A stretch of 64,000 bases of DNA from Laspinema palackyanum D2c (GTDB taxonomy: Bacteria; Cyanobacteriota; Cyanobacteriia; Cyanobacteriales; Laspinemataceae): contig NZ_JAMXFD010000005.1 in assembly GCF_025370875.1 (NCBI RefSeq), positions 1 through 64,000 on the forward strand, read 5' to 3'. A program made the position numbers and the translations under genes. Shown here piece by piece: positions 1-64,000 of the stretch; the first letter of the stretch is position 1; each line of letters begins with the position of its first letter. Below the pieces are notes generated by a model. That model saw only the letters and a program-made list of their open reading frames with translations. It did no database searches and had not been told where the DNA came from.

Positions 1-102
1 ACTTTATGTTTGATGTTCGGGTTACTCATGAGACTCCTCAAAGATATTTTACCCACTATTTTAGCTTAGACGCGCTACTACTTTTAGATATTGCCCTAAT
101 TT

Positions 103-2019
103 CTAATACATTTGTAACCAATCAATTAAACTCACTTGCCGATGTTTGTCCAGTTCTTCAATTCGCTTTTTTTCCTCAGAAATTTGCTCTTGATAGTACC
201 GTGCCCGGTCGGGTTCTTTCGTCAAGTCTGTTTCTTTCCAAAGTTGTAACGCTTGACGACAGCGCTTGTCACAAAGGACTCGTTCAATACAAGCGATCGC
301 CCCTTGAATCATCAGCGGTGGATTGAATAAATCTCGCTGAGACTTTTCATCCAAATGAAACAACTCAGAAACAGGTTTTAAATCCTGATTATTCTGTAAA
401 AAACGCTCTTGCACTTGCGACAGTAAATCCCCAGTTTTATCTTGATATTCAACCTGGATAATTTGCTGCCACAAAAACCGATGGTGGGAGAGACTAAAAT
501 CTAAATCTCGCGCATCCAACTCCTCGGCGATCGCCCCGCGATGTTCCGGACAATGCAAATACAACCGCAATAACACCGATTCCGCATTTTGTAACAACCC
601 GCGATCGGCAGAAACTGGAACCTGATCCTGTTGCTTCTCCTGCTCACTCTTACTTTCTTTGCGCCGGATTCGATTGAGTTTTTTAATTAAATCTTGGGCG
701 CGTAAAGCAACTAAAGTTCCATTTCCCTGACTGAGAATTTCCGCACAGCGATTCACATAATACATCCGGGTATCGGTATTCTGAATCTTGGTGAGCAAAT
801 TCACCATTTGCTTGGCAATCCGTTGATAAGCATCGGATTGGTTTAAATCATTTCCCTGTAACAATTGTTGCATCTGCCAATCTAACCATAACGGCGCAGT
901 ATCCATCAATTGCCGATAGGGTTCGGGACTGCCAGTAGATTTGAGAAAATCATCCGCATCTTTACCATCAGGAATATTGATAATTCTCAGTTGGACTTGT
1001 CCCTTATAAGCTAATTCGGCAATTTCACCGATCGCTCGTTCCGCTGCCGTCGTCCCTGCGGCATCTGCATCAAAATTCAGAATCACTTGTTTAGAGTCGG
1101 TATAACGCAATAATTGCTTAACCGCATCTAAACTCAATGCCGTTCCCAAAGAAGCAACCGCATTAGAAATTCCCGCCGCATGAAGGGCGATCGCATCAAA
1201 ATATCCCTCCACCACTACCGCTTTATCTGCCTTAGCAATGGGTGATTTCGCCTTATCCAAAGCATACAAAGTTTTGCCTTTATCAAATAACGGCGTTTCC
1301 GGAGAATTGAGATATTTCGGTTGTTCATCGCTGAGGGTTCTCCCCCCAAAAGCAATCGCCCGACCCTGAGTATCATGAATCGGAATCATCAGGCGATCGC
1401 GAAAGCGATCGTAATACCCTCCCCCAGTATTTCGCGCCTTAATCAACCCCGCCTCTTCCACCAACTGCACCGAAAACCGTTTTTCTTCCACCAAATAACT
1501 ATAAAGACTTTCCCATCCTGCTGGTGCATAACCCAATTGAAACTGTTGAATCGTTTCCAGACTCAATTGCCGGTCAACTTTCAGATAATTCAGCGCATCA
1601 CTGCCTTGGGGTTGATGTAAAGCGTGTTCATAAAACCGGACGGCGATCGCCATAATTTCATAAAGTTCTTCCCTCAGAGAAAGCTGCCGCTGTAACTCTT
1701 CCCGCTGTTCCGGTTCAATCGTCTGCACCGGCACTTGATACCGTCGCGCCAGATCCAACACTACCTCAGAAAACGACTGTTTGCCGATTTCCATCAAAAA
1801 CTTAATCCCATTTCCCCCCGCCTGACATCCAAAACAGTAATACATCTGCTTACTGGGACTCACGGTAAAACTGGGCGACCCTTCATCATGAAAGGGACAC
1901 AATCCCACCAAATCTTTACCCTGTTTTTTGAGCACAACGCGATCGGAGACGATATCCACGATATCAGCACGTTGGTTGACTTCTTCAATCGTGTCAGGAT
2001 GGATGCGAGGAAAGTTCAT
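103..2019 (-). CDS. dnaG: DNA primase DnaG
   Basis: Synthesises RNA primers at the replication fork. From the ATG at 2019 it is 638 residues. The CHC2 zinc finger is complete (C41, H44, C62, C65 in LCPFH and YCFGC). The Toprim catalytic domain follows at about 255-345, with the EGYFD glutamate and the LNFDADAAG acidic motif. The C-terminal third is the helicase-binding region. An in-frame GTG two codons upstream (2025) is possible, but the ATG gives the usual cyanobacterial N-terminus (MNFPRIHPDTIEEV). Length fits the family. The gene is divergent from the SGNH hydrolase gene, with about 110 bp between them holding both promoters. Confidence 0.97.
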   Translation of the reverse strand: MNFPRIHPDTIEEVNQRADIVDIVSDRVVLKKQGKDLVGLCPFHDEGSPSFTVSPSKQMYYCFGCQAGGNGIKFLMEIGKQSFSEVVLDLARRYQVPVQTIEPEQREELQRQLSLREELYEIMAIAVRFYEHALHQPQGSDALNYLKVDRQLSLETIQQFQLGYAPAGWESLYSYLVEEKRFSVQLVEEAGLIKARNTGGGYYDRFRDRLMIPIHDTQGRAIAFGGRTLSDEQPKYLNSPETPLFDKGKTLYALDKAKSPIAKADKAVVVEGYFDAIALHAAGISNAVASLGTALSLDAVKQLLRYTDSKQVILNFDADAAGTTAAERAIGEIAELAYKGQVQLRIINIPDGKDADDFLKSTGSPEPYRQLMDTAPLWLDWQMQQLLQGNDLNQSDAYQRIAKQMVNLLTKIQNTDTRMYYVNRCAEILSQGNGTLVALRAQDLIKKLNRIRRKESKSEQEKQQDQVPVSADRGLLQNAESVLLRLYLHCPEHRGAIAEELDARDLDFSLSHHRFLWQQIIQVEYQDKTGDLLSQVQERFLQNNQDLKPVSELFHLDEKSQRDLFNPPLMIQGAIACIERVLCDKRCRQALQLWKETDLTKEPDRARYYQEQISEEKKRIEELDKHRQVSLIDWLQMY

Positions 2020-2128
2020 GAGCACAGAATTACAGATTGATTCTTATAATCATGTTAAGTCCTAAATCCCGATTTTATTATAGGGTGATGGGATAAAAAC
2101 GCTGAGGGTTGAGGAGGAGGTTAAATCT

Positions 2129-3061
2129 GTGAAAATGATAGGGATTGCGATCGCCGTAATTATCGGACTGTTCATCGCCGTAGAAGTGGCACTCAGACTG
2201 CTTTTTGGGTTTGGCAACCCTCCGGTGTACATCCCCGACGAGAAAATCGGGTATCTGTTGGCACCGAATCAGAAACTACGGCGCTTTGGCAATCGCTTCG
2301 AGATTAACCCATATTCCATGCGGAGTGCTGCCGTCACCCCAACATCAGACACCCCGCGAGTCTTATTGCTGGGAGACTCCGTTGCCAATGGCGGATGGTG
2401 GACGGATCAGGCGCAAATCATCTCCGCCTTCATGCAGCAACAACTCACGGAACGCCTCCCGGGGAATTCCCCTGCGATCGAAGTGCTCAACGCCTCCGCA
2501 AACTCCTGGGGACCCCGCAATGAACGCGCCTACCTGGAGAAATTTGGGACCTTTGGTGCCAAGGCAGTGGTGTTACTCATCAATACCGATGATTTGTTTG
2601 CAACCCAACCCAGTTCTATACAAGTCGGACGCGATCGCAACTATCCCGACAAAAAACCGCCCTTGGCATGGGTAGAGGTTGTGAGTCGATATCTGTTACC
2701 CGCGCCAACAGTGCCGAAGTTACCCGAGGAAAAAGGCGATCGGGTCGGATTTAACCTAGAAGCAATCCATGAAATTCAGCAAATCGTCACTGAGAATCAG
2801 GGTAAGTTCCTATTAGCAATTACCCCCTTATTACGCGAACTCGGAGAACCAGGACCGAGAGACTATGAACTCAAAGCGCGCCAACGCCTGCAACAATTTA
2901 CCCAACAGCATCAAATCCCCTACCTAGATTTTTTAGACCCTTTTAATGCCGTAGAAGAACCCGCCAGTTTATATCGCGACCACATTCATCTTAGCCCAAG
3001 TGGCAATGAATTGGTCACGCGACAGATTACCGAGGCACTTGCGCCAATGATGTCATTTTAA
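2129..3061 (+). CDS. SGNH/GDSL-type hydrolase with N-terminal membrane anchor
   Basis: Predicted esterase/acyl hydrolase of the SGNH fold, 310 residues. An N-terminal hydrophobic segment (about residues 3-27) looks like a membrane anchor or uncleaved signal, so the domain is probably periplasmic. Block I is LLLGDSVANGG with the nucleophile Ser; the C-terminal catalytic pair is in YRDHIHLSPSGNEL (D-x-x-H). An Asn in block III is plausible in LINTDD. The GTG start at 2129 is chosen because a strong GAGGAGGAGG Shine-Dalgarno sequence lies 8 bases upstream; the ATG at 2135 would be 14 bases away. The substrate cannot be told from sequence; cell-wall or polysaccharide deacylation is a family possibility. 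Confidence 0.85.
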   Translation: MKMIGIAIAVIIGLFIAVEVALRLLFGFGNPPVYIPDEKIGYLLAPNQKLRRFGNRFEINPYSMRSAAVTPTSDTPRVLLLGDSVANGGWWTDQAQIISAFMQQQLTERLPGNSPAIEVLNASANSWGPRNERAYLEKFGTFGAKAVVLLINTDDLFATQPSSIQVGRDRNYPDKKPPLAWVEVVSRYLLPAPTVPKLPEEKGDRVGFNLEAIHEIQQIVTENQGKFLLAITPLLRELGEPGPRDYELKARQRLQQFTQQHQIPYLDFLDPFNAVEEPASLYRDHIHLSPSGNELVTRQITEALAPMMSF

Positions 3062-3080
3062 GGCATTCGAGTAGGAGTGC

Positions 3081-3097
3081 AAAAGTGCTGTACTTTT
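3081..3097. terminator. Weak hairpin after SGNH gene
   Basis: AAAAGT and ACTTTT arms separated by five bases, 20 bases downstream of the SGNH stop codon. It is AT-rich with no long T run, so termination activity is uncertain. Confidence 0.3.
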
Positions 3098-3098
3098 G

Positions 3099-3168
3099 AG
3101 AAATAAATCAGGTTTGTGCGATAACTTTTGCCCGATCGCCCATAATTTAGAAAAGAAACCCGGTTTCT
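3099..3168. repeat. Degenerate copy of the GAAACCCGGTTTC palindromic repeat
   Basis: The right end is the intact 15-base palindrome AGAAACCCGGTTTCT (3154-3168); the centre carries GCGATAACTTTTGC; the left end is decayed. Same family as the two copies at 8211-8275 and 8289-8353. Confidence 0.7.
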
Positions 3169-3308
3169 ACGAGTTCTGAGTATGGGGTAAAATAGTAATG
3201 CTGATGGAAAAAATCCTCGCCTGTCCGGATGAGGAAGAGAATAAAGCAACGAATCCGGCCAAAATGATGAGTACAGGGCACGGAGGCTAATTGGAGGTTA
3301 AGACTAAC

Positions 3309-3641
3309 ATGACCCAGACTGCGATCGCACTCCCGAGGGAAAAAATTGCTGAATTTTGCCAAAAGTGGAACCTGATAGAGTTTGCCTTATTCGGCTCGAT
3401 TCTCCGGGATGATTTTAATGAAAATAGTGATATTGATGTCATGGTACAATTTCATTCCGAAGCTCATCCCACTCTGTTTGATTTAGCCCAGATGGAAGAG
3501 GAACTGAAAAAACTCTTTCACCGTGACGTTGATCTGGTGACTCGTAAGGGAATTGAAACCAGTCGGAACTATCTGCGTCGCCAAGCGATTCTCTCTTCTA
3601 CACAGGTGATTTATGGAGCGGGATCTTCAATCTTTGCTTGA
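3309..3641 (+). CDS. mntA: MntA-type minimal nucleotidyltransferase antitoxin
   Basis: Antitoxin of a MntA/HepT type VII toxin-antitoxin module. From the ATG at 3309 it has 110 residues. It shows the family signature G-S-x10-D-x-D: Gly29-Ser30 in LFGSILRDDF and Asp41/Asp43 in SDIDVMV; a third acidic residue lies in DVDLVTRK. In characterised pairs MntA transfers AMP from ATP to a tyrosine next to the HepT active site, which silences the toxin. ATG 3309 is preferred over an upstream TTG (3291) because GGAGG at 3293-3297 fits it. The 3' end overlaps the HepT start by 29 bases, as is usual for this operon. Confidence 0.9.
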   Translation: MTQTAIALPREKIAEFCQKWNLIEFALFGSILRDDFNENSDIDVMVQFHSEAHPTLFDLAQMEEELKKLFHRDVDLVTRKGIETSRNYLRRQAILSSTQVIYGAGSSIFA

Positions 3642-3948
3642 TATGCTACAATCTGCCGAAATTGTCATGGACTATATTTCGGGGCGATCGCGGCCAGACT
3701 TAACCACTGATTTACAATTGCAAGATGCGATCATTCGCCGGTTGTTAATGATTGGTGAAGCCGCAAAACGGGTTTCGGAACCCACTCGTAACAGGTTAAC
3801 TACAATTCCTTGGTCAGTCATTAACGGGATGAGAAATCGACTGGTCCATGAATATGACGCGATTGACCTTGATGTAGTGTGGGATACTGCCGTTAAGAGT
3901 TTACCCCGATTAATTGTAGAGCTAAAAAAAGTAATTCCTTCTGGATAA
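3613..3948 (+). CDS. hepT: HepT-type HEPN ribonuclease toxin
   Basis: Toxin of the MntA/HepT pair, 111 residues, helical HEPN (DUF86) fold. The active-site motif R-x4-H-x-Y is intact: Arg74, His79 and Tyr81 in MRNRLVHEYDAI. In studied homologues Arg/His carry out RNA cleavage and the tyrosine is the residue AMPylated by MntA. The start codon lies inside the antitoxin gene (29-base overlap), so the two are translationally coupled. All visible catalytic residues are present, so the module looks functional. It sits beside a GmrSD-type restriction gene and Uma2 nucleases, which suits an anti-phage or plasmid-maintenance role (inference). Confidence 0.92.
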   Translation: MERDLQSLLDMLQSAEIVMDYISGRSRPDLTTDLQLQDAIIRRLLMIGEAAKRVSEPTRNRLTTIPWSVINGMRNRLVHEYDAIDLDVVWDTAVKSLPRLIVELKKVIPSG

Positions 3949-4321
3949 ATAACGTAGTGGGGGTCAAGAAATAGGGTTTTTGAGAGTTAGGGTAAAAAAT
4001 AGCGCTATAGCAGTGGATATTTAGTAACACAACTGGGTTTTTAGAAGTCTGTCTAGTTTCCGCTTGATGATACTCAGGCAGAGATTCCATAATGGCAAGC
4101 AAGATCTCGATGAGGCGATCGCCTGAATAGAACACCATCTGGCCCCTACCCATAAGCCCGGTTTATGGAAGCATTTCTGCATTAAAGATTAAAATTTAAT
4201 TAAGAAATGCAGGTGTTGATCTCCGCCAGATATTTTATGGTAGGATCTCAAATTAAGTTTACTATTGAATATTTATAATCCGCTAATTTTTCTCAAGTCC
4301 AGCCAATCTACCATTACTCAA
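3949..4321. other. Non-coding stretch between hepT and the GmrSD-type gene
   Basis: About 370 bases. It is AT-rich close to the next gene and contains one HIP1-like site near 4115. I see no convincing gene, RNA or terminator. A reading frame on the minus strand (3893-4153) overlaps hepT and looks like chance. Confidence 0.5.
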
Positions 4322-6412
4322 ATGAAAGCCTCTGAAACCAAACTACTCGCCTTCATTAAAAAGTCCCCGCAGTTCGTTATCCCGATTTACCAGCGGACCT
4401 ACTCCTGGACAGAAAAAGAATGTCGGGAGTTGTGGGATGACATCATGCGTACTGGCGCAACAGATGAAATTACTTCTCACTTTTTTGGTTCTATTGTCTA
4501 TATTGAAAAAGGACTTTATCAAGTCTCCAGTCAGTCTCCACTCCTAGTTATTGACGGACAGCAACGCCTAACTACAGTAACATTACTAATTGCAGCCTTG
4601 GCTAATGCCCTTGGGGATGCTGAACCCGTGGAAGGTTTTTCCCCGCGTAAATTGCGAAACTATTATTTGCTTAATCCAGTCGAGGATGGAGAAAAATACT
4701 ATAAGCTGATTCTGTCGCAAACTGACAAATCCTCCCTGATTGCGATTCTCAGCGAATCCCCGCAGCCAAAAGACTATTCTATCCGTGTCACACAAAATTT
4801 CAAACTGTTTGAGTCACTCATTAAGGAGCATCAGGACAATCTGACGACTGTTTGTAAAGGATTAGCAAAATTACTGGTTGTAGATGTTGCCCTGAGCCGT
4901 GGACAGGACAATCCCCAACTTATTTTTGAGAGTATGAACTCCACGGGTCGGGAGTTAACCCAAGCTGACTTAATCCGGAATTACATTCTGATGGGACTTG
5001 AACCCGAACTCCAAACCAAGCTTTATGAGCAGTATTGGCGACCTATGGAAGTGGAGTTTGGGCAGGAGGCTTATGGAACACAATTCGATAGCTTTATGCG
5101 CCATTTTTTAACGGTAAAGACTGCTGCCATTCCCAATAAAAGTGCAGTTTATGAAGCTTTCAAATCTTATTCAAGATTGCCACAAATTGCTCAGGCTGGT
5201 GTGGATGCATTAGTCAAGGATATTCATACCTTTGCTCGGTACTACTGTGCAATGGCTTTGGGCTATGAGCAGAATCCGAAACTTAAACTAGCCTTTCAAG
5301 ACCTGCGAGAATTAAAGGTAGATGTAGCTTACCCATTCCTATTAGAGCTTTATCAAGATTATGCTTCCGGTGAATTCTCTGAAACAGATTTTGTGCAAGC
5401 AGTTAGACTGGTGGAATCTTATGTCTTTCGCCGTGCTATTTGTGGAATTCCTACCAGTTCATTAAACAAAACTTTTGCTAACTTTACGAAGGCTCTCAAA
5501 AAAAATAATTATCTCGAAAGCATTCAGGCTCACTTTCTGCTACTGCCGTCCTACCGACGCTTTCCTAATGATGATGAATTTAAGCGAGCGCTGCAAACTA
5601 AAGACCTTTACAATGTTCGCGATCGTAGTTACTGGCTTCGACGCTTGGAAAATCATGATCGCAAAGAACGAGTAGTAGTAGATGAGTACACGATTGAACA
5701 CATTATGCCCCAGAATGAAAATCTTGCTCCTGCATGGAAGACCTCACTGGGTCCAGACTGGCAACGCATTCAAAAAACTTACTTGCATACCCTAGGAAAT
5801 TTAACGCTTACTGCATACAACTCGAAATATAGTGATAAACCCTTTGTTGAGAAGCGTGATATGGAAAAGGGCTTTAAAGAAAGTCCCCTGAAGTTGAATA
5901 AAGGGCTGGGACAGGTTGAGCAGTGGGATGAAAATGCTATTCGTCAACGAGCAGAGCAACTTTCTACAATGGCCCTGGATGTTTGGATTTCGCCAAAATT
6001 GGAATCTGATGTGCTTGATTGTTATCAATCCAAGCCCCAGCAATCAGGTTACACGATAAAAGATCACCCCTATCTGTGTTCTGGAAAAATGGCAGAACTT
6101 TTTAAAGCCTTTCGCAAGGAAGTTCTTGCCCTTGATCCGGGCGTAACTGAGGAATTTCTGAAGATATACGTTGCTTATAAGTTAGAGTTTAACTTTGTAG
6201 ATGTTGTCCCACAAGCTAAGCGGTTACTAATTTCCTTAAATATGCGATTTCCCGAAATTAATGATCCCAAGGGAATTTGCCGAGATGTATCGGCTTTGGG
6301 GCGCTGGGGTAACAGGAATGTTGAACTGGGTCTAGCATCTCTTGATGAATTACCCTATGTTTTAGGGTTAGTGAGGCAATCCCTAGAAAGACAAATGGGA
6401 GACGCAGAGTAA
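4322..6412 (+). CDS. GmrSD-type (DUF262/DUF1524) restriction enzyme, single chain
   Basis: 696 residues from the ATG at 4322. The N-terminal DUF262 (GmrS-like) domain has VIPIYQRTYSW (about 19-29) and the nucleotide-binding DGQQRLTTVTLL motif starting near Asp78. The C-terminal DUF1524 (GmrD-like) His-Me/HNH nuclease has IEHIMPQN near residue 458 and LGNLTLTAYN. A DUF5655-like domain closes the protein (WGNRNVELGL). Related single-chain enzymes are type IV systems that cut modified (for example glucosyl-hydroxymethylated) phage DNA; the substrate here is inferred only. An in-frame TTG at 4265 is possible, but the ATG gives the family-typical start MKASETKLLAF. It follows the MntA/HepT pair. 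Confidence 0.88.
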   Translation: MKASETKLLAFIKKSPQFVIPIYQRTYSWTEKECRELWDDIMRTGATDEITSHFFGSIVYIEKGLYQVSSQSPLLVIDGQQRLTTVTLLIAALANALGDAEPVEGFSPRKLRNYYLLNPVEDGEKYYKLILSQTDKSSLIAILSESPQPKDYSIRVTQNFKLFESLIKEHQDNLTTVCKGLAKLLVVDVALSRGQDNPQLIFESMNSTGRELTQADLIRNYILMGLEPELQTKLYEQYWRPMEVEFGQEAYGTQFDSFMRHFLTVKTAAIPNKSAVYEAFKSYSRLPQIAQAGVDALVKDIHTFARYYCAMALGYEQNPKLKLAFQDLRELKVDVAYPFLLELYQDYASGEFSETDFVQAVRLVESYVFRRAICGIPTSSLNKTFANFTKALKKNNYLESIQAHFLLLPSYRRFPNDDEFKRALQTKDLYNVRDRSYWLRRLENHDRKERVVVDEYTIEHIMPQNENLAPAWKTSLGPDWQRIQKTYLHTLGNLTLTAYNSKYSDKPFVEKRDMEKGFKESPLKLNKGLGQVEQWDENAIRQRAEQLSTMALDVWISPKLESDVLDCYQSKPQQSGYTIKDHPYLCSGKMAELFKAFRKEVLALDPGVTEEFLKIYVAYKLEFNFVDVVPQAKRLLISLNMRFPEINDPKGICRDVSALGRWGNRNVELGLASLDELPYVLGLVRQSLERQMGDAE

Positions 6413-6417
6413 TCGAA

Positions 6418-6440
6418 ATGGATAATTGATAATTATCCAT
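6418..6440. terminator. Perfect inverted repeat between convergent genes
   Basis: Arms ATGGATAATT and AATTATCCAT around a 3-base loop. It lies just past the GmrSD-type stop and includes the stop codon of the facing Uma2 gene, so it may end transcription from both sides. AT-rich, no T run. Confidence 0.5.
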
Positions 6441-7098
6441 TCCCTACGGGCTGAAACTGCGCCATTAACCAGGCTCCAACTTGGGATTGGTCTTGGTTGC
6501 GACTTCGTTGCAGCGCTTGGTCTAGAGTCGCTATCTCTAGTCCTGGAAATATCAGAGATACATCAATTCGCTGACTCCCCCGATCGCTCATTTGATATGC
6601 CAACACCTCCCCTGTTTCCACCTTCACAATCCAATATTCAGCAATCCCCACCTCTTCATAGAGCACTCGCTTCACCGTGCGATCGTCCAACAGGGATGAT
6701 TTTGCCACCTCCACCACCAAATCCGGTACCGGATACTCTTCCAGATTCACAATGTCAGTGCCGTTGGGGATGGCGGTTGCTTTGGTGCCAACGTAATACG
6801 CTAAATCCGGCTGAAATTCGACATAGCCTGGTTTGCGGAAGGAACAGTTGTCTAATTCTTTAAATGCGATCGCCTTCAAAATGCTGTACAAATTAACAGC
6901 CAGGGAAATCACACTATGGTTTGTGCTGTGGTCAAAGCCTACAGATAGTTGCATTTCTAATCGCATTCGCCCATTACTATAATAGCCCTTGGATTTGACG
7001 TGGGCGGGGTCATCCAAAGCACTCAGGTACTCATTCCAGGTGGCAGGAACCCAGGTATCACTGGCTATTAGATTACAAAGTGGATTCATGCTCATCAT
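6433..7098 (-). CDS. Uma2-family PD-(D/E)XK endonuclease (DUF820)
   Basis: 221 residues. Uma2 proteins are restriction-endonuclease-like and greatly expanded in cyanobacteria; their cellular role is unsettled. Core motifs: FQPDLAYYVG, then VPDLVVEVAKSS (D...E-x-K type active site, about residues 124-136), then the family's EEVGIAEYWIV block. The C-terminal tail (LQRSRNQDQSQVGAWL) is also typical. It is convergent with the GmrSD-type gene and divergent from a second Uma2 gene, with 164 bp between. Two start candidates (M1, M2 or M4) are close together. Confidence 0.85.
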   Translation of the reverse strand: MMSMNPLCNLIASDTWVPATWNEYLSALDDPAHVKSKGYYSNGRMRLEMQLSVGFDHSTNHSVISLAVNLYSILKAIAFKELDNCSFRKPGYVEFQPDLAYYVGTKATAIPNGTDIVNLEEYPVPDLVVEVAKSSLLDDRTVKRVLYEEVGIAEYWIVKVETGEVLAYQMSDRGSQRIDVSLIFPGLEIATLDQALQRSRNQDQSQVGAWLMAQFQPVGNG

Positions 7099-7225
7099 CC
7101 CAGAGGAAAATCTATATCTATTCTATGTTAATCATGGTGTTTAAAGTTGACAACCTGTAGCACCTGATTCCCTACTAGAAAAAGGTAAGGGGAGTTCAGT
7201 TCATCGGGTTTGATTCGGAAGTTGT

Positions 7226-7231
7226 TATAAT
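7226..7231 (+). promoter_or_regulatory. Putative -10 box for the 7263 Uma2 gene
   Basis: A perfect TATAAT 31 bases before the ATG. No convincing -35 element at the ideal distance, so only the -10 is claimed. Confidence 0.35.
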
Positions 7232-7262
7232 ACATCAATCCTGATTAGCAATTACCAGGACT

Positions 7263-7919
7263 ATGGTTCAAACTCCTATCTCCTCTGATATTCTCTACCC
7301 GGACTCTGATGGTAAGCCGATCGCAGAAAATACTCTGCAATATCGCTGGATTGTGCGGTTAGTCACTAATCTCAAGCAACTCCTCAAGGAACAAGTTGCC
7401 TTTGTTGCGGGGGATTTACTGTGGTATCCGGTTCGGGTAGAACGTCCTCCGGCACCCTGTCAAGCGCCGGATGCGATGGTGGCGTTGGGTCGTCCGGATG
7501 GCGATCGCGGCAGTTATAAACAGTGGGAAGAAGACAACATTGCCCCCCAGGTGGTGTTTGAAATTCTCTCACCCAGTAATACCATGATTGAAATGGCTGC
7601 GAAACAAAATTTTTATGCACAGTATGGTGTGCTGGAAATGTTTTTTTATGACCCCCAATCTCATAATTTTTGGGGGTTGCATCGGGCAACGGTGCAAGAT
7701 AGTTTAAACTTTATCGCATCCCAGGATTTACCCTGGACTTCTCCCCTGTTGAATATTCGCTTTGAAATGTCTGCGGATGGTTTAGCGGTGTATCATCCCG
7801 ATGGGGAATTGTTCAAGGAACCCGGGGAGTTGTTTGAGGAACGCGATAAGGCACAACAAGAACGCGATCGCGCCTTTGCGAAACTGCGGGAATTGGGAAT
7901 TGACCCCGAAACCCTTTAA
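7263..7919 (+). CDS. Uma2-family endonuclease (DUF820), second copy
   Basis: 218 residues. Visible core: QAPDAMVALGRPDGDR, then APQVVFEILSPSNT, then the NFYAQYGVLEMFFYDP block, which corresponds to the Y-x-x-x-G-[IV]-x-E-[YM]-[WF] region of the family. The C-terminal 35 residues are charged and probably a short coiled coil (ELFEERDKAQQERDRAFAKL). It is of a different subfamily from the neighbouring copy at 6433-7098: the conserved 'EVxK' is replaced by 'EILS', as in many homologues. Divergent from that copy. Confidence 0.85.
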   Translation: MVQTPISSDILYPDSDGKPIAENTLQYRWIVRLVTNLKQLLKEQVAFVAGDLLWYPVRVERPPAPCQAPDAMVALGRPDGDRGSYKQWEEDNIAPQVVFEILSPSNTMIEMAAKQNFYAQYGVLEMFFYDPQSHNFWGLHRATVQDSLNFIASQDLPWTSPLLNIRFEMSADGLAVYHPDGELFKEPGELFEERDKAQQERDRAFAKLRELGIDPETL

Positions 7920-7977
7920 ATGATGCCTGTCACGGGTTTTAACTCTATTTCACCCGCCCAAGACTTAGGAAATAAAC

Positions 7978-8002
7978 GGGGTTGCTGAGGGCAAGCAACC
8001 CC
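7978..8002. terminator. Hairpin between convergent genes
   Basis: GGGGTTGCT and AGCAACCCC arms with a short loop, between the end of the Uma2 gene at 7919 and the truncated Uma2 remnant. No T run; GC-rich arms. Confidence 0.45.
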
Positions 8003-8006
8003 TAAA

Positions 8007-8210
8007 TTATGCTGAAATTATGGCTTCTATGGGAATAATTACATCAGGAAACGCTAGAGGAGAAATCTCTCCCTCTTTGAAGGTCATTTTCGACCCATAA
8101 TCCCGTCCTCTGGGTTGACGGTAAACAATTAATTCCGCTGTTTGGAGATTCACTAGCCAATATTCGGGGATTCCGGATTCGGCATAGATGTGATATTTTA
8201 CCCGGGGGTG
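8007..8210 (-). pseudogene. Truncated Uma2-family remnant (C-terminal half only)
   Basis: Reading the minus strand in the frame that ends at the TAA at 8007 gives an uninterrupted Uma2 C-terminal segment: VKYHIYAESGIPEYWLVNL, then TAELIVYRQPRG, then SPLAFPDVIIPIEAIISA. The block Y-A-E-S-G-I-P-E-Y-W is diagnostic. The N-terminal half with the PD-(D/E)XK core is absent; the reading frame runs directly into the palindromic repeat at 8211. No start codon is visible. This is the third Uma2 gene in 2 kb and the only broken one. Confidence 0.8.
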
Positions 8211-8275
8211 AGAAACCGGGTTTCTGCGATAACTTTTGCTTCATAACCGAGATTTGGGTTAGAAACCCGGTTTCT
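8211..8275. repeat. Palindrome-ended repeat, copy 1
   Basis: Begins with AGAAACCGGGTTTCT and ends with AGAAACCCGGTTTCT, enclosing GCGATAACTTTTGC and ATAACCGAGATTTGGG. It abuts the broken Uma2 remnant. Confidence 0.85.
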
Positions 8276-8288
8276 GTTGCTGGGGGTT

Positions 8289-8353
8289 AGAAACCGGGTT
8301 TCTGCGATAACTTTTGCTTTATAACCGAGATTTGGGTTAGAAACCCGGTTTCT
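8289..8353. repeat. Palindrome-ended repeat, copy 2
   Basis: Nearly identical to copy 1 (8211-8275), in the same orientation and 13 bases away, so the two form a tandem pair. Ends 10 bases before the stop of the channel gene. Confidence 0.85.
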
Positions 8354-8362
8354 GAATTGAGG

Positions 8363-10060
8363 TTAACTGGAACTGCTGGATATCAGCTTAGAGGGTGTAC
8401 TCCGCCAGAGTAATTCTAGTTTGTTTCCGGGGATGGTTAAATATAAAACATCTCCTACATCTAAGGAAGTTTCTAATAAATTCCATCCATGAACTGTCCC
8501 TTCTTGGGTTTGAATATATAACGGAACAAAATCTGCTTTCATGGCGGATTCTTTGACGGTTTGATGATAGAATGGATGGGCGGGGGTGATTAAGGTGGCG
8601 ATCGCCACCCAGAGACTCCCGGCTGTCATGCCATTGCCCAAAATCCGTCCCCCGATCGCAGCAGCAGCAAAGGCAGGTGCGGCCATTTCTGTGGGATTCA
8701 GGACGCGCTCAAAGTCGAATACTTGTTGTACCATTAAGGCAAAGCGAGGGTCCTCACTTCGGACCACAACGGGCAGTTGCGGGACGACGCCTTTGGCAGT
8801 TAAGGCAATTTCTAAGTTAGTCATGTCATTGCTGGTAACCGCTAACACCGCTTCGGCTTTTTCAATATTAGCGGCTTTTAAACTAGCAGGTAGGGTGGCA
8901 TCTGCCTGGATGATGGGAATTTTTAACCCTTGTGCGGTACTCAGAAAGCGGCAGTTGGGATCGCGATCGATGACGACGACATCATATCCATTGGTATGCA
9001 GTTGCTCGATCGCCTTGATGCCGATATCTCCCAGTCCGCACACGATATAATGATGGCGATGAGGGATTTGGGGTGTATCCCAGAGTTGTCTAAATCGGCT
9101 CCCTAGGATAAAATCATTGAGGAGCGCATAGCAAATCCCGATTGCACCCGCGCCGACGAGCATCATCATCGCAGTAAACAGTTTCAGAGGAACGGGAGAC
9201 TGTTCAGCTACGGCTTCATTGCCGCCTGCGCCGGTAATCATGCCGACGGAAAAATACAGGGAATCAACAAACGAGGTATCGGTATTAACAAACGTATAAG
9301 TAAAAGTCGCGGTTAAAATTGTGAGTAATAGGGCTAAGAGGGCGAGGGTTGTAGCTTGATTTTGCTGTTGAAATCGTCGCCAATTGCCGAGAGATTCTTG
9401 GATCTTCCGCCCCCAGGAACGCCGGTTGTGGCGTTTGTTCAGTTGAGTGGCGACAATCAGGCGATCGCCTACTTCCAAAGTTTTTCCCGCGAGAACCGCC
9501 GAAACTAGGTCAATATCAGGATGCTGGGGTAAATAGTATATCAGCATCCGGCGCTGATCTTCCCATAAATCGGCTAACTTGCGCCCGTTCCAGGGATGGC
9601 GCTCATCGATGTATTCTTCATGAATCGGCCAAGTTTCATTAAACAGTGTGAGTTGCCCGATCGCCCGACTCCCCATTGCAGCAAAGGCAAAAATGGGCGC
9701 AGCTAAGGTGGAGACGCTCATACTGGTATGGTGGGGTAAGGTGCGATCCAAGCGATCGCCTAAACTGCCATTAAACAGCCGCGTAATAATCCGAATCTGA
9801 GGATTGAGCAATCGCGCTTGCATCAGGATGGCTAAATTCACCGCATCATCATCAGAGGCGATCGCGATGGCATCGGCATCGCGAATTCCTGCGGCGAGTA
9901 ATGTTGCCGCCGATCGCGGATCTCCCACAATGATCCCCGTATCTTCTCCAGGAATTGGGCGCTCTCCTACCCCGACAACCGAGGCCCCCTGTTGTCTTAA
10001 CAAGCCAAAAATTTGATACCCCGTGCTCCCCAGACAGCAAACGATGATTCGCGGTTTCAT
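8363..10060 (-). CDS. Two-RCK cation channel / NAD-binding transport protein
   Basis: 565 residues with two TrkA-N/RCK units around a two-helix pore. N-terminal Rossmann motif: CCLGSTGYQIFG (residues 8-19), followed by a TrkA-C-like part to about 210. Two membrane helices (about 238-260 and 290-315) flank the pore loop SLYFSVGMITGAGG. The second RCK has CGLGDIGIKAIEQL and ends with a TrkA-C domain. Family members move K+ or other monovalent cations under control of NAD(H)/ATP. The canonical filter T-V-G-Y-G is not present (ITGAGG instead), so ion selectivity is open. ATG start at 10060. No operon partner. Confidence 0.85.
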   Translation of the reverse strand: MKPRIIVCCLGSTGYQIFGLLRQQGASVVGVGERPIPGEDTGIIVGDPRSAATLLAAGIRDADAIAIASDDDAVNLAILMQARLLNPQIRIITRLFNGSLGDRLDRTLPHHTSMSVSTLAAPIFAFAAMGSRAIGQLTLFNETWPIHEEYIDERHPWNGRKLADLWEDQRRMLIYYLPQHPDIDLVSAVLAGKTLEVGDRLIVATQLNKRHNRRSWGRKIQESLGNWRRFQQQNQATTLALLALLLTILTATFTYTFVNTDTSFVDSLYFSVGMITGAGGNEAVAEQSPVPLKLFTAMMMLVGAGAIGICYALLNDFILGSRFRQLWDTPQIPHRHHYIVCGLGDIGIKAIEQLHTNGYDVVVIDRDPNCRFLSTAQGLKIPIIQADATLPASLKAANIEKAEAVLAVTSNDMTNLEIALTAKGVVPQLPVVVRSEDPRFALMVQQVFDFERVLNPTEMAAPAFAAAAIGGRILGNGMTAGSLWVAIATLITPAHPFYHQTVKESAMKADFVPLYIQTQEGTVHGWNLLETSLDVGDVLYLTIPGNKLELLWRSTPSKLISSSSS

Positions 10061-10771
10061 GGTGACCCCAGCCTAAGATCAGGATTCAGAAAGAATACAG
10101 CCAAATTCGCATCAATGTCACGGACTGTAATATTTTCAGTCCCTTGGGATCTAAAAAATGTAGCGCAGGACACCGCCTCTGGTTTTTGCTTCAAAAAACT
10201 ATCCCACGGATGGAGATGGGAGGCGATCGCCTTCTGGAAAGTATGAGCAATTCCACTCTGGAAAAATGCTCTAGGGTAACAACGGGATGAATACACTAAA
10301 AGTGCTTTTAGTGCTTTTGGTACTTTGGGTAGCACTCGGGGTTGTTTTCTCTCTTGCTCTTTGGGTTTTTCTCGGTTTCTTGTCAGTCCGGGTCGGTCTT
10401 CTGGGATGCCTTCAATACAATTTATATTAGCAGGAGTGGAAAAAAAAGCGATCGCCACCACTCCCCCTGCGGTTTCCTAGGGGTTGACTCCAGCCAATAC
10501 AAGCTACACTTAAAAGAATCAGACCTGAGCATCAAGACAGGATAACAGGAATCAGAACATGGATTTCTTCCTCGTTCTTTGGGGCTTCCCTCCCTCATTC
10601 GGGTTCAGGACTGATGCACCCGATGGACGATTTAGGAGCTTGTACCGGGCTTAACCCTGAACACAAGTTGCACCTCGCCCGCCAGATTTCCTGGCCGTAC
10701 ATATTGGATTTAAAACTGTTCTAAGGAATCGACTCTCAACTCTAAACTTGAGAATAAATTAGAGGAAAATA
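10061..10771. other. Long intergenic stretch upstream of the ferredoxin-MBL gene
   Basis: About 710 bases. It holds one possible 47-residue membrane peptide gene (10287-10430, listed separately) and a few HIP1 sites. I see no RNA gene or repeat. A 134-residue minus-strand frame (10057-10461) has low-complexity, non-protein-like composition and was rejected. Confidence 0.5.
10287..10430 (+). CDS. Possible 47-residue hydrophobic peptide
   Basis: ATG at 10287, TAG at 10428. The peptide starts MNTLKVLLVLLVLWVALGVV and stays hydrophobic to about residue 35, then ends polar (LQYNLY). That could be one long or two short membrane helices. The ribosome-binding site is weak (AGGG 10 bases upstream). 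I do not recognise a family. It could be a chance frame in a T-rich stretch. Confidence 0.3.
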   Translation: MNTLKVLLVLLVLWVALGVVFSLALWVFLGFLSVRVGLLGCLQYNLY

Positions 10772-11650
10772 ATGGCTAATCAACAATGGCGACGGACGGA
10801 AAATGTTAGCGGTGATTTTTATGTAGATACCACCTGCATTGATTGTGATACTTGCCGATGGATGGCTCCCGATATCTTTCACCGTGACAATGACCAATCG
10901 GCAGTTTATCAGCAACCCCAAAGCCAAGGCGAACGCTTGACCGCTTTACAGGCGCTTTTAGCCTGTCCCACGGCTTCAATTGGGACCGTAGATAAACCCA
11001 AAGATATCAAACAAGCCCAAGAGAGTTTTCCCCTGGTAATTGACCGCAATATTTATCATTGTGGGTATCATGCGGAGAGTTCTTTCGGGGCTGCGAGTTA
11101 TTTAATTCAGAGAGCCGAGGGAAATATTTTGGTAGATTCCCCTCGCTTTTCTCCGCCTTTAGTTAAACAATTGGAATCAATGGGAGGGATTCGGTATTTA
11201 TATTTAACCCATCAGGATGATGTGGCGGATCATCAGAAATTTGCTGAGCATTTTGGGTGCGATCGCATCCTGCATCATGATGAAATCAATCCCCGGACTC
11301 GGGATGTGGAAATTCAGCTCACCGGCTATGAGCCAATTGAACTGGAATCTGATATGTTAATTATTCCCCTTCCCGGACATACCAAAGGTCATACGGTGTT
11401 GCTCTATCAAAACCAATTTCTATTTACCGGGGATTGTTTAGCTTGGTCCAATCGACTGAATCAATTGATAGCCTTTCGCGATGCCTGTTGGTATTCTTGG
11501 CCGGAATTAATTAAATCCCTACACAAGTTAGAAGACTACTCCTTTGAGTGGGTCCTGCCCGGGCATGGTCGCCGCTATCATGCAGAAAATGCCCAGCAAA
11601 TGCAGAAGGAACTCCAACACTGTCTCACTTGGATGGAAACCCAACGATAA
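10772..11650 (+). CDS. Ferredoxin-domain / metallo-beta-lactamase-fold fusion protein
   Basis: 292 residues. The N-terminal 70 residues form a 4Fe-4S ferredoxin-like module (CIDCDTCRWMAP and LLACPTASIG). The rest is an MBL-fold hydrolase: LTHQDDVADH (metal ligands, a variant of H-x-H-x-D-H with Asp for the second His), LPGHTKGHT, FTGDCL and LPGHGRRYH. Homologues with this architecture occur across cyanobacteria and plant chloroplasts and are largely uncharacterised. The iron-sulfur cluster could be redox-sensing or structural. Start ATG has AGAGGAAAATA just upstream. It is convergent with the large EAL protein gene, with a terminator-like hairpin between. Confidence 0.85.
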   Translation: MANQQWRRTENVSGDFYVDTTCIDCDTCRWMAPDIFHRDNDQSAVYQQPQSQGERLTALQALLACPTASIGTVDKPKDIKQAQESFPLVIDRNIYHCGYHAESSFGAASYLIQRAEGNILVDSPRFSPPLVKQLESMGGIRYLYLTHQDDVADHQKFAEHFGCDRILHHDEINPRTRDVEIQLTGYEPIELESDMLIIPLPGHTKGHTVLLYQNQFLFTGDCLAWSNRLNQLIAFRDACWYSWPELIKSLHKLEDYSFEWVLPGHGRRYHAENAQQMQKELQHCLTWMETQR

Positions 11651-11721
11651 CCGGGCTATTTCAGTCATTGAGGAGGGATGCCAAGAAACTGAGTTTATAC
11701 CACCCGGAAGGGCTCATTGCA

Positions 11722-11776
11722 GCAGTCTAAAAAGCCGATTGGTGTTCTTACGGAGGGCTTTCTTTTTAGACGGCTG
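11722..11776. terminator. Probable bidirectional terminator
   Basis: Imperfect inverted repeat between convergent genes: left arm GCAGTCTAAAAAGCC, right arm GGCTTTCTTTTTAGACGGC. A-rich on one side and T-rich on the other, so it can act in both directions. Confidence 0.65.
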
Positions 11777-11787
11777 CAAGGGATTTT

Positions 11788-14700
11788 TTAGATAGACTGT
11801 CTGAGCAACAGGGTGGCATTTTCAGCGGACAAAGGCTTAGAGAAAAAATAACCTTGTCCATCTTCAGACCCCAAGGACTTGAGTTCGGCTAATTGTTCAG
11901 CGGTTTCAACCCCTTCTGCGGTGACATCCATTCCCAAACCGTGGGCTAAAGTCACGATCGCCTGAATGATTTCCAAATTTTTACCTTCCGTGCCGATCCG
12001 TTGCACAAATGATTTATCAATCTTCAAGGTATCAATCGGAAATTCAGCTAAAAGAGAGAGGGAAGAATAGCCGGTTCCAAAGTCATCTAAGGATAAATGA
12101 ATATTTCTTTCTTTGAGTTGCCAGAGGGTTTGATTAGCGGATTGGTTATCTTCAATCAGGACACTTTCGGTAATTTCTAGCTTTAAGAAAGTCGGATCGA
12201 GACCTGTTTCTTGGAGGACGCGATCAACGTGTTCGACTAAATCGGGTTGTAGAAATTGTTTGCCGGATAAATTGACGCTCATTTTTAATCCGCCGCTTTT
12301 ACGGAGGGAGGGAAATCGGGTTTGCCATGCCACGAGTTGTCGGCAAGCTTCCCGCAGGACTAAGAGGCCTAAGGGGACAATTGAGCCGGTTTCTTCTGCC
12401 AGGGGAATGAATTCGCTGGGGGGAATAAAACCGCGTTGAGGGTGATGCCAGCGCAGCAATGCTTCAAATCCGACTATTTTCCCGTCGAATAAAGAGACGA
12501 TCGGTTGATAGGCGAGTCTGAGGGAGGTTTGAGTGAGGGTTTCGGCTTCATGGAGTTCTCTGCGCAAATCATTTTCTAACTGTAAGAGTTGCACCGCTTG
12601 GTCATGCATCGCCTGATCGAAGATAGCCGATCGCGCTTTGCCACTGCGTTTGGCGCGATACATGGCAATATCTGCGTTCCGGAGTAAATCGGTGCTGACT
12701 TCATGCTCAATGGAACTGAGGGCGATGCCAATGGTCACAGTAATAAAGACCGCGTGTCCTTCAAAGGTAAAAGGTGCTTTAAGTTGTTGGTGGATTTTTT
12801 CTGCCACCTCGCTAACCTGTTCAATGCCTTGGACATCTTCTAAGAGGATAACATAATGATCGCCTCCGAGACGGGCGACGGTATTTTGAGAATTCACACA
12901 GCGTTCTAGGCGGAAGGCGATCGCAATTAAAAGCATATCCCCCACCGCATGACCTAAGCTATCGTTGACTCGTTTAAAGCGGTCAATATCGATAAATAAA
13001 ACCCCGATTTGCCGATCGCTTTGTCCATTATGGCGGGCGCTGGCTTCCCGGAGTCGTTCCATTAAAAAGGCCCGATTCGGCAGTCCGGTTAAGGGGTCAT
13101 AATAGGCTTGATGAATGAGTTCTTCTTCCGCCCGCTTGCGATCGCTGATGTCGGTTTGAACCCCAATATAGTGAGTAACTGACCCCCGTTCGTTTTCCAC
13201 CGGAGACAGACTTAGTTCATTCCAAAATAATGTCCCGTCTTTGCGATAATTGCGTAAGGTGACTTTGCAATCTTGTCCGTTGCGAATGGCCTTTCGCAAT
13301 TCTTGTAATGCCGGTTGATGGCGATCGCGTCCTTGCAGGAATCGGCAATTGCGTCCTGTTGCCTCAGCGTAGGAATACCCGGTCATTTTTTCAAAACTGG
13401 GATTGACGTAAACCACGGCATTATCTTTGTTATACTCAGAGATAACGATGCCATTGCTACTGGCGGCGATCGCTCTTTCAAAGAGTCGGAGGCGTTCTTC
13501 TTGTTCTTTGCGCTCCGTGACATCCCGGGAATTGATGACAAATCCCGCGATTCCCGGTTCCTGAAGTAGGTTGCTGCCCACAGACTCTAGGGTAACCCAT
13601 TTCCCGTTAGCATGAAGAAAGCGAAACTCACTCTCAACAACCCCGCCTTGTTGTTCCAAAGCTTGGTTAAAAAGAGTATAAATCAACTCTTTGTCTTCGG
13701 GGTGAATGTAGTTAAACCCATTGTCACCGATTAAATCTTGGGCTTTATAGCCTAGAATTCTTTCTACTGCTGGACTTTGATAGCGAATCGTTCCATCTGC
13801 TTCTAAAATGGTAATAATATCTGATGAATTCTGGACTAACGACCGAAAACGTTTTTCACTTTTAGCCAGGGCCTCTACCGCATTTTTCTGTTCGGTAATA
13901 TTAAAGGCACTCAGGCAAATTCCAATAATCTGATTTCTTTCATCAAAAATAGGTTGGCCGTTAATTTCAAACCAGTATTCGGTCCCGGTATTTCCAACAA
14001 TTTTCTGCTGGAGTTGGACGGGCAACCCTTGAAGGCATTGATGAAAACTTTGATTGAAAAGTTCCAACCCCTTGTTTGATACATATTCGTAGGCTAAATC
14101 TCCGGGATGAATCGTTTTATTCCATAAAATTTTAACAGTTTCCCGAGCGGTTTTATTAACATCTTTAATTTTATAATGGCGGTCAATTAGAACAATGGAT
14201 TGAGCGGAAGAATTGAAAATAGCCCTTAAATTGGCTTCAGATTCAATTAAGGCCGCCTGAGTTTGCTTCCGTTCCGTCACGTCGGTCAGGGTTTCAATCA
14301 ACCGCACAACTTGGCCGTTACTGTCGCAGAGAACTTCTCCTTTACTGACAATCCAGCGGAGGGAGTTGGTTTGACTATGCAGGATCCGGTATTCACTTTC
14401 ATAGTTCGTTTTAGCGGCGATCGCCTGGACAATTGTACGGTGAACCAGGGGCCGGTCTTCCGCTTGGATCGCCTTAATATAACTGGCAATGGTGGGGTTA
14501 TAGCTGCCCTTTTCGACTCCTAAAATGGCGTGAACTTCATCAGACCAGATCACATTTCCCGATCGCAAATCCCACTCCCAAACTCCCATTTTGGCCGCTT
14601 TAAACGCCGCCAGCAATCTCCCTTCACTCTGCTGCAATGCTCGTTGAGTCCGCTGGCGATCGAGTTCTGCCGATGCCTGTCCCGCAAATATACTCAAGAC

Positions 14701-15651
14701 CAATTGGGCACGGTGAACGTCGATTAACGGGCGATCGTCGAATCCACAGATTAACCCGATCGCCTTGCCCTGCATATCCACCAATCGGACTCCCAAGTAG
14801 CTACAAGCTTCTAGCTTACCCAGGGGGTTACCCGGAGACAGGTGCGACTTAAAATGATCCTCAATCCAGTCGCTTCCACATTGCAGGACTTTCGCCCAAG
14901 GGGTCCCGGGGAGCGGATATTCCAGTTCGCACAATTGCTCATTCAAACTGGAACCTGTCAGTTCGCCTCCCTCCCAGAATGCCCGAACTTTCACCACGGA
15001 AGCTTTGTTACCCACCACCTCCCCAATAAAGACGTAGCGCATCCCCAATAATGACCCAAGATAGCAAGCTAAGGCGGGAAAAAACTGCTCTCCCGTGACG
15101 GGGGCTTTTCCGTTGTCCAGGGATTGCAGGATGTTCTCGACTTCCTTGAACTCGGTAATGTCTTTGAAAGTTTTAAAGTACAGCAGGTCCTTTCCCACCG
15201 TCAATGCCTCAATGGACACACTCACCCAGAAGGGTGTGCCATCGGCTTTCTTTGCCACCAGTTCATAGTTCTTGATGACCCCTTGAAGCTGAAGGGTATC
15301 GAGGAGTTTTTTTCTTTCCGTTAAGTTATAATAAAAACAGTCTTCGTGACGATTAATCGGCTCCGTGCCTCGAAAGCCGAAAAGTTCGCGAAAGCAATCA
15401 TTAACATAGACAATCTTGCCATCCGTAGAATCGGTCAAGGCGATCGGCACAGAAATCCGTGCGGCGATCGCCTCAAACAAACAGTTCGTCCCGCAAATCT
15501 CTAGGGAGACGGGTAAATCACTCGACATAGACCCGTCCGGGTTGATGTAACTCAGGGTAGCTTCCTCCTTGACCCGTTGGCGTTCTAGCTTATGTTTGTC
15601 CTGATCTTCATTTATCCATTCTATCTCTTTGCTCTGTTCCCCTAAACTCAT
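11788..15651 (-). CDS. PAS/GAF/LOV-GGDEF-EAL protein, probable light-controlled c-di-GMP phosphodiesterase
   Basis: 1287 residues from the ATG at 15651, chosen for the strong AAGGAG six bases upstream; an ATG at 15690 (1300 residues) has no such site. Order: PAS, GAF (about 170-330), three further PAS, then a LOV domain with the flavin-binding signature GRNCRFLQG (adduct Cys codon at 13345-13347), FWNELSLSP and YIGVQTD. The GGDEF domain keeps its fold but reads RLGGDHY (12853-12867), so cyclase activity is unlikely. The EAL domain is complete: FEALLRW, VNLSGKQF, LEITES, DDFGTGYSSL, LKIDKSFV, AEGVET, QGYFFSKPL. It should hydrolyse c-di-GMP, with blue light a likely input. No transmembrane segment. 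Stand-alone gene. Confidence 0.93.
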   Translation of the reverse strand: MSLGEQSKEIEWINEDQDKHKLERQRVKEEATLSYINPDGSMSSDLPVSLEICGTNCLFEAIAARISVPIALTDSTDGKIVYVNDCFRELFGFRGTEPINRHEDCFYYNLTERKKLLDTLQLQGVIKNYELVAKKADGTPFWVSVSIEALTVGKDLLYFKTFKDITEFKEVENILQSLDNGKAPVTGEQFFPALACYLGSLLGMRYVFIGEVVGNKASVVKVRAFWEGGELTGSSLNEQLCELEYPLPGTPWAKVLQCGSDWIEDHFKSHLSPGNPLGKLEACSYLGVRLVDMQGKAIGLICGFDDRPLIDVHRAQLVLSIFAGQASAELDRQRTQRALQQSEGRLLAAFKAAKMGVWEWDLRSGNVIWSDEVHAILGVEKGSYNPTIASYIKAIQAEDRPLVHRTIVQAIAAKTNYESEYRILHSQTNSLRWIVSKGEVLCDSNGQVVRLIETLTDVTERKQTQAALIESEANLRAIFNSSAQSIVLIDRHYKIKDVNKTARETVKILWNKTIHPGDLAYEYVSNKGLELFNQSFHQCLQGLPVQLQQKIVGNTGTEYWFEINGQPIFDERNQIIGICLSAFNITEQKNAVEALAKSEKRFRSLVQNSSDIITILEADGTIRYQSPAVERILGYKAQDLIGDNGFNYIHPEDKELIYTLFNQALEQQGGVVESEFRFLHANGKWVTLESVGSNLLQEPGIAGFVINSRDVTERKEQEERLRLFERAIAASSNGIVISEYNKDNAVVYVNPSFEKMTGYSYAEATGRNCRFLQGRDRHQPALQELRKAIRNGQDCKVTLRNYRKDGTLFWNELSLSPVENERGSVTHYIGVQTDISDRKRAEEELIHQAYYDPLTGLPNRAFLMERLREASARHNGQSDRQIGVLFIDIDRFKRVNDSLGHAVGDMLLIAIAFRLERCVNSQNTVARLGGDHYVILLEDVQGIEQVSEVAEKIHQQLKAPFTFEGHAVFITVTIGIALSSIEHEVSTDLLRNADIAMYRAKRSGKARSAIFDQAMHDQAVQLLQLENDLRRELHEAETLTQTSLRLAYQPIVSLFDGKIVGFEALLRWHHPQRGFIPPSEFIPLAEETGSIVPLGLLVLREACRQLVAWQTRFPSLRKSGGLKMSVNLSGKQFLQPDLVEHVDRVLQETGLDPTFLKLEITESVLIEDNQSANQTLWQLKERNIHLSLDDFGTGYSSLSLLAEFPIDTLKIDKSFVQRIGTEGKNLEIIQAIVTLAHGLGMDVTAEGVETAEQLAELKSLGSEDGQGYFFSKPLSAENATLLLRQSI

Positions 15652-15690
15652 CCGCGCTCCTTCCCTCTCGTTGGGAAACTCTCGGCCCAT

Positions 15691-16323
15691 CTCATTTAAA
15701 AAATTGTATGAACATTTTTTAATTAATCTTAATATTATCTGGGCCTTTTGTAAAACTCGTTTAATTAAAATTCATTAAAGTCCATCGCCTCGGCAGACAG
15801 AACTTGTGCCAAGACTTAACAAAAAAGCCCGTAACTCGGTCCAAAAGACACTTCACCTGGTCATTGTTGATAAAAACCCCTGTACTCTCCCAGCCTCTGT
15901 ACCTAGATTACCCTGATGTAGCTGCTCACTCTCATGCCACTTCCTTTCCGATTAAACAGAACCCTAACCAACTCGGAAATCCTCAGAGTGATGCCAGAAA
16001 TCTGGTCCTAACGAGACGGAATGTCAATCGCCTAAACGGGCTAACCCTCCTAACCCTCCGGTTGAGGTCGGTAGATGGGGATGGAGGTTTAACGGGTTGC
16101 AATTAATTGTAAGAGTTATCTAAAAAAGTTAAGGATTTTACATAAATCTTTACAGCCAGAACGATTTACCCATAAGCTTTTGAGATATAACCCAGTCCGT
16201 AGGGGCCAGACGAACAACTTCTCCCCTCCCCCCAACAACAATCACTCATCCTGTCAAAGTGCCTACTGAATCTAACCCATTCCTACATTAAAATTAGCGA
16301 TACCGTTAGAGGAGACACCTGCA
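15691..16323. other. Intergenic region between the LOV-EAL gene and acnB
   Basis: About 630 bases. The part next to the LOV-EAL gene is very AT-rich (TTAATTAATCTTAATATTAT) and probably carries its promoter. I see no gene, RNA or repeat elsewhere in it. Confidence 0.5.
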
Positions 16324-18933
16324 ATGCTAGAATCCTACCGTCAACAGGCCGCATCTAGGACCAGTCAAGGCATTCCGCCCCTGCCCTTAGATGCCCAGCA
16401 AACCTCTGAACTCTGTGAACTGCTGAAAAATCCCCCACCGGGAGAAGAAGAAACCCTCCTGCACCTGCTGCGCGATCGCATTCCCCCCGGAGTAGATCAG
16501 GCTGCCTACGTCAAAGCTGGGTTTCTAACCGCTATTGCCAAAGGCGAAATCACCTCTCCCTTGGTTTCTCCCCTAGAGGCGATCGAACTCCTCGGCACCA
16601 TGTTGGGCGGCTATAATGTCCAATCTTTAATCGATTTGCTGCAATCGGGGGACAACACCATCGCCCAAGCTGCCTCCGATGCCCTCAAGAAAACCTTGCT
16701 GGTGTTTGACGCCATGCATGATGTCCTGGAGTTGTCCGAAACCAACCCTTATGCGAAGCAGGCGATCGACTCCTGGGCGAATGCCGAATGGTTTACCTCT
16801 CGCCCTCCTGTCGCGGAAACCATCACCGTCACTGTTTTTAAAGTCCCCGGGGAAACCAACACCGACGACTTGTCCCCCGCTTCTCATGCCACCACGCGCC
16901 CGGACATTCCCCTCCACGCCCTCGCGATGTTAGAATCCCGGATGGACGGAGCCCTAGAAACCCTAGCCGAAATCAAAGGCAAAGGGCATCCCGTCGCTTA
17001 TGTGGGGGATGTGGTGGGGACCGGGTCCTCGCGTAAATCGGCGATTAACTCCGTGCTCTGGCATATCGGCAACGATATCCCCTGCGTTCCCAATAAACGG
17101 GCTGGGGGCTATATCCTTGGGGGTGCGATCGCGCCAATCTTCTTCAACACCGCCGAAGACTCCGGTGCCCTCCCCATCGAGTGCGACGTCACCAACCTGG
17201 AAACCGGCATGGTGATTACCATCCATCCCTACAAAGGACAAATCACCAACGAAGCGGGAGAAGTGATTTCCACCTTCACCCTCAAACCCAACACCATCCT
17301 GGATGAAGTTCGCGCGGGAGGACGGATTCCTCTGATTGTCGGGCGATCGCTGACGGACAAAACCCGCAAGGCGATCGGACTCGACATCAGCCCCATCTTC
17401 ACCCGTCCCGAAATCCCCACCGACACCGGCAAAGGCTTCACCCTCGCCCAAAAAATGGTCGGAGAAGCCTGCGGCGTCTCGGGCGTCCGTCCGGGAACCG
17501 CCTGCGAGCCCCTAATGACCACCGTGGGTTCCCAGGATACCACCGGACCCATGACCCGCGACGAACTCAAAGAACTCGCCTGTCTCGGCTTCTCCGCCGA
17601 TTTAGTGATGCAGAGTTTTTGTCATACCGCCGCCTATCCCAAACCCGTGGATATCACCACCCAAAAAGAACTCCCCGACTTCTTTTCCACCCGAGGCGGT
17701 GTGGCATTACGTCCTGGGGACGGCATCATCCACTCCTGGCTGAACCGGATGCTACTTCCCGATACCGTCGGCACCGGGGGCGACTCTCACACCCGTTTTC
17801 CCCTGGGAATCTCCTTCCCCGCTGGTTCGGGTTTAGTCGCTTTTGCCTCTGCATTAGGCGTCATGCCCTTAGATATGCCCGAATCGGTCCTCGTGCGGTT
17901 TAAAGGGGAATTGCAACCCGGTGTTACCCTGCGGGATATTGTTAATGCCATTCCTTATGTTGCCATCCAAAAAGGATTGCTTACCGTCGAGAAACAGAAC
18001 AAAAAGAATGTGTTCTCGGGGCGGATTATGGAAATGGAAGGCTTACCGGATTTAAAAGTAGAACAAGCCTTTGAACTCACCGACGCCACGGCAGAACGGT
18101 CCTGTGCCGGGTCTACTATTAAACTGAGTGAGGAAACCGTCGCCGAATACCTGCGATCAAACGTGACTCTGTTAAAAAATATGGCCGCCCGAGGCTATCA
18201 AGACCCTCGGACCATCTTGCGCCGGGTTGCTAAAATGGAGCAATGGTTAGAGAATCCCCAACTCATGTCTGCTGATGCGGATGCCGAGTATGTGGAAACC
18301 CTAGAAATCGACTTAAACGAGATTAAAGAACCGATTGTTGCGGCCCCCAATGACCCGGACAACATTAAATTAATGTCCGAATGTGCGGGAGATAAAATTG
18401 ATGAAGTCTTCATCGGCTCCTGCATGACCAATATTGGCCATTATCGCGCTGCTGCGAAAGTCTTGGAAGGGGCGGGATTAGTCAAAGTCCGCCTGTGGAT
18501 TTGTCCTCCCACCCGCATGGATGAAGAACAGTTAAAAGCCGAGGGCATTTACGACATTTTCGAGGCAGCCAATGCCCGGACTGAGATGCCCGGTTGTAGC
18601 CTTTGCATGGGCAACCAAGCCCGTGTGGAGGATGGAGCAACAGTGTTTTCCACCTCGACGCGCAACTTCAATAATCGCATGGGCAAAGATGCGCGAGTGT
18701 ATCTCGGTTCAGCGGAATTAGCCGCAGTTTGTGCCTTACTGGGACGGATTCCCACGGTGGAAGAATATCAAGCAATTGTCAGCGAGAAAATTAATCCCTT
18801 TGCTGATGATTTGTATCGGTATTTAAACTTTGACCAAATCCAGGGATTTGAGGATGAAGGTCGAGTGATTCCGTTAGAAGAGTTACCCAAGATTGAGGAT
18901 ATTTTGGGAATGCCTGTCGGCGCGGGGAAATAA
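16324..18933 (+). CDS. acnB: Aconitate hydratase B
   Basis: Interconverts citrate and isocitrate (and handles 2-methylisocitrate in some bacteria) in the TCA branch that feeds 2-oxoglutarate for ammonium assimilation. 869 residues, the expected size for the AcnB class. The N-terminal HEAT-like and swivel domains come first ([29 protein letters not shown]), then the catalytic core. The three [4Fe-4S] cysteines are C700 ([10 protein letters not shown]), C758 and C761 ([11 protein letters not shown]). ATG start; GGAGA lies close upstream. A strong terminator follows at 18987, so it appears to be monocistronic. Confidence 0.98.
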
Positions 18934-18986
18934 CTGAAGCCGAGAGCAACGTAGAGCTTTAGGGACTAAAACTCTACCTTGGTCAA

Positions 18987-19039
18987 GCGGAAGCCACTCA
19001 AAATTGACCTGCAAGGGTAGAGAGTGGTTTCCGCTTTTT
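18987..19039 (+). terminator. Rho-independent terminator of acnB
   Basis: Arms GCGGAAGCCACTC and GAGTGGTTTCCGC (12 of 13 paired) with a 22-base loop, followed by TTTTT. Confidence 0.85.
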
Positions 19040-19092
19040 ATGTCATCATCCATCACACCCCCGCTGTCATTTCAGTTGGATTCCCTCAAATT

Positions 19093-19962
19093 ATGAAGAA
19101 CATATTTCATGTTAAAACAATCATTCTGATTTCGTTTGGTTGTCTATTTTTATCCTTATTGCCACCCATCAAACCTGTATCCAGCCGTTCCAATTCATGG
19201 GGGGAAACTCTAGTTTCTGAACAGATTGCCCAGAACCTTAACTTTGGGCAGCATTTCCAAGAGTTAGGGGTTGAAGGGTCAATTATCATTGCGGAATTAA
19301 ATGGCGATCGGCTCTGGCAACATAACCCCCAACGCAATCAAACCGCTTTCCCCACCGCCTCAACCTTTAAAATCCTCAACTCTCTGATTGCCCTAGAAAC
19401 CGGCGTTATTCCGAATGAACTGGCGGTGTTAACCTGGGATGGAATTCCCCGAACAATTCCCACCTGGAATCGAGACTTGAATCTGAAAGAAGCGTTTAAA
19501 ATCTCTGCCGTCTGGTTTTATCAAGTTTTAGCGCGCCGCATCGGATATGAGCGAATGCAGCAATGGATAACCCAAGTCGGTTATGGTAATCAAAACATTG
19601 GCACAGCCGAAGAAATAGACCAATTTTGGCTACAGGGAAACCTCCAAGTTACTCCCCAACAGCAAGTGCAATTTTTGCGCCGTCTCTACGAGAATGATTT
19701 ACCCTTTTCTGAGCAGACCCTTTCCCGGGTCAAAGAGATTATGATTTATGAACAAACTCCGAACTACACCATTCGAGGTAAAACAGGTTGGTTTGGATAT
19801 GGAAATGAATCGCTTCAAAATATTGGATGGTTTGTGGGGTATGTAGAAACCGAAAATAATGCTTATTTTTTTGCGACCAATATTGATGTTAATAAGCAAG
19901 AAGATGGGGCTGCTCGAATTGAGTTGACTCGGCGGTGTTTGCAAGATATGGGAGTGCTGTAG
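19093..19962 (+). CDS. Class D (OXA-type) beta-lactamase
   Basis: Serine beta-lactamase, 289 residues from the ATG at 19093. A hydrophobic N-terminal signal (about residues 7-22) points to export. All class D motifs are present: S90-T-F-K93 (nucleophile and carboxylatable Lys), S-A-V in KISAVWFYQ, Y-G-N in QVGYGNQ, and K-T-G in IRGKTGWFGYG. A longer frame from a GTG at 19024 is unlikely because it starts inside the acnB terminator hairpin. Chromosomal class D enzymes are common in cyanobacteria; the natural substrate is unknown. No mobile element lies next to it, so there is no sign of recent acquisition. Confidence 0.93.
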   Translation: MKNIFHVKTIILISFGCLFLSLLPPIKPVSSRSNSWGETLVSEQIAQNLNFGQHFQELGVEGSIIIAELNGDRLWQHNPQRNQTAFPTASTFKILNSLIALETGVIPNELAVLTWDGIPRTIPTWNRDLNLKEAFKISAVWFYQVLARRIGYERMQQWITQVGYGNQNIGTAEEIDQFWLQGNLQVTPQQQVQFLRRLYENDLPFSEQTLSRVKEIMIYEQTPNYTIRGKTGWFGYGNESLQNIGWFVGYVETENNAYFFATNIDVNKQEDGAARIELTRRCLQDMGVL

Positions 19963-19987
19963 CCAGTCTAAACTATTCAAAGCGTAA

Positions 19988-20049
19988 AAGGGAGGAGGGG
20001 AAGTATCTTGCTCCCGATGAGCAGTAGGGAGCAAGATGCTCCCCCTCCT
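19988..20049. repeat. Hairpin repeat with ATCTTGCTC core, divergent copy
   Basis: Left arm contains ATCTTGCTCCC, right arm GGGAGCAAGATGCT, with an 11-base loop and further pairing outside (AGGAGGGG with CCCCTCCT). The core is shared with the elements at 57336 and 60442. It lies just after the beta-lactamase gene. Confidence 0.65.
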
Positions 20050-20246
20050 AAAATTCTCGAATTCATTGACACTTGCTATAGAGGCGTTAGAAAGTTAGCC
20101 CGGTAATCCGGACTGCGTAGCGGCTCAATCATCACCTTTTGGCAGAGGGAGATTTATATCTAAAAGCAGAGGTAAAGGGAGTGAAGAAGGAGATAAGGTA
20201 AGAGTGTGAAAAATTTACCCTCTTACTTTAAAAGGAAAATATAACA

Positions 20247-20606
20247 ATGCAACTCGTAGATATTCTGATTGCCTGGTTAGTCACGTTTAGTAGCTTGCTG
20301 TTGATTTCGCAATTGCCCTTGGGGATTCAGATTGATAGTCCCCCAAAAGCGCTGATGGCTGCGGCGGCGTTGGGGGGATTAAATGTGCTAATTTTACCCC
20401 TGCTCAAAGCCCTGTTTTTCATCCCAAATGTGCTGACTTTGGGCTTATTGTCTGGTTTGTTCGCTTTTGTGATGAACGTGATAGTCTTTGCGATCGCGGC
20501 CCGGGTGGTTCCCGGTTTTCGGTTGGAGAAGGGCATCACAACCGCTATTTTTGGGGCGTTGGCTTTAGCGTTAGTCAGTAGCTCGATTGAAACGATTTTA
20601 CTCTAA
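20247..20606 (+). CDS. Phage holin family (YvlD/DUF360-like) membrane protein
   Basis: 119 residues, four hydrophobic segments (about 5-25, 32-52, 58-80, 92-117). The pattern NVLILPLLKALFFIPNVLTLG and the ending VVPGFRLEKG belong to the Phage_holin_4_2 family. Despite the name, this family is a widespread chromosomal membrane protein and not evidence of a prophage. Function is unknown. Ribosome-binding site AAAGGAAAATATAAC precedes the ATG. It is convergent with the csoR-type gene, only 24 bases apart. Confidence 0.85.
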   Translation: MQLVDILIAWLVTFSSLLLISQLPLGIQIDSPPKALMAAAALGGLNVLILPLLKALFFIPNVLTLGLLSGLFAFVMNVIVFAIAARVVPGFRLEKGITTAIFGALALALVSSSIETILL

Positions 20607-20630
20607 AGCGACAGTAACCCTCAGTGGTGG

Positions 20631-21023
20631 CTAGGGCAGAAAGCGATCAAGGGCAGCCTTGAGTTCTTCGATTTCGTCTTCAATATGGCCCTCTTTGGCT
20701 GCCCGGGCGAGGCATTCGGTGAGGTGTTCGTCCAGGACGATTCGGGCAACGCGATCGAGTGCACCGCGAACGGCAGCCACTTGTAAGAGGACTTCGGGAC
20801 AAGGACGGCTTTCTTGAACCATTGTTTTGATGCCCCGGATATGGCCTTCAATGCGAGAGAGGCGATTGACGAGGCGACGCAGGGATTCTTCGCTGTGAAC
20901 ATGAACATGGGCGTGCCTGTCTGAGTCATGATCATGATGGGGGTGGGTGTGAAATCCATCGGAATCATGAGCGTGAGCCGAGTCCGGCCCGGGATGAGCA
21001 GTGGAGGGGTCAGATAGAACCAT
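20631..21023 (-). CDS. CsoR/RcnR-family metal-responsive repressor, InrS-like
   Basis: 130 residues. A His-rich N-terminal tail (10 or more His in residues 10-43, e.g. HDSDGFHTHPHHDHDSDRH) precedes the three-helix core RLVNRLSRIEGHIRG. Metal ligands of the family are C75 (SRPCPEVLL), H100 and C104 (LDEHLTEC). The core closely matches cyanobacterial InrS, the Ni(II) sensor that controls Ni export. In such proteins metal binding releases DNA and turns on an efflux gene. No efflux gene is visible nearby, so the target is probably elsewhere or the gene itself. The tail may buffer or pre-bind metal. Confidence 0.85.
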   Translation of the reverse strand: MVLSDPSTAHPGPDSAHAHDSDGFHTHPHHDHDSDRHAHVHVHSEESLRRLVNRLSRIEGHIRGIKTMVQESRPCPEVLLQVAAVRGALDRVARIVLDEHLTECLARAAKEGHIEDEIEELKAALDRFLP

Positions 21024-21617
21024 GAGGGATTGGGGAAAGGCGGCAGTAACACTCAGTATTTTATCCTAGTTCGGGTGCGATCGCCACTTTTCCAACTGTC
21101 CACTGTTTCAACGGGGGTGGAAGGGTTGAACTCGTTGCACTGGGAAAATGAAACAACCAATTTAAAGACTGCCACAAGCTTTCGCCTATAGCTTCCACGA
21201 TGGCTCATAGTTGATTCATCGAACTAAACAACGCATCTATCATGGAAATTATTACCTACTTCTTTCAAAAATCTACTGATTCAAATTCCGTTGCTTCGGA
21301 AACTTCACCCCCGCCTCCGCCTACGGTAGAAAGTGACCTAGTGCTTTTGATGCGGGTTGCCTAAACCCCTTGGACCTGTGACGGCGATCGCCGATAATCG
21401 CCTAAAGTATCACCCAGTTCTACCCGATCTCATCACCGACTACTTTTAAAAAAAATGGGACAATATAACTGTTGAGCTGAAATCCTATCCTGTTTCCCAT
21501 TTTCAGGTCGTTATAAATTCTCTGTTAATAAATGGTTTCGGGTGATGTAAACTAGAACTAGGATGGTTAGAACTCGACAACTCTGCCCACCCCTATCCAC
21601 AAAAAGAGGATCAAGTC
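21024..21617. other. Intergenic region with one possible 40-residue frame
   Basis: About 590 bases. It contains a possible small gene at 21241-21363 (MEIITYFFQKSTDSN..., then a PPPPP run, no clear ribosome-binding site), which I rate below 0.3 and do not call. Otherwise no features are visible. Confidence 0.4.
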
Positions 21618-21773
21618 ATGGAAAATGACACTCAAACGACGACGACATCTCGACCCCTGTCGAACGCCATCAAAGAATTAGCCGAACAGTTCCTGCGAGC
21701 CGTGAGCTATTCCAGCCACATCCGGGCCAGTTTCCGGAAGCATCGCCTCCACGAAGCAAGCTGGACGCTCTAA
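21618..21773 (+). CDS. Small 51-residue protein of unknown function
   Basis: ATG at 21618 with AGAGGA seven bases upstream, TAA at 21771. Composition is protein-like: a Thr-rich start (MENDTQTTTTSRPLSNAIKE), then an amphipathic helix (ELAEQFLRAVSYSSHIRASF) and a basic end (RKHRLHEASWTL). A clear terminator follows at 21852, which supports a transcribed unit. I do not recognise the family. Confidence 0.6.
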   Translation: MENDTQTTTTSRPLSNAIKELAEQFLRAVSYSSHIRASFRKHRLHEASWTL

Positions 21774-21851
21774 ACTTTAAACTCTGTTACCCTGGCAGTC
21801 CCAGGGCGTGAATTCTTTGGATTTACTGATATTTCACCGTTTCAAGCTCGA

Positions 21852-21877
21852 AAAAGCCCCCATTGATGGGGGCTTTT
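21852..21877 (+). terminator. Rho-independent terminator of the 51-residue gene
   Basis: AAAAGCCCCCAT and ATGGGGGCTTTT arms sharing a tight loop, then TTTTGTTT. Confidence 0.85.
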
Positions 21878-22107
21878 GTTTGGAGTTCTACCGCAAACCT
21901 CTCAACTTCGGCGCGTTAGCTGATGGATGCCTGACCCCCTCTGGCATGGCTTCTGGGAAGGCGGTACAGTATTTTCCTCGTGACGTGGCGATCGCGCAAA
22001 TCGGTAGGGGTAATTCTGGAATTACCCCTACCATCTACAAAGGGTGATGGGTTAGTCTTGTTTTGATGTATCGCAGGCTCCTACTGTTGTGAGCCAGATC
22101 AGGTGAG
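21878..22107. other. Non-coding stretch
   Basis: Contains HIP1-like sites and a short inverted pair (GGTAGGGGTAATTC and GAATTACCCCTACC, about 22001-22031), which may be a hairpin. No gene seen. Confidence 0.4.
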
Positions 22108-22263
22108 TTACGGGTCGAGTAAACCGGCGGATTTCCACGCTAAGTACACCACTAAAGCCCGACCCAGGTCCTGGGTCGCTTTTTCTAATTCAGTCTGGGG
22201 AGGCGGAGTTGGGGGGGTATTGAGAGATTGAGGTTGTGCGTTCATAATCGTGGTTTTGTCCAT
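22108..22263 (-). CDS. Small 51-residue protein, Pro-rich N-terminus
   Basis: Start ATG at 22263 (MDKTTIMNAQPQSLNTPP) or at 22245; stop TAA at 22108. A flexible Pro-rich head (TPPTPPPQ) is followed by a helix with alternating charge (TELEKATQDLGRALVVYLAW) and the end KSAGLLDP. Composition looks like a real, conserved small protein, but the ribosome-binding site is poor. Divergent from the L,D-transpeptidase gene. Confidence 0.5.
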   Translation of the reverse strand: MDKTTIMNAQPQSLNTPPTPPPQTELEKATQDLGRALVVYLAWKSAGLLDP

Positions 22264-22502
22264 CGGGTTTCTAGTCTGATTATCCGGACTATTTTTGAGT
22301 TTTTGGGAGAGATTCAGACAGTTTTTGAGCTGTCCCGGGAGAAATTGAACCCGGTGAGTAAGGGTCTGCTTCCAGTTGGGGGATTTGTTTGGCGATCGCT
22401 ACAAAAAAAACATCCACTCCCAATAGTGGAACAGTGCTATCCGTAGGCGGAACAGCCGCTTGAGTAAACTGCAATTACTACTCGAAGTAATTAGGGATTG
22501 CT

Positions 22503-23051
22503 ATGTTCCTCCGTCACATTTCTATCTTAGGTGCTTTGATACTCGCTTTAGGTAATGCCCCTGCTGATGCTACTTTTAATGAGTTCGCAAGTTCCCCTAG
22601 AGTTCCTCAACCGCAGAGGATAGATCCACAGGAAATTGCCTATCGGACTCCAACAGCAACTCAGACTCATCTCATCTTATCTTTGAGCGATCGCCGGGTG
22701 TATGTTTATCACAATCGGGTCTTGCAGTCCTCTTATCCCGTTGCCATCGGTAAACGCGGTACGGAAACGCCTCTGGGGACATTTCAAGTCTTTCAAATGG
22801 TCAAAGATCCAGCCTGGGAAAGTCCATTTACTGGGCAAATTATTCCCGCAGGAGTGCCTCAAAATCCATTAGGACCGAGATGGATTGCATTTTGGACCGA
22901 TGGCAATAATGCGATCGGCTTTCATGGAACCGACTCTCCCGAGTCGATTGGACAGGCAGAATCCTGGGGATGCGCCCGAATGTTTAATGACGATGCGATC
23001 GCCTTGTATGATCAAGTGCAAATTGGCACAACAGTCACGGTGATTCCTTGA
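22503..23051 (+). CDS. L,D-transpeptidase (YkuD/ErfK family)
   Basis: 182 residues. Cross-links peptidoglycan 3-3 or attaches proteins to it, in the periplasm. A signal peptide (ISILGALILALGNAPADA, about 5-22) precedes one YkuD domain. It begins with THLILSLSDRRVYVYHN and carries the catalytic motif FHGTDSPESIGQAESWGCAR, with the His and the nucleophilic Cys of S-W-G-C-x-R. ATG start with a weak AGGG upstream. A strong terminator follows at 23091. Single-gene unit. Confidence 0.92.
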   Translation: MFLRHISILGALILALGNAPADATFNEFASSPRVPQPQRIDPQEIAYRTPTATQTHLILSLSDRRVYVYHNRVLQSSYPVAIGKRGTETPLGTFQVFQMVKDPAWESPFTGQIIPAGVPQNPLGPRWIAFWTDGNNAIGFHGTDSPESIGQAESWGCARMFNDDAIALYDQVQIGTTVTVIP

Positions 23052-23090
23052 TTGTCAGAACGTCTTGTCAGAATCTCGCCGAATCAGAAA

Positions 23091-23135
23091 AAATAGCCTC
23101 TGCCTCCCCTGCTTCACCGGAGGTAGAGGCTATTT
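23091..23135. terminator. Strong terminator after the L,D-transpeptidase gene
   Basis: AAATAGCCTCTGCCTCC and GGAGGTAGAGGCTATTT: nearly perfect 17-base arms, 11-base loop, A/T-rich flanks on both sides. Confidence 0.85.
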
Positions 23136-23317
23136 TGGCAAGACTCTCCCGCACAAAATAGGGCCGGAGAGCCCACAAGATCGCCTTATTGCTGCGCTGC
23201 AAAATCCTTCTGAGGGTTGATCGCGATCGCCACTTCCGTTGCCAATATAGAACCAGGAAAGGAGCGATCGCTTGTTGCTCCCCGTCAAAGCAAGCCCTGG
23301 TCACCATTGGCAAATTT

Positions 23318-25747
23318 ATGACACTGTTCAAACAACTTTATCTCAAATTCCGATATTATATCATTGGTCTGTTTTACTTTAAATATACCATTCCTGCTCT
23401 CCTCTACTCCTGGGAACGCGATCGCGTCGAACGAGCAGAACCCAAACTCGTTACTGCCGAACCCTTTGATAGTCCTGGAAAATTGCTGAATGTCGAATCC
23501 ACTCCCAGAGGTGCAACCTTCTATTTTGAACAAGCTGAACTGCACATTTCCTTTTTAACCCGGGATTTAGTGCGAGTGGATTGGAAACCGGGACTCGAAC
23601 CGATTCCTTATGCGATCGCCCGTCAGGATTGGCCCGAGGTAGAGACCACTTTGGCGGAAACCGAGGACGGTTGGACTCTGGACAGTGGGGAGTTACAGAT
23701 GGCACTCGCCTGGGATGGAGCGCTACAATGGCGCGATCGCACAGGCACTCTCTTCCGCCAAGAACAACCCCCGCAACGCAAACCAGAAGGGTGGATTCAT
23801 CGCGCCCCCTTGGAACAGGAAGAACGGATTTATGGACTGGGAGAACGCGCTTCCTCCCTGAATTTGCGCCAAGCTGAAGATAAAGAGGGCAATCCCAAAA
23901 CCTTTCGGATCTGGAACTTCGATGCTGCCGGAAAATATACCCCGGGTTCTGACCCGATGTATATTTCCATTCCCATTTATATGGGTTTGCACCACAACGG
24001 CAGTTACCTGATTTTTTACGAAAACTCTTATGAGGGGCACTTTACCTTTGCCGATACAGCCACAGCAGATTTTGAGGGCGGTCCTCTGCGGTATTACTTG
24101 ACCTCCGGTCCACCGCAGCAGTTGTTAGAACGTTATACCGAACTCACCGGAGTCTCCCCCTTACCGCCCCGTTGGGCCCTGGGATATCATCAATCCCGTT
24201 GGGGATATCGCACGGAAAAAGTTATACAAGAGGTCGTGGATGAATTTCAAGCGCGGGATCTGCCCTTGAGCGCCATTCACCTGGATATTGATTGCCAAGT
24301 GGGGTTCCGCGCCTTCACCATTGACCCCAAACGCTTTCCCAATCTCCCTAAATTTACCGAAGACTTGCTGGACAAGGGGATAAGATTTATTGCCATTCTT
24401 AACCCCGGAATTAAGTATAGCCGGGAGAGTAACCTGTTTTTGGAAGGTCAGATCCTCGGTCTGTTTTGTACCCGGTCCGATGGGACGTTAGTTTCGGCCC
24501 CGGTTTGGCCCGGTTGGTCTGTGTTTCCAGATTTTACCAACTCCAAAGTGCGCCACTGGTGGAGTCGCCAGTATCGCTATTTACTGGATGCGGGAGTTAC
24601 GGGATTTTGGCATGATATGAATGAACCGGCCTGTTTTGTGGCCTGGGGCGATGGCACTTTACCCCCGCGATCGACCAAGCATTTTATGGAAGGTCGGGGC
24701 GGAGACCATCGGGAAGCTCACAATCTGTATGGACTGCTACAAGCTAAAGCCGGATATGAGAGTTTGTGCAATCATCACCCCGATCGCCGTCCCTTTATTG
24801 TGTCCCGGTCCGGTTGGGCGGGATTACAACGGTATGCCTGGACTTGGACGGGGGATATCGAATCCAGTTGGGGCGCACTCCATCAAACCATTGCCACGGT
24901 ACTCGGGATGGGATTGTCTGGAATTCCCTACAGTGGTCCGGATATTGGCGGATTCCAGGGAAATCCCTCCCCAGAATTATACCTTCGATGGTTCCAAATG
25001 GCAACCTTTTTACCCTTTTATCGCACCCATTCCTCCAATAATGTGGAAGCGCGTCCGCCTTGGGTCTATGGAGAACCAACCTTTAGTATCGTCAAAGCGT
25101 TTTTAGAGTTGCGCTATCGGTTGATGCCTTATCTTTATACTTTAGCCCAAGAAACGAGTCAAAAGGGTTATCCTTTAGTGCGTCCGCTGTTTTGGGCGGA
25201 CCCCCAGGACTCGCACCTCTGGGATATTGAGGATGGCTTTTTACTCGGGGATGCGCTGCTGGTTTACGCAGTAGCTGAAAAGGGAATGCGATCGCGCTCA
25301 GTGCGATTACCCCAGGGAACTTGGTATGATTTCTGGCAGGAACGACAGTTCCCAGGCGGGCAGTCGGTAACCGTGGAGACTCCCCTAGAACAGATTCCGG
25401 TGTTTGTCAAAGCCGGGAGCATTCTGCCAATGGAGGAAGGAAATTGTCTGACAATCCACCTCTATCCCCCAGTGGAAGGGTCTGGATCAGGCTGGATCTA
25501 CAGCGATGCGGGAGATGGCTATGACTCAGGGCGAAGCGATCGCTTTTATATGGTCCGAGATGAAAACGGATTAGAGGTGAGATGGGAGGAAGAAGGCAGC
25601 TATCCATTCCCCTATACTCAGGTGCAAGTTCATTTGCACGGCTTCCAGCCCCAGCAAGCCTGGATGGACGATCGCGAGGTCGGGATTGAGGGGAGGCTGA
25701 TTCCGGGGGAACGATTTAGCCGGTTGTATGTGCGAGGGGCAGATTAA
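23318..25747 (+). CDS. Glycoside hydrolase family 31, alpha-glucosidase-like
   Basis: 809 residues from the ATG at 23318. Hydrolyses or transfers alpha-linked glucosyl (or xylosyl) residues with retention. Order: N-terminal beta-sandwich, then the (beta/alpha)8 barrel with nucleophile D433 (GFWHDMNEPACF) and acid/base D513 (WTWTGDIESSWGAL), then the C-terminal beta domains. RYAWTWTGD and FRTHSSNN-type (YRTHSSNNVEARPPW) motifs are typical. No signal peptide, so probably cytosolic and tied to glycogen/maltose metabolism (inference). A longer frame from 23189 adds 43 residues without family similarity. Confidence 0.93.
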   Translation: MTLFKQLYLKFRYYIIGLFYFKYTIPALLYSWERDRVERAEPKLVTAEPFDSPGKLLNVESTPRGATFYFEQAELHISFLTRDLVRVDWKPGLEPIPYAIARQDWPEVETTLAETEDGWTLDSGELQMALAWDGALQWRDRTGTLFRQEQPPQRKPEGWIHRAPLEQEERIYGLGERASSLNLRQAEDKEGNPKTFRIWNFDAAGKYTPGSDPMYISIPIYMGLHHNGSYLIFYENSYEGHFTFADTATADFEGGPLRYYLTSGPPQQLLERYTELTGVSPLPPRWALGYHQSRWGYRTEKVIQEVVDEFQARDLPLSAIHLDIDCQVGFRAFTIDPKRFPNLPKFTEDLLDKGIRFIAILNPGIKYSRESNLFLEGQILGLFCTRSDGTLVSAPVWPGWSVFPDFTNSKVRHWWSRQYRYLLDAGVTGFWHDMNEPACFVAWGDGTLPPRSTKHFMEGRGGDHREAHNLYGLLQAKAGYESLCNHHPDRRPFIVSRSGWAGLQRYAWTWTGDIESSWGALHQTIATVLGMGLSGIPYSGPDIGGFQGNPSPELYLRWFQMATFLPFYRTHSSNNVEARPPWVYGEPTFSIVKAFLELRYRLMPYLYTLAQETSQKGYPLVRPLFWADPQDSHLWDIEDGFLLGDALLVYAVAEKGMRSRSVRLPQGTWYDFWQERQFPGGQSVTVETPLEQIPVFVKAGSILPMEEGNCLTIHLYPPVEGSGSGWIYSDAGDGYDSGRSDRFYMVRDENGLEVRWEEEGSYPFPYTQVQVHLHGFQPQQAWMDDREVGIEGRLIPGERFSRLYVRGAD

Positions 25748-25861
25748 GTCGAGTTAGTTAGCAGGAGAGTGGCGATCGCCTAGGGGAAGCAACTGGGCGA
25801 TCCGTTTCTTGTGGAAGCGAACCCCACTCTTAATACAGATTTCCGACCTCGTTTAAGGAGT

Positions 25862-26248
25862 CTATGGAGTGAAACAACCCATCAAGTATCCACAAGACCC
25901 ACTTTTAAAATCAATCAGATAATCACTCAGGGTTGGGAGTAAGCGATGATGTTGGTCCAATGAAATTGACCCAATAGAACCGATGATTTTACGACGCGGG
26001 ACTAGGGCGAGAAAACCTAACCGGATTAAAGAGTTAGTTCTTAATCCAGTCCCAGAAAAGTCTGGGTCTGAAGGAGAAATAATCTCATCAAAATTGGGAA
26101 CTTCCTGCTGGATCTGGGTACTCACTCCACAGACCAAAAAATCTCTATATGGAGGTAACTCCCTCAGAAGGATAACTGGACGATTCTTGATGATTCCATC
26201 GGATTGGGGAATGGGAGTGAGAACAATATCAGATTCCTGCATAGTCAC
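25862..26248 (-). CDS. PemK/MazF-family toxin
   Basis: 128 residues. The SH3-like barrel start IVLTPIPQSDGIIKNRPVIL and LLRELPPYRDFLVCGVSTQI match the PemK/MazF family of sequence-specific mRNA interferases. A second conserved block is TGLRTNSLIRLGFLALVPR, followed by IIGSIGSISLDQHHRLLPTL. The start overlaps the upstream antitoxin stop by four bases, so the two are translationally coupled. The catalytic Arg and Ser/Thr are plausible in RPVILL and LRTNS but not certain. Role: growth control or phage/plasmid response. Confidence 0.8.
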   Translation of the reverse strand: MTMQESDIVLTPIPQSDGIIKNRPVILLRELPPYRDFLVCGVSTQIQQEVPNFDEIISPSDPDFSGTGLRTNSLIRLGFLALVPRRKIIGSIGSISLDQHHRLLPTLSDYLIDFKSGSCGYLMGCFTP

Positions 26249-26463
26249 CGATTGGCTATTTTAATGGCATCTAACGGGTAGTCATCTTCCTCACTGTAAG
26301 CATGATTCAGGTGATGACTGGATAGAGAAAACCAGGCTTCTTGTTCTGATATTGGTTTGGGGACCAGGGTAACAATCAGTTGGGTATTGGGTTCAAGGGG
26401 GTAGGGTTCATCGAGTTGAATCGACTGTCCATCAAAATGTGCAGATAAAGAAACAATTTTCAT
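26245..26463 (-). CDS. Antitoxin of the PemK/MazF-type pair
   Basis: 72 residues, acidic, ahead of the toxin gene in the operon. The N-terminal part (MKIVSLSAHFDGQSIQLDEP then YPLEPNTQLIVTLVP) is a small swapped-hairpin/AbrB-like DNA-binding type that cyanobacterial pairs of this kind share. The C-terminal part (YSEEDDYPLDAIKIANR) is the likely toxin-binding tail. It should neutralise the toxin and autoregulate the operon. Confidence 0.78.
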   Translation of the reverse strand: MKIVSLSAHFDGQSIQLDEPYPLEPNTQLIVTLVPKPISEQEAWFSLSSHHLNHAYSEEDDYPLDAIKIANR

Positions 26464-26603
26464 GAGATTTCCAGTTCAAGAGGAACACTTTCACTGTATT
26501 CTATCCTAAAATTGCTCGCCTTGCTCTATCTTGTACTCTAAGCAGACCCTGGGGAAAGCGCGCATCTTGCTGGCTATTTCTAAGATAAAATGCTTTAGAC
26601 CCG

Positions 26604-29600
26604 CTATAGCTGTACCGATCGCGGAAGCAACCGGGTGATCGCCTGGGCTAATTCCAAGGGTTCCACCGGCTTGGGAATGTGAGCATCAAATCCGGCGGAG
26701 AGAATGGCTTGGCGATCGCTCTCTCCGGCGTAGGCAGTGACGGCGATGGCGGGAAGGGTTCCCCCGTCCTGGGGTGAGCGCGATCGCAGGGTGCGAATTA
26801 AGCCGTAGCCGTCGAGTTCGGGCATTCCAATGTCACTGACCAAAATATCCGGTTGCCAGTCGTTAATCACCGAAATTGCCTTCTCTGCTGACTCGACTGC
26901 CTGTACCCGCGCACCTTCCATTTCTAGCACAAAAACTAGAAACTCCCGAGTATCCAGTATATCATCCACAACGAGTATTTTTATTCCCTCTAAATTGGGC
27001 AACTCGGGGGCGATGGGTTCCGGGGGAGAGGGTTCCCCAGACTCCGGTAACAAAGGCAAACTGATGGCAAAGGTCGCCCCCTGGCCGATTCCGGGGCTGT
27101 CCGCACGAATTCTGCCGCCATGTAATTCGACTAAGTGACGGGCGATCGCCAGTCCTAACCCCAGTCCGCCAAAGGTGCGGGTGGTGGTACTATCCGCTTG
27201 TCGGAAGGTTTCAAAGACATGAGGCAAAAAGTCCGGGTCTATTCCCGATCCGGTATCTTGGACCTGAATTTGAGCGCAATCTTCCCCTTGAGTGAGAGAG
27301 ACGGTGACTTGTCCTCCCGGGGGGGTAAATTTGACTGCATTGGAGAGGAGATTCCAAACGGCTTGCTGCAAACGGTTTGAATCTCCTAAAACTTGTCCAA
27401 CTTCTGGATTAAACTCGGTGTGTATTTGTATAAATTTAGCCTGGGCTGCTAGGCGGACGGTTTCGATCGCCGAGTCAATCACTTCTGCCAGTTTGACTGG
27501 GGTTTCGGTGAGAATCAGCTTACCCCGCAGAATCCGAGAAACATCGAGCAAGTCTTCGATGAGTTCGGTTTGTAATTTGGCATTGCGTTCAATGCTGTTT
27601 AAAGCTTGTTGGGTTTTTTCCGGGGAAAGTGTGCCTCTTTTGAGGAGTTGCGTCCAGCCGAGAATGGGGTTGAGGGGCGATCGCAATTCATGGGATAAGA
27701 CGGCGAGAAATTCATCTTTAATCCGGTTGGCAACTTCCGCTTGTGATCGCGCTTCTCGTTCCAGTTCCAGCAGGTGCAATCGTTCTTGTTCCTGCAATTT
27801 GCGATCGGTGATGTTACTAAAAGAAATCGCTACCCCATCCTCTAATTTAACCGCCATATTCCGGAACCAGCCGCGAATCCCATCGGCTTTGTATTCCAGT
27901 TCGAGGTCATGGGGAATCCCGGTTTCTACCACCTGCACGTACCGATGAAATAGCTCACTATTGGTTTTATTTCCCGGTAGGCGATCGCTCAAACGATTAC
28001 CGATTAATTCATCAAGGGAATACCCCAACAGTTCCGCAGCTTTGGGGTTAGCATAATCCCACTGAAAATCAATAATTTCTCCTGTGGAATTGCGGATGGC
28101 GCGCAAAATGGTGAAGGCGTCCAGGGAGAGTTCTTGGGCGACGCGAAACCGCTGTTCACTCTCGCGCAGGGCTTCTTCGGCTAATTTGCGATCGGTCACA
28201 TCCATGTTAACGCCAATCACCCGAACAGGCTTCCCATTTTCATCCTGAAAAGCTCTAGCTTTGGCGGCGATCCAACGAATTTGACCATCGGGTCGTTGAA
28301 GGCGAAATTCGCTATTAAAATGGACGCCATCCTGACTACAACGTCGGCATTGTTCTTCTACTGTGGCCTGATCGCTAGGATGAACCATAGCGAGTAATCT
28401 GTTAAATGTGGTGGCCAAGTTACCGGGTAACAGTCCATACATGGATTGGAGTTCTTCACTCAGAAGAATTTCCCCGGTTTGTAAATTCCAATCCCATATC
28501 CCGATTGTGCCAATGTTTTGAGCTAAGGCTAACCATTTTTGGTTACTCTCTAAGGTTTCCTCGGCCCGTTTGCGATCGCTAATATCTACGGTAATTCCAT
28601 CAAACCGTATCGGTTGTCCTGTCTCGTTGTAAAAGGCTCGTCCGATGGCGCGAATCCAGCGGATTTTACCCGTTGGATCAACGGTGCGATAGTCAATTTG
28701 ATAGGAGGTACCCTCGGCGATCGCCTGAGTAATCGCTTCCTGAGTGCGATCGCGGTCCTCCGGATGCAAGCACTCATAAAATAGGGCGATAGTGACTTCG
28801 GTCTCGGGAGACAGTCCAAAATGTTCTTTGCACTTGTGATTCCACTCTAGTTTATCAAAGGGCAGGTCACAATACCATAAACCCAACTCCGAGGAGTCCA
28901 AGACGAGATCCAGGCGTTCCCGTCCAATCTGGACCGCTTCCTCCATCCGCTTCTGATTGCTGATATCGACACAAGCGCCGGTTAAATATAGGGGGGTACC
29001 CTCCTCATCGGTGAAGGTTTTTCCTTTATCAAAAATCCACCGAATGCTGCCATCGGGACAGAGAATTCGGAACTCCATCTCGAAGTCCTCACTCGCGTGG
29101 CCACACTTTTCTACCTCACTTTTCACCGCTTCTTGGTCTTCCGGGTGGATCAGGGAGACAAACTCCTGTAACGTTGTTAGCACATGGTTCTGTGATAGGC
29201 AAAACAGCCGATTCATTGTTTCATCCCACTCGACAGAATCGGTCTGGATATTCCATCGATAGGTGCCTGTTTCTGATGCCGATAGCGCCGCCTGGAAGCG
29301 CTCTTGGCGATCGCGCAGTTGCCGTTCAACCTGTTTTTGACGGCTGATATCCAGGTTGATTCCGGCCCAGCAAATCGTCTCTCCCTGGTCATTTTTAACG
29401 GGAACACCACGGGATAACATCGGATGCCACTTGCCATCGACACCCCGAAAGTGATGTTCTCGATCCCAGATATTACCCGTGCGTAGAGAGGTTTCCCATA
29501 ACGCGAGGGTCTCATCCAGGTCATCGGGATGTATCGCCTGGGTCCATCCCCATCCCGCACATTCGGCAAGGGTCAGTCCAACTAGGTTCTGGAATGATTC

Positions 29601-30773
29601 GCTCACATAAATTACGCGACCCTCGCGATCGCAGATCCAAATTCCATATTGCAGGGTTTCCCCGATCGCCTGGTAGAGGCGTTCACTGTGCTTTAATGCT
29701 TCTTCCGATTGCTTGCGATCGCTAATATCTCGGAAATAAAGAAATAACCCCTGATTAGAAGGATAAACCTGAATCTCTAACTGCATTTTTAACGGTTCAT
29801 AGAGCACTTCTAAATGGACCGGGACCTGTTCCTGCATCGCCCGTCGATATTCCCGTTCTACTTCCGTTCCCACGGACCAAGGCCACACTTCCCAATGGGT
29901 TTTACCGATTAATTCTTCCGGCTGTTTCTGATTAATTCGCTCCGTTTCTCCGGTGATTTCCAGGATTCGCCATTCCCGATCTAATGAGACAAAGGCATCG
30001 GTCATGCTTTCTAACATCTCGATGGCCTGATCTAATTCGGTGATCTCGATCCGTTTCCCTACAACCCCTTCTGAAGGTCGGTTCTCCGGGTCGGTCTCCG
30101 TGAAGGTAAAGACCCGATAGAGTAATGTTCCTTCTACATCTTTGAGGGAATTGACTTCAGTAATTCCGATAATTAGCCTGCCTTCTCTCCCCAACTGTAC
30201 GGAGTCCAATCTATGAAAACCCCCGGCATCTGCTAACCGAATGGTGCTGATTAGTTGGCCGTGACACTCTGGGGAAAATAAGTCAAAAATTGAGGTGCCA
30301 ATCAGTTCTTCCACCTCGTACCCCTGGATTCTGGCCCAGGTGGAATTGACCTGTTCTAAGCGGTGAGTTGTCGCCGAGGCGATCGCCACCCCAGATCCGC
30401 CCCTTTCTCCTCCTATTTCCTCGCCATCGGATGAGGTTTGAATTTTGGGGCAGTCGGTGATATCCTGATAATAAATGACTAGCCCGGTTGCGGAGGGAAT
30501 GCCCTGGACTTTGATCCCGCGATTCAGGGTGGGGTAAAAGTGTTGAATTTCCACGGAAACCCCTTCGGCGATCGCCCGATGAAATTCCGGCTTCCATGAT
30601 GAGGCGATCGCCCAGGGAAAACTCTCCCACAAAATTGTACCGATCAATTGCTCTTGACTTCTTCCCACGATTTGAGCACCCCGGTGATTGACATAAGTGA
30701 TGCACCATTGCCGATCGCAGGCGGCCAAACCCTCGGTTATGCCCTCAAGAATGGTGAGAAATTGGTCTTGCAT
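26604..30773 (-). CDS. Hybrid sensor histidine kinase with eight PAS domains
   Basis: 1389 residues, soluble. Eight consecutive PAS/PAC modules occupy residues 1 to about 990 (each closed by a D-I-[ST]-D-[RC]-K-type linker). HisKA follows with the phospho-accepting His in LAVLSHELRSPLNPILGW, then HATPase_c (DSNRLQQAVWNLLSNAVKFT; VQDTGSGIDPDFLPHVFE; GGLGLGLAIARHLVELHGG) and a C-terminal receiver (DILVSDIGMPELDGYGLIRT). The receiver Asp is in VSDIGMP. The input is unknown. The HisKA-to-receiver half closely resembles the kinase at 41117, so the two are paralogues that differ in sensor part. ATG start 30773. No operon partner. Confidence 0.95.
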   Translation of the reverse strand: MQDQFLTILEGITEGLAACDRQWCITYVNHRGAQIVGRSQEQLIGTILWESFPWAIASSWKPEFHRAIAEGVSVEIQHFYPTLNRGIKVQGIPSATGLVIYYQDITDCPKIQTSSDGEEIGGERGGSGVAIASATTHRLEQVNSTWARIQGYEVEELIGTSIFDLFSPECHGQLISTIRLADAGGFHRLDSVQLGREGRLIIGITEVNSLKDVEGTLLYRVFTFTETDPENRPSEGVVGKRIEITELDQAIEMLESMTDAFVSLDREWRILEITGETERINQKQPEELIGKTHWEVWPWSVGTEVEREYRRAMQEQVPVHLEVLYEPLKMQLEIQVYPSNQGLFLYFRDISDRKQSEEALKHSERLYQAIGETLQYGIWICDREGRVIYVSESFQNLVGLTLAECAGWGWTQAIHPDDLDETLALWETSLRTGNIWDREHHFRGVDGKWHPMLSRGVPVKNDQGETICWAGINLDISRQKQVERQLRDRQERFQAALSASETGTYRWNIQTDSVEWDETMNRLFCLSQNHVLTTLQEFVSLIHPEDQEAVKSEVEKCGHASEDFEMEFRILCPDGSIRWIFDKGKTFTDEEGTPLYLTGACVDISNQKRMEEAVQIGRERLDLVLDSSELGLWYCDLPFDKLEWNHKCKEHFGLSPETEVTIALFYECLHPEDRDRTQEAITQAIAEGTSYQIDYRTVDPTGKIRWIRAIGRAFYNETGQPIRFDGITVDISDRKRAEETLESNQKWLALAQNIGTIGIWDWNLQTGEILLSEELQSMYGLLPGNLATTFNRLLAMVHPSDQATVEEQCRRCSQDGVHFNSEFRLQRPDGQIRWIAAKARAFQDENGKPVRVIGVNMDVTDRKLAEEALRESEQRFRVAQELSLDAFTILRAIRNSTGEIIDFQWDYANPKAAELLGYSLDELIGNRLSDRLPGNKTNSELFHRYVQVVETGIPHDLELEYKADGIRGWFRNMAVKLEDGVAISFSNITDRKLQEQERLHLLELEREARSQAEVANRIKDEFLAVLSHELRSPLNPILGWTQLLKRGTLSPEKTQQALNSIERNAKLQTELIEDLLDVSRILRGKLILTETPVKLAEVIDSAIETVRLAAQAKFIQIHTEFNPEVGQVLGDSNRLQQAVWNLLSNAVKFTPPGGQVTVSLTQGEDCAQIQVQDTGSGIDPDFLPHVFETFRQADSTTTRTFGGLGLGLAIARHLVELHGGRIRADSPGIGQGATFAISLPLLPESGEPSPPEPIAPELPNLEGIKILVVDDILDTREFLVFVLEMEGARVQAVESAEKAISVINDWQPDILVSDIGMPELDGYGLIRTLRSRSPQDGGTLPAIAVTAYAGESDRQAILSAGFDAHIPKPVEPLELAQAITRLLPRSVQL

Positions 30774-31115
30774 AGTCTTTCAATGGACGGTACAGGTTTT
30801 GATGAGTCAAATTCTTGAATCACAATTCATCAGATTTTCAGATCCATGACCCCTCTCCCTCTCAACTCTGGGGTAAACAGAACTCGCCTTGCTCATCACT
30901 GTTCTATCGTCCTGTAGCGCCCACTTAAAGTAGGGGTGAGGTCGTCTCAACCTCTGGATGAAGGCAGGAACAATTGGAATTTTATGAATGAATAATACTA
31001 GATCCCTCTCAAATTGTCAAGAGAAAAAAGCGCCAGGGGACCATCGACGGGACTCTAGGTTTGAAACTGGGTTCATGTAACTGGGTCCAATGGAATTGTA
31101 AGACGGCCAAATTGA
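30774..31115. other. Intergenic stretch upstream of the eight-PAS kinase
   Basis: About 340 bases, presumed kinase promoter region. No gene, RNA or repeat recognised. Confidence 0.5.
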
Positions 31116-31292
31116 TCAACGGCGATCGCGTTTTATCTCTAACCGTTGGGGGGGATCTCGTTCGGGCTTAAGTTGTTCGGAAGTCTGATTTGAAATCAGA
31201 TGAAATACCGCACCTATAACAAACAGCAGAAACACAGAAGCAATGGCGAAAACAACATTCAAAAGTGAGTGACTAGGCCGGTTATTTTTCAT
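31116..31292 (-). CDS. Small 58-residue single-pass membrane protein
   Basis: ATG at 31292, stop at 31116. A short polar head (MKNNRPSHSL), one hydrophobic helix (LNVVFAIASVFLLFVIGAVF), then a charged tail rich in Lys/Arg/Glu (SEQLKPERDPPQRLEIKRDR). The layout suits a single-pass protein with a cytosolic basic tail. No clear ribosome-binding site. Not recognised as a known family. Confidence 0.5.
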   Translation of the reverse strand: MKNNRPSHSLLNVVFAIASVFLLFVIGAVFHLISNQTSEQLKPERDPPQRLEIKRDRR

Positions 31293-31569
31293 AAGACATG
31301 GAGGTTCAATCAACAGCCCGAATCCAAAGCACAAGTTCAAACCCAATCAAACCTCAGCCTTGACCTGGCGATTCGGAATACTCGCTTCAACGCATTAAAT
31401 TCCCTAGCTTCAGAATAGGGGTGATGGGAAGTTTGTGGCTCTATCGCCGGGAAGAATTCCTCTCACCCCGGGTGATTTTTCGGGAAATTCAACCCCCTTT
31501 GGACATTTCCTTCTTTAGACAGAGGTGAGACCGTCCCTGGTTCTTTTAAGGTAGGAGGCTAGAACAGCT
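31293..31569. other. Intergenic stretch
   Basis: No features recognised apart from a GGTAGGAGG sequence at its right end that could serve the questionable small frame at 31570. Confidence 0.4.
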
Positions 31570-31755
31570 ATGACCACTGCCAGCCCCCCAACCGGGGAAA
31601 AACGGTCTTCCAGAGCAAGCCTTCACCCCGTTGCCTTCACCCAAAGGGCAGGCGGAAAAAAGCTAATCGTGGCTCGAAATACCCTGGGGGAACGGCGTCA
31701 ATTCGCAACGTTCCTCCGTTACCATGACCCTCACCAGAAGGAGAATCCCGCTTGA
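31570..31755 (+). CDS. Questionable 61-residue frame ahead of the lipoprotein gene
   Basis: ATG with GGAGG 12 bases upstream; ends four bases into a TTG start of the next gene. The peptide (MTTASPPTGEKRSSRASLHP...) is basic and low in hydrophobic residues. It could be a leader or a chance frame. Confidence 0.22.
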   Translation: MTTASPPTGEKRSSRASLHPVAFTQRAGGKKLIVARNTLGERRQFATFLRYHDPHQKENPA

Positions 31756-31757
31756 TC

Positions 31758-32582
31758 ATGTTCAATTTACAGAGTCGCGATCGCCTGCTCTATCGCCAAA
31801 CCATTCGGCGCACCCCCCTGGCTCTGGGGTTGATGGCAATGTTCCTCGTGGCTTGTCAAGCGGACAGTCCCATGAACACCGAGACAGACAAGCCTGAGCC
31901 TGTTGCCTCATCCGAGGCCATAGAACCCATAGAACAACTGATTGGAAGTATGATCACCATCCGGGTTGAACCCGTCGCTCAAGTCAGTCCCCACAGCTTC
32001 ACAATCCAGGATGACGGGGTATTCGCCAGTGAACCGATTTTAGCCATCAATGCGTCGGGAGTGCCGGTGATTGTCCCCATCGACCCTCAAACCCCCCTGC
32101 AAATTACGGGGACGCTCGTCCGGTTGATCGCGACGGATATCGAACGCGCTTATGGTTTTGAACTCGATCCAACTCTGTATGCCGAGTATGAAGGCAAACC
32201 CGCGATGATCGCTGAGTCGATCGCCTTCTCGCCGGAACCGGCTGAAGTGACCCAACATCCGACGCGCTACTATAATCAGGTGTTGGCAGTCCCGGGCGAA
32301 ATTGCCACAAGTATTGCTACGGATGCGTTTACCTTCGATGGGGAGGCATCCGGTGGGATGGGAGGGAACAATTTGCTGGCGATCGCCCCGAACTCACCCC
32401 CCTTGCAATCGGGTCAAACCCTTCTGGCAACGGGGGTTTTACCTCCTTTCGTTCGGGAAGAAATTCAGCCAGAGCATCCTTTAACTTGGGATGTGAATCT
32501 CACAGAGCAGTGGGCAGCCGAATACAGAAACCAACCCGTATTAATCGTCGATCATATATATTCTCCGGCGATCGCTCCGTAA
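31758..32582 (+). CDS. Putative lipoprotein of unknown function
   Basis: 274 residues from the ATG at 31758. The N-terminal signal ends in a lipobox (MAMFLVAC, Cys about residue 33), so the protein should be lipid-anchored in the cell envelope. The mature part is acidic and beta-rich, with two OB-like segments (MITIRVEPVAQVSPHSFTIQ and then LAVPGEIATSIATDAFTF). Conserved phrases of the type TITGTV.../FVVDD... suggest a pair of nucleic-acid-free OB folds as in other bacterial envelope proteins. No enzyme motif seen. Confidence 0.65.
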   Translation: MFNLQSRDRLLYRQTIRRTPLALGLMAMFLVACQADSPMNTETDKPEPVASSEAIEPIEQLIGSMITIRVEPVAQVSPHSFTIQDDGVFASEPILAINASGVPVIVPIDPQTPLQITGTLVRLIATDIERAYGFELDPTLYAEYEGKPAMIAESIAFSPEPAEVTQHPTRYYNQVLAVPGEIATSIATDAFTFDGEASGGMGGNNLLAIAPNSPPLQSGQTLLATGVLPPFVREEIQPEHPLTWDVNLTEQWAAEYRNQPVLIVDHIYSPAIAP

Positions 32583-32778
32583 CAAGGGGCGAATCCAACT
32601 CGGGTTCCTAGAGGGTTGAGAGGGGTGAGGGTTAATTTTACCCTTTCTGTATCCAGCGCCAAAGGGGGTCCAGCTAATCGGCGATCGCCAAAGGGAAAGA
32701 AAGAATGCTCCGAGGAGTTAAATCCGCTGCATTCAAAATATTCACATTAAACAGATGGATCACAAAGGGGGTGTCAAC

Positions 32779-33867
32779 TTGAATTTTGGTAGTCTAATTG
32801 GGGCAATCGCTTTTATTGTTTCATTAATTATTCTCTGGGAAATTCGCACGGTATTATTGCTAATTTTTGCCGCAGTTGCCTTTGCCACCGTTCTCAATCG
32901 GATGGTGCGGCGATTAGAGCGATCGCGTCTGAATCGGGGGTTGGCCATTGCCCTAACGATTGGCCTTCTTTTCGCCATTTTGGGTTTATTTTTTCTCTTG
33001 ATTTTTCCCACGGTTGTTGCTCAATTTCAAGAATTAGTGGAACTCCTCCCCCAAACCTTGGCCCAGTTACGGCAGTGGTATCGATGGCTAGAAAACGTTA
33101 TTCCCAATCAGTTCATTGAAGATCTGCAAAACGTTGAATTTTTATCGGAACGAATTTCCACTATCGGTTTAAGTTGGTTTGGCGGCTTTTTTAGTATTTT
33201 CTCCAACTCGTTAGACTTTGTATTAAACCTGCTCCTCGTCCTCGTGCTAATCGTCATGCTATTAGCCAATCCCAACCTTTATCGCCAGGGTTTTATGCTG
33301 CTATTTCCAGCATTTTATCGCCGCCGAGTCGATGAAATTCTCCAGGGATGCGAACATAATCTGGTGGGTTGGGCCATTGGGCGAATTTTTAACATGACTT
33401 TTATTGCGATCGCCAGTGGAATAGGCTTATGGATAATCGGCGTCCCTTTAGCATTAGTCAACGCCATCATTTCCGCTTTACTCAGCTACATTCCCAATCT
33501 GGGTCCGATTCTGGGTTCCATTCCCCCCATCGCCCTAGCCTTCCTAGATTCACCCATAAAAGGAGTGATAGTCATTGTATTTTACCTGTTTATTGAACAG
33601 CTAGAAGGGCTAGTGTTAACCCCCATGATCATGGAAAATGAAATTTCTTTACCCCCGGCAGTTACCTTAACCTCTATGCTGATTTTTTCTCAGTTTTTTG
33701 GTCTGCTGGGTTTATTCCTCGCCCTTCCCATCGTGGCGGTTTTACAAATTTGGCTGAAGGAAGTATTAGTTAAAGATGTCATGAACAATTGGACCCGACA
33801 GGGAGCCTATTCTTCTCATGCCAAAGATACCTTACCCGGTGAACCTTTAACAGATTCTGAACCCTAA
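32779..33867 (+). CDS. AI-2E family (PerM/UPF0118) transporter
   Basis: 362 residues if started at the TTG at 32779, which has AAAGGGGG seven bases upstream and gives the common N-terminus MNFGSLIGAIAFIVSLIILW; an ATG at 32755 adds eight residues. Two N-terminal helices, a long amphipathic middle region (QFQELVELLPQTLAQLRQWY), then five to six more helices. The signature LSYIPNLGPILGSIPP is the family's conserved P-N-x-G-P motif. Family members export small molecules or act as Na+/H+ antiporters; the substrate is unknown. A terminator follows. Confidence 0.9.
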   Translation: MNFGSLIGAIAFIVSLIILWEIRTVLLLIFAAVAFATVLNRMVRRLERSRLNRGLAIALTIGLLFAILGLFFLLIFPTVVAQFQELVELLPQTLAQLRQWYRWLENVIPNQFIEDLQNVEFLSERISTIGLSWFGGFFSIFSNSLDFVLNLLLVLVLIVMLLANPNLYRQGFMLLFPAFYRRRVDEILQGCEHNLVGWAIGRIFNMTFIAIASGIGLWIIGVPLALVNAIISALLSYIPNLGPILGSIPPIALAFLDSPIKGVIVIVFYLFIEQLEGLVLTPMIMENEISLPPAVTLTSMLIFSQFFGLLGLFLALPIVAVLQIWLKEVLVKDVMNNWTRQGAYSSHAKDTLPGEPLTDSEP

Positions 33868-33877
33868 TCACAGATTA

Positions 33878-33905
33878 AAACCCGCACCTTTATGGGTGCG
33901 GGTTT
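33878..33905. terminator. Terminator between convergent genes
   Basis: AAACCCGCACC and GGTGCGGGTTT, perfect 11-base arms, 6-base loop; usable in both orientations. Confidence 0.8.
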
Positions 33906-33932
33906 GGGTGACGAGAAGTTCGGAATCACGAA

Positions 33933-34571
33933 TCAACGCGAGTCAAGAATCAGGGTTTGATTGAGGCGGCCCGTACCCTGAGTTTCATGCCTAACCGTAT
34001 TGCGATCGCCGGTTAACTCCACATAAATGTTGGAATTAGCAGGAGTATAATTCCCGGTGATTTCAATTTCATTTTTGCCCGGATTGAGATAAGACGAGAG
34101 GTCGATCGCCGTATAGTTGCCGCGAATAGTTTCCACCACTTTCCCATCAATCACAATCTCGGCGTTGATATAAGTGCCGCGATCGCCCCAAACTTCGAGG
34201 GCTAATTGGTCCGAATCCACCGTAATCTCTGTAGTTTCTTGGTTTTGAGACAGGTTATTCCGGCGTGACTGTCGGGAATACACCGACTGAGACAACAGAT
34301 TAGGGCGCTCAAGGGGGAAAACAATCAATCCCGATCGCGATCGGTCTAAGTGAGTCGGTGGCCCGAGGCGACTGCGACTCCCAACGGATTCAATCCTCAA
34401 TCCGCCCTCGGATTCAACTCGAATTCCCTGTTCATCCACCTGAATTGACATCTGGGACTGGGCCTGAGTCGCACCCAGCATCAAGGCGGCTAAGGATGTG
34501 AACAGGGCAACCCATCTCACAGTGGGGGGCGGATTGATTAAATACCCCATAAACTTGATGGCTCTATACAT
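33933..34571 (-). CDS. Secreted protein of unknown function (member 4 of the secreted cluster)
   Basis: 212 residues. An N-terminal signal (VALFTSLAALMLGATQAQS, about 21-39) is followed by a Gly/Ser/Arg-rich stretch and a beta-rich half (EVWGDRGTYINAEIVIDGKV). It ends with NSNIYVELTGDRNTVRHETQ, which carries the T-G-D-R-N-T-V version of the motif seen in neighbouring proteins (TGNGN-x-V). No enzyme motif. It is the last of four co-directional genes; 63 bases separate it from the one before. Confidence 0.6.
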   Translation of the reverse strand: MYRAIKFMGYLINPPPTVRWVALFTSLAALMLGATQAQSQMSIQVDEQGIRVESEGGLRIESVGSRSRLGPPTHLDRSRSGLIVFPLERPNLLSQSVYSRQSRRNNLSQNQETTEITVDSDQLALEVWGDRGTYINAEIVIDGKVVETIRGNYTAIDLSSYLNPGKNEIEITGNYTPANSNIYVELTGDRNTVRHETQGTGRLNQTLILDSR

Positions 34572-34634
34572 GATTTTAGTCCTAAATACAAAAAGACAGC
34601 AGCCAAACTACCTGATTCATTTAATCCCATGCAC

Positions 34635-35054
34635 TTACTCAATTAACCGCAGTTGTTCTCGATAGCGAATGGCCGGATTCTGAATCGAGTTAATGCGATC
34701 GGCCGGATTATCAACGTTAATTTGAGGATTGACCTGAATCTGCACCGGATAGCTGGTTGACCTGAGCGATCGCTCTCCCCCTCGGACGGATTGACGAACG
34801 GAACGGTTTTGAACCGCCCGATTCGGTCCAACATGAATTTGGGTTCCCGTAGTCACCGTGGCATTGCGACCACAACCTCCGGGGTTTCCCATGTCAACCG
34901 TATTGGTTTGCTGGGCCGGACCTCCGCCACTGATGGAAATTTGCACCCCGGTATCAATTTGCACACATTGGGCGGCAGCTAAATCCGTAGCAACCGGGGC
35001 AATGCTGAATAAAGCCGCAATGGATAAACTGCTTAGAAATGAAGATTTTTTCAT
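34635..35054 (-). CDS. Secreted protein with two Cys (member 3 of the secreted cluster)
   Basis: 139 residues from the ATG at 35054 (an upstream TTG at 35066 is weaker). Signal peptide MKKSSFLSSLSIAALFSIAP with cleavage near ATDLAAA. The mature part is Asn/Gln/Gly-rich and polar, with Cys in AAQCVQID and GGCGRNATV that could pair. It has V-x-V/I-x repeats (VQISISGGG; VQIQVNPQINVDN) like a beta-solenoid or fibre subunit. No catalytic motif. Function unknown. Confidence 0.58.
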   Translation of the reverse strand: MKKSSFLSSLSIAALFSIAPVATDLAAAQCVQIDTGVQISISGGGPAQQTNTVDMGNPGGCGRNATVTTGTQIHVGPNRAVQNRSVRQSVRGGERSLRSTSYPVQIQVNPQINVDNPADRINSIQNPAIRYREQLRLIE

Positions 35055-35311
35055 GAACTTTACCAATGAAGATGACTCACTAAAGGAGAAAAAAAGAAGT
35101 CTTTTCTTCCCGATTGAATTGCCGAAAATAAAGGGGATGCACCAAGATTGAGTCTGATACCAAATCCGGTTGTAAAATCGGTTTTCTCTCTTAGCCTGCG
35201 GAGGCAGGCTTCGTCTGTATAGCCCCAGGCTTTAGCCTGCGGGTTTTGACAGACCTTTAAATACCGGATGCCGTCTGATATCGCTTTCACGGAATTATCA
35301 AAATTAGGCCA

Positions 35312-35638
35312 TTAGTGCCGGATAAAATTTTGATGATTTCGCGAAGAAGCGTTGGGAAGATTAGCCGGAGTACGGATGATACTGGGGCTAACCGACTGGT
35401 ATAGCGGGTTCGAGGATGGCACAGAGGAATGGGGAAAGGTCCGACCCCTTGGGTCAACATAATACAGATTGATGTTTTGGTTAACGGTGTTACCGTTGCC
35501 AGTTATCGCCGTTTGTTGATCAATGGAGGGGATCGGGGGACGACTGTTACCCGGTGAGACTTGTGCCGCTAGGGGAGTGGCGATCGCCACGGTGGACAGG
35601 GTAGCAGCCAAACCGACTCGGATCAAATGTGTGAACAT
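35312..35638 (-). CDS. Secreted protein with TGNGN motif (member 2 of the secreted cluster)
   Basis: 108 residues from the ATG at 35638. Signal peptide FTHLIRVGLAATLSTVAIAT ending PLAAQ. The mature part contains QQTAITGNGNTVNQNINLYY, closely matching a segment of the next protein upstream. The rest is Ser/Pro/Asn-rich (PSSNPLYQSVSPSIIRTPAN). No Cys, no enzyme motif. Likely a small structural or matrix protein (inference). Confidence 0.58.
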   Translation of the reverse strand: MFTHLIRVGLAATLSTVAIATPLAAQVSPGNSRPPIPSIDQQTAITGNGNTVNQNINLYYVDPRGRTFPHSSVPSSNPLYQSVSPSIIRTPANLPNASSRNHQNFIRH

Positions 35639-35721
35639 AATTTGCACCGTCAGGAAAGGGAATGACGTCGGGATAGATCTCACCCGACGTCAGGATCGGG
35701 AGTTGTCCACAGGCGATCGCC

Positions 35722-36129
35722 TTAATGTTTCTTTTGATAGTGAGGACGAGGGCGAGGTGCAAACCGCGTGCTATCCGCTTCCACAGTGGTTTGACGATTG
35801 CTTTGGCGCACTTGATTGTGATGTCCGTAAACGTCTGCATTCTGCAATTGGTCTTGAACAACCCCTTGATTTCCCAATCCACCACCTCGGCGATCGATAT
35901 TGGTTTGGGCAGAATTTTGGTCAACAAAGTTTCCATTGCCGGTTACAACCGCACGTTGTTCACTGGTTTGCACTACCGCACTATCCCCACTGACGCGGTA
36001 TCCCCCGGCTTGAGCAGGAAGGGGTGCAATGCCTAAAGTGGCGAGGGTGAGTAAACCCAAGACTGCACTGAGTTTCGGCATTTTGACAGATTGAGCAACG
36101 GTTTGATAAGCCTTGAGAGAGATAATCAT
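35722..36129 (-). CDS. Secreted protein with TGNGN motif (member 1 of the secreted cluster)
   Basis: 135 residues from the ATG at 36129; a second ATG 16 codons on (MPKLSAVLGLLTLATLGIAP) also starts directly at a signal peptide. Cleavage near PLPAQA. The mature chain has EQRAVVTGNGNFVDQNSAQT and ADVYGHHNQVRQSNRQTTVE, two versions of G-x-x-N-x-V-x-Q spaced by about 40 residues, and a basic tail (PRPRPHYQKKH). It is first in the row of four co-directional secreted proteins. The repeat resembles curlin-type G-x-G-N-x-[AV]-x-x-x-Q units loosely. Confidence 0.6.
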   Translation of the reverse strand: MIISLKAYQTVAQSVKMPKLSAVLGLLTLATLGIAPLPAQAGGYRVSGDSAVVQTSEQRAVVTGNGNFVDQNSAQTNIDRRGGGLGNQGVVQDQLQNADVYGHHNQVRQSNRQTTVEADSTRFAPRPRPHYQKKH

Positions 36130-36454
36130 TGTTTTGTCTGGTTTGAAGTGAGTAAGGGTTGAAGAGTGGAGCGTTGGCGCTACCCTCTTTAATCCTCTGA
36201 ACTTCTCTATTAAAGAGCCTCTGTTTTCTCTTGTCAAGGGATTTCTGAGTTTTTTTTAAGAGCCTCTCCGGGGGATGTTAGGGGAAGTTTCTGAGGGTTT
36301 TTATGGTGAATATGCCCAGATAAGTCCACTAAAATTTCATTTTAAGTATTAAGCTTCGGGCTTCATTATATTGCAACATCACCATAAACATTTTTGAGGT
36401 GTTGGCCTCTGAAACGGGTTGAAACGGTCCGGGAGAAAACAAGTAAACTTTTGT
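36130..36454. other. Leader region of the secreted-protein cluster
   Basis: AT-rich, with no gene. It presumably carries the promoter of the cluster, whose first gene starts at 36129. Confidence 0.45.
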
Positions 36455-36480
36455 AAAAAAAAGAGGGGGATTTCCCCTCC
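36455..36480 (-). terminator. Rho-independent terminator, minus strand
   Basis: Read on the minus strand: GGAGGGGAAATCCCCCTC followed by a run of T. It lies about 150 bases downstream of msrB and would end the fibrillin-msrB transcript. Confidence 0.8.
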
Positions 36481-36634
36481 GAGTGTTATCGTGAATGCAG
36501 ACGATATACCTTAAATAACTTCCCGCCCGATGAGAGCGGGATCGGTTGTTTGATCGCAGAGTAGGCGTTGCCCAGGTGCTTCCGGGGAGTTCAACGGTCA
36601 GCGGTTGCGATCGCCATCTGACCTCCTCCCCCCT

Positions 36635-37036
36635 TTAATCTTCTACTTTCTCAAAGTCCAGGGATGCTGAATTAATGCAGTAGCGCAACCCCGTCGGTTT
36701 CGGTCCATCGGGAAAAACGTGACCGAGATGGGCGTCACAATTGGCACAGAGAACTTCCGTCCGACGCATAAACAGGGCGCGGTCCTCTTCTTCGGCGATC
36801 TGCCCCTCCTGAATCGGTGCCCAAAAAGAGGGCCACCCGGTACCGGAGTCAAACTTAGTCTGTGAGCTAAATAACTCCGTCCCGCAACAGACGCATTTAT
36901 AAACTCCCTTCTCTTTATTATCGTGGTAGGCTCCCGTGAACGCTCTTTCGGTTCCCTTCTTTCTGGCGACCTTGAACTGTTCCGGGGTCAGTTGCTCTTT
37001 CCACTCGCTTTCCGATTTTTGAATTTTCTGAACCAT
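36635..37036 (-). CDS. msrB: Peptide-methionine (R)-S-oxide reductase
   Basis: 133 residues, normal length. Reduces the R form of methionine sulfoxide in proteins, using thioredoxin. Zinc-binding cysteines are in [11 protein letters not shown] and [25 protein letters not shown] is the substrate pocket; the resolving/catalytic Cys lies in [13 protein letters not shown]. Starts 3 bases after the upstream fibrillin gene, so the two form an operon. That pairing suits oxidative-stress protection at thylakoids (inference). Confidence 0.96.
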
Positions 37037-37039
37037 CGT

Positions 37040-37627
37040 TCATTCCTCTGGTGGGGTATGTGAAAGTATTATTCTATCGTTATCCTTGCAGAGGGTTGGG
37101 GTTGAAGTCCCCACTCTGAGATAGAGGGAAATCCCACCTCGGTCCCCCCGTTCCAAATGCAGGTCCTCATCTAAGTAGGTGGTTTGTAGCCATCCCGAGG
37201 CCCACTTGCCTAGGGGCAGTTGGAGAGGCCCCAAGGAGCCGAGTTGCAACCCCAGGCGCTCAAACCGGAACTGGATGCGGTGCTGTTTGTACTCAAAAGG
37301 ACCGCCCACAATCAAGGAACTCCCAGCAATGGTAATTTGATTTTCAAACCACAGACGCTGGCAATCCAGGCGTTGGATAACGGAGGCGATCGCCTTGGGG
37401 TTCATCCCGTTCCCCGGTTTGTTCAATTTCTGAGCGTTGCGCGTTCCCGAGGTCCAGAGTAACCGCCATTCTCCCTCTAGCAACTGGCGATCGCCTCGGA
37501 TTTGGGCTTTTTCCAAAATGGCGATCGCCCCTTGCAGACTTGCCGAGTCCAGACTGCCTTCTTCCGAGCCCTTCAACAGTTGCGATCGCGCCGCTTGCAC
37601 TGCCTCATCCCTGGTTTGGTTCGTCAT
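37040..37627 (-). CDS. PAP/fibrillin (plastid-lipid-associated) family protein
   Basis: 195 residues. Lipocalin-like family found in cyanobacteria and chloroplasts, associated with thylakoid or plastoglobule lipids and photoprotection. Family motifs: AIAILEKAQ near the N-terminus, the signature LLEGEWRLLWTSG (about 50-62), and a C-terminal TTYLDEDLHLERGDRG block, which corresponds to the conserved '[TS]-x-Y-[LV]-D-[ED]-[DT]-[LM]-R-[IL]-x-R-G' ending. First gene of the operon with msrB. No membrane segment. Confidence 0.88.
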   Translation of the reverse strand: MTNQTRDEAVQAARSQLLKGSEEGSLDSASLQGAIAILEKAQIRGDRQLLEGEWRLLWTSGTRNAQKLNKPGNGMNPKAIASVIQRLDCQRLWFENQITIAGSSLIVGGPFEYKQHRIQFRFERLGLQLGSLGPLQLPLGKWASGWLQTTYLDEDLHLERGDRGGISLYLRVGTSTPTLCKDNDRIILSHTPPEE

Positions 37628-37716
37628 GCTTTCTTCATCTCCCCGATTTCTTCCCTAATTTATCTAACTTCTGCTCAGAAGTTCAATTCGCCCTCAGAAC
37701 TTACGCATATTTTGAA

Positions 37717-37764
37717 AACCCCACCTGTAGAGGCGATTCGCGAATCGCCCCTACGGGGTGGGGT
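37717..37764. repeat. Palindromic repeat, GGCGATTCGCGAATCGCC family, copy 1
   Basis: Core arms GTAGAGGCGATTCG and CGAATCGCCCCTAC meet head to head without a loop (37727-37754). Pairing extends outward (ACCCCACC with GGTGGGGT). Second copy at 48440-48467. Confidence 0.8.
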
Positions 37765-37790
37765 ATTAGCGCCTTTGCTGTGTGAAAAGC

Positions 37791-37813
37791 AAAAAAAAAC
37801 CCTAAATCAGGGT
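37791..37813 (-). terminator. Short terminator, minus strand
   Basis: On the minus strand: ACCCTGATTTAGGGT followed by nine T. The stem is only five pairs, but the T run is long. It lies 43 bases after the small secreted-peptide gene at 37856. Confidence 0.55.
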
Positions 37814-37855
37814 CCAAGGGGATCAACGCGGAATGATGTCAGGGTGATGGGGGTG

Positions 37856-37996
37856 CTACCGTTCCCAGGTCAAGATCGAGTTAAGCGGGTTTTGAGACAG
37901 AGGAGAATGGGTCTGATGGGGAACGGTGGAGGGACTGGTTAAAAACAACTGTAAAGACGATACGATTGCCAGGGTTAAAAAAATTCGATTTAACAT
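37856..37996 (-). CDS. Possible 46-residue secreted peptide
   Basis: ATG at 37996, TAG at 37856. Peptide MLNRIFLTLAIVSSLQLFLT is a convincing signal sequence, followed by a short Ser/Pro/His-rich mature part (SPSTVPHQTHSPLSQNPLNS) ending LTWER. A T-rich terminator follows downstream. No good ribosome-binding site. A different frame over the same bases (37881-38069) is less protein-like. Confidence 0.42.
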   Translation of the reverse strand: MLNRIFLTLAIVSSLQLFLTSPSTVPHQTHSPLSQNPLNSILTWER

Positions 37997-38626
37997 AGTC
38001 GTGAGCGTTGATTTTTGATAAATCAACTCTAGTCGGGTTTGTTTTCCCGTCCGGATTGGAGGGTGTCACTATTTGATCCGATCGCCGATTATTCTCTTAA
38101 ACGCTGATGCAGACTCCTACTTGACTCGCTCACGAGATGGACAGTTGAAAATCTGGCAAGGTGATGGATAGTTCTGACCCGCAGTTTATGGGTATTCTGG
38201 TTAATTTTGGCCACAATTAAGATAAGAGCGATCGCCTGAAATCAAGCGATCGCCCTCTGGTTTGAGTCCGGGGAAAATGACCCCTCGAACCGACGCCGAT
38301 CCTCGGACTCTGTTAATTTTTGGACCCGAACAATTCCTTTGGGGCGATCGCCACCCTAAAAATACAGTTTGTGCCCACTGAGCAATGGTAAAATTCGGCC
38401 TTCAACATTAAAAATAGCGTCAATTTTTCACGCTGGTTCGCTGAAAGTACCCGGGGAGAAAGATTGGAGAGGTCTGGGTTTCCGCCTGGTTTTGGGGGAT
38501 GAACCGTGATACTCTACTCGACCTTTAAGAGGTTTCATGTTTATAGGAAGAAGGTGGCGATTTCTGAGGTCTAAGGTAATCAATGGCTAGGCCAAATGTT
38601 AGGTAATCCGATGGGTTGGCTTTCAG
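37997..38626. other. Gene-poor stretch
   Basis: About 630 bases. Two close HIP1 sites at 38228-38260 and a short frame ending at 38171 that resembles a WD40 blade end (SRDGQLKIWQGDG). No other features recognised. Confidence 0.4.
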
Positions 38627-38755
38627 CTAGGCAGCTCTTTGAGACGAATTTGAGTTGGATGTCTCGGACGGTTTAATAACAATCCATTGACCTGTCACGG
38701 GATCGCGATAGGTCTCAAATGGATTCTGACGTAGTGGGGGATTGGTTTGCTCCAT
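38627..38755 (-). CDS. Small 42-residue protein of unknown function
   Basis: ATG at 38755 with AAGGG seven bases upstream, TAG at 38627. Sequence begins MEQTNPPLRQNPFETYRDPV, continues TGQWIVIKPSE and ends Ser/Asn-rich. The ETYRDPVTGQWIVIKP block looks like a structured, conserved beta-hairpin, typical of an authentic small protein. I do not know its function. It is isolated in a gene-poor region. Confidence 0.55.
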   Translation of the reverse strand: MEQTNPPLRQNPFETYRDPVTGQWIVIKPSETSNSNSSQRAA

Positions 38756-39940
38756 CGTTTTACCCTTGCCTCATGCAACAAAAGCATACACCTTTATCAC
38801 TTATCCTAGATTGCTTTTCACTTGGCCTGGGCGATCGATCTCAAGGGGCGATGCGATCGTCATCACATCAGGTTATTGAGGGGCCTCTAATTCGGACTCT
38901 GAATCTCAGCTTTGTCCAGACCCCACAAGGACCTGTTCAAATCTGGCTAATTTTAATTTTTTCTCTAGTCAATTCTTATGGAGCCGGGTGATAAACCGAG
39001 TCAGTTAGTGGGGATGCGCTAGTGCGGTTTAAACCCCTACAAATCTGCCTCAAGGGAAGGCAAATTCCCCGTTGAGTTGAGAGGACGGCGGTTGATTTCC
39101 AACCCTGAACTCAACAGGGAGTTAGAGTGAATAAAGATCCCATTGAGTTCACCCGATTTGGTGATCAAGGGGTCAGTCCGAGTCATGAGATCTCCCCATC
39201 TGTACTGGAGGGATGACTCACCGAAGGAAGGGCATCCCTGGGGACTCGGTTACAGGGTCCGGCGAAAAAAATCAAAAACTTTCGTCAAAAGTCGGGCAAT
39301 CCGGAAGTAGGATTGATAGGGGAACGGCAGGGGCAAGGGAAGGGAATAGCCATAGGTTCGATTTCTTAAGTGTTCTAGGCGCACTGGAAGGGTTACCCCC
39401 AGGGGTAGATGAAATGGTGTTTCTAAGTTTTTCCACAGGCGATCAAGCATGGGACCGTGTTAATCCAAATTTTTTTAAGAGTTGCCTTCACATTAAGCAT
39501 GGCGCAAAACCTATTTCCGTGTCAAATGATACGAGATTGTCCGGGCCCATTCTAGGGTCCATGAGGTCAGATCCTCGGTTTGCCGGTGAAATTTCCAGGG
39601 GCACAGGGTCAGGAATCACGCCCGATCGCCCGCTTTGAGGGGAGACTTTTGATGCCCTAGAACCCTCCTTTGAATCCGTTAATTTAATAGGACTTTTGAG
39701 CAATTATACAAGGGAGCTATTGTATCGATCGCGTTCTCCAGACTAAAGGCAGTTATAAGTACAGAGGGTGTGGCGCAGTGCGATCGCTTTGCTTGACTCT
39801 CTCAACCCCAAACTGCACCGGATTGAGGCGGGAATGCTGCTACAAAAACATTCAACTCAACTGGAGGGGTCGCGGGAACAATACGGGTGAGGCCGTCCCT
39901 TGCTTGTATGATATCGGCAAAGACGTCGTTGGAATATTTT
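38756..39940. other. 1.2-kb gene-poor stretch
   Basis: Contains the large hairpin at 39067-39119 and scattered HIP1 sites. A 141-residue plus-strand frame (39213-39638) has erratic composition and no ribosome-binding site, so I do not call it. No RNA gene recognised. Confidence 0.45.
39067..39119. repeat. Large inverted repeat (possible RNA hairpin)
   Basis: CCCCGTTGAGTTGAGAGG pairs with CCCTGAACTCAACAGGG across about 18 bases, with an 18-base loop. No T run. It could be a structured RNA, an operator or a decayed repeat. Confidence 0.5.
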
Positions 39941-40381
39941 ATGGTTATGGAAGAAAATAATATTTTACCTGAATGCTCCGATGATGATGTGGTGTCATTT
40001 CGCGGCAAGCTGTTTAAAGTCAGTCAATTGCGGAAAATGATGGGCCATGCCATGACCGAGCAGAACCAACTTAATCATACCCTTTCTAATGCGTTAAAAC
40101 AAAAAGGATTAGAGTTGGGGCTGACAGATACAAAAGAGTTTTTGAATCACGGAGTGAAGGGGGAACTCCTAAAAATTACGGGTCAGGGTTGGCAAAAAGG
40201 CAAAATTAAAATGAAAATTAGTCTGGAATTTATCCCGGATGTTCCCGAGGATGCGCTGTTGTCATCTGGAGAACAGCAACCGATGCAGGCGGGTGGCGAT
40301 CGCCCCTTAGAGGAGACGGACTGGAGTAGAGGAATGCCACAGTCGGAAAAGAATGGACACCGACAGCGCTACCCCCGCTAA
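39941..40381 (+). CDS. KGK-domain protein
   Basis: 146 residues from the ATG at 39941; another ATG two codons on is equally good. The KGK domain (a cyanobacterial family named for its conserved Lys-Gly-Lys) covers residues 1 to about 105: DDDVVSFRGKLFKVSQLRKM, then LKITGQGWQKGKIKMKISLE followed by FIPD. The tail is polar and probably disordered. Function unknown; KGK proteins are often found in small clusters. The next gene, 57 bases on, ends its core with a similar motif, so the two are probably an operon. Confidence 0.8.
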   Translation: MVMEENNILPECSDDDVVSFRGKLFKVSQLRKMMGHAMTEQNQLNHTLSNALKQKGLELGLTDTKEFLNHGVKGELLKITGQGWQKGKIKMKISLEFIPDVPEDALLSSGEQQPMQAGGDRPLEETDWSRGMPQSEKNGHRQRYPR

Positions 40382-40438
40382 CCAAAAACCGTTACAATAG
40401 CATCGCGTTCTTTTGCCCAACGCCTACCCCTTGGTGCT

Positions 40439-41062
40439 ATGACCCATTCTCAAACCCCGATCCAAACGGCCATTTTTTCCAACGACACCTTAATTAAGCT
40501 TCCCACCCACAAGTTTTATCGGCAGACATTCTTGTTTAATGAACTGCTGTCTATCCTCCTGTGGGCCGTGACCCGCGTTTCTTACGACGTCAAATGTTTA
40601 ATTGATGGGTCGAAAGGAACGGCGATTCAACCCAGTGGGGGATGGGATCGCGGGACGATTCGCTTGTTGGCGATCGCCGGATTCAAGATGCGCGGCGAGG
40701 AAACGCTCAATCACATCGATTGTCTGACGCGACAAACCCCCCGGTTAATTTTGCCAGATACGGCAGTCATTCAAGCGGATACCAATCTGATTTGTCGCGA
40801 ACCGCGCCAAGTCAGCGAAATTATCAAAGAACTCAAAGAAGAAGTGCAAATCGCCTGTACAGAAATGACCGATTTTGTGAAACCCACTCGGTTAGGGTTT
40901 CCCACCATTGAATTTCTAGAACCGGGTAAGGAATGGCGACACGCTGAGATGCGCCTCAATATGGAATTATCTTTTATTAGCGATCGCACCAAGGGCGATG
41001 ACAACGGACAACCCAGAGATCGGGCCCTGTCTCAAAGCATTTCCCCCCTCGGTGAGATTTAG
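40439..41062 (+). CDS. Hypothetical protein with KGK-like C-terminal part
   Basis: 207 residues. N-terminal part starts MTHSQTPIQTAIFSNDTLIK and is of unknown type. Near the C-terminus, FLEPGKEWRHAEMRLNMELS followed by FISDRTK aligns with the ending W-x-K-G-K-x-[KR]-[ML]-x-[IM]-x-L-x-F-I-x-D of the neighbouring KGK protein. The characteristic Lys-Gly-Lys itself is lost. It is therefore probably a diverged KGK-family member. Start ATG. A hairpin follows directly at the stop. Confidence 0.65.
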   Translation: MTHSQTPIQTAIFSNDTLIKLPTHKFYRQTFLFNELLSILLWAVTRVSYDVKCLIDGSKGTAIQPSGGWDRGTIRLLAIAGFKMRGEETLNHIDCLTRQTPRLILPDTAVIQADTNLICREPRQVSEIIKELKEEVQIACTEMTDFVKPTRLGFPTIEFLEPGKEWRHAEMRLNMELSFISDRTKGDDNGQPRDRALSQSISPLGEI

Positions 41063-41095
41063 GGTCCCTCAAGTGCCCCTCGTTTGAGAGGACCC
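41062..41095. terminator. Hairpin between convergent genes
   Basis: GGGTCCCTCAA and TTGAGAGGACCC, one bulge, 11-base loop, in the 54-bp gap between the KGK-like gene and the hybrid kinase. Confidence 0.6.
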
Positions 41096-41116
41096 GATGG
41101 GAAAGATTAACCCGAT

Positions 41117-44100
41117 TTAGTCGGAATGCTGATGTTGTTCAACCCAGAAGGCGATCGCCTGGACCAACTCTGCCGGTTGAATGGGTTTGGACAGATGTTG
41201 CTGAAACCCAGCTTCAAGGATTTGCTGACGGTTCCTCTCTCCCGCGTATGCAGTCAAGGCGATCGCCGGGATTGACCCCCCCCGTTGCGGTTCCCATTGT
41301 CGGAGTTCCCGAATCAGCATATACCCATCCATTTGGGGCATTCCGATATCGCTTAACAGTAAATCCGGAATGGAGGTTTCAATCGCGGCGATCGCCTGTT
41401 GGGCAGAATTCACCGCCCGGACGTTGGCACCATAATCCTGCAACACAAATTCTAAAAACTCTAGGGTATCGGGGTCATCATCCACCACGACCAGGCCAAT
41501 CCCCGCTAAACTGAGTTCACTCTCGGGTAAAATCGACTCCTCTTGAAGGGGAGAACCCAAGGACCTCAAGGGGAGAGTCACCGTAAACGTTGCCCCTTGG
41601 CCCTCTCCGCAACTGTTGGCCTCCACTGAACCGCCATGCAGTTCTACCAAGTTATGCACGATCGCCAACCCGAGACCCAACCCCCCAAAGGACCGGGTCG
41701 TTTTACTATCCGCTTGCCGGAAATACTCAAAAACATACGGGAGAAACTCCTGGGCAATTCCTTGACCCGTATCGGACACTTCAATCTGGGCCAGATTGCC
41801 AGTGGATTGGAGACGAAGCGTCACCTGTCCCCCTTCTGGGGTAAACTTCACCGCATTGGAGAGCAAATTCCACACCACCTGCTGCAAGCGGTTCGGGTCT
41901 CCCAACACCTCAACCGTCTCCATCGGCACGAATTTGGTGATCTGAATTCCCTTCGCCTCAGCGACTAAGCGGACCGTTTCCAGTGCTGATTCCATAATTT
42001 TTTCTAAATGGACAGGAAACATTTCCAGAGTCAGTTTCCCGCGCAAAATCCGGGAAATATCCAGCAAATCCTCAATCAGTCGCGATTGCAACTTGGCATT
42101 GCGTTCGATGATTTCTAAGGCTTGTAAGGTTTTGGCTTCATCGAATTTCCGCATTTGCAGCAGTTTAGTCCAGCCTAAAATCGGATTAAGCGGCGATCGC
42201 AACTCGTGGGACAACACGGCGATAAACTCATCGCGAAGGCGATTGGCCGTTTCAGCTTGTGCTCTGGCACTTTGTTCAGCTTCATATAATTGAGCGCGGG
42301 CGATCGCCTGGGCGCACTGTTGGCCTAATGCCACCATAAAAGCGCGATCTTCTGGGGAAAATTCTCGCGCCTCGGTAAAACTTAGCCCCATCGCCCCGAT
42401 GGTTTGTCCCTGTAGAATTAACGGGATCGAGGCTAAAGCTTGATTATTGGTCTTTCTCGGGAGTTGGGCCAGGTGGGGATATCGAAGGGTTAAATCGGTT
42501 AAATTTTCTAGAAAAATCGGTTCCCCTATCCGCACGCATTCCGCTAAAGGGACGGGTGCATTCACCGGGATATTCTGCCATTGGTCGAGGACCTCTTGGG
42601 GATAGCCGATCGCGCCCACTATTTTTAAGGTCTGGTCGTTATCGGTGAGCAGGACCAGGGAACCCGCTTTAGCATCAAGGGCGGCAATCCCTTGATTTAC
42701 CACCACTTCAGCAACTTGGGCGGGGGTGAGTGCCTCGGACAGAGCAGCGGTGACCGCTTGTAAGCGCGCAGTCCGCATGGCCGCTTGTTCTGCCATCTGC
42801 CTTGCTTGTTGCGCTTGTTCGTAGAGTCGGGCATTATCTACAGCGAGGGCGGCGCGACGGGCCAGTTCTTCAGCCATGTTCAGATCCGAGCGATCGTAAC
42901 GGCGACCCGATTCAGCCGCGACAAAGGAAATGGTTCCCAAGGACCTCCCTCGGGCGATCATGGGGACAATCATCACCGAACTAAACCCCACTTCTCGGAG
43001 AATCTGCAAATGTTCTTCATCCTGGGCCGCCTCTAAGAGCAACTGTTCAGGAATATAGGGATAGAACTCCGATACCCCAGTCCGCAGGACTTGCGGCGAA
43101 CCCCTGGGTGCTTCAGGATCCACGGGATACTTGTAGTGGAGTTCTTTAGCCCATGCCACTTTTTCAGGATTGACATGAGCAGTGATGGGAGGTTGGAGTC
43201 TGCCGTTTTCTTCCACCACCGAGACAGTACACCAGTCGGCGAGGTGAGGTACCGTCAGGTCCGCTACAGTAGCTAAGGTGGTTTGATAATCTAGGGAACT
43301 GGAGAGGATGGTACTCGCCTCGGAGAGGTACTGTTGGGCGTTTTCTGTGCGCTTGCGATCGCTCTGGTCAAGGGCAAAAAATACCCCCTCCTCGGTGGTA
43401 TCCTCAAACAGAGCTCCCCCACTAATGGAAGGAACCCGACTCCCATCTTTGCGAATGAATTCTTTTTCGTAGGGAGCGCAAAATCCTTGAGCTAAGGCTT
43501 CTTCTCTCGCCTCGAAATCGGCCTGATGATACTCTTGCGGCGTGATTTCCTTCCAAGAGAGTCCTTGGGTTTCAAATTCTTCTCGGGTATAGCCTAACAT
43601 CTCCAACATGGCATCATTGGCTGCGGTGATCTGGCCTTCGCCATCCCAAAAACCCATTCCAATCATGTTGGACTCAAAGACTCGACGAAACCGCGATTCA
43701 GTTTTCTGAAAGGCTTGTTCGACTCGTTTATAATCGGTGATGTCCCGAGAAATACTCAGGACAAACTCAACTGAACCTTCTGCTGTTAATTCTGGAAAGA
43801 CCTTAGTTTGAAAAAACCGCATTCCATTGGATCCTAGAAAGTGGTATTCAAACAAGCATTCACATCCCGTCGCAAAGGTTTGACGCAACTGCTGTTGATA
43901 CAGGCGGGCGATCGCTTCTGGCATCCCTAATTCTACATGGGTTTTACCGAGAATGGCTTCAGCAGGGATCCCTATAGCTTTTTCCATAGCTTGGTTAATA
44001 TAAACGTGGCGAAGGTGGCGATCAAAACGGGCGATTCCATCAGGGGCATGGTCCGCCAGGGATTTGAACTGTTGCTCTTGACGGTGGAGTTCTTCTTCCA

Positions 44101-44242
44101 TAGTTTTGCGATCGCTGAGGTCTTGAACGCTAATAGCGTGATAGAGGATTGGAACTGTTCGGTGTCTGATCGCAGTTGCGTTGATCAGAATGGGCAAAAT
44201 TGTATCATCTTTCCGATTATCCAAGAACTCCAAGGTTTGCAT
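41117..44242 (-). CDS. Hybrid histidine kinase (PAS-PAS-GAF-GAF-HisKA-HATPase-REC), 5' end broken
   Basis: 1041 residues in the intact frame from the ATG at 44242. It opens in the second half of a PAS domain (DDTILPILINATAIRHRTVP). Then come PAS (about 65-180), PAS (185-295), two GAF domains (about 310-460 and 490-640), HisKA (FIAVLSHELRSPLNPILGW), HATPase_c (DPNRLQQVVWNLLSNAVKFT; VSDTGQGIAQEFL) and a receiver (PDLLLSDIGMPQMDGYMLI). The TAG just before the ATG and the PAS fragments in other frames upstream show that the N-terminus was lost through frameshifts (see 44243-44463). Kinase and receiver motifs are complete, so a shortened enzyme may still work. Paralogue of the 26604 kinase. Confidence 0.9.
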   Translation of the reverse strand: MQTLEFLDNRKDDTILPILINATAIRHRTVPILYHAISVQDLSDRKTMEEELHRQEQQFKSLADHAPDGIARFDRHLRHVYINQAMEKAIGIPAEAILGKTHVELGMPEAIARLYQQQLRQTFATGCECLFEYHFLGSNGMRFFQTKVFPELTAEGSVEFVLSISRDITDYKRVEQAFQKTESRFRRVFESNMIGMGFWDGEGQITAANDAMLEMLGYTREEFETQGLSWKEITPQEYHQADFEAREEALAQGFCAPYEKEFIRKDGSRVPSISGGALFEDTTEEGVFFALDQSDRKRTENAQQYLSEASTILSSSLDYQTTLATVADLTVPHLADWCTVSVVEENGRLQPPITAHVNPEKVAWAKELHYKYPVDPEAPRGSPQVLRTGVSEFYPYIPEQLLLEAAQDEEHLQILREVGFSSVMIVPMIARGRSLGTISFVAAESGRRYDRSDLNMAEELARRAALAVDNARLYEQAQQARQMAEQAAMRTARLQAVTAALSEALTPAQVAEVVVNQGIAALDAKAGSLVLLTDNDQTLKIVGAIGYPQEVLDQWQNIPVNAPVPLAECVRIGEPIFLENLTDLTLRYPHLAQLPRKTNNQALASIPLILQGQTIGAMGLSFTEAREFSPEDRAFMVALGQQCAQAIARAQLYEAEQSARAQAETANRLRDEFIAVLSHELRSPLNPILGWTKLLQMRKFDEAKTLQALEIIERNAKLQSRLIEDLLDISRILRGKLTLEMFPVHLEKIMESALETVRLVAEAKGIQITKFVPMETVEVLGDPNRLQQVVWNLLSNAVKFTPEGGQVTLRLQSTGNLAQIEVSDTGQGIAQEFLPYVFEYFRQADSKTTRSFGGLGLGLAIVHNLVELHGGSVEANSCGEGQGATFTVTLPLRSLGSPLQEESILPESELSLAGIGLVVVDDDPDTLEFLEFVLQDYGANVRAVNSAQQAIAAIETSIPDLLLSDIGMPQMDGYMLIRELRQWEPQRGGSIPAIALTAYAGERNRQQILEAGFQQHLSKPIQPAELVQAIAFWVEQHQHSD

Positions 44243-44463
44243 CTAGGCGATCGCTCCTCCTGGGAATCCCTGCGGCTAAATCGGACCTATTTTCTAAGAA
44301 TAATACATCTCTAATCAGTTTGCCGGTTAATTCTTCAAGAGTATAGCCCTGCCTCTCGCCCAAGACTATCCCATCCGGCAACGATGTGGAGTTCTTCATG
44401 GCTTTGGACTATTCCCCACCCAGAGTGTTTAACCCGTTCCATCCATTTTTGAGTTCTCTCCTC
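44243..44463 (-). pseudogene. Frameshifted N-terminal PAS half of the 41117 kinase
   Basis: Three minus-strand frames together rebuild one PAS domain. Frame one from an ATG at 44442: MERVKHSGWGIVQSHEELHI. Frame two (about 44370-44250): ERQGYTLEELTGKLIRDVLF then LENRSDLAAG. Frame three is the intact kinase frame, QTLEFLDNRKDDTILPIL. Each step needs a one-base insertion (or two-base loss); one is near 44375, the other near the GCGATCGC site at 44247-44254. Either a real decay or two sequencing errors. Confidence 0.75.
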
Positions 44464-45420
44464 TTATAGACTGGTGGCAGAATGGTCTTAAGCCTCTCAT
44501 GAATCAAACCTTCATTCCGCTACCGTCCGCCTTAATTAGGGGAACGGAAAGGGGATCAAACCTCCATTCCTTTACCTAACCCCTTAATCAGGGGGACGGA
44601 AGGGGAATCTGACGCCCGGTTGAGAGGGTCTGTTCAAAAGTTGGCAAGGGATCTAATGCTTTCCTTTCCGTTTTATGGGTTAGGATGGCTAGTCTTCCTA
44701 ACCACTCTGTGCGATCGCTCTTCCCCCGATTTCAATCGGCTTATAGCCATCAACTCTGGAGACCCGTTCAGTGATACCTGGCCCGCCCTCCGGCTCATCA
44801 CGAGAAACACTGCTGCTACAGAGGGAACTACAAGAAAACTCGGGCAAGCAGAAGCATTAATCTCATGGTTCAGGGGATTCAAAACCATAAAATCTTCTAT
44901 CTTCTATGAGAGATCGCCGCACCCTCCCAATCACAGGTCAATTGGCTTTGGCAATTCACCAAAGACCGCTAATACACCCCATTTTTTATAAAACTCTTTA
45001 AAGAGAAGACTGGATTTTAATTGGTTTAATCTACAAGATTTTAATTTTTTTGTCAACTCTTTTCAAGAAAATTCAGTGGATTCGCTGAGGTTCCCCGTAA
45101 GGGTTCAATTCAAAAAGAATAAATGGGCCTTTATATACCATATTCTTCGTTTAATATCTGCATCAGATTAAACGAAAAATTGATCAGGGGATGAAAAACT
45201 CGATATTTGAGGGGAATACCTGGGGAGGATCCGGTCCAGTTGAACCATCCAGATCGAGATAAATAATCCCCAGTCTGATGCAAACCTATTGGGAGTAAGT
45301 CTCAATCCAGAGGGAACAGACCACAAGGGTGGGTAATAGGGGGTCTCACCCCCTAATTGTAGCCAAAATAGGCTCACAGTTCCCCACTCCTAACCCTTGC
45401 AAACTGTGGCATTCTTAAAC
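44464..45420. other. Gene-poor stretch with two related short segments
   Basis: About 950 bases. Two partly matching segments (near 44530 and 44583: CCTTAATTAGGGGAACGG and CCTTAATCAGGGGGACGG) are an imperfect direct repeat. A 123-residue plus-strand frame (44620-44991) was rejected for poor composition. The AT-rich part near 45000-45180 shows no gene. Confidence 0.45.
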
Positions 45421-46719
45421 TTATTTCGGCACGCCTTCGGTTAAAACTTCATGTCCATCTGGGGTCACCAATACATCATCCTCAATTCGTACCCCAATTC
45501 CTCGCCAGCAGTCCGGGATTTCCGGTTGTCCTTCCACAGGTTTCGTTTCCAACCCGATATAAAGTCCCGGTTCTACGGTTAGGACATTTCCCGGTTGCAA
45601 ATTCTGCGGGTCTTCTCCATTTTGATAAACCCCCACATCATGCACATCTAAACCCAACCAATGTCCCGTTCTGTGCATATAAAAGGGTTTGTATTTTTCT
45701 TCTTTAATAATTTCCTCAATGTCTCCAGTTAGTAATCCAATTTCCATTAATCCTTCCACCAAAACCCGTACCGCCGTTTCGTGAATTTTGCTGTAAGGAT
45801 TTCCCGGTTGCACTTGGGCTGTGGCCTGTTTTTGCGCCTCCAAAACAATATCATAAATCGTCTGTTGTTCTGGTGTAAACGCACCATTCACGGGAAAAGT
45901 TCGGGTAATATCTGCATTGTAATACCCATAGGCGCAACCGGCATCAATCAGCAATAAATCATGGTCTTGCAGTTGGCGATCGTTTTCAATATAATGCAAA
46001 ATACAGCTATTCGCCCCAGATGCAACAATGGAGGGATAAGCAAACCCATTGCCTCCTTGCAACCGGAACAAATGCTCCATTTCCGCTTGAATTTCATACT
46101 CATATCGCCCGGGTTGTGCGAACTCTTGCGCATGAATGTGCGCTTTGACTGAAATTTTCGCAGCTTTTCGCATCAGTTCTAATTCTGCCGGACTTTTCAC
46201 CAAGCGCAACGGATGTAAAATCGTCCCTGAATCTTGAATGGCAACGGGACCAGTTCCCCGCTTGGGATAGGTTCTCATCAACCGCTGCCAATGGGTGAGA
46301 ACTGTTTCATTAAACTTGCGATCGCGCCCAACGTGATAGTATATGCAACTGGCTTTGATTAAATACTGCGGTAACTTTTCTTCCAGTTCACTAATCGGAT
46401 AAGCTTCATCGGCACCATACCGTTCCTTTGCACCTTCCACTCCCATCCGGTATCCCGTCCACACCTCTTTTTCCGGGTCCTTCGGTTGCACAAATAGCAC
46501 AAATTGATGTTCTTCGTGATGGGGTGCAAACACCGCCACCGCATTAGGTTCATTGAACCCGGTTAAATAGTAAAAATCACTATCCTGCCGGAAAGTATAT
46601 TCCACATCATTGTGCATAACGGCCATCGGCGCACTCCGAAAAATCGCGGTCCCACTGCCAATTTTTTCCATCAATGCTTGCCGTCTTTGCTGATATTCTG
46701 CTGCTTCGATCATGGTCAT
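45421..46719 (-). CDS. pepP: Xaa-Pro aminopeptidase (aminopeptidase P)
   Basis: 432 residues. Releases N-terminal residues that precede proline; dinuclear Mn enzyme of family M24B. The creatinase-like N-terminal domain (YTFRQDSDFYYLTGFNEPNA) is followed by the pita-bread catalytic domain with metal ligands in LIDAGCAYGYYNADITRTFP (two Asp), MHRTGHWLGLDVHDVG (His), TVEPGLYIG (Glu) and GVRIEDDVLVT (Glu). ATGs at 46719 and 46713 are both possible starts. No operon partners. Confidence 0.96.
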   Translation of the reverse strand: MTMIEAAEYQQRRQALMEKIGSGTAIFRSAPMAVMHNDVEYTFRQDSDFYYLTGFNEPNAVAVFAPHHEEHQFVLFVQPKDPEKEVWTGYRMGVEGAKERYGADEAYPISELEEKLPQYLIKASCIYYHVGRDRKFNETVLTHWQRLMRTYPKRGTGPVAIQDSGTILHPLRLVKSPAELELMRKAAKISVKAHIHAQEFAQPGRYEYEIQAEMEHLFRLQGGNGFAYPSIVASGANSCILHYIENDRQLQDHDLLLIDAGCAYGYYNADITRTFPVNGAFTPEQQTIYDIVLEAQKQATAQVQPGNPYSKIHETAVRVLVEGLMEIGLLTGDIEEIIKEEKYKPFYMHRTGHWLGLDVHDVGVYQNGEDPQNLQPGNVLTVEPGLYIGLETKPVEGQPEIPDCWRGIGVRIEDDVLVTPDGHEVLTEGVPK

Positions 46720-46876
46720 ATTCTAATCTAACGAGGTTTTCAGTGATTGCTGTCACAGAGTCCAGGTGTTTATTATCACAGATTTTCCCGATCGCGATCG
46801 GCCTGGTTTCCTGCAAAATAGCAGAAAGTAACATAAGGGAATCTACAATTTTTTTTAAGAGGATGCAGTAGCTGTT

Positions 46877-47083
46877 ATGATTGACTTTCTGGTAGAATCT
46901 GCATTTAAAACCGGATGCCTCAGCGTTGAGTCCGAAGCATTAATCCGCCAAGTCCTCGCCACCAAAGGCTGTAAATCAGCGGACTTGGACTCCCTGGAAA
47001 AACTCTGGGAGGCACTCAACACCGGCTGTATTCGTCGCGAAGCAGGTTCCAAATTGGCAATGCCTCTACTAGAAAGGCGCTAA
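46877..47083 (+). CDS. Conserved small protein, 68 residues
   Basis: ATG at 46877. All-helical: MIDFLVESAFKTGCLSVESE, then ALIRQVLATKGCKSADLDSL, then EKLWEALNTGCIRREAG. Three Cys spaced about 18 and 20 residues apart. Composition is typical for a real protein; a strong terminator follows. I do not recognise a characterised family. AGAGGATG about 13 bases upstream is a weak ribosome-binding site. Confidence 0.7.
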   Translation: MIDFLVESAFKTGCLSVESEALIRQVLATKGCKSADLDSLEKLWEALNTGCIRREAGSKLAMPLLERR

Positions 47084-47125
47084 GGCCAGAGGGTATCTCC
47101 CCCCAATTTTAACTCATTGCATCCG

Positions 47126-47153
47126 GGCCGGTTTCTAACCGGCCTTGATTTTT
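47126..47153 (+). terminator. Rho-independent terminator
   Basis: GGCCGGTT and AACCGGCC perfect arms, 3-base loop, then TTGATTTTT; ends the 68-residue gene. Confidence 0.9.
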
Positions 47154-47239
47154 AGGGGTTATCCGCCATCCCCCCATCCCCCTCATCCTCATCCCCCCAT
47201 CCTCTAAAATATTCTATAGAGGAGAAAAACTTTGGAGGA

Positions 47240-48322
47240 ATGCGCTTGACTACCCTAACTCCCCCTGTGGTAACGTATCGAATGCCTGCTGAATGGGAAC
47301 CCCATCAGGCTTGTTGGTTGGCTTTTCCCAGTCATGAAGACCTCTGGATGGAGAGTTTAGAGGCGGCGCGTGGTGAATTTGTGGACCTCTGTCGGGCGAT
47401 CGCTGACCCGGATCCCGTCTCCGGCGAATGTCGTGGAGAACAGTTAGAAATTCTGGTCCTGAATGAAGGGGTAAAAGCGATCGCTGAAGCGGCTTTAACC
47501 GGCATTTCAGCGCGATTTCATATTATCCCCTTTGGAGACATTTGGCTAAGGGATATTGGCCCAATTTTTCGCTTTGAACCCGATGGTACTCTCGCCACAG
47601 TCCGCTTTAATTTTAACGGATGGGGTGAAAAATATATTTTAGAGGGTGATGCTGAAGTGGCAGAAACCATCAGCGATCGCCTCAATTTACCCAGTTACCA
47701 TTTCCCGATTACCCTAGAAGGGGGGGCGATCGAAGTCGATGGCGAAGGCACTTGTTTAACCACTCGGGAATGTTTGTTAAATCCCAATCGCAACCCCCAA
47801 CTCACCCAAGCAGAATTAGAAGAAATTCTGCACGCTGCTTTTGGGGTTTCTAAGGTGTTATGGTTAAATCAAGGCTTACTTAATGATCACACCGATGGAC
47901 ATATTGACACCATCGCCCGATTTATTGCACCGGGTGTCGTCTTATGTATGGAACCCCGAGAGGCAGATGATCCCAATGCCGCAGTCCTCACCGAAATTGC
48001 TCAGAATTTGTCAGAAATGACCGATGCCAAAGGTCGTCCCTTGCAAGTGATTCGCATTCCTTCCCCGGGTAAAATTGTTGATGAAAATGGCGAAATTGTC
48101 CCAGCGAGTTATGCCAACTTTTATATCGGAAATCGCACGGTTGTGGTTCCCACCTACGGCGCAAAGTATGATCAAGAAGCAGTAGAGGCGATCGGCAAAC
48201 TGTTCCCCACTCGCAGGACTATTGGGCGATCGGCCAAAGCCATTTTATTAGGCGGTGGTGCGTTTCACTGCATCACGCAACAACAACCGACTGGGAGGCA
48301 GCAACAACCGGCGGGGGTTTAA
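47240..48322 (+). CDS. aguA: Agmatine deiminase
   Basis: 360 residues. Converts agmatine to N-carbamoylputrescine and ammonia, first step from arginine-derived agmatine to putrescine. Guanidino-group-modifying fold: MPAEWEPHQACWLAFPSHED (substrate loop), FGDIWLRDIGP, TLEGGAIEVDGEG, NDHTDGHIDTIARF, and nucleophile C344 in GGGAFHCITQQQP. The last ten residues (TGRQQQPAGV) and the stop codon come from a palindromic repeat that begins at 48310, so the natural C-terminus has been replaced; the catalytic part is unaffected. The next enzyme of the pathway follows. Confidence 0.95.
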   Translation: MRLTTLTPPVVTYRMPAEWEPHQACWLAFPSHEDLWMESLEAARGEFVDLCRAIADPDPVSGECRGEQLEILVLNEGVKAIAEAALTGISARFHIIPFGDIWLRDIGPIFRFEPDGTLATVRFNFNGWGEKYILEGDAEVAETISDRLNLPSYHFPITLEGGAIEVDGEGTCLTTRECLLNPNRNPQLTQAELEEILHAAFGVSKVLWLNQGLLNDHTDGHIDTIARFIAPGVVLCMEPREADDPNAAVLTEIAQNLSEMTDAKGRPLQVIRIPSPGKIVDENGEIVPASYANFYIGNRTVVVPTYGAKYDQEAVEAIGKLFPTRRTIGRSAKAILLGGGAFHCITQQQPTGRQQQPAGV

Positions 48323-48331
48323 ACCCCCGCC
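48310..48331. repeat. GGGGGTTTAAACCCCC palindrome at the aguA stop
   Basis: GGCGGGGGTTT and AAACCCCCGCC. The TAA in its centre is the aguA stop codon. Confidence 0.85.
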
Positions 48332-48341
48332 TAATAGCTAA

Positions 48342-48359
48342 AGTCGTCTAAAGACGACT
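48342..48359. repeat. Palindrome AGTCGTCTAAAGACGACT
   Basis: Part of the repeat block between aguA and aguB. Confidence 0.75.
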
Positions 48360-48388
48360 GAAAGAAAGTTTTATCCAGTGGTATTTTT

Positions 48389-48406
48389 AGTCGGATTTAT
48401 CCGACT
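48389..48406. repeat. Palindrome AGTCGGATTTATCCGACT
   Basis: Part of the same block; flanked by TTAGCTATTAGCT on its right, whose reverse (CTAATAGCTAAAG) occurs at 48331-48343. Confidence 0.75.
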
Positions 48407-48416
48407 TTAGCTATTA

Positions 48417-48438
48417 GCTGGGGGTTTAAACCCCCAGC
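48417..48438. repeat. Second GGGGGTTTAAACCCCC palindrome
   Basis: GCTGGGGGTTT and AAACCCCCAGC. With the copy at 48310 it brackets the block, so the whole 48310-48438 segment is itself a large inverted repeat around 48374. Confidence 0.8.
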
Positions 48439-48439
48439 G

Positions 48440-48467
48440 GTAGAGGCGATTCGCGAATCGCCTCTAC
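48440..48467. repeat. GGCGATTCGCGAATCGCC palindrome, copy 2
   Basis: GTAGAGGCGATTCG followed directly by CGAATCGCCTCTAC; perfect 28-base palindrome. Copy 1 is at 37727-37754. Confidence 0.9.
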
Positions 48468-48531
48468 AAACAACCCCCGGGGATTTAAACCCCCGCCAGA
48501 CTCTTCACCCCTTATCCATCTTTTAACTCCA

Positions 48532-49392
48532 ATGACTCAAATGGTTACGGTTGCTGCGCTACAAACCGCCTTTTCTGAAGACAAAAATACCAACGTTTCT
48601 CGCGTCACAGAATTGGTCCGAGAAGCGGCATCGAAAGGCGCTCAAATTATCCTCCCTTCTGAATTATTTGAAGGCTATTATTTTTGCCGCGAAGAACGGG
48701 ATAAGTTTTTTGCTTGGGCGCATCCCGTTGAGGGACATCCGACAATTACCCACTTTCAAAAGATAGCGGCAGAATTAAACGTGGTGATTCCTGTATCATT
48801 TTTTGAAAAGGCCGGGCCCGCTTATTATAATAGTATCGCCATTGTCGATGCTGATGGAACGGTTTTAGGGATTTATCGCAAAAGTCATATTCCCGATGGT
48901 CCCGGTTATGAGGAGAAATTCTATTTCCGTCCAGGAAATACGGGATTTAAAGTTTGGAAAACCAGCTATGGGACAATTGGCGTGGGAATTTGTTGGGATC
49001 AATGGTTTCCAGAATGTGCCCGATCAATGGTGTTAATGGGGGCGGATTTGTTGTTTTATCCCACGGCGATCGGCAGTGAACCTTTGGATCCGGATTTAGA
49101 TACCAAAGACCCTTGGCAACGGGTGATGATTGGTCATGCGGTGGCGAATATTGTCCCCGTTGTGGCAGCAAATCGCATCGGGACGGAAGAGGGACAAACC
49201 TTTTATGGTCATTCCTTTATTGCCAATCAACGGGGGGATAAGGTGGCGGAATTAGACCGCGATCGCCCGGGGGTAATTTGTGCCAGCTTTGATTTGGATG
49301 CGATCGCCCGAACTCGTGCCTCTTTTGGCTTTTTCCGCGATCGGCGTCCTGAACTCTACGGCGTTCTTTCTACTGCCGACGGAACACTTTAA
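48532..49392 (+). CDS. aguB: N-carbamoylputrescine amidase
   Basis: 286 residues, nitrilase superfamily. Hydrolyses N-carbamoylputrescine to putrescine, CO2 and ammonia. The Glu-Lys-Cys triad is visible: E44 (LPSELFEGYYF), K117 (IYRKSHIPDG), C154 (GVGICWDQWFPE). Length and the SELFEG-YF signature mark the plant/bacterial AguB branch. ATG start at 48532. It follows aguA, with 209 bases of palindromic repeats in between, so co-transcription must pass through those hairpins. The 3' end overlaps the facing znuB gene by 23 bases. Confidence 0.96.
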   Translation: MTQMVTVAALQTAFSEDKNTNVSRVTELVREAASKGAQIILPSELFEGYYFCREERDKFFAWAHPVEGHPTITHFQKIAAELNVVIPVSFFEKAGPAYYNSIAIVDADGTVLGIYRKSHIPDGPGYEEKFYFRPGNTGFKVWKTSYGTIGVGICWDQWFPECARSMVLMGADLLFYPTAIGSEPLDPDLDTKDPWQRVMIGHAVANIVPVVAANRIGTEEGQTFYGHSFIANQRGDKVAELDRDRPGVICASFDLDAIARTRASFGFFRDRRPELYGVLSTADGTL

Positions 49393-50272
49393 GGTTCAAG
49401 ATTTGACTCCCGCATAATACGGCCAAAAACACTGAAAATTGCACCACCACAATGCTAGGGCCCGAGGCAAAATTAAACAGTCCTGACCCTAGCATTCCCA
49501 CCAGAGAACTGGTTGCCCCCAATATCACCGAAAGGGTAATAAATAGGGTAAAATGATGAGTGAGTAATTTGGCCGTTGCTGCGGGAATCACCAGAAACGC
49601 ATTAATCAGTAAAATCCCCACCGCCTTGATAGAAATTGCCACAGTCAGAGACAGCAAAACTACAAACAAATAACGATGAATATCAACAGCAACTCCTTGA
49701 ACTTGGGCCAGTTCTGGATTCAGGGTGAGTAAAATTTGCTGCCGCCAAGTTGAGAATAAAAACAGGCAACTAATAACCAGTAATCCCACAATTAAGAAAA
49801 TATCAGTTTGCCCGATCGCCAGGATATCTCCAAACAACACCGCCATTAAATTTCCTCGATATCCGGGGATAAAACTGGTCAAAATTACCCCAATTGCCAA
49901 GGCCCCAGAAACGGCAATACTAAACACACTATCACTGGGTAATTTTGTGCGTTCGATTAAATACAAGGAGGAGAGTCCAAATAAGAGGGTAAACGGTAAC
50001 AGCGTCCAATTCGGGTCAACCTGCAATAACACCCCTAACACGACCCCAACTAACGCCGAATGTCCCACGGCATGACTGAAAAACGAAAGTTGGCGCAACA
50101 CTACAAAAGTACCGAGGAACCCTCCGAGAATTCCCAGCAAGACCCCACCGGCGATCGCCCGTTGCATGAAAGGGAAACTCAGTAATTCCAGGAAGTTTGT
50201 CCATGCCGTATTTCCCAAGAGTAAATCTCCCTGAAAAGGGTTGAAAATTTCTAAGAAATTCGCTATCATCAT
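49370..50272 (-). CDS. znuB: Zinc ABC transporter permease
   Basis: 300 residues, ABC-3 family, about eight membrane helices. Signature segments: GGVLLGILGGFLGTFVVLRQ, SFFSHAVGHSALVGVVLGVL, AVGILLINAFLVIPAATAKL. It works with ZnuA and ZnuC, but here is separated from znuC by the antiparallel smtB-type gene, so it needs its own promoter in the 63-bp divergent gap, or depends on readthrough from znuC. It ends inside the 3' end of aguB (convergent). Confidence 0.92.
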   Translation of the reverse strand: MMIANFLEIFNPFQGDLLLGNTAWTNFLELLSFPFMQRAIAGGVLLGILGGFLGTFVVLRQLSFFSHAVGHSALVGVVLGVLLQVDPNWTLLPFTLLFGLSSLYLIERTKLPSDSVFSIAVSGALAIGVILTSFIPGYRGNLMAVLFGDILAIGQTDIFLIVGLLVISCLFLFSTWRQQILLTLNPELAQVQGVAVDIHRYLFVVLLSLTVAISIKAVGILLINAFLVIPAATAKLLTHHFTLFITLSVILGATSSLVGMLGSGLFNFASGPSIVVVQFSVFLAVLCGSQILNLKVFRRQ

Positions 50273-50335
50273 TAATATCTGAAAGAATAATCAAGTATTC
50301 AAGTTTTTTACTGATATTTTCCCTAAACGCAAATC
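50273..50335. promoter_or_regulatory. Divergent smtB-znuB control region
   Basis: 63 AT-rich bases between two divergent starts. An imperfect inverted pair (TCTGAAAGAATA with CAAGTATTCAAG, near 50278-50303) resembles an ArsR/SmtB 12-2-12 operator only weakly (about 5 of 12 matched). Confidence 0.3.
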
Positions 50336-50743
50336 ATGGCAGTTAACTATTCTACCGATAAAATGGCCGGAGATGCCCAAAAGGACTCCGATGAACTCGA
50401 ATGCACCTCTGAACACGCGATCGACCTCGAAAATATCAATAGTCTCCAAAATCAGCTATTGAAGGAAGACAAAGCACAACGAATGGCGGAGTTTTTTAGC
50501 TTTCTTGGGGATGCCAATCGCTTGCGAATCATTTCCGCCTTGGCGTTAAAAGAACTCTGCGTTCATGAATTAGCGGAAATTGTCCAAATGACCGAATCAG
50601 CAGTTTCCCACCAATTGCGGAATTTAAAAGCAATTCGCCTGGTTAGTTATCGCAAAGAAGGACGCCGGGTCTATTATCGACTTCAAGATAATCATGTGGT
50701 TAGTCTCTATGAGGCAGTGACGGAACATTTGGATGAAGAATGA
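50336..50743 (+). CDS. ArsR/SmtB-family zinc sensor
   Basis: 135 residues. Winged-helix repressor with FFSFLGDANRLRIISALAL and the recognition helix MTESAVSHQLRNLKAIRLVS. The alpha-5 metal site is complete: D-x-H...H-x-x-E in QDNHVVSLYEAVTEHLDE, as in SmtB/ZiaR. The alpha-3 site is reduced (ELCVHELAE, C-V-H in place of C-V-C). The N-terminal arm has one Cys and a His (ELECTSEHAID). Zinc binding should release DNA. It lies between znuC and znuB on the opposite strand, which is unusual for a sensor of this class, normally paired with zinc export or metallothionein genes. Confidence 0.88.
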   Translation: MAVNYSTDKMAGDAQKDSDELECTSEHAIDLENINSLQNQLLKEDKAQRMAEFFSFLGDANRLRIISALALKELCVHELAEIVQMTESAVSHQLRNLKAIRLVSYRKEGRRVYYRLQDNHVVSLYEAVTEHLDEE

Positions 50744-50806
50744 GGGAGTAATGGAAAAGGAGAAGAAACGACTGAAGTCGTTACTACGAACTTCTCCCCC
50801 ATTTCC

Positions 50807-51637
50807 TCAATGATCATGATGATAGTGAGCAAAAGCGGGTCCATAAGTGGCTAACAAATTTTGAGGTGCTAAGGCAATATCCGGTGCACCGCTACAGACT
50901 AGGGTTTGATTTAAACAAATCACGCGATCGCAATGGCGACTAACCATATTGAGGTCATGGGATACTTGCAACACCGTCCAATTTTGTTCCGTTTTTAACT
51001 CATTTAACAAGTTGTAAAAATCCGCTTCTCCCTGAACATCAACTCCCGCTAATGCTTCATCTAAAATCAGCAATTGGCGAGACATCACTAAACAATAGGC
51101 GAGTAATACCCGCTTTAATTGTCCCCCACTCAGAGCACCGACTGCGCGATGGCGCAAATGCAAGGCATCCACTCGCCGCAATGCTGACATCACTGCTGTC
51201 TGTTTCTCGGGGTTCGTCTGCCAGGGAAACCGTTGCATTCGCGAGAGGGAAAACGCTTCCCGTTCTTGCCATCCGAGCCCCACGACTTCCCCAACGGAAA
51301 TGGGAAAGGTGCGATCGAATAGAAAAGTCTGGGGAATATAACCGAGATGCGATCGCAACCGTCCCAGCTTTTCCAAAGGTCTTCCCATGATTTCCACCTG
51401 ACCCGAACTGCGAGGAATCAACCCTAAAATCGCTTGAACTAAGGTGCTTTTTCCGGCCCCATTTGGCCCAACCACGGCAACATTCGTTCCCGATGTTAAT
51501 TCAAAAGAAACATCCCGCAAGGCCGGATAATTGCCTCGGTAAACGCTCAAATTTTCTATCTTAACAATCGAGTAATTCCGAGTAAATGCCACATCTAACT
51601 CCCGGCGATTACCATCCCACGCTTCACCCATTCTCAT
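50807..51637 (-). CDS. znuC: Zinc ABC transporter ATPase
   Basis: 276 residues from the ATG at 51637, 5 bases after the znuA stop; a TTG at 51652 would overlap znuA. Walker A VAVVGPNGAGKSTLVQAI, Q-loop in LGYIPQTFLFD, ABC signature VGALSGGQLKRVLLAYCL, Walker B QLLILDEALAGVD, H-loop VLQVSHDLNMVS. His-rich end HYHHDH. Energises zinc import with ZnuA/ZnuB. Second gene of the znuA-znuC operon, convergent with the smtB-type gene. Confidence 0.93.
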   Translation of the reverse strand: MRMGEAWDGNRRELDVAFTRNYSIVKIENLSVYRGNYPALRDVSFELTSGTNVAVVGPNGAGKSTLVQAILGLIPRSSGQVEIMGRPLEKLGRLRSHLGYIPQTFLFDRTFPISVGEVVGLGWQEREAFSLSRMQRFPWQTNPEKQTAVMSALRRVDALHLRHRAVGALSGGQLKRVLLAYCLVMSRQLLILDEALAGVDVQGEADFYNLLNELKTEQNWTVLQVSHDLNMVSRHCDRVICLNQTLVCSGAPDIALAPQNLLATYGPAFAHYHHDH

Positions 51638-51642
51638 AATAG

Positions 51643-52629
51643 TTACCGACAAGCATTTACAATCGTTTCTAAATTTCCGCGCATCGCAGTCAAATAATGT
51701 TGGGGGTCGAGGGGACCCGATTCTAAGGAGTCAATTTCATACAAAGGTAAATTGAGGTCCGTTGCCAAGGTTTTTAATACTCGATTTTCCACTTGCGGTT
51801 CCGAAAAAAGTGCCTTCGCTTGATACTGCTGAACCGCTTGCACTGTTTTTTGGATATCCTGGGGAGACAGACTTGCATCCGGGACAGAAACCACGGCCAG
51901 TTGTTGCAAATTGTAGCGATCGGCTAGATAAGGATAGGCATCATGAAAGGTAATAAAGGTACAATTAGGATATTGGGATAAAGTCTGCTGAAACTCTTGA
52001 TCCAGTTGTTCTAATTGCTGAATATAAGCTGCGGCATTGGCTTCATAAATGCCTTGATTAGCTGGATCTGCGGCAATTAAACCATCTCGAATGGTGGCAA
52101 CTTGTTGTTGAGCAAATACGGGATCAAGCCAAACATGAGGATTCCCCTCAGCATGATCATGATGATGTCCGTCATCATGATCATGGTCATGATCATGATT
52201 GCTATCAACCGCTTTCACAACCGGGGTATTATCATCTAAAGGTTGAATCCCGGCACTTGCATTAATTTCCTGTAAGTTGGGATTATTAGCATTAGTAATG
52301 GTATTTTCGAGAAATTCCTCTAAACCGATACCATTTTTGACTAAAATATTGGCAGTGGCGATCGCCTGAACATCTGCGGGTCTCGCCTGATACTCATGGA
52401 CATCGCTTCCCGGAGGAATCAACACTTGCACCTGTGCGCTATCCCCCGTCACGGCGCGAGTAAACCAATACATCGGCAGAAACGTGGCGACAACATTCAC
52501 CGAGGGGGTGTCGGATACAGCGAGTTGCGTATCAGTTTCCGTCTCAGCAACGGGTTCACGACAGGCGATCGCCATCGGCAATAGTAGGAGTGGGAGAAGC
52601 GATCGGCTCAACAGTTTAGGAATCACCAT
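51643..52629 (-). CDS. znuA: Zinc-binding lipoprotein of the ABC importer
   Basis: 328 residues. Lipobox LLLPMAIAC gives a lipid-anchored, periplasm-facing protein. Cluster A-I solute-binding fold with ligands in PGSDVHEYQ (His), EGNPHVWLDP (His), FITFHDAYPYL (His) and YEIDSLE (acidic). The loop between the first two is His/Asp-rich (NHDHDHDHDDGHHHDHAEGN), the mark of zinc-specific members over manganese ones. First gene of the operon; a promoter with an overlapping Zur-like box lies just upstream. Confidence 0.94.
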   Translation of the reverse strand: MVIPKLLSRSLLPLLLLPMAIACREPVAETETDTQLAVSDTPSVNVVATFLPMYWFTRAVTGDSAQVQVLIPPGSDVHEYQARPADVQAIATANILVKNGIGLEEFLENTITNANNPNLQEINASAGIQPLDDNTPVVKAVDSNHDHDHDHDDGHHHDHAEGNPHVWLDPVFAQQQVATIRDGLIAADPANQGIYEANAAAYIQQLEQLDQEFQQTLSQYPNCTFITFHDAYPYLADRYNLQQLAVVSVPDASLSPQDIQKTVQAVQQYQAKALFSEPQVENRVLKTLATDLNLPLYEIDSLESGPLDPQHYLTAMRGNLETIVNACR

Positions 52630-52668
52630 GAGTTCAAGGGACTTTCAATAACGAGTCAGATTTTCCCT

Positions 52669-52689
52669 ATTATACGAGAATAAGTCTCA
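52669..52689 (-). promoter_or_regulatory. znuA promoter -10 with overlapping Zur/Fur-like box
   Basis: On the minus strand a perfect TATAAT (52669-52674) follows TGAGACTTATTCTCG (52675-52689), a 7-1-7 inverted repeat with 5 of 7 arms paired. It matches the layout of the Fur-family box TGATAATnATTATCA. A repressor there would cover the -35/-10 spacer, as expected for zinc-dependent repression by Zur. The zur gene itself is not in this window. Confidence 0.5.
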
Positions 52690-52888
52690 TTCTGACCAAC
52701 GATTTCCCTGGCGGAGTAGGGGCCAGTCCTTCCCGTTCTCAAATTGCAGACTGAAAATATAGAGGTTTCCCAACTCATGAGTTACCCATAGCGATCACAA
52801 GTGCCTTAGCATCAGTGTGTTAGCACTTAAATCTTGATCGGTAAGCTGTTGCGTGTTTAAAAGGGAATATAAAGGGAGGACAATCAGC

Positions 52889-55561
52889 GTGACAATTGAG
52901 CGGATTACCAAGGGAATACGGGAGGCAACTGGCGATCGCTTTTTGCTCTTGTATGGAGCAAATACGAGTGATTCGTTTTGTAGTGAGGATTTGATTCTCC
53001 AAGATATCGAACAGGTATTGCATCGCTATCTCAAAGCTCAAGGATATCAGAGAATTGCCTTTTATTCCGGCAATCGTAAACTGTATTTTCTGGATACAGA
53101 CTCTCGCGATCGCGCCTTGTTACGCCCTCCGATTCCCTCCCCAGTTCAGGGTCAATCTGAAATCAAGGTTACCCCCGGTCCTTTGGGACGAAAAAAACGA
53201 TTTTTAGGAAAAAAAGACTCCCAGCAAACCCAGGAAACTCCCCCCAATTCTCACCCATTTCCCTCAATAAATCGTCCCCAACGAATGCAAGACCGGGATG
53301 TGCTGCCTTTGTTGCAAAATTTCATGGAAGATACTCGCCAATCCTCGGCGATCGTCTTTGCGAATCCCGAAGATTTGCGGCGATTTGAACTACTGCGGCA
53401 ACTGGATGGCGCGATTGTGGAATGGTCGCGGTTATTGCCGACCAATCGCAATTTATGTGTGTTTATTTTCCATCAAGATACTTATTCAGAACTGCAATCC
53501 TTTTGTCAGCAAATTGGTCTGACATTTTTGAGCAATTTATTACTCAATCGCGAGCGTTCTCAAAATCTGGTGAATATTTGTAATGTCGGCACTCCCACTA
53601 CCTCAGAAATCGGCCATTTAATCCAGCGTTTTCGATTACAACATCAACGACCCATTGCCTGGAATGAGTTGCAGCAATTAACCACCGCTTTAACCCAAGA
53701 ATCTAAACCGTTAAAATATTGGCATGAGCGGTTTTTATCCGGTTCAGAATTTTCATTGAAACAGGCAAAACGAGAACAATGGACTCAGACAATGCCCCTA
53801 CCAACATCGGTGGAATTGACCGAAAAACTCCGGCAACAGGTGATTGGACATTCAGAGGCGATCGGCACTCTGGTTAAATTAGTCAGGGGCAAAATCGCCG
53901 CCCAAAAAAGTCCTAAACCCTTGGTCATTTTGTTACCCGGACCCACAGGAACAGGCAAAACCGAACTGAGTAAAACCCTCGCCTCAGCCCTCGGAACCCC
54001 CTTGGAACGGTGTGATATGGGAGAATATGGAGAAGAACATAAAGTCTCCAATCTGTTTGGCAGTCCCCTAGGATATGTCGGTTCAGAACAGGGGGGATGG
54101 TTACCCAATGCCTTGCGACGGAATCAGCAACGGTGCATTTTATTGTTTGATGAAATTGAAAAAGCGCATGAGTCTATCTGGCGGCAACTGTTAGCCTTTT
54201 TTGATGAAGGGCGCGCCAGTGATGTGAATGGAACGGTGATTTCCCCAAAAGACACGATTTGCTTGTTAACCACCAATTTAGCCAGTGAAGCGATTAGCGA
54301 AGCGTCAAATCGGGCTAAGGAAATCTTACAAAAAACCGGCTATCTTCCCCCAGAATTTATTGGACGGATTGATAAAGTGATTCCCCTCAGTCGCTTGGAA
54401 CTGGCGGAACAGACAGAGATGATTTTCCGGTTGGTGAAACGGTTTGCTCAGGAGCGATATAATATTGAGGTCATCGTTGATGAGCCTGGATTAACGGCTT
54501 TAGTCCGAGCCACTTATGAACCGGCGCAAAACTATGGAGGACGGGGAGTTAATGAGGCGATCGCTGACCTATTTACCGATCATTTAATTGAATTACAAAC
54601 CCAGAACATTGAGCGATCGCAATTGAGGATAGCAGGGGAAAAAATGCAGATTGTTCCGGGGGATAGCGAACAACCGGATTTAGATTTTGCGGCCATTGCT
54701 GCGGGTTCCGCACGACGAAATCAGGGGACATTAGACAGCTTACTCAACCAACTGGATACCATGATTGGGTTAAGTTCAGTCAAAGCGGCGATGCATGAAT
54801 TAGTCGCCAGTGAACAGGCAAAACAACGATTGCGACAAGCGGGATATGAAACCGATGATCGCATGACTCGCCATCTAGTCTTTTTGGGCAATCCCGGAAC
54901 TGGAAAAACCACCGTAGCAGAACTGGTGGGAGCAATTTTTAAAGCCTTGGGAATTCTCAAAAAAGGACAACTGATTAAAGTGGATAAACCTCGGGATTCA
55001 TTGGTGGCTGAATATGTGGGACAAACCGCCCCAAAAACTCGGGCAAAAGTAGAAGAAGCGCTAGATGGAATTTTGTTTATTGATGAAGCTTATGCACTCG
55101 CATCACCCCGGGGAGGGGGACAGGATTATGGTCAAGAAGCGGTGGATACCCTCCTCCCCATGCTGGAAAATTATCGCGATCGCCTGGTGGTAATTTTTGC
55201 CGGTTATACTCAACCCATGCAAGCCTTTTTAGCCACTAATCCGGGTTTGCAGTCCCGCATCGCTAAAATCATCGAATTTCTCGACTATACCGGAGAGGAA
55301 ATGCTAGAAATTTTCCTCTCTTATTGCCGAACTTCTAAACCTGCTTACCGTTGTCCCCCGGAGGTCCAACAAGCCGTATTAGAACGACTCAATTGGATGT
55401 ACAAGATGCGCGATTGCAATTTTGGCAATGGACGAGATGTCCGTAATCTGTTTGAGGCAATGGTACAATTACAGCAGGTTCGCCTCATCCGCGACAATCT
55501 CGAAGGGGAAGCAATGATTACCTTTGCTAAAAACGATTTACCGCCACTCAATTTAGGCTAA
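52889..55561 (+). CDS. Two-module AAA+ ATPase: ClpB-D2-like plus CbxX/SpoVK-like
   Basis: 890 residues from the GTG at 52889, favoured by AAAGGGAGGACA just upstream; an earlier GTG (52853) lacks such a site. The first 280 residues are a Rossmann-like or degenerate AAA region without Walker A (SSAIVFANPEDLRRFELLRQ). Then a Clp/HSP100 D2-type module: GPTGTGKTELSKTLASALG, CILLFDEIEKAHESIW, and its C-terminal small domain. Last, a CbxX/SpoVK-type module: LGNPGTGKTTVAELVGAIFK, GILFIDEAYAL, GRDVRNLFEAM. Both ATP sites look intact. Fusion of two distinct AAA+ clades suggests a remodelling motor. A coiled-coil protein follows 220 bases downstream. Confidence 0.9.
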   Translation: MTIERITKGIREATGDRFLLLYGANTSDSFCSEDLILQDIEQVLHRYLKAQGYQRIAFYSGNRKLYFLDTDSRDRALLRPPIPSPVQGQSEIKVTPGPLGRKKRFLGKKDSQQTQETPPNSHPFPSINRPQRMQDRDVLPLLQNFMEDTRQSSAIVFANPEDLRRFELLRQLDGAIVEWSRLLPTNRNLCVFIFHQDTYSELQSFCQQIGLTFLSNLLLNRERSQNLVNICNVGTPTTSEIGHLIQRFRLQHQRPIAWNELQQLTTALTQESKPLKYWHERFLSGSEFSLKQAKREQWTQTMPLPTSVELTEKLRQQVIGHSEAIGTLVKLVRGKIAAQKSPKPLVILLPGPTGTGKTELSKTLASALGTPLERCDMGEYGEEHKVSNLFGSPLGYVGSEQGGWLPNALRRNQQRCILLFDEIEKAHESIWRQLLAFFDEGRASDVNGTVISPKDTICLLTTNLASEAISEASNRAKEILQKTGYLPPEFIGRIDKVIPLSRLELAEQTEMIFRLVKRFAQERYNIEVIVDEPGLTALVRATYEPAQNYGGRGVNEAIADLFTDHLIELQTQNIERSQLRIAGEKMQIVPGDSEQPDLDFAAIAAGSARRNQGTLDSLLNQLDTMIGLSSVKAAMHELVASEQAKQRLRQAGYETDDRMTRHLVFLGNPGTGKTTVAELVGAIFKALGILKKGQLIKVDKPRDSLVAEYVGQTAPKTRAKVEEALDGILFIDEAYALASPRGGGQDYGQEAVDTLLPMLENYRDRLVVIFAGYTQPMQAFLATNPGLQSRIAKIIEFLDYTGEEMLEIFLSYCRTSKPAYRCPPEVQQAVLERLNWMYKMRDCNFGNGRDVRNLFEAMVQLQQVRLIRDNLEGEAMITFAKNDLPPLNLG

Positions 55562-55631
55562 CTTAAATTAATAGTCTAGAAATTTTAGACTTGCTAGATA
55601 GCATTTATCCAGCTATTGAACTCGGGTTCTC

Positions 55632-55667
55632 GGGTCAAAGTCCCCCTTCTTAAGGGGGATTTAAGGG
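55632..55667. repeat. CCCCCTTCTTAAGGGGGATTT interspersed repeat
   Basis: AAAGTCCCCCTTCTTAAGGG continuing GGGATTTAAGGGG; hairpin of CCCCCTT with AAGGGGG. A very common interspersed cyanobacterial repeat type. Sits between the AAA+ gene and the coiled-coil gene. Confidence 0.7.
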
Positions 55668-55781
55668 GATCCTTCGGGGCTCATTAGATATAAAATCGTT
55701 ATAGAATGCCTTTTAGACCAAAATAGAAGAGTTCCTAGGAGTTTCTTCTCGTTAAGAACATATAAATAACCGGAGATCAAG

Positions 55782-57287
55782 ATGAGTGGTAGAAAAGACC
55801 GATATGTGAGTATTAGTGAAGCCGACTTACGGCGATTACAGGAACAGGATAGCCGACTGCGATCGGTGCAACAAGACTTACCCGATCGCCTGAATCGGAT
55901 GCGTGCAGAAGCGAATCAAGAAATGCAGCAACGCCTCATTCCTTTAGAACAACGTGCAAAACAGCAGGAACAAGAGGCTCAACGCATGGGGAGTCACCTC
56001 GGGGAACTGGAACGGAACACACAGCAGCGATTGCGAATCCAGCGCCAAGACTTTCAGCAAGCGGTCCGAGAATCCGAGGTGCGACAACAACAGGCACTCC
56101 TTCAAGAAGGCGATCGGCTCACTTCCGCTATGCGCGCCGGTTTTGAAAAACAGCGGACTGAATATCTGCGGATTACAGCGGATCAACGGCAAGAATATCT
56201 CACCCTGAATCAACAACTGGAACAGAAATTCTCCGAACTCCTGGAGGAAGAACGGCAAGCGCGGGAAACCGGACAACGGATGATCCAACAGCAAATTGAC
56301 CAGGTATTTGACACCCTTGAACAGGAACGACAAAATAAAGTAAAATTGGCGCAAGAACTGCTCACCGATGTGGAACAAATCTGGCAGCAAATCAACCGCG
56401 ATTACCAACACCAGCGCTTTACTCCAAATCAACTGGCTGACTTGCGGCGCAATTTAGAGTTGGCAAAACAAAACTTAGCCACTGGGGTTTTTGAAGCGGC
56501 GATCGCCACCTCCCAAGATACCTATCTCAAACTCGCCGATTTGCGCCTGGAACTGGAACAAAAAGAACAAAAATGGTTACTTTATTATACCGCAACATTA
56601 GAAGATTTGCGAACCCTAATCACCGAAGTGCAAGCTCATCGGCAGATTGAAATTGAACTCGGAGAAGCCGGGGGCGAAGTCGAAACCTTTCAGGAAGAAG
56701 TTGATTATTGGACTGATGGACGGTTAACGGCTTATCAGCAAAAGCTCGAACAGTTTCAACAACAACTCACCGCAGGGGAATCCACCTTAACCACAGAACA
56801 AATCCAGGAATTAGGCCAACAAATCGAAGTCTTCCGTCCGGAATTAGCCGACATTGCCAACCAAGCCAAAATGCAAGTGATTCTCTCCCAAATGCGGGCA
56901 GAAATTGCCGATAATGTTGTAGAAATGCTGGAATCTTACGGCTATCAACTCGCAGACCCCAAGGCCGATGCCAGCTACGAAGGTGCAGACTATCGGAATG
57001 CCTATGTGGTCAAAGTCAAAAATATTGCCGGGGAAGAAGTGGTCACCGTGATTACGCCGGAAAAAGAATTAGGAGCGAATAACATTTCCATCAATGCCTT
57101 CAGCGATCGCTTATTAGATGAAGAACAACTCCGCCAACGAGCCGAGGGGATTTTTAATGCCCTCCATGAGGAATCAGGATTAGAATTGCAAGGCCAAACC
57201 CAATGCTATGAACAACCTCAAGCAGAATATCAGGATATTGAACAAGTAAAACACCGTCAAAACACACCGAAACAAACGTCTTTGTAA
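55782..57287 (+). CDS. Long coiled-coil protein, partner candidate of the AAA+ ATPase
   Basis: 501 residues, starts with GGAG seven bases upstream of the ATG. Residues about 12-230 are continuous coiled coil, very rich in Gln/Glu/Arg (e.g. LRRLQEQDSRLRSVQQDL). Residues 230-400 are further helices. The C-terminal 120 residues are a folded alpha/beta domain (MLESYGYQLADPKADASYEG; YVVKVKNIAGEEVVTVITPE). No membrane segment or enzyme motif. Its place directly after the AAA+ gene suggests an adaptor or substrate of that motor; the family is not known to me. Confidence 0.75.
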   Translation: MSGRKDRYVSISEADLRRLQEQDSRLRSVQQDLPDRLNRMRAEANQEMQQRLIPLEQRAKQQEQEAQRMGSHLGELERNTQQRLRIQRQDFQQAVRESEVRQQQALLQEGDRLTSAMRAGFEKQRTEYLRITADQRQEYLTLNQQLEQKFSELLEEERQARETGQRMIQQQIDQVFDTLEQERQNKVKLAQELLTDVEQIWQQINRDYQHQRFTPNQLADLRRNLELAKQNLATGVFEAAIATSQDTYLKLADLRLELEQKEQKWLLYYTATLEDLRTLITEVQAHRQIEIELGEAGGEVETFQEEVDYWTDGRLTAYQQKLEQFQQQLTAGESTLTTEQIQELGQQIEVFRPELADIANQAKMQVILSQMRAEIADNVVEMLESYGYQLADPKADASYEGADYRNAYVVKVKNIAGEEVVTVITPEKELGANNISINAFSDRLLDEEQLRQRAEGIFNALHEESGLELQGQTQCYEQPQAEYQDIEQVKHRQNTPKQTSL

Positions 57288-57335
57288 GGGTTTTGCAGAC
57301 AAAAATTGTGGTGTTTTGACTGGAGGGACAAGGCA

Positions 57336-57433
57336 ATATAGCGTTTCCAACAGTTATGAGGTAAATATTGGGAGTGCGGGCATCTTGCTCGCTTTCTTTA
57401 TTTCTTTAATAGCGAGCAAGATGCTCGCACTCG
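57336..57433. repeat. MITE-like hairpin element, truncated copy
   Basis: Left end ATATAGCGTTTCCAACAGTT then ATGAGGTA, followed by GGGAGTGCGGGCATCTTGCT and, after a 17-base loop, AGCGAGCAAGATGCTCGCAC. The right terminal repeat is missing. Complete relative at 60442-60573. Confidence 0.75.
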
Positions 57434-57471
57434 TTCTGCCTCCGATGTCTTCATTCCTGTAACCACACCCT

Positions 57472-58965
57472 TCACCGTTTTGGTTTTTTTGATGACCTTT
57501 CCTTCACATCCCGGAAGGGAAATCGCCCCTTTTTAATCCCCTCTTTGGCCCAATACCAGGCCCCCACGGAACAGGCAGCACTGCATAACAACGCAATCAG
57601 AAACGCCATCAACGGCAAGGGGAAAGAGGGTTCAACTTTTTCCCCTTTCCACTCCCAAGGTTGAAATATTAACCCCGAAGTCGAAGCAACGATCGCCCCC
57701 GCAGCAATTCCCACCCCCACCGCTTGAATCTGGTCTTGCAAATCTTGATTCGCTTCCTGCTGATTGTGATTCATCTTGGCTTGTTCCACCTCGACAATGC
57801 CGCGCATCGTGGCAATACAGTGACCGAACAGGGCATTTCCTGAGTTTAAATAATTCAGGTCTGTGTGGATTTGTCCTAATAATTTCGACCGGCATTCATA
57901 GCTAAAGGCTTGTAAAAAACTTAACTCCTGTTCTCCTGCAATATCCATTAATTCTTCCAATTTTGTGGTATAATTCTTTAAATTCGTAATTATCGTGGTG
58001 CGCTGGTCTTCAATATCCCGGATATGACTGGCATAGCTAAAGGCTTGGGGGTTAATTTTGAGGAGAGCCTCCTGCAAAGCCGTTAATTTTTCAGCCGTAT
58101 CTTCCGGCAAGGTTGGTAACGCCTTCATCAAGGTTTCTAACTCGGTATAAAGTTGGCGACAGTCTCGATAGCGAGTCCGGGCTTGGTCATAGCTGAACCG
58201 GATTTTGCTGCGACAACAAAGCAAATCCATCAGGGGGTGATAGTATTTTGTAGATGCTTCGAGTTGGGCGGTATCAGGATGGCAGTCTAACCAAATGAGA
58301 ATGTGACAGGATTGTGCCGGATTTTCTGCATTATTGTCATATTCAAAAATTGGACTGCCTAACAGTTTGCCCTCGCCACGATAGGAGGGTAGAACAAGGG
58401 GGGGAGCGTTTGTGAGTAAGGCTTGTAAACAGCGATCGGCTAACTGGCGCAAGGTGTCAGGGGAGGGGGATTTTTCCGCGATGACAGGTTTGGCGAACAG
58501 GATCAACGTTTGGCCAATGGAAGCGGAAATGCGATCGGGCAGCAGCATTCCCTCGGGGTTGAGGTGAGTGAGTTCGGCAACCGAAACAATTCCCGGATAG
58601 CGAAACGTGAGGTCAGCCACATAAGTATCATGAAGTTGGATCGCGTAGAGTTCCCCATTGCGCCGAGGTGTATCCGAGTTCGCGTCTCCTAGGGGAAAGG
58701 GGAAGCGCAAACAGCGATCGAGTTCCTCCGAGAGGAGTTCTCGAAATGCGATCGTTGCCTGATGTTCCGGGATATTCAACCATTGACGGCAGGTTTCAAG
58801 GGCTGGGATCTGCAAAGATTTTCCCAATTCCTCGAACTGCTGCCACAGCACATCAGCATCTTCCACCCGTTCCCCTTCCGCCAATGCCATATCATGACAG
58901 AGGTGGAAGGCATATAAGCTGAGTTTGGGATAGTGGAGCAATTCTCGCGACAATTGTTCGCTCAT
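57472..58965 (-). CDS. Membrane-anchored helical protein of unknown function
   Basis: 497 residues from the ATG at 58965 (AGGA six bases upstream; a TTG at 58995 is weaker). The N-terminal half is a globular domain (AIQLHDTYVADLTFRYPGIV; SVAELTHLNPEGMLLP; SCHILIWLDCHPDTAQLEAS). Residues about 260-430 are long helices. Two membrane helices follow: IQAVGVGIAAGAIVASTSGL (about 425) and LMAFLIALLCSAACSVGAWY (about 460), with a basic tail. Layout recalls CorA-like or tail-anchored effector proteins, but no GMN motif is present. Convergent with the AAA+/coiled-coil pair, and may belong to the same system (inference). Confidence 0.7.
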   Translation of the reverse strand: MSEQLSRELLHYPKLSLYAFHLCHDMALAEGERVEDADVLWQQFEELGKSLQIPALETCRQWLNIPEHQATIAFRELLSEELDRCLRFPFPLGDANSDTPRRNGELYAIQLHDTYVADLTFRYPGIVSVAELTHLNPEGMLLPDRISASIGQTLILFAKPVIAEKSPSPDTLRQLADRCLQALLTNAPPLVLPSYRGEGKLLGSPIFEYDNNAENPAQSCHILIWLDCHPDTAQLEASTKYYHPLMDLLCCRSKIRFSYDQARTRYRDCRQLYTELETLMKALPTLPEDTAEKLTALQEALLKINPQAFSYASHIRDIEDQRTTIITNLKNYTTKLEELMDIAGEQELSFLQAFSYECRSKLLGQIHTDLNYLNSGNALFGHCIATMRGIVEVEQAKMNHNQQEANQDLQDQIQAVGVGIAAGAIVASTSGLIFQPWEWKGEKVEPSFPLPLMAFLIALLCSAACSVGAWYWAKEGIKKGRFPFRDVKERSSKKPKR

Positions 58966-59003
58966 AGGGATTCCTGGGGCAGGCAATAGATACAAATGAT
59001 AGC

Positions 59004-59028
59004 ATTTTACCAGTGGTTCTGGTAAAAT
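59004..59028. repeat. Perfect inverted repeat ahead of the Rpn gene
   Basis: ATTTTACCAG and CTGGTAAAAT, 5-base loop, in the gap between the divergent starts at 58965 and 59116. Could be an operator. Confidence 0.55.
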
Positions 59029-59115
59029 TTGAAATCAGGAGGATTATTGCCTCAACCTCCGAGAGTTTTCTGGTCCTCAGAAAGAGCATACCCAGACATT
59101 ACAGTTATACCCACC

Positions 59116-60090
59116 ATGTGTTATGACAACCTGCTAAAATATTGGGCAGAAAAATATGCCCAACAGATGGCATCCTGGGCCTTCAGACAATCCATTACCA
59201 CCCCGGTTGAAGTCTTAAAAACTGAACTTTCCGTCGAACCAATTCGGGCGGATTCAGTTATTTTCCTAAAAAGCGGCCCAGAAATTCAGCATTTAGAATT
59301 TCAGACCAGGGTTCCGCAAGATAGGCAAATGCCGATCCGGATGTGCAGCTATTCCATTCGGTTACAGTGGCAATATGAACTGCCCGTGAGGCAAGTCTTG
59401 ATTTGGCTGCTTCCTACCAGTAACCCGGCGGTATTCGAGACCGAATTTCGGACCGAATTCACCCACCACCGATATCAGGTAATTCGGTTATGGGAAGAAT
59501 CCCCAGAAGCGTTACTAGAGAATAATGTCTTACTGCCCCTGGCGGTGTTATGCGCCACAGAGAACCCCACGGAACTCTTGAATCAAGTAGCTCAAGAAGT
59601 GGATAAAATAGAAGAGACAGACCTGCGACAGGAAGTTGCCGCCTGCACTCAGATTTTAGCGGGGTTGCGGTTTGACAAACAGTTAATATCCACCATGTTC
59701 AGGGAGGAAGTTATGCGAGAATCCGTAGTTTATCAAGACATTCTGCAAAAGGGTATCGCCCAAGGATTAGAGCAGGGATTAGCCCAAGGATTAAAGCAGG
59801 GATTGACCCAAGGATTAGAGCAGGGATTAGAGCAGGGATTAGCCCAGGGATTAGAGCAGGGATTGACCCAGGGATTGACCAAGGGATTGACCCAGGGATT
59901 AGCCCAAGGTGAAAAACAGGGTGAAGTGGCGGTAATTTTGCGCCTGCTTCATCGCTTTTGTGGGGACCTAAACCTGGAGATTAAGTCCCAAATTAAGGGA
60001 CTGAATAAGCCGCAATTGGAGGAGTTGAGTGAAGCCTTATTAGACTTTACCAACTTGGCGGATTTACAGCAGTGGCTGGAGTCTCATTAA
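59116..60090 (+). CDS. Rpn-family PD-(D/E)XK nuclease with QGL repeat
   Basis: 324 residues from the ATG at 59116 (an upstream frame to 59029 lacks family similarity). The nuclease half has the PD-(D/E)XK-type core: IRADSVIFL (Asp), IQHLEFQTR (Glu-x-Gln), and helix MPIRMCSYSIRLQW. The C-terminal half contains about 14 tandem QGL-x units (e.g. GLEQGLAQGLKQG), encoded by a 12-base DNA repeat, then EVAVILRLLHRFCG and a helical end. Family members are recombination-promoting nucleases with anti-phage roles. An AGGGAGG plus ATG inside the gene (59701-59715) can start a shorter C-terminal product. Divergent from the 57472 gene. Confidence 0.87.
   Translation: MCYDNLLKYWAEKYAQQMASWAFRQSITTPVEVLKTELSVEPIRADSVIFLKSGPEIQHLEFQTRVPQDRQMPIRMCSYSIRLQWQYELPVRQVLIWLLPTSNPAVFETEFRTEFTHHRYQVIRLWEESPEALLENNVLLPLAVLCATENPTELLNQVAQEVDKIEETDLRQEVAACTQILAGLRFDKQLISTMFREEVMRESVVYQDILQKGIAQGLEQGLAQGLKQGLTQGLEQGLEQGLAQGLEQGLTQGLTKGLTQGLAQGEKQGEVAVILRLLHRFCGDLNLEIKSQIKGLNKPQLEELSEALLDFTNLADLQQWLESH
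59713..60090 (+). CDS. Possible internal-start C-terminal product of the Rpn gene
   Basis: In frame with the full gene. ATG at 59713 is preceded by AGGGAGGAAGTT, a near-perfect ribosome-binding site. The product would be MRESVVYQDILQKGIAQGLE and onward, 125 residues, lacking the nuclease core. In E. coli Rpn genes such in-gene small products bind and inhibit the nuclease. Predicted from sequence only. Confidence 0.45.
   Translation: MRESVVYQDILQKGIAQGLEQGLAQGLKQGLTQGLEQGLEQGLAQGLEQGLTQGLTKGLTQGLAQGEKQGEVAVILRLLHRFCGDLNLEIKSQIKGLNKPQLEELSEALLDFTNLADLQQWLESH
59756..59930 (+). repeat. Tandem 12-base repeat coding QGLx
   Basis: Units of the form CAGGGATTAGCC / CAGGGATTAGAG / CAGGGATTGACC repeat about 14 times in phase with the Rpn reading frame. 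Unit-number changes keep the frame, so length can vary by slippage. Confidence 0.85.
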
Positions 60091-60161
60091 ATTTGATTGG
60101 GGGCCATTTTGATTGGCCCCAATTCTAACCCGACCCTTTGCCCCTTTTCAGGGAGGACGTT

Positions 60162-60407
60162 ATGCGAGAATCTGTAATCTATCAAGATATTCTGCAAAAG
60201 GGTATCGCCCAGGGATTCGCCCAGGGGGAAAAACAGGGTGAAGTGGCGGTAATTTTGCGCCTGCTTCATCGCTTTTGTGGGCCGATTAATTTGGAGATTG
60301 AGTCTCGAATTCAGTCTTTGAGTAAGCCGCAATTGGAAGAGTTGAGTAAAGCGTTCTTAGACTTTACCAACTTGGCAGATTTACAGCAGTGGCTGGATTC
60401 TCATTAA
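60162..60407 (+). CDS. Stand-alone duplicate of the Rpn C-terminal module
   Basis: 81 residues from the ATG at 60162, with AGGGAGG six bases before it. It reads MRESVIYQDILQKGIAQGFA, then GEKQGEVAVILRLLHRFCG, then KPQLEELSKAFLDFTNLADL and ends QQWLDSH, matching the last part of the neighbouring Rpn protein but with only two QG units. The duplication starts exactly at the internal ribosome-binding site of the parent gene, not at a random point. It could be a degenerate tail copy, or a free antitoxin-like inhibitor; the open frame and good start favour function. Confidence 0.65.
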   Translation: MRESVIYQDILQKGIAQGFAQGEKQGEVAVILRLLHRFCGPINLEIESRIQSLSKPQLEELSKAFLDFTNLADLQQWLDSH

Positions 60408-60441
60408 ATTTGATTGGGGCCATTTAAAAATTGCCCCAACC

Positions 60442-60573
60442 CTATATAGCGGTTCCCGGACTCATAAGGTACAGACATTTAGAGGAGTGCGAGCATCTTG
60501 CTCGCTATTGACAATAGCGAGCAAGATGCTCGCACTCCCAAGATGTACCTCATAACGGTGGGAAACCCTATAG
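60442..60573. mobile_element. MITE-like element, complete copy
   Basis: About 132 bases with imperfect terminal inverted repeats: CTATATAGCGGTTCCCGG at the left, and on the other strand CTATAGGGTTTCCCACCG at the right, each followed by ATAAGGTACA or ATGAGGTACA. The centre is a long hairpin GCGAGCATCTTGCTCGCTAT / ATAGCGAGCAAGATGCTCGC. No coding capacity. A truncated relative lies at 57336 and a core-only relative at 19988. Confidence 0.8.
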
Positions 60574-60591
60574 AGGGAATATGGTGTTCGC

Positions 60592-60918
60592 TTATGGGGT
60601 TTGCTTGGAGGGTGACTGGGTGCGACGAATGGCATTTTCCAGGATGTCTCGGTAAGCTTTGGGGTCCGGTGGCGGTGGGGCGTTGCCGGTATGTCCCGGA
60701 ACCCGATCGCCCTCCTTTTGTTCAGACAGCGCATCCAGGGCCTTCTGGACCGATGGATGAGCCTCACACCAATCGGCGATCGCATCGGACATTCCCTCCT
60801 TATCCGATGGCAAATTCCCCAGCAGTTGTTGCAGTTCCTCTTCGCAGTCCGCAAATAAAGGCCGTTGCGTCTCTACCAACTTGATAAAATCTTGGATATC
60901 TTTGTCTTCTTGTAACAT
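60592..60918 (-). CDS. Small protein encoded directly after the CHAT protease
   Basis: 108 residues from the ATG at 60918, 10 bases after the protease stop codon, so the two are an operon. Acidic and helical: MLQEDKDIQDFIKLVETQRP, then FADCEEELQQLLGNLPSDKE, then AIADWCEAHPSVQKALDAL; the C-terminal part is Pro-rich and basic (GNAPPPPDPKAYRDILENAI). No known domain recognised. As CHAT proteases often act on, or are held by, neighbouring gene products, it may be a regulator or substrate (inference). Confidence 0.7.
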   Translation of the reverse strand: MLQEDKDIQDFIKLVETQRPLFADCEEELQQLLGNLPSDKEGMSDAIADWCEAHPSVQKALDALSEQKEGDRVPGHTGNAPPPPDPKAYRDILENAIRRTQSPSKQTP

Positions 60919-60928
60919 GGTTTTGCTC

Positions 60929-63900
60929 CTACGCACCGATCGCACAGAACCCCGCCCAATAATAAGGCGAAGCAAACGGTTTAGCCGTTCCCTCCATCTT
61001 ACTAAAACGCCGCCGGAACTGCCCTCGATAAGTGGAACGTAACATTAGCTGACTAGACCACACCTGCAACCCCTCCACCGTCACATCCCGCAGCCAGATT
61101 TGAGCCTGTTTCAAAGCCAGGGGAACCGTTTCACCATTTTTGACATTTTGGTAAAAGCGAATCATCAGCAAAGCCGTAGACAGGTCATTCACCGCCCACA
61201 GAGAACAGACGACATTCGGAGCACCGGCCAAAATAAACCCACTGGGTAACCCGATATATTCATCACTGGTGGAGTTAAAGTCAGTAATCCCAGTTTCGCA
61301 GGCAGAAAGGGTGACGAGACGACAGTTGCTCAGGTCAAGACGCAAGATATCCTCTATTGTGAGGCACTTGCCCAAGTCGAGGAGATTGCCATTTTGTAGG
61401 GGAATATAGCGGCTTTGGTCCTCATTCGGTGGCGGTGGAGTAAATTCGCTTTTAGCTAAGAGGAGGGCAGATTTCAGGGCATCTTCAAAATTGAAATAGC
61501 CGTGACAGGAGAAGTGAGTGCAGTGAGCATTTTTCAAGTTATCCCCATCGAGAATCGCTGCTTTTTCCGCTGCGTCATATTGGAGGATATGGTGCGGATT
61601 GAAGAGGGATTGAATCGCTGCCACTTCGATATCAGTAAAATCCAAGTCTTGGGTCGGGTTTTGGATAGCAAAGAGTTGGTTAAAATCGGGACGTTGCCGA
61701 TTTTGCGCTTGTTGCAACACCTGACAGTTAGGCGCGTAGGCGACACCTTTGGGAAATAATTCCTGTAGGGGCGCAATGCGCAGGCCCTCTTGATTACCAT
61801 TCTGGCGAGAAATCGGGCGCAAGCATTGCACCCCTACCCCATCTGTGCCAATAACAGGGACAGGTAAAGCGTGTAGAGGGAACAGGTGCAAAAAGCGGTG
61901 AGGGATGAGGATGAGTTTTTTACAGTTGGGGAATTTTTCCCGCAGGTTGTGCAGGATTTCATCCAGGTGGAGGATTTGGGCGAGTTGTTCTAGGCGTTGG
62001 GGGAGGTTATTGTGCCATTGGGTTTTGTTGTTGCGGTAGTCGTTGAGGTAGGCGTTTGTCCAGTCGATGAGGTGAATCAAATCTTGGGGTGAAGACTGCC
62101 AGAGACTAATCTCAGAGTCTGGTTCACTCGGTTGATTTGCTAAGTTAGGGAGAATTGTAAAAGTCAAAAATTTATAGGATTCAAAAGAGACATACCACTC
62201 TATAATGGCTGTTTCTTCGTTGAGGAGATTTTTAATATCTTCAAAGGTCAGGGGTTGATAGGGGGAATGACGATTAAATTCTTCCCGGAGTTGATTAAGG
62301 TAGTTAGAATCCGGCTGAGAGGTTTGTTGTAGCCGTTCCTTTTCCTTGGCAATATCTTGCCGGATTTGTTGTAGCCGTAACCGAGTGGATTCCGGTATGT
62401 CTGATCCATATAAGTCACGGGCTGCAATGAGTTCAGATAGGTTACGGGCTTTGCTGCGATCGGCGTATTCCAGGGCTTTATCATAGCGGTTTAATTGAAT
62501 ACAAGATTCAACCATGAGTACATACGGTTTAATCCATTCTTCATTAAATTTACGTTTTGCTTCGTCCCCAGAGATAACTTCTCCGCGCAAATATTCCACT
62601 GTATCAATTGCTTCGGCAAAAGCCTTGTATGCCAAGTGATAATTTTTGCTGTTCAAATAAACAATCCCTAGGTTTGATAAAACTACTGAGTGTTTTTGAG
62701 GGAAAGCCAATCGAGTAAAAACTTGCAATGATTGTTGATAAAGGTTAATAACTTTTTCACTGTCATTTAGGTGTATATAAACATTGGCAAGACAGCGGAT
62801 ACTTTCAGCCCATCTCTCTGGATAAGATTCGAGCCTAAATACTTCTAGGCTTCGTTCATAGTAAAATCTTGCTTCTTGTAAACAATCGGGAAGATTTTTA
62901 CGTTTAAATAAATGAATATAAATATCTCCAAGAATAAGATTTACATTGCCCCAGGATATGGGGTTAACTGTGAGATTTTCTTGGACAGTTAAACTTGCTT
63001 TACCAGCTAAGATTGCTTTATTCAAATTATCATCTTCATTTCCTAAGACGCGCACTTTATATGCCTCAGCAAAGTTATGTTGTACAATGGCATATTCTAA
63101 GGGATGATTTTCCTGATCAAAAACTTCTAATGCTGATTCAATAGCAGCAATAGCTTTTTCTATATTTTCTGCATTTTCTTTTTCTCTAAACCAATTTTTG
63201 ACAGACAAGTAAAGAGAAGAAAAGTTTAAATTGCACTTAGCCCATTGCTCGGGAAAATCATGCTTATTGTAGACACTTAGAGCTGCTTGATATGCAGCAA
63301 GTGATTTTTTGTAATTGTCAAATCCATCACCTTTTGGTCGGTGGCCATAAGCTACTCCAAGACTTAATTGTACTTCTGCCCATTGTTTTGGAAATTTCTC
63401 TTTCGTATAAACAGTTAAAGCAAGCTGATTATAGGAAATAGCTTTTTCGATATCCTCACCTATGGTATCGATATTATCTGCCTTGCCGACTAGAATTATA
63501 CTGGTATTAGTATAAATTATTCCTAATGAACTTTGGATATCAGCCCATCGTTGCGGGTTATTTTCTGGGGAATACACAGTTAAAGCTGCTTCATAAGCAA
63601 TGATTGCTTGTTCTCGGTATTTTAAGTTACGGGGGTCGCTATAATAGTAATACTCACCTATAAAAAATTGAATTTCAGCCCATTGCTCAGGAACTTTTTC
63701 TAGGGTACGAATTTCCAAGGCCCCTTGATAGCAGCGAATAGCTTCACTTAAAAAACGTTGATCTTGATTCGTTACTATTTGGTCAGTATAGACAAGGCCT
63801 AAGAGCAATTTTATTTCTGCCCACTCTTCAGGGAAAGCTTCACGAGGGCGAAGTTTTAAAGACGCTTTATGGTAATCAATAGCTTTCCCTAAATTTTCGC

Positions 63901-64000
63901 TTTTATCCCCTTTGATTCGATTTACATAACTCCTCGCCAAATTCATTTGCAAGCTAACACACTGGTTTACCCAATAATTATAGTCGTGAGATTCTGAATC
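60929..64000 (-). CDS. TPR-CHAT protease (5' end outside the window)
   Basis: At least 1023 residues; the frame is open to the window edge, so the start is missing. The N-terminal 500 residues are many TPR-like repeats of about 45-50 residues, with phrases such as WAEIQFFIGEYYY, AIIAYEAALTVYSPENNPQR and QRWADIQSSLGIIY. After a helical linker comes the caspase-like CHAT domain with the His of CTHFSCHGYFNF and the Cys of LVTLSACETGITDF. It should be a cysteine protease whose TPR array senses a partner. Cyanobacteria use many of these; targets are mostly unknown. Confidence 0.9.
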   Translation of the reverse strand, partial: DSESHDYNYWVNQCVSLQMNLARSYVNRIKGDKSENLGKAIDYHKASLKLRPREAFPEEWAEIKLLLGLVYTDQIVTNQDQRFLSEAIRCYQGALEIRTLEKVPEQWAEIQFFIGEYYYYSDPRNLKYREQAIIAYEAALTVYSPENNPQRWADIQSSLGIIYTNTSIILVGKADNIDTIGEDIEKAISYNQLALTVYTKEKFPKQWAEVQLSLGVAYGHRPKGDGFDNYKKSLAAYQAALSVYNKHDFPEQWAKCNLNFSSLYLSVKNWFREKENAENIEKAIAAIESALEVFDQENHPLEYAIVQHNFAEAYKVRVLGNEDDNLNKAILAGKASLTVQENLTVNPISWGNVNLILGDIYIHLFKRKNLPDCLQEARFYYERSLEVFRLESYPERWAESIRCLANVYIHLNDSEKVINLYQQSLQVFTRLAFPQKHSVVLSNLGIVYLNSKNYHLAYKAFAEAIDTVEYLRGEVISGDEAKRKFNEEWIKPYVLMVESCIQLNRYDKALEYADRSKARNLSELIAARDLYGSDIPESTRLRLQQIRQDIAKEKERLQQTSQPDSNYLNQLREEFNRHSPYQPLTFEDIKNLLNEETAIIEWYVSFESYKFLTFTILPNLANQPSEPDSEISLWQSSPQDLIHLIDWTNAYLNDYRNNKTQWHNNLPQRLEQLAQILHLDEILHNLREKFPNCKKLILIPHRFLHLFPLHALPVPVIGTDGVGVQCLRPISRQNGNQEGLRIAPLQELFPKGVAYAPNCQVLQQAQNRQRPDFNQLFAIQNPTQDLDFTDIEVAAIQSLFNPHHILQYDAAEKAAILDGDNLKNAHCTHFSCHGYFNFEDALKSALLLAKSEFTPPPPNEDQSRYIPLQNGNLLDLGKCLTIEDILRLDLSNCRLVTLSACETGITDFNSTSDEYIGLPSGFILAGAPNVVCSLWAVNDLSTALLMIRFYQNVKNGETVPLALKQAQIWLRDVTVEGLQVWSSQLMLRSTYRGQFRRRFSKMEGTAKPFASPYYWAGFCAIGA

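Follow-up and report, generated by a model that had tools for sequence, protein, structure and literature searches.

Organization of the rpn locus

The window, a 64,000-nt stretch of the genome of Laspinema palackyanum D2c (contig NZ_JAMXFD010000005.1, positions 1 to 64,000), contains an Rpn-type gene, here called the parent, followed on the same strand by a short stand-alone gene, here called the tail, that repeats the parent's C-terminal region (Table 1). A sequence-only reading of this DNA had pointed to a ribosome-binding site and start codon in frame within the parent, and to a separate downstream unit beginning with the same two elements and encoding the same C-terminal module. Both were confirmed, and the downstream unit encodes a protein with a DUF4351 domain (E = 3.7e-21, above the curated cut-off). 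The most conspicuous difference between the two lies in their tandem arrays, with approximately 12 units of 12 bp in the parent and one in the tail, a gap of 11 units (44 aa).

Table 1. Features of the rpn locus, with coordinates in the window.
Feature	Coordinates	Strand	Remarks
Rpn-type gene (RpnL-like), 324 aa	59116..60090	+	N-terminal PD-(D/E)XK-like domain, 12-bp/4-aa repeat array, C-terminal DUF4351
AGGGAGG-N5-ATG, presumed internal translation start of an RpnS-like product	59701..59715	+	AGGGAGG at 59701-59707, ATG at 59713-59715; in frame with the ORF ending at 60090; kept in orthologues
Predicted intragenic small product, 125 aa	59713..60090	+	Repeat helix and DUF4351; predicted from sequence only
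Tandem array of GLxQ units, 12 bp each, about 12 copies	59760..59906	+	Within the parent gene
GC-rich hairpin past the parental stop	60098..60121	+	Separates the parent from the copy; -16.2 kcal/mol, poor T-tract
AGGGAGG-N5-ATG, start site of the stand-alone copy	60150..60164	+	AGGGAGG at 60150-60156, ATG at 60162-60164
Stand-alone rpnS-like gene, 81 aa	60162..60407	+	DUF4351; one GxxQ unit in the array
Hairpin past the copy	60410..60440	+	-13.5 kcal/mol; co-duplicated with the gene

A scan for sigma-70 promoters, which performed no better than on shuffled sequence, did not find one for the tail on the + strand. Directly past the tail lies a perfect 27-bp inverted repeat with a 1-nt spacer (GGAGTGCGAGCATCTTGCTCGCTATTG, 60484-60538) that resembles a dispersed cyanobacterial palindrome. 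The rpn locus is adjoined by a gene on the - strand (60929-63952) for a protein of approximately 1000 aa, which, judging by its translation alone, would combine TPR-like repeats with a caspase-like CHAT end (HFSCHGYF ... LSACETG).

The nuclease gene and its internal start

DUF4351 (PF14261) was detected in the parent protein with an E-value of 4.5e-20, above the curated cut-off, and was the only domain recovered in the Pfam search. Against NCBIfam, the parent scored 17.6 bits to the Rpn family model TIGR01784, compared to a cut-off of 52.1, while 12 of 16 aligned related parents matched this model (counting matches up to E 0.01; best E 5.4e-11). The NCBIfam search also returned matches to FliH, which lay far below the cut-off and were rejected as a product of the Gln-rich repeats. 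Residues D46, E61, and Q63 do not vary across the 16 parents, and they occur in the same D-(x)n-ExQ order as the catalytic residues D63, E82, and Q84 of RpnA (PMC5350276). The parents therefore appear to carry the D...ExQ PD-(D/E)XK core that characterizes the Rpn (COG5464/TIGR01784) nucleases, and the long product would be a DNA nuclease of the RpnL type. Structure prediction is consistent with this assignment. The AlphaFold model of the long protein has an intermediate quality (pLDDT 71), and the top structural neighbors of its N-terminal domain are PD-(D/E)XK nucleases, the best being EndoMS (Z 6.3, 3.4 A, 96 residues); with Z below 8, these matches make the fold a weak assignment from structure rather than a stand-alone proof. 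The tail was modeled as entirely helical (pLDDT 74). Foldseek searches of the PDB with the long-gene and tail models gave no match at E <= 0.001, the PDB sequence search gave no relevant match, and RpnAS (PDB 7TH0) was absent among the PDB matches from either approach for parent and tail.

We looked for a strong Shine-Dalgarno sequence with ATG or GTG in the stretch 9-80 residues before the C-terminal module of 88 parental genes, using segments of equal length farther upstream in the same genes as controls. Such a start is present in 66 of the 88 genes and in none of the 88 control segments, which rules out a random origin. As many of these genes are related, the corresponding p-value (3e-29) overstates their independence, and we read the count as strong conservation of the putative internal start rather than as 88 independent trials. 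Codon choice points in the same direction: the GGGAGG of the ribosome-binding site is formed by an arginine xGG codon and a glutamate GAG codon that are fixed in 15 of 15 window-type genes, where codon usage predicts 13% and where glutamate is encoded by GAG in only 27% of cases elsewhere. In both the parent and the tail, the four-residue array starts approximately 17 residues past the methionine, within the 8-20 residues after the internal Met that are expected of RpnS. In its sequence, then, the locus has the in-frame ribosome-binding site and start ahead of the module that are typical of RpnS (DUF4351, PF14261). Initiation at 59713 would yield a small cognate antitoxin, RpnS, that pairs with RpnL via the repeat-bearing helix.

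Duplication and conservation of the tail

Identity between the two copies is 87% across 85 nt at their start (59693-59777 and 60142-60226) and 84% across 247 nt at their end (59881-60127 and 60198-60444). Because identity extends to both ends, the copied segment must span the ribosome-binding site and the post-stop hairpin; the duplicated DNA reaches from approximately 8 nt upstream of the former to beyond the latter. We propose that a tandem duplication of this segment took place in an ancestral member of the genus, and that the duplicate has since been retained as a separate rpnS-type gene. Of the earlier proposal that an intragenic antitoxin had been copied out, this much stands: there is a copy with its own ribosome-binding site, and it has been kept as a gene. 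The benefit that was claimed for the copying is not supported (see below).

Loci of the window type were present in seven genomes of the genus (Laspinema and relatives); the relatives include Laspinema sp. D2d, L. olomoucense, Oscillatoria sp. HE19RPO, and Phormidium pseudopriestleyi. The sequence-only reading would have been undermined by a tail full of stops in related strains, which is not what we found. Among the six genomes with readable downstream DNA, five have an intact tail (G000, the window's own, together with G001, G004, G005, and G006) and G002 lacks it; in the seventh genome, G003, the position of the tail falls beyond the contig end, and it was left out of the count. Comparisons between tails gave dN/dS values mostly of 0.09-0.33 (57 core codons), with one very young pair at 0.8 based on four changes. 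Together with the intact frames, these values led us to reject the possibility that the tail is a pseudogene in the window group, and they indicate that the window-type tail evolves mostly under purifying selection. In the tree, the tails of G000 and G001 cluster with a support of 99 and their parents with 88, and a leader (DPLP-F or DPLL-F) that is absent from the parents is common to the tails from five genomes. These groupings indicate that the duplication predates the split of the two species.

The parent and tail of G004 cluster together at 65, as would be expected from gene conversion. This grouping, along with the approximately 250 nt that parent and copy share at 84% identity, would fit a tail that serves as a silent cassette, with recombination between it and the parent exchanging array lengths and thereby altering toxin-antitoxin specificity. 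We regard this as highly improbable, as a cassette needs neither a start of its own nor purifying selection on its protein, both of which are present, and a conversion event was never directly observed.

Distribution of parent-plus-tail loci

The sequence-only reading had suggested searching for the same arrangement beside other cyanobacterial Rpn genes, and it turned out to be frequent. Three parent-plus-tail loci (C5, C25, and C8) occur in the window's genome and approximately 20 in the genus, and the layout is also seen in further cyanobacteria outside the genus. Because the loci within the genus belong to several unrelated Rpn subgroups, the arrangement must have arisen repeatedly. The intragenic and copied-out antitoxin arrangement is thus common and recurrent in cyanobacteria rather than an oddity of E. 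coli. Other cyanobacterial Rpn/DUF4351 genes resemble those of the window in domain order, internal start, and, where they occur, adjacent tails, but most have no tail and some are instead arranged as tandem full copies. Several variants were also seen. In one locus (L143/L124, G016:C25), three stand-alone tails follow a single parental rpn gene in tandem; they are equal to one another, and each exceeds the parent by one repeat unit. Many short DUF4351 frames (L144-L182) lack a full-length parent within 1.6 kb and are either orphan RpnS-like genes or remnants. Another Rpn/DUF4351 gene in the window's genome (L008 1088-1918, G000:C9) is divided by an in-frame stop into frames of 92 aa and 183 aa.

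The tail could also have arisen incidentally through tandem duplication and now be in the process of being lost, with arrays that drift and nothing relying on the copy. The frequent tandem changes at rpn loci, the frameshift in one E. coli tail, and the missing tail of G002 are in line with this view. We nevertheless consider it distinctly unlikely, given the intact frames in five genomes, the conserved start and ribosome-binding site, an omega well under 1 for most comparisons between tails, and the retention of many independent copies.

Repeat numbers of parents and tails

In E. coli, RpnS blocks RpnL only when both have an equal number of four-residue repeats (Zhong et al. 2023, PMC10327210, Fig. 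4D), a rule that was measured for just one change, in a single E. coli protein, and that may fail for large arrays or for the cyanobacterial subfamily. The 125-aa intragenic product always agrees in length with its own nuclease, and by this rule it would be the working antitoxin, while the 81-aa product, 11 units apart, is predicted not to inhibit the neighboring nuclease. The rule also conflicts with the benefit proposed in the sequence-only reading, namely that copying frees the antitoxin from length changes in the parent, since, once the lengths change, a copy that is no longer coupled would be prone to losing its activity on the neighbor.

Equal lengths of parent and tail are rare in general: they were found in one of 25 adjacent cyanobacterial pairs with a core at least 80% identical, in none of 10 E. 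coli rpnE haplotypes (e.g., 0/1, 5/1, 3/1, 4/0, 8/4, and 1/4), and in one of seven rpnC haplotypes. If a repeat match is needed for inhibition, most stand-alone antitoxins would leave the neighboring nuclease unblocked. At 90% identity or more, parent and tail were equal in 0/15 comparisons, as opposed to 23/54 parent-parent and tail-tail comparisons (Fisher p 0.001, with comparisons that are non-independent). Permuting tails within groups gave an expectation of 1.9 matches and a probability of 0.107 of seeing none, so the shortage of equal lengths is suggestive and non-significant relative to random pairing (P about 0.11). When loci were collapsed by hand, 1/17 parent-tail pairs were equal, compared to 5/12 for other adjacent copies (p 0.056). 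Adjacent full-length rpn copies are also often unequal in repeat number, as seen in tandem full-length copies with a core at least 90% identical (L252, L257, L265, and L276). Given the non-independence of the comparisons and these probabilities, we limit our claim to parent and tail lengths being uncoupled; active avoidance of a length match is possible but unproven. It is quite unlikely, in our estimation, that stand-alone RpnS proteins are selected against matching the length of the neighbor and are kept as non-cognate, length-insulated antitoxins, with repeat number as a specificity code among co-resident copies. Such copies might counter, for instance, other Rpn alleles or phage-triggered variants.

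In line with the sequence-only reading, the tail could be a working antitoxin of the neighboring nuclease. It would add to the dose and bind despite the length gap, e.g., via the DUF4351 bundle. Tails do stay beside their parents, under purifying selection, and E. coli K-12 makes both RpnES and YpaA (PMC10327210). We consider this possibility unlikely on the whole, because the equal-repeat rule stands against lengths that are almost never equal. The reading that we favor, and that we hold to be reasonably probable, is that the locus is an rpn toxin-antitoxin system of the E. coli kind in which selection has kept the stand-alone copy as a relative of the antitoxin. After the duplication, the 12-bp arrays of parent and copy would have changed length independently to reach 12 units and one unit, and the 81-aa protein would be an antitoxin-type subunit whose binding to its neighbor is most likely weak or absent. 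Its possible roles are action on Rpn products of other lengths, for example older or incoming alleles, and low-affinity buffering. Resolving the conflict with the length rule would reveal the purpose of the stand-alone copies as well as the reason for repeat variation.

Comparison with known systems

The sequence-only reading had taken the arrangement to be undescribed, but Zhong et al. (2023, PMC10327210) described the same one in E. coli, where RpnS is made inside rpn genes or from a separate gene annotated as DUF4351. In that study, rpnE is followed by ypaA/rpnES and rpnC by rpnCS, the two downstream genes are of independent origin, and recombination induced by RpnL was discussed as a possible source of separate rpnS genes. 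Our inspection of the K-12 rpnE-ypaA sequence revealed the same anatomy as in the window, with a duplicated AGGAGAGATTAATG start. Stand-alone copies associated with rpnE (L183-L195) are called by NCBI as pseudogenes that are "partial, missing N-terminus", but most of them are small, intact frames preceded by a ribosome-binding site of their own, and we regard their recording as partial pseudogenes as an annotation problem.

A further parallel is provided by Cas10d/Cas11d (cited in PMC10327210), in which two proteins arise from one frame by internal initiation, as predicted for the window. Unlike the situation in the window, the small product is a subunit of a complex rather than an inhibitor, and there is no copied-out gene. 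The rpnE-ypaA and rpnC-rpnCS loci are closer, as each combines a nuclease gene containing an in-frame RpnS start with a downstream tandem RpnS copy. In rpnE-ypaA the copy keeps the ribosome-binding site of the parent, and at both E. coli loci the first helix contains variable four-residue repeats whose number is usually unequal in parent and copy (0 versus 1 in K-12). The window differs from E. coli in its cyanobacterial DUF4351 subfamily and diverged nuclease domain, in its far larger length gap (11 units), and in the several independent duplications within one genus. The parent-plus-tail arrangement is already known from E. coli, and the window locus adds a cyanobacterial case.
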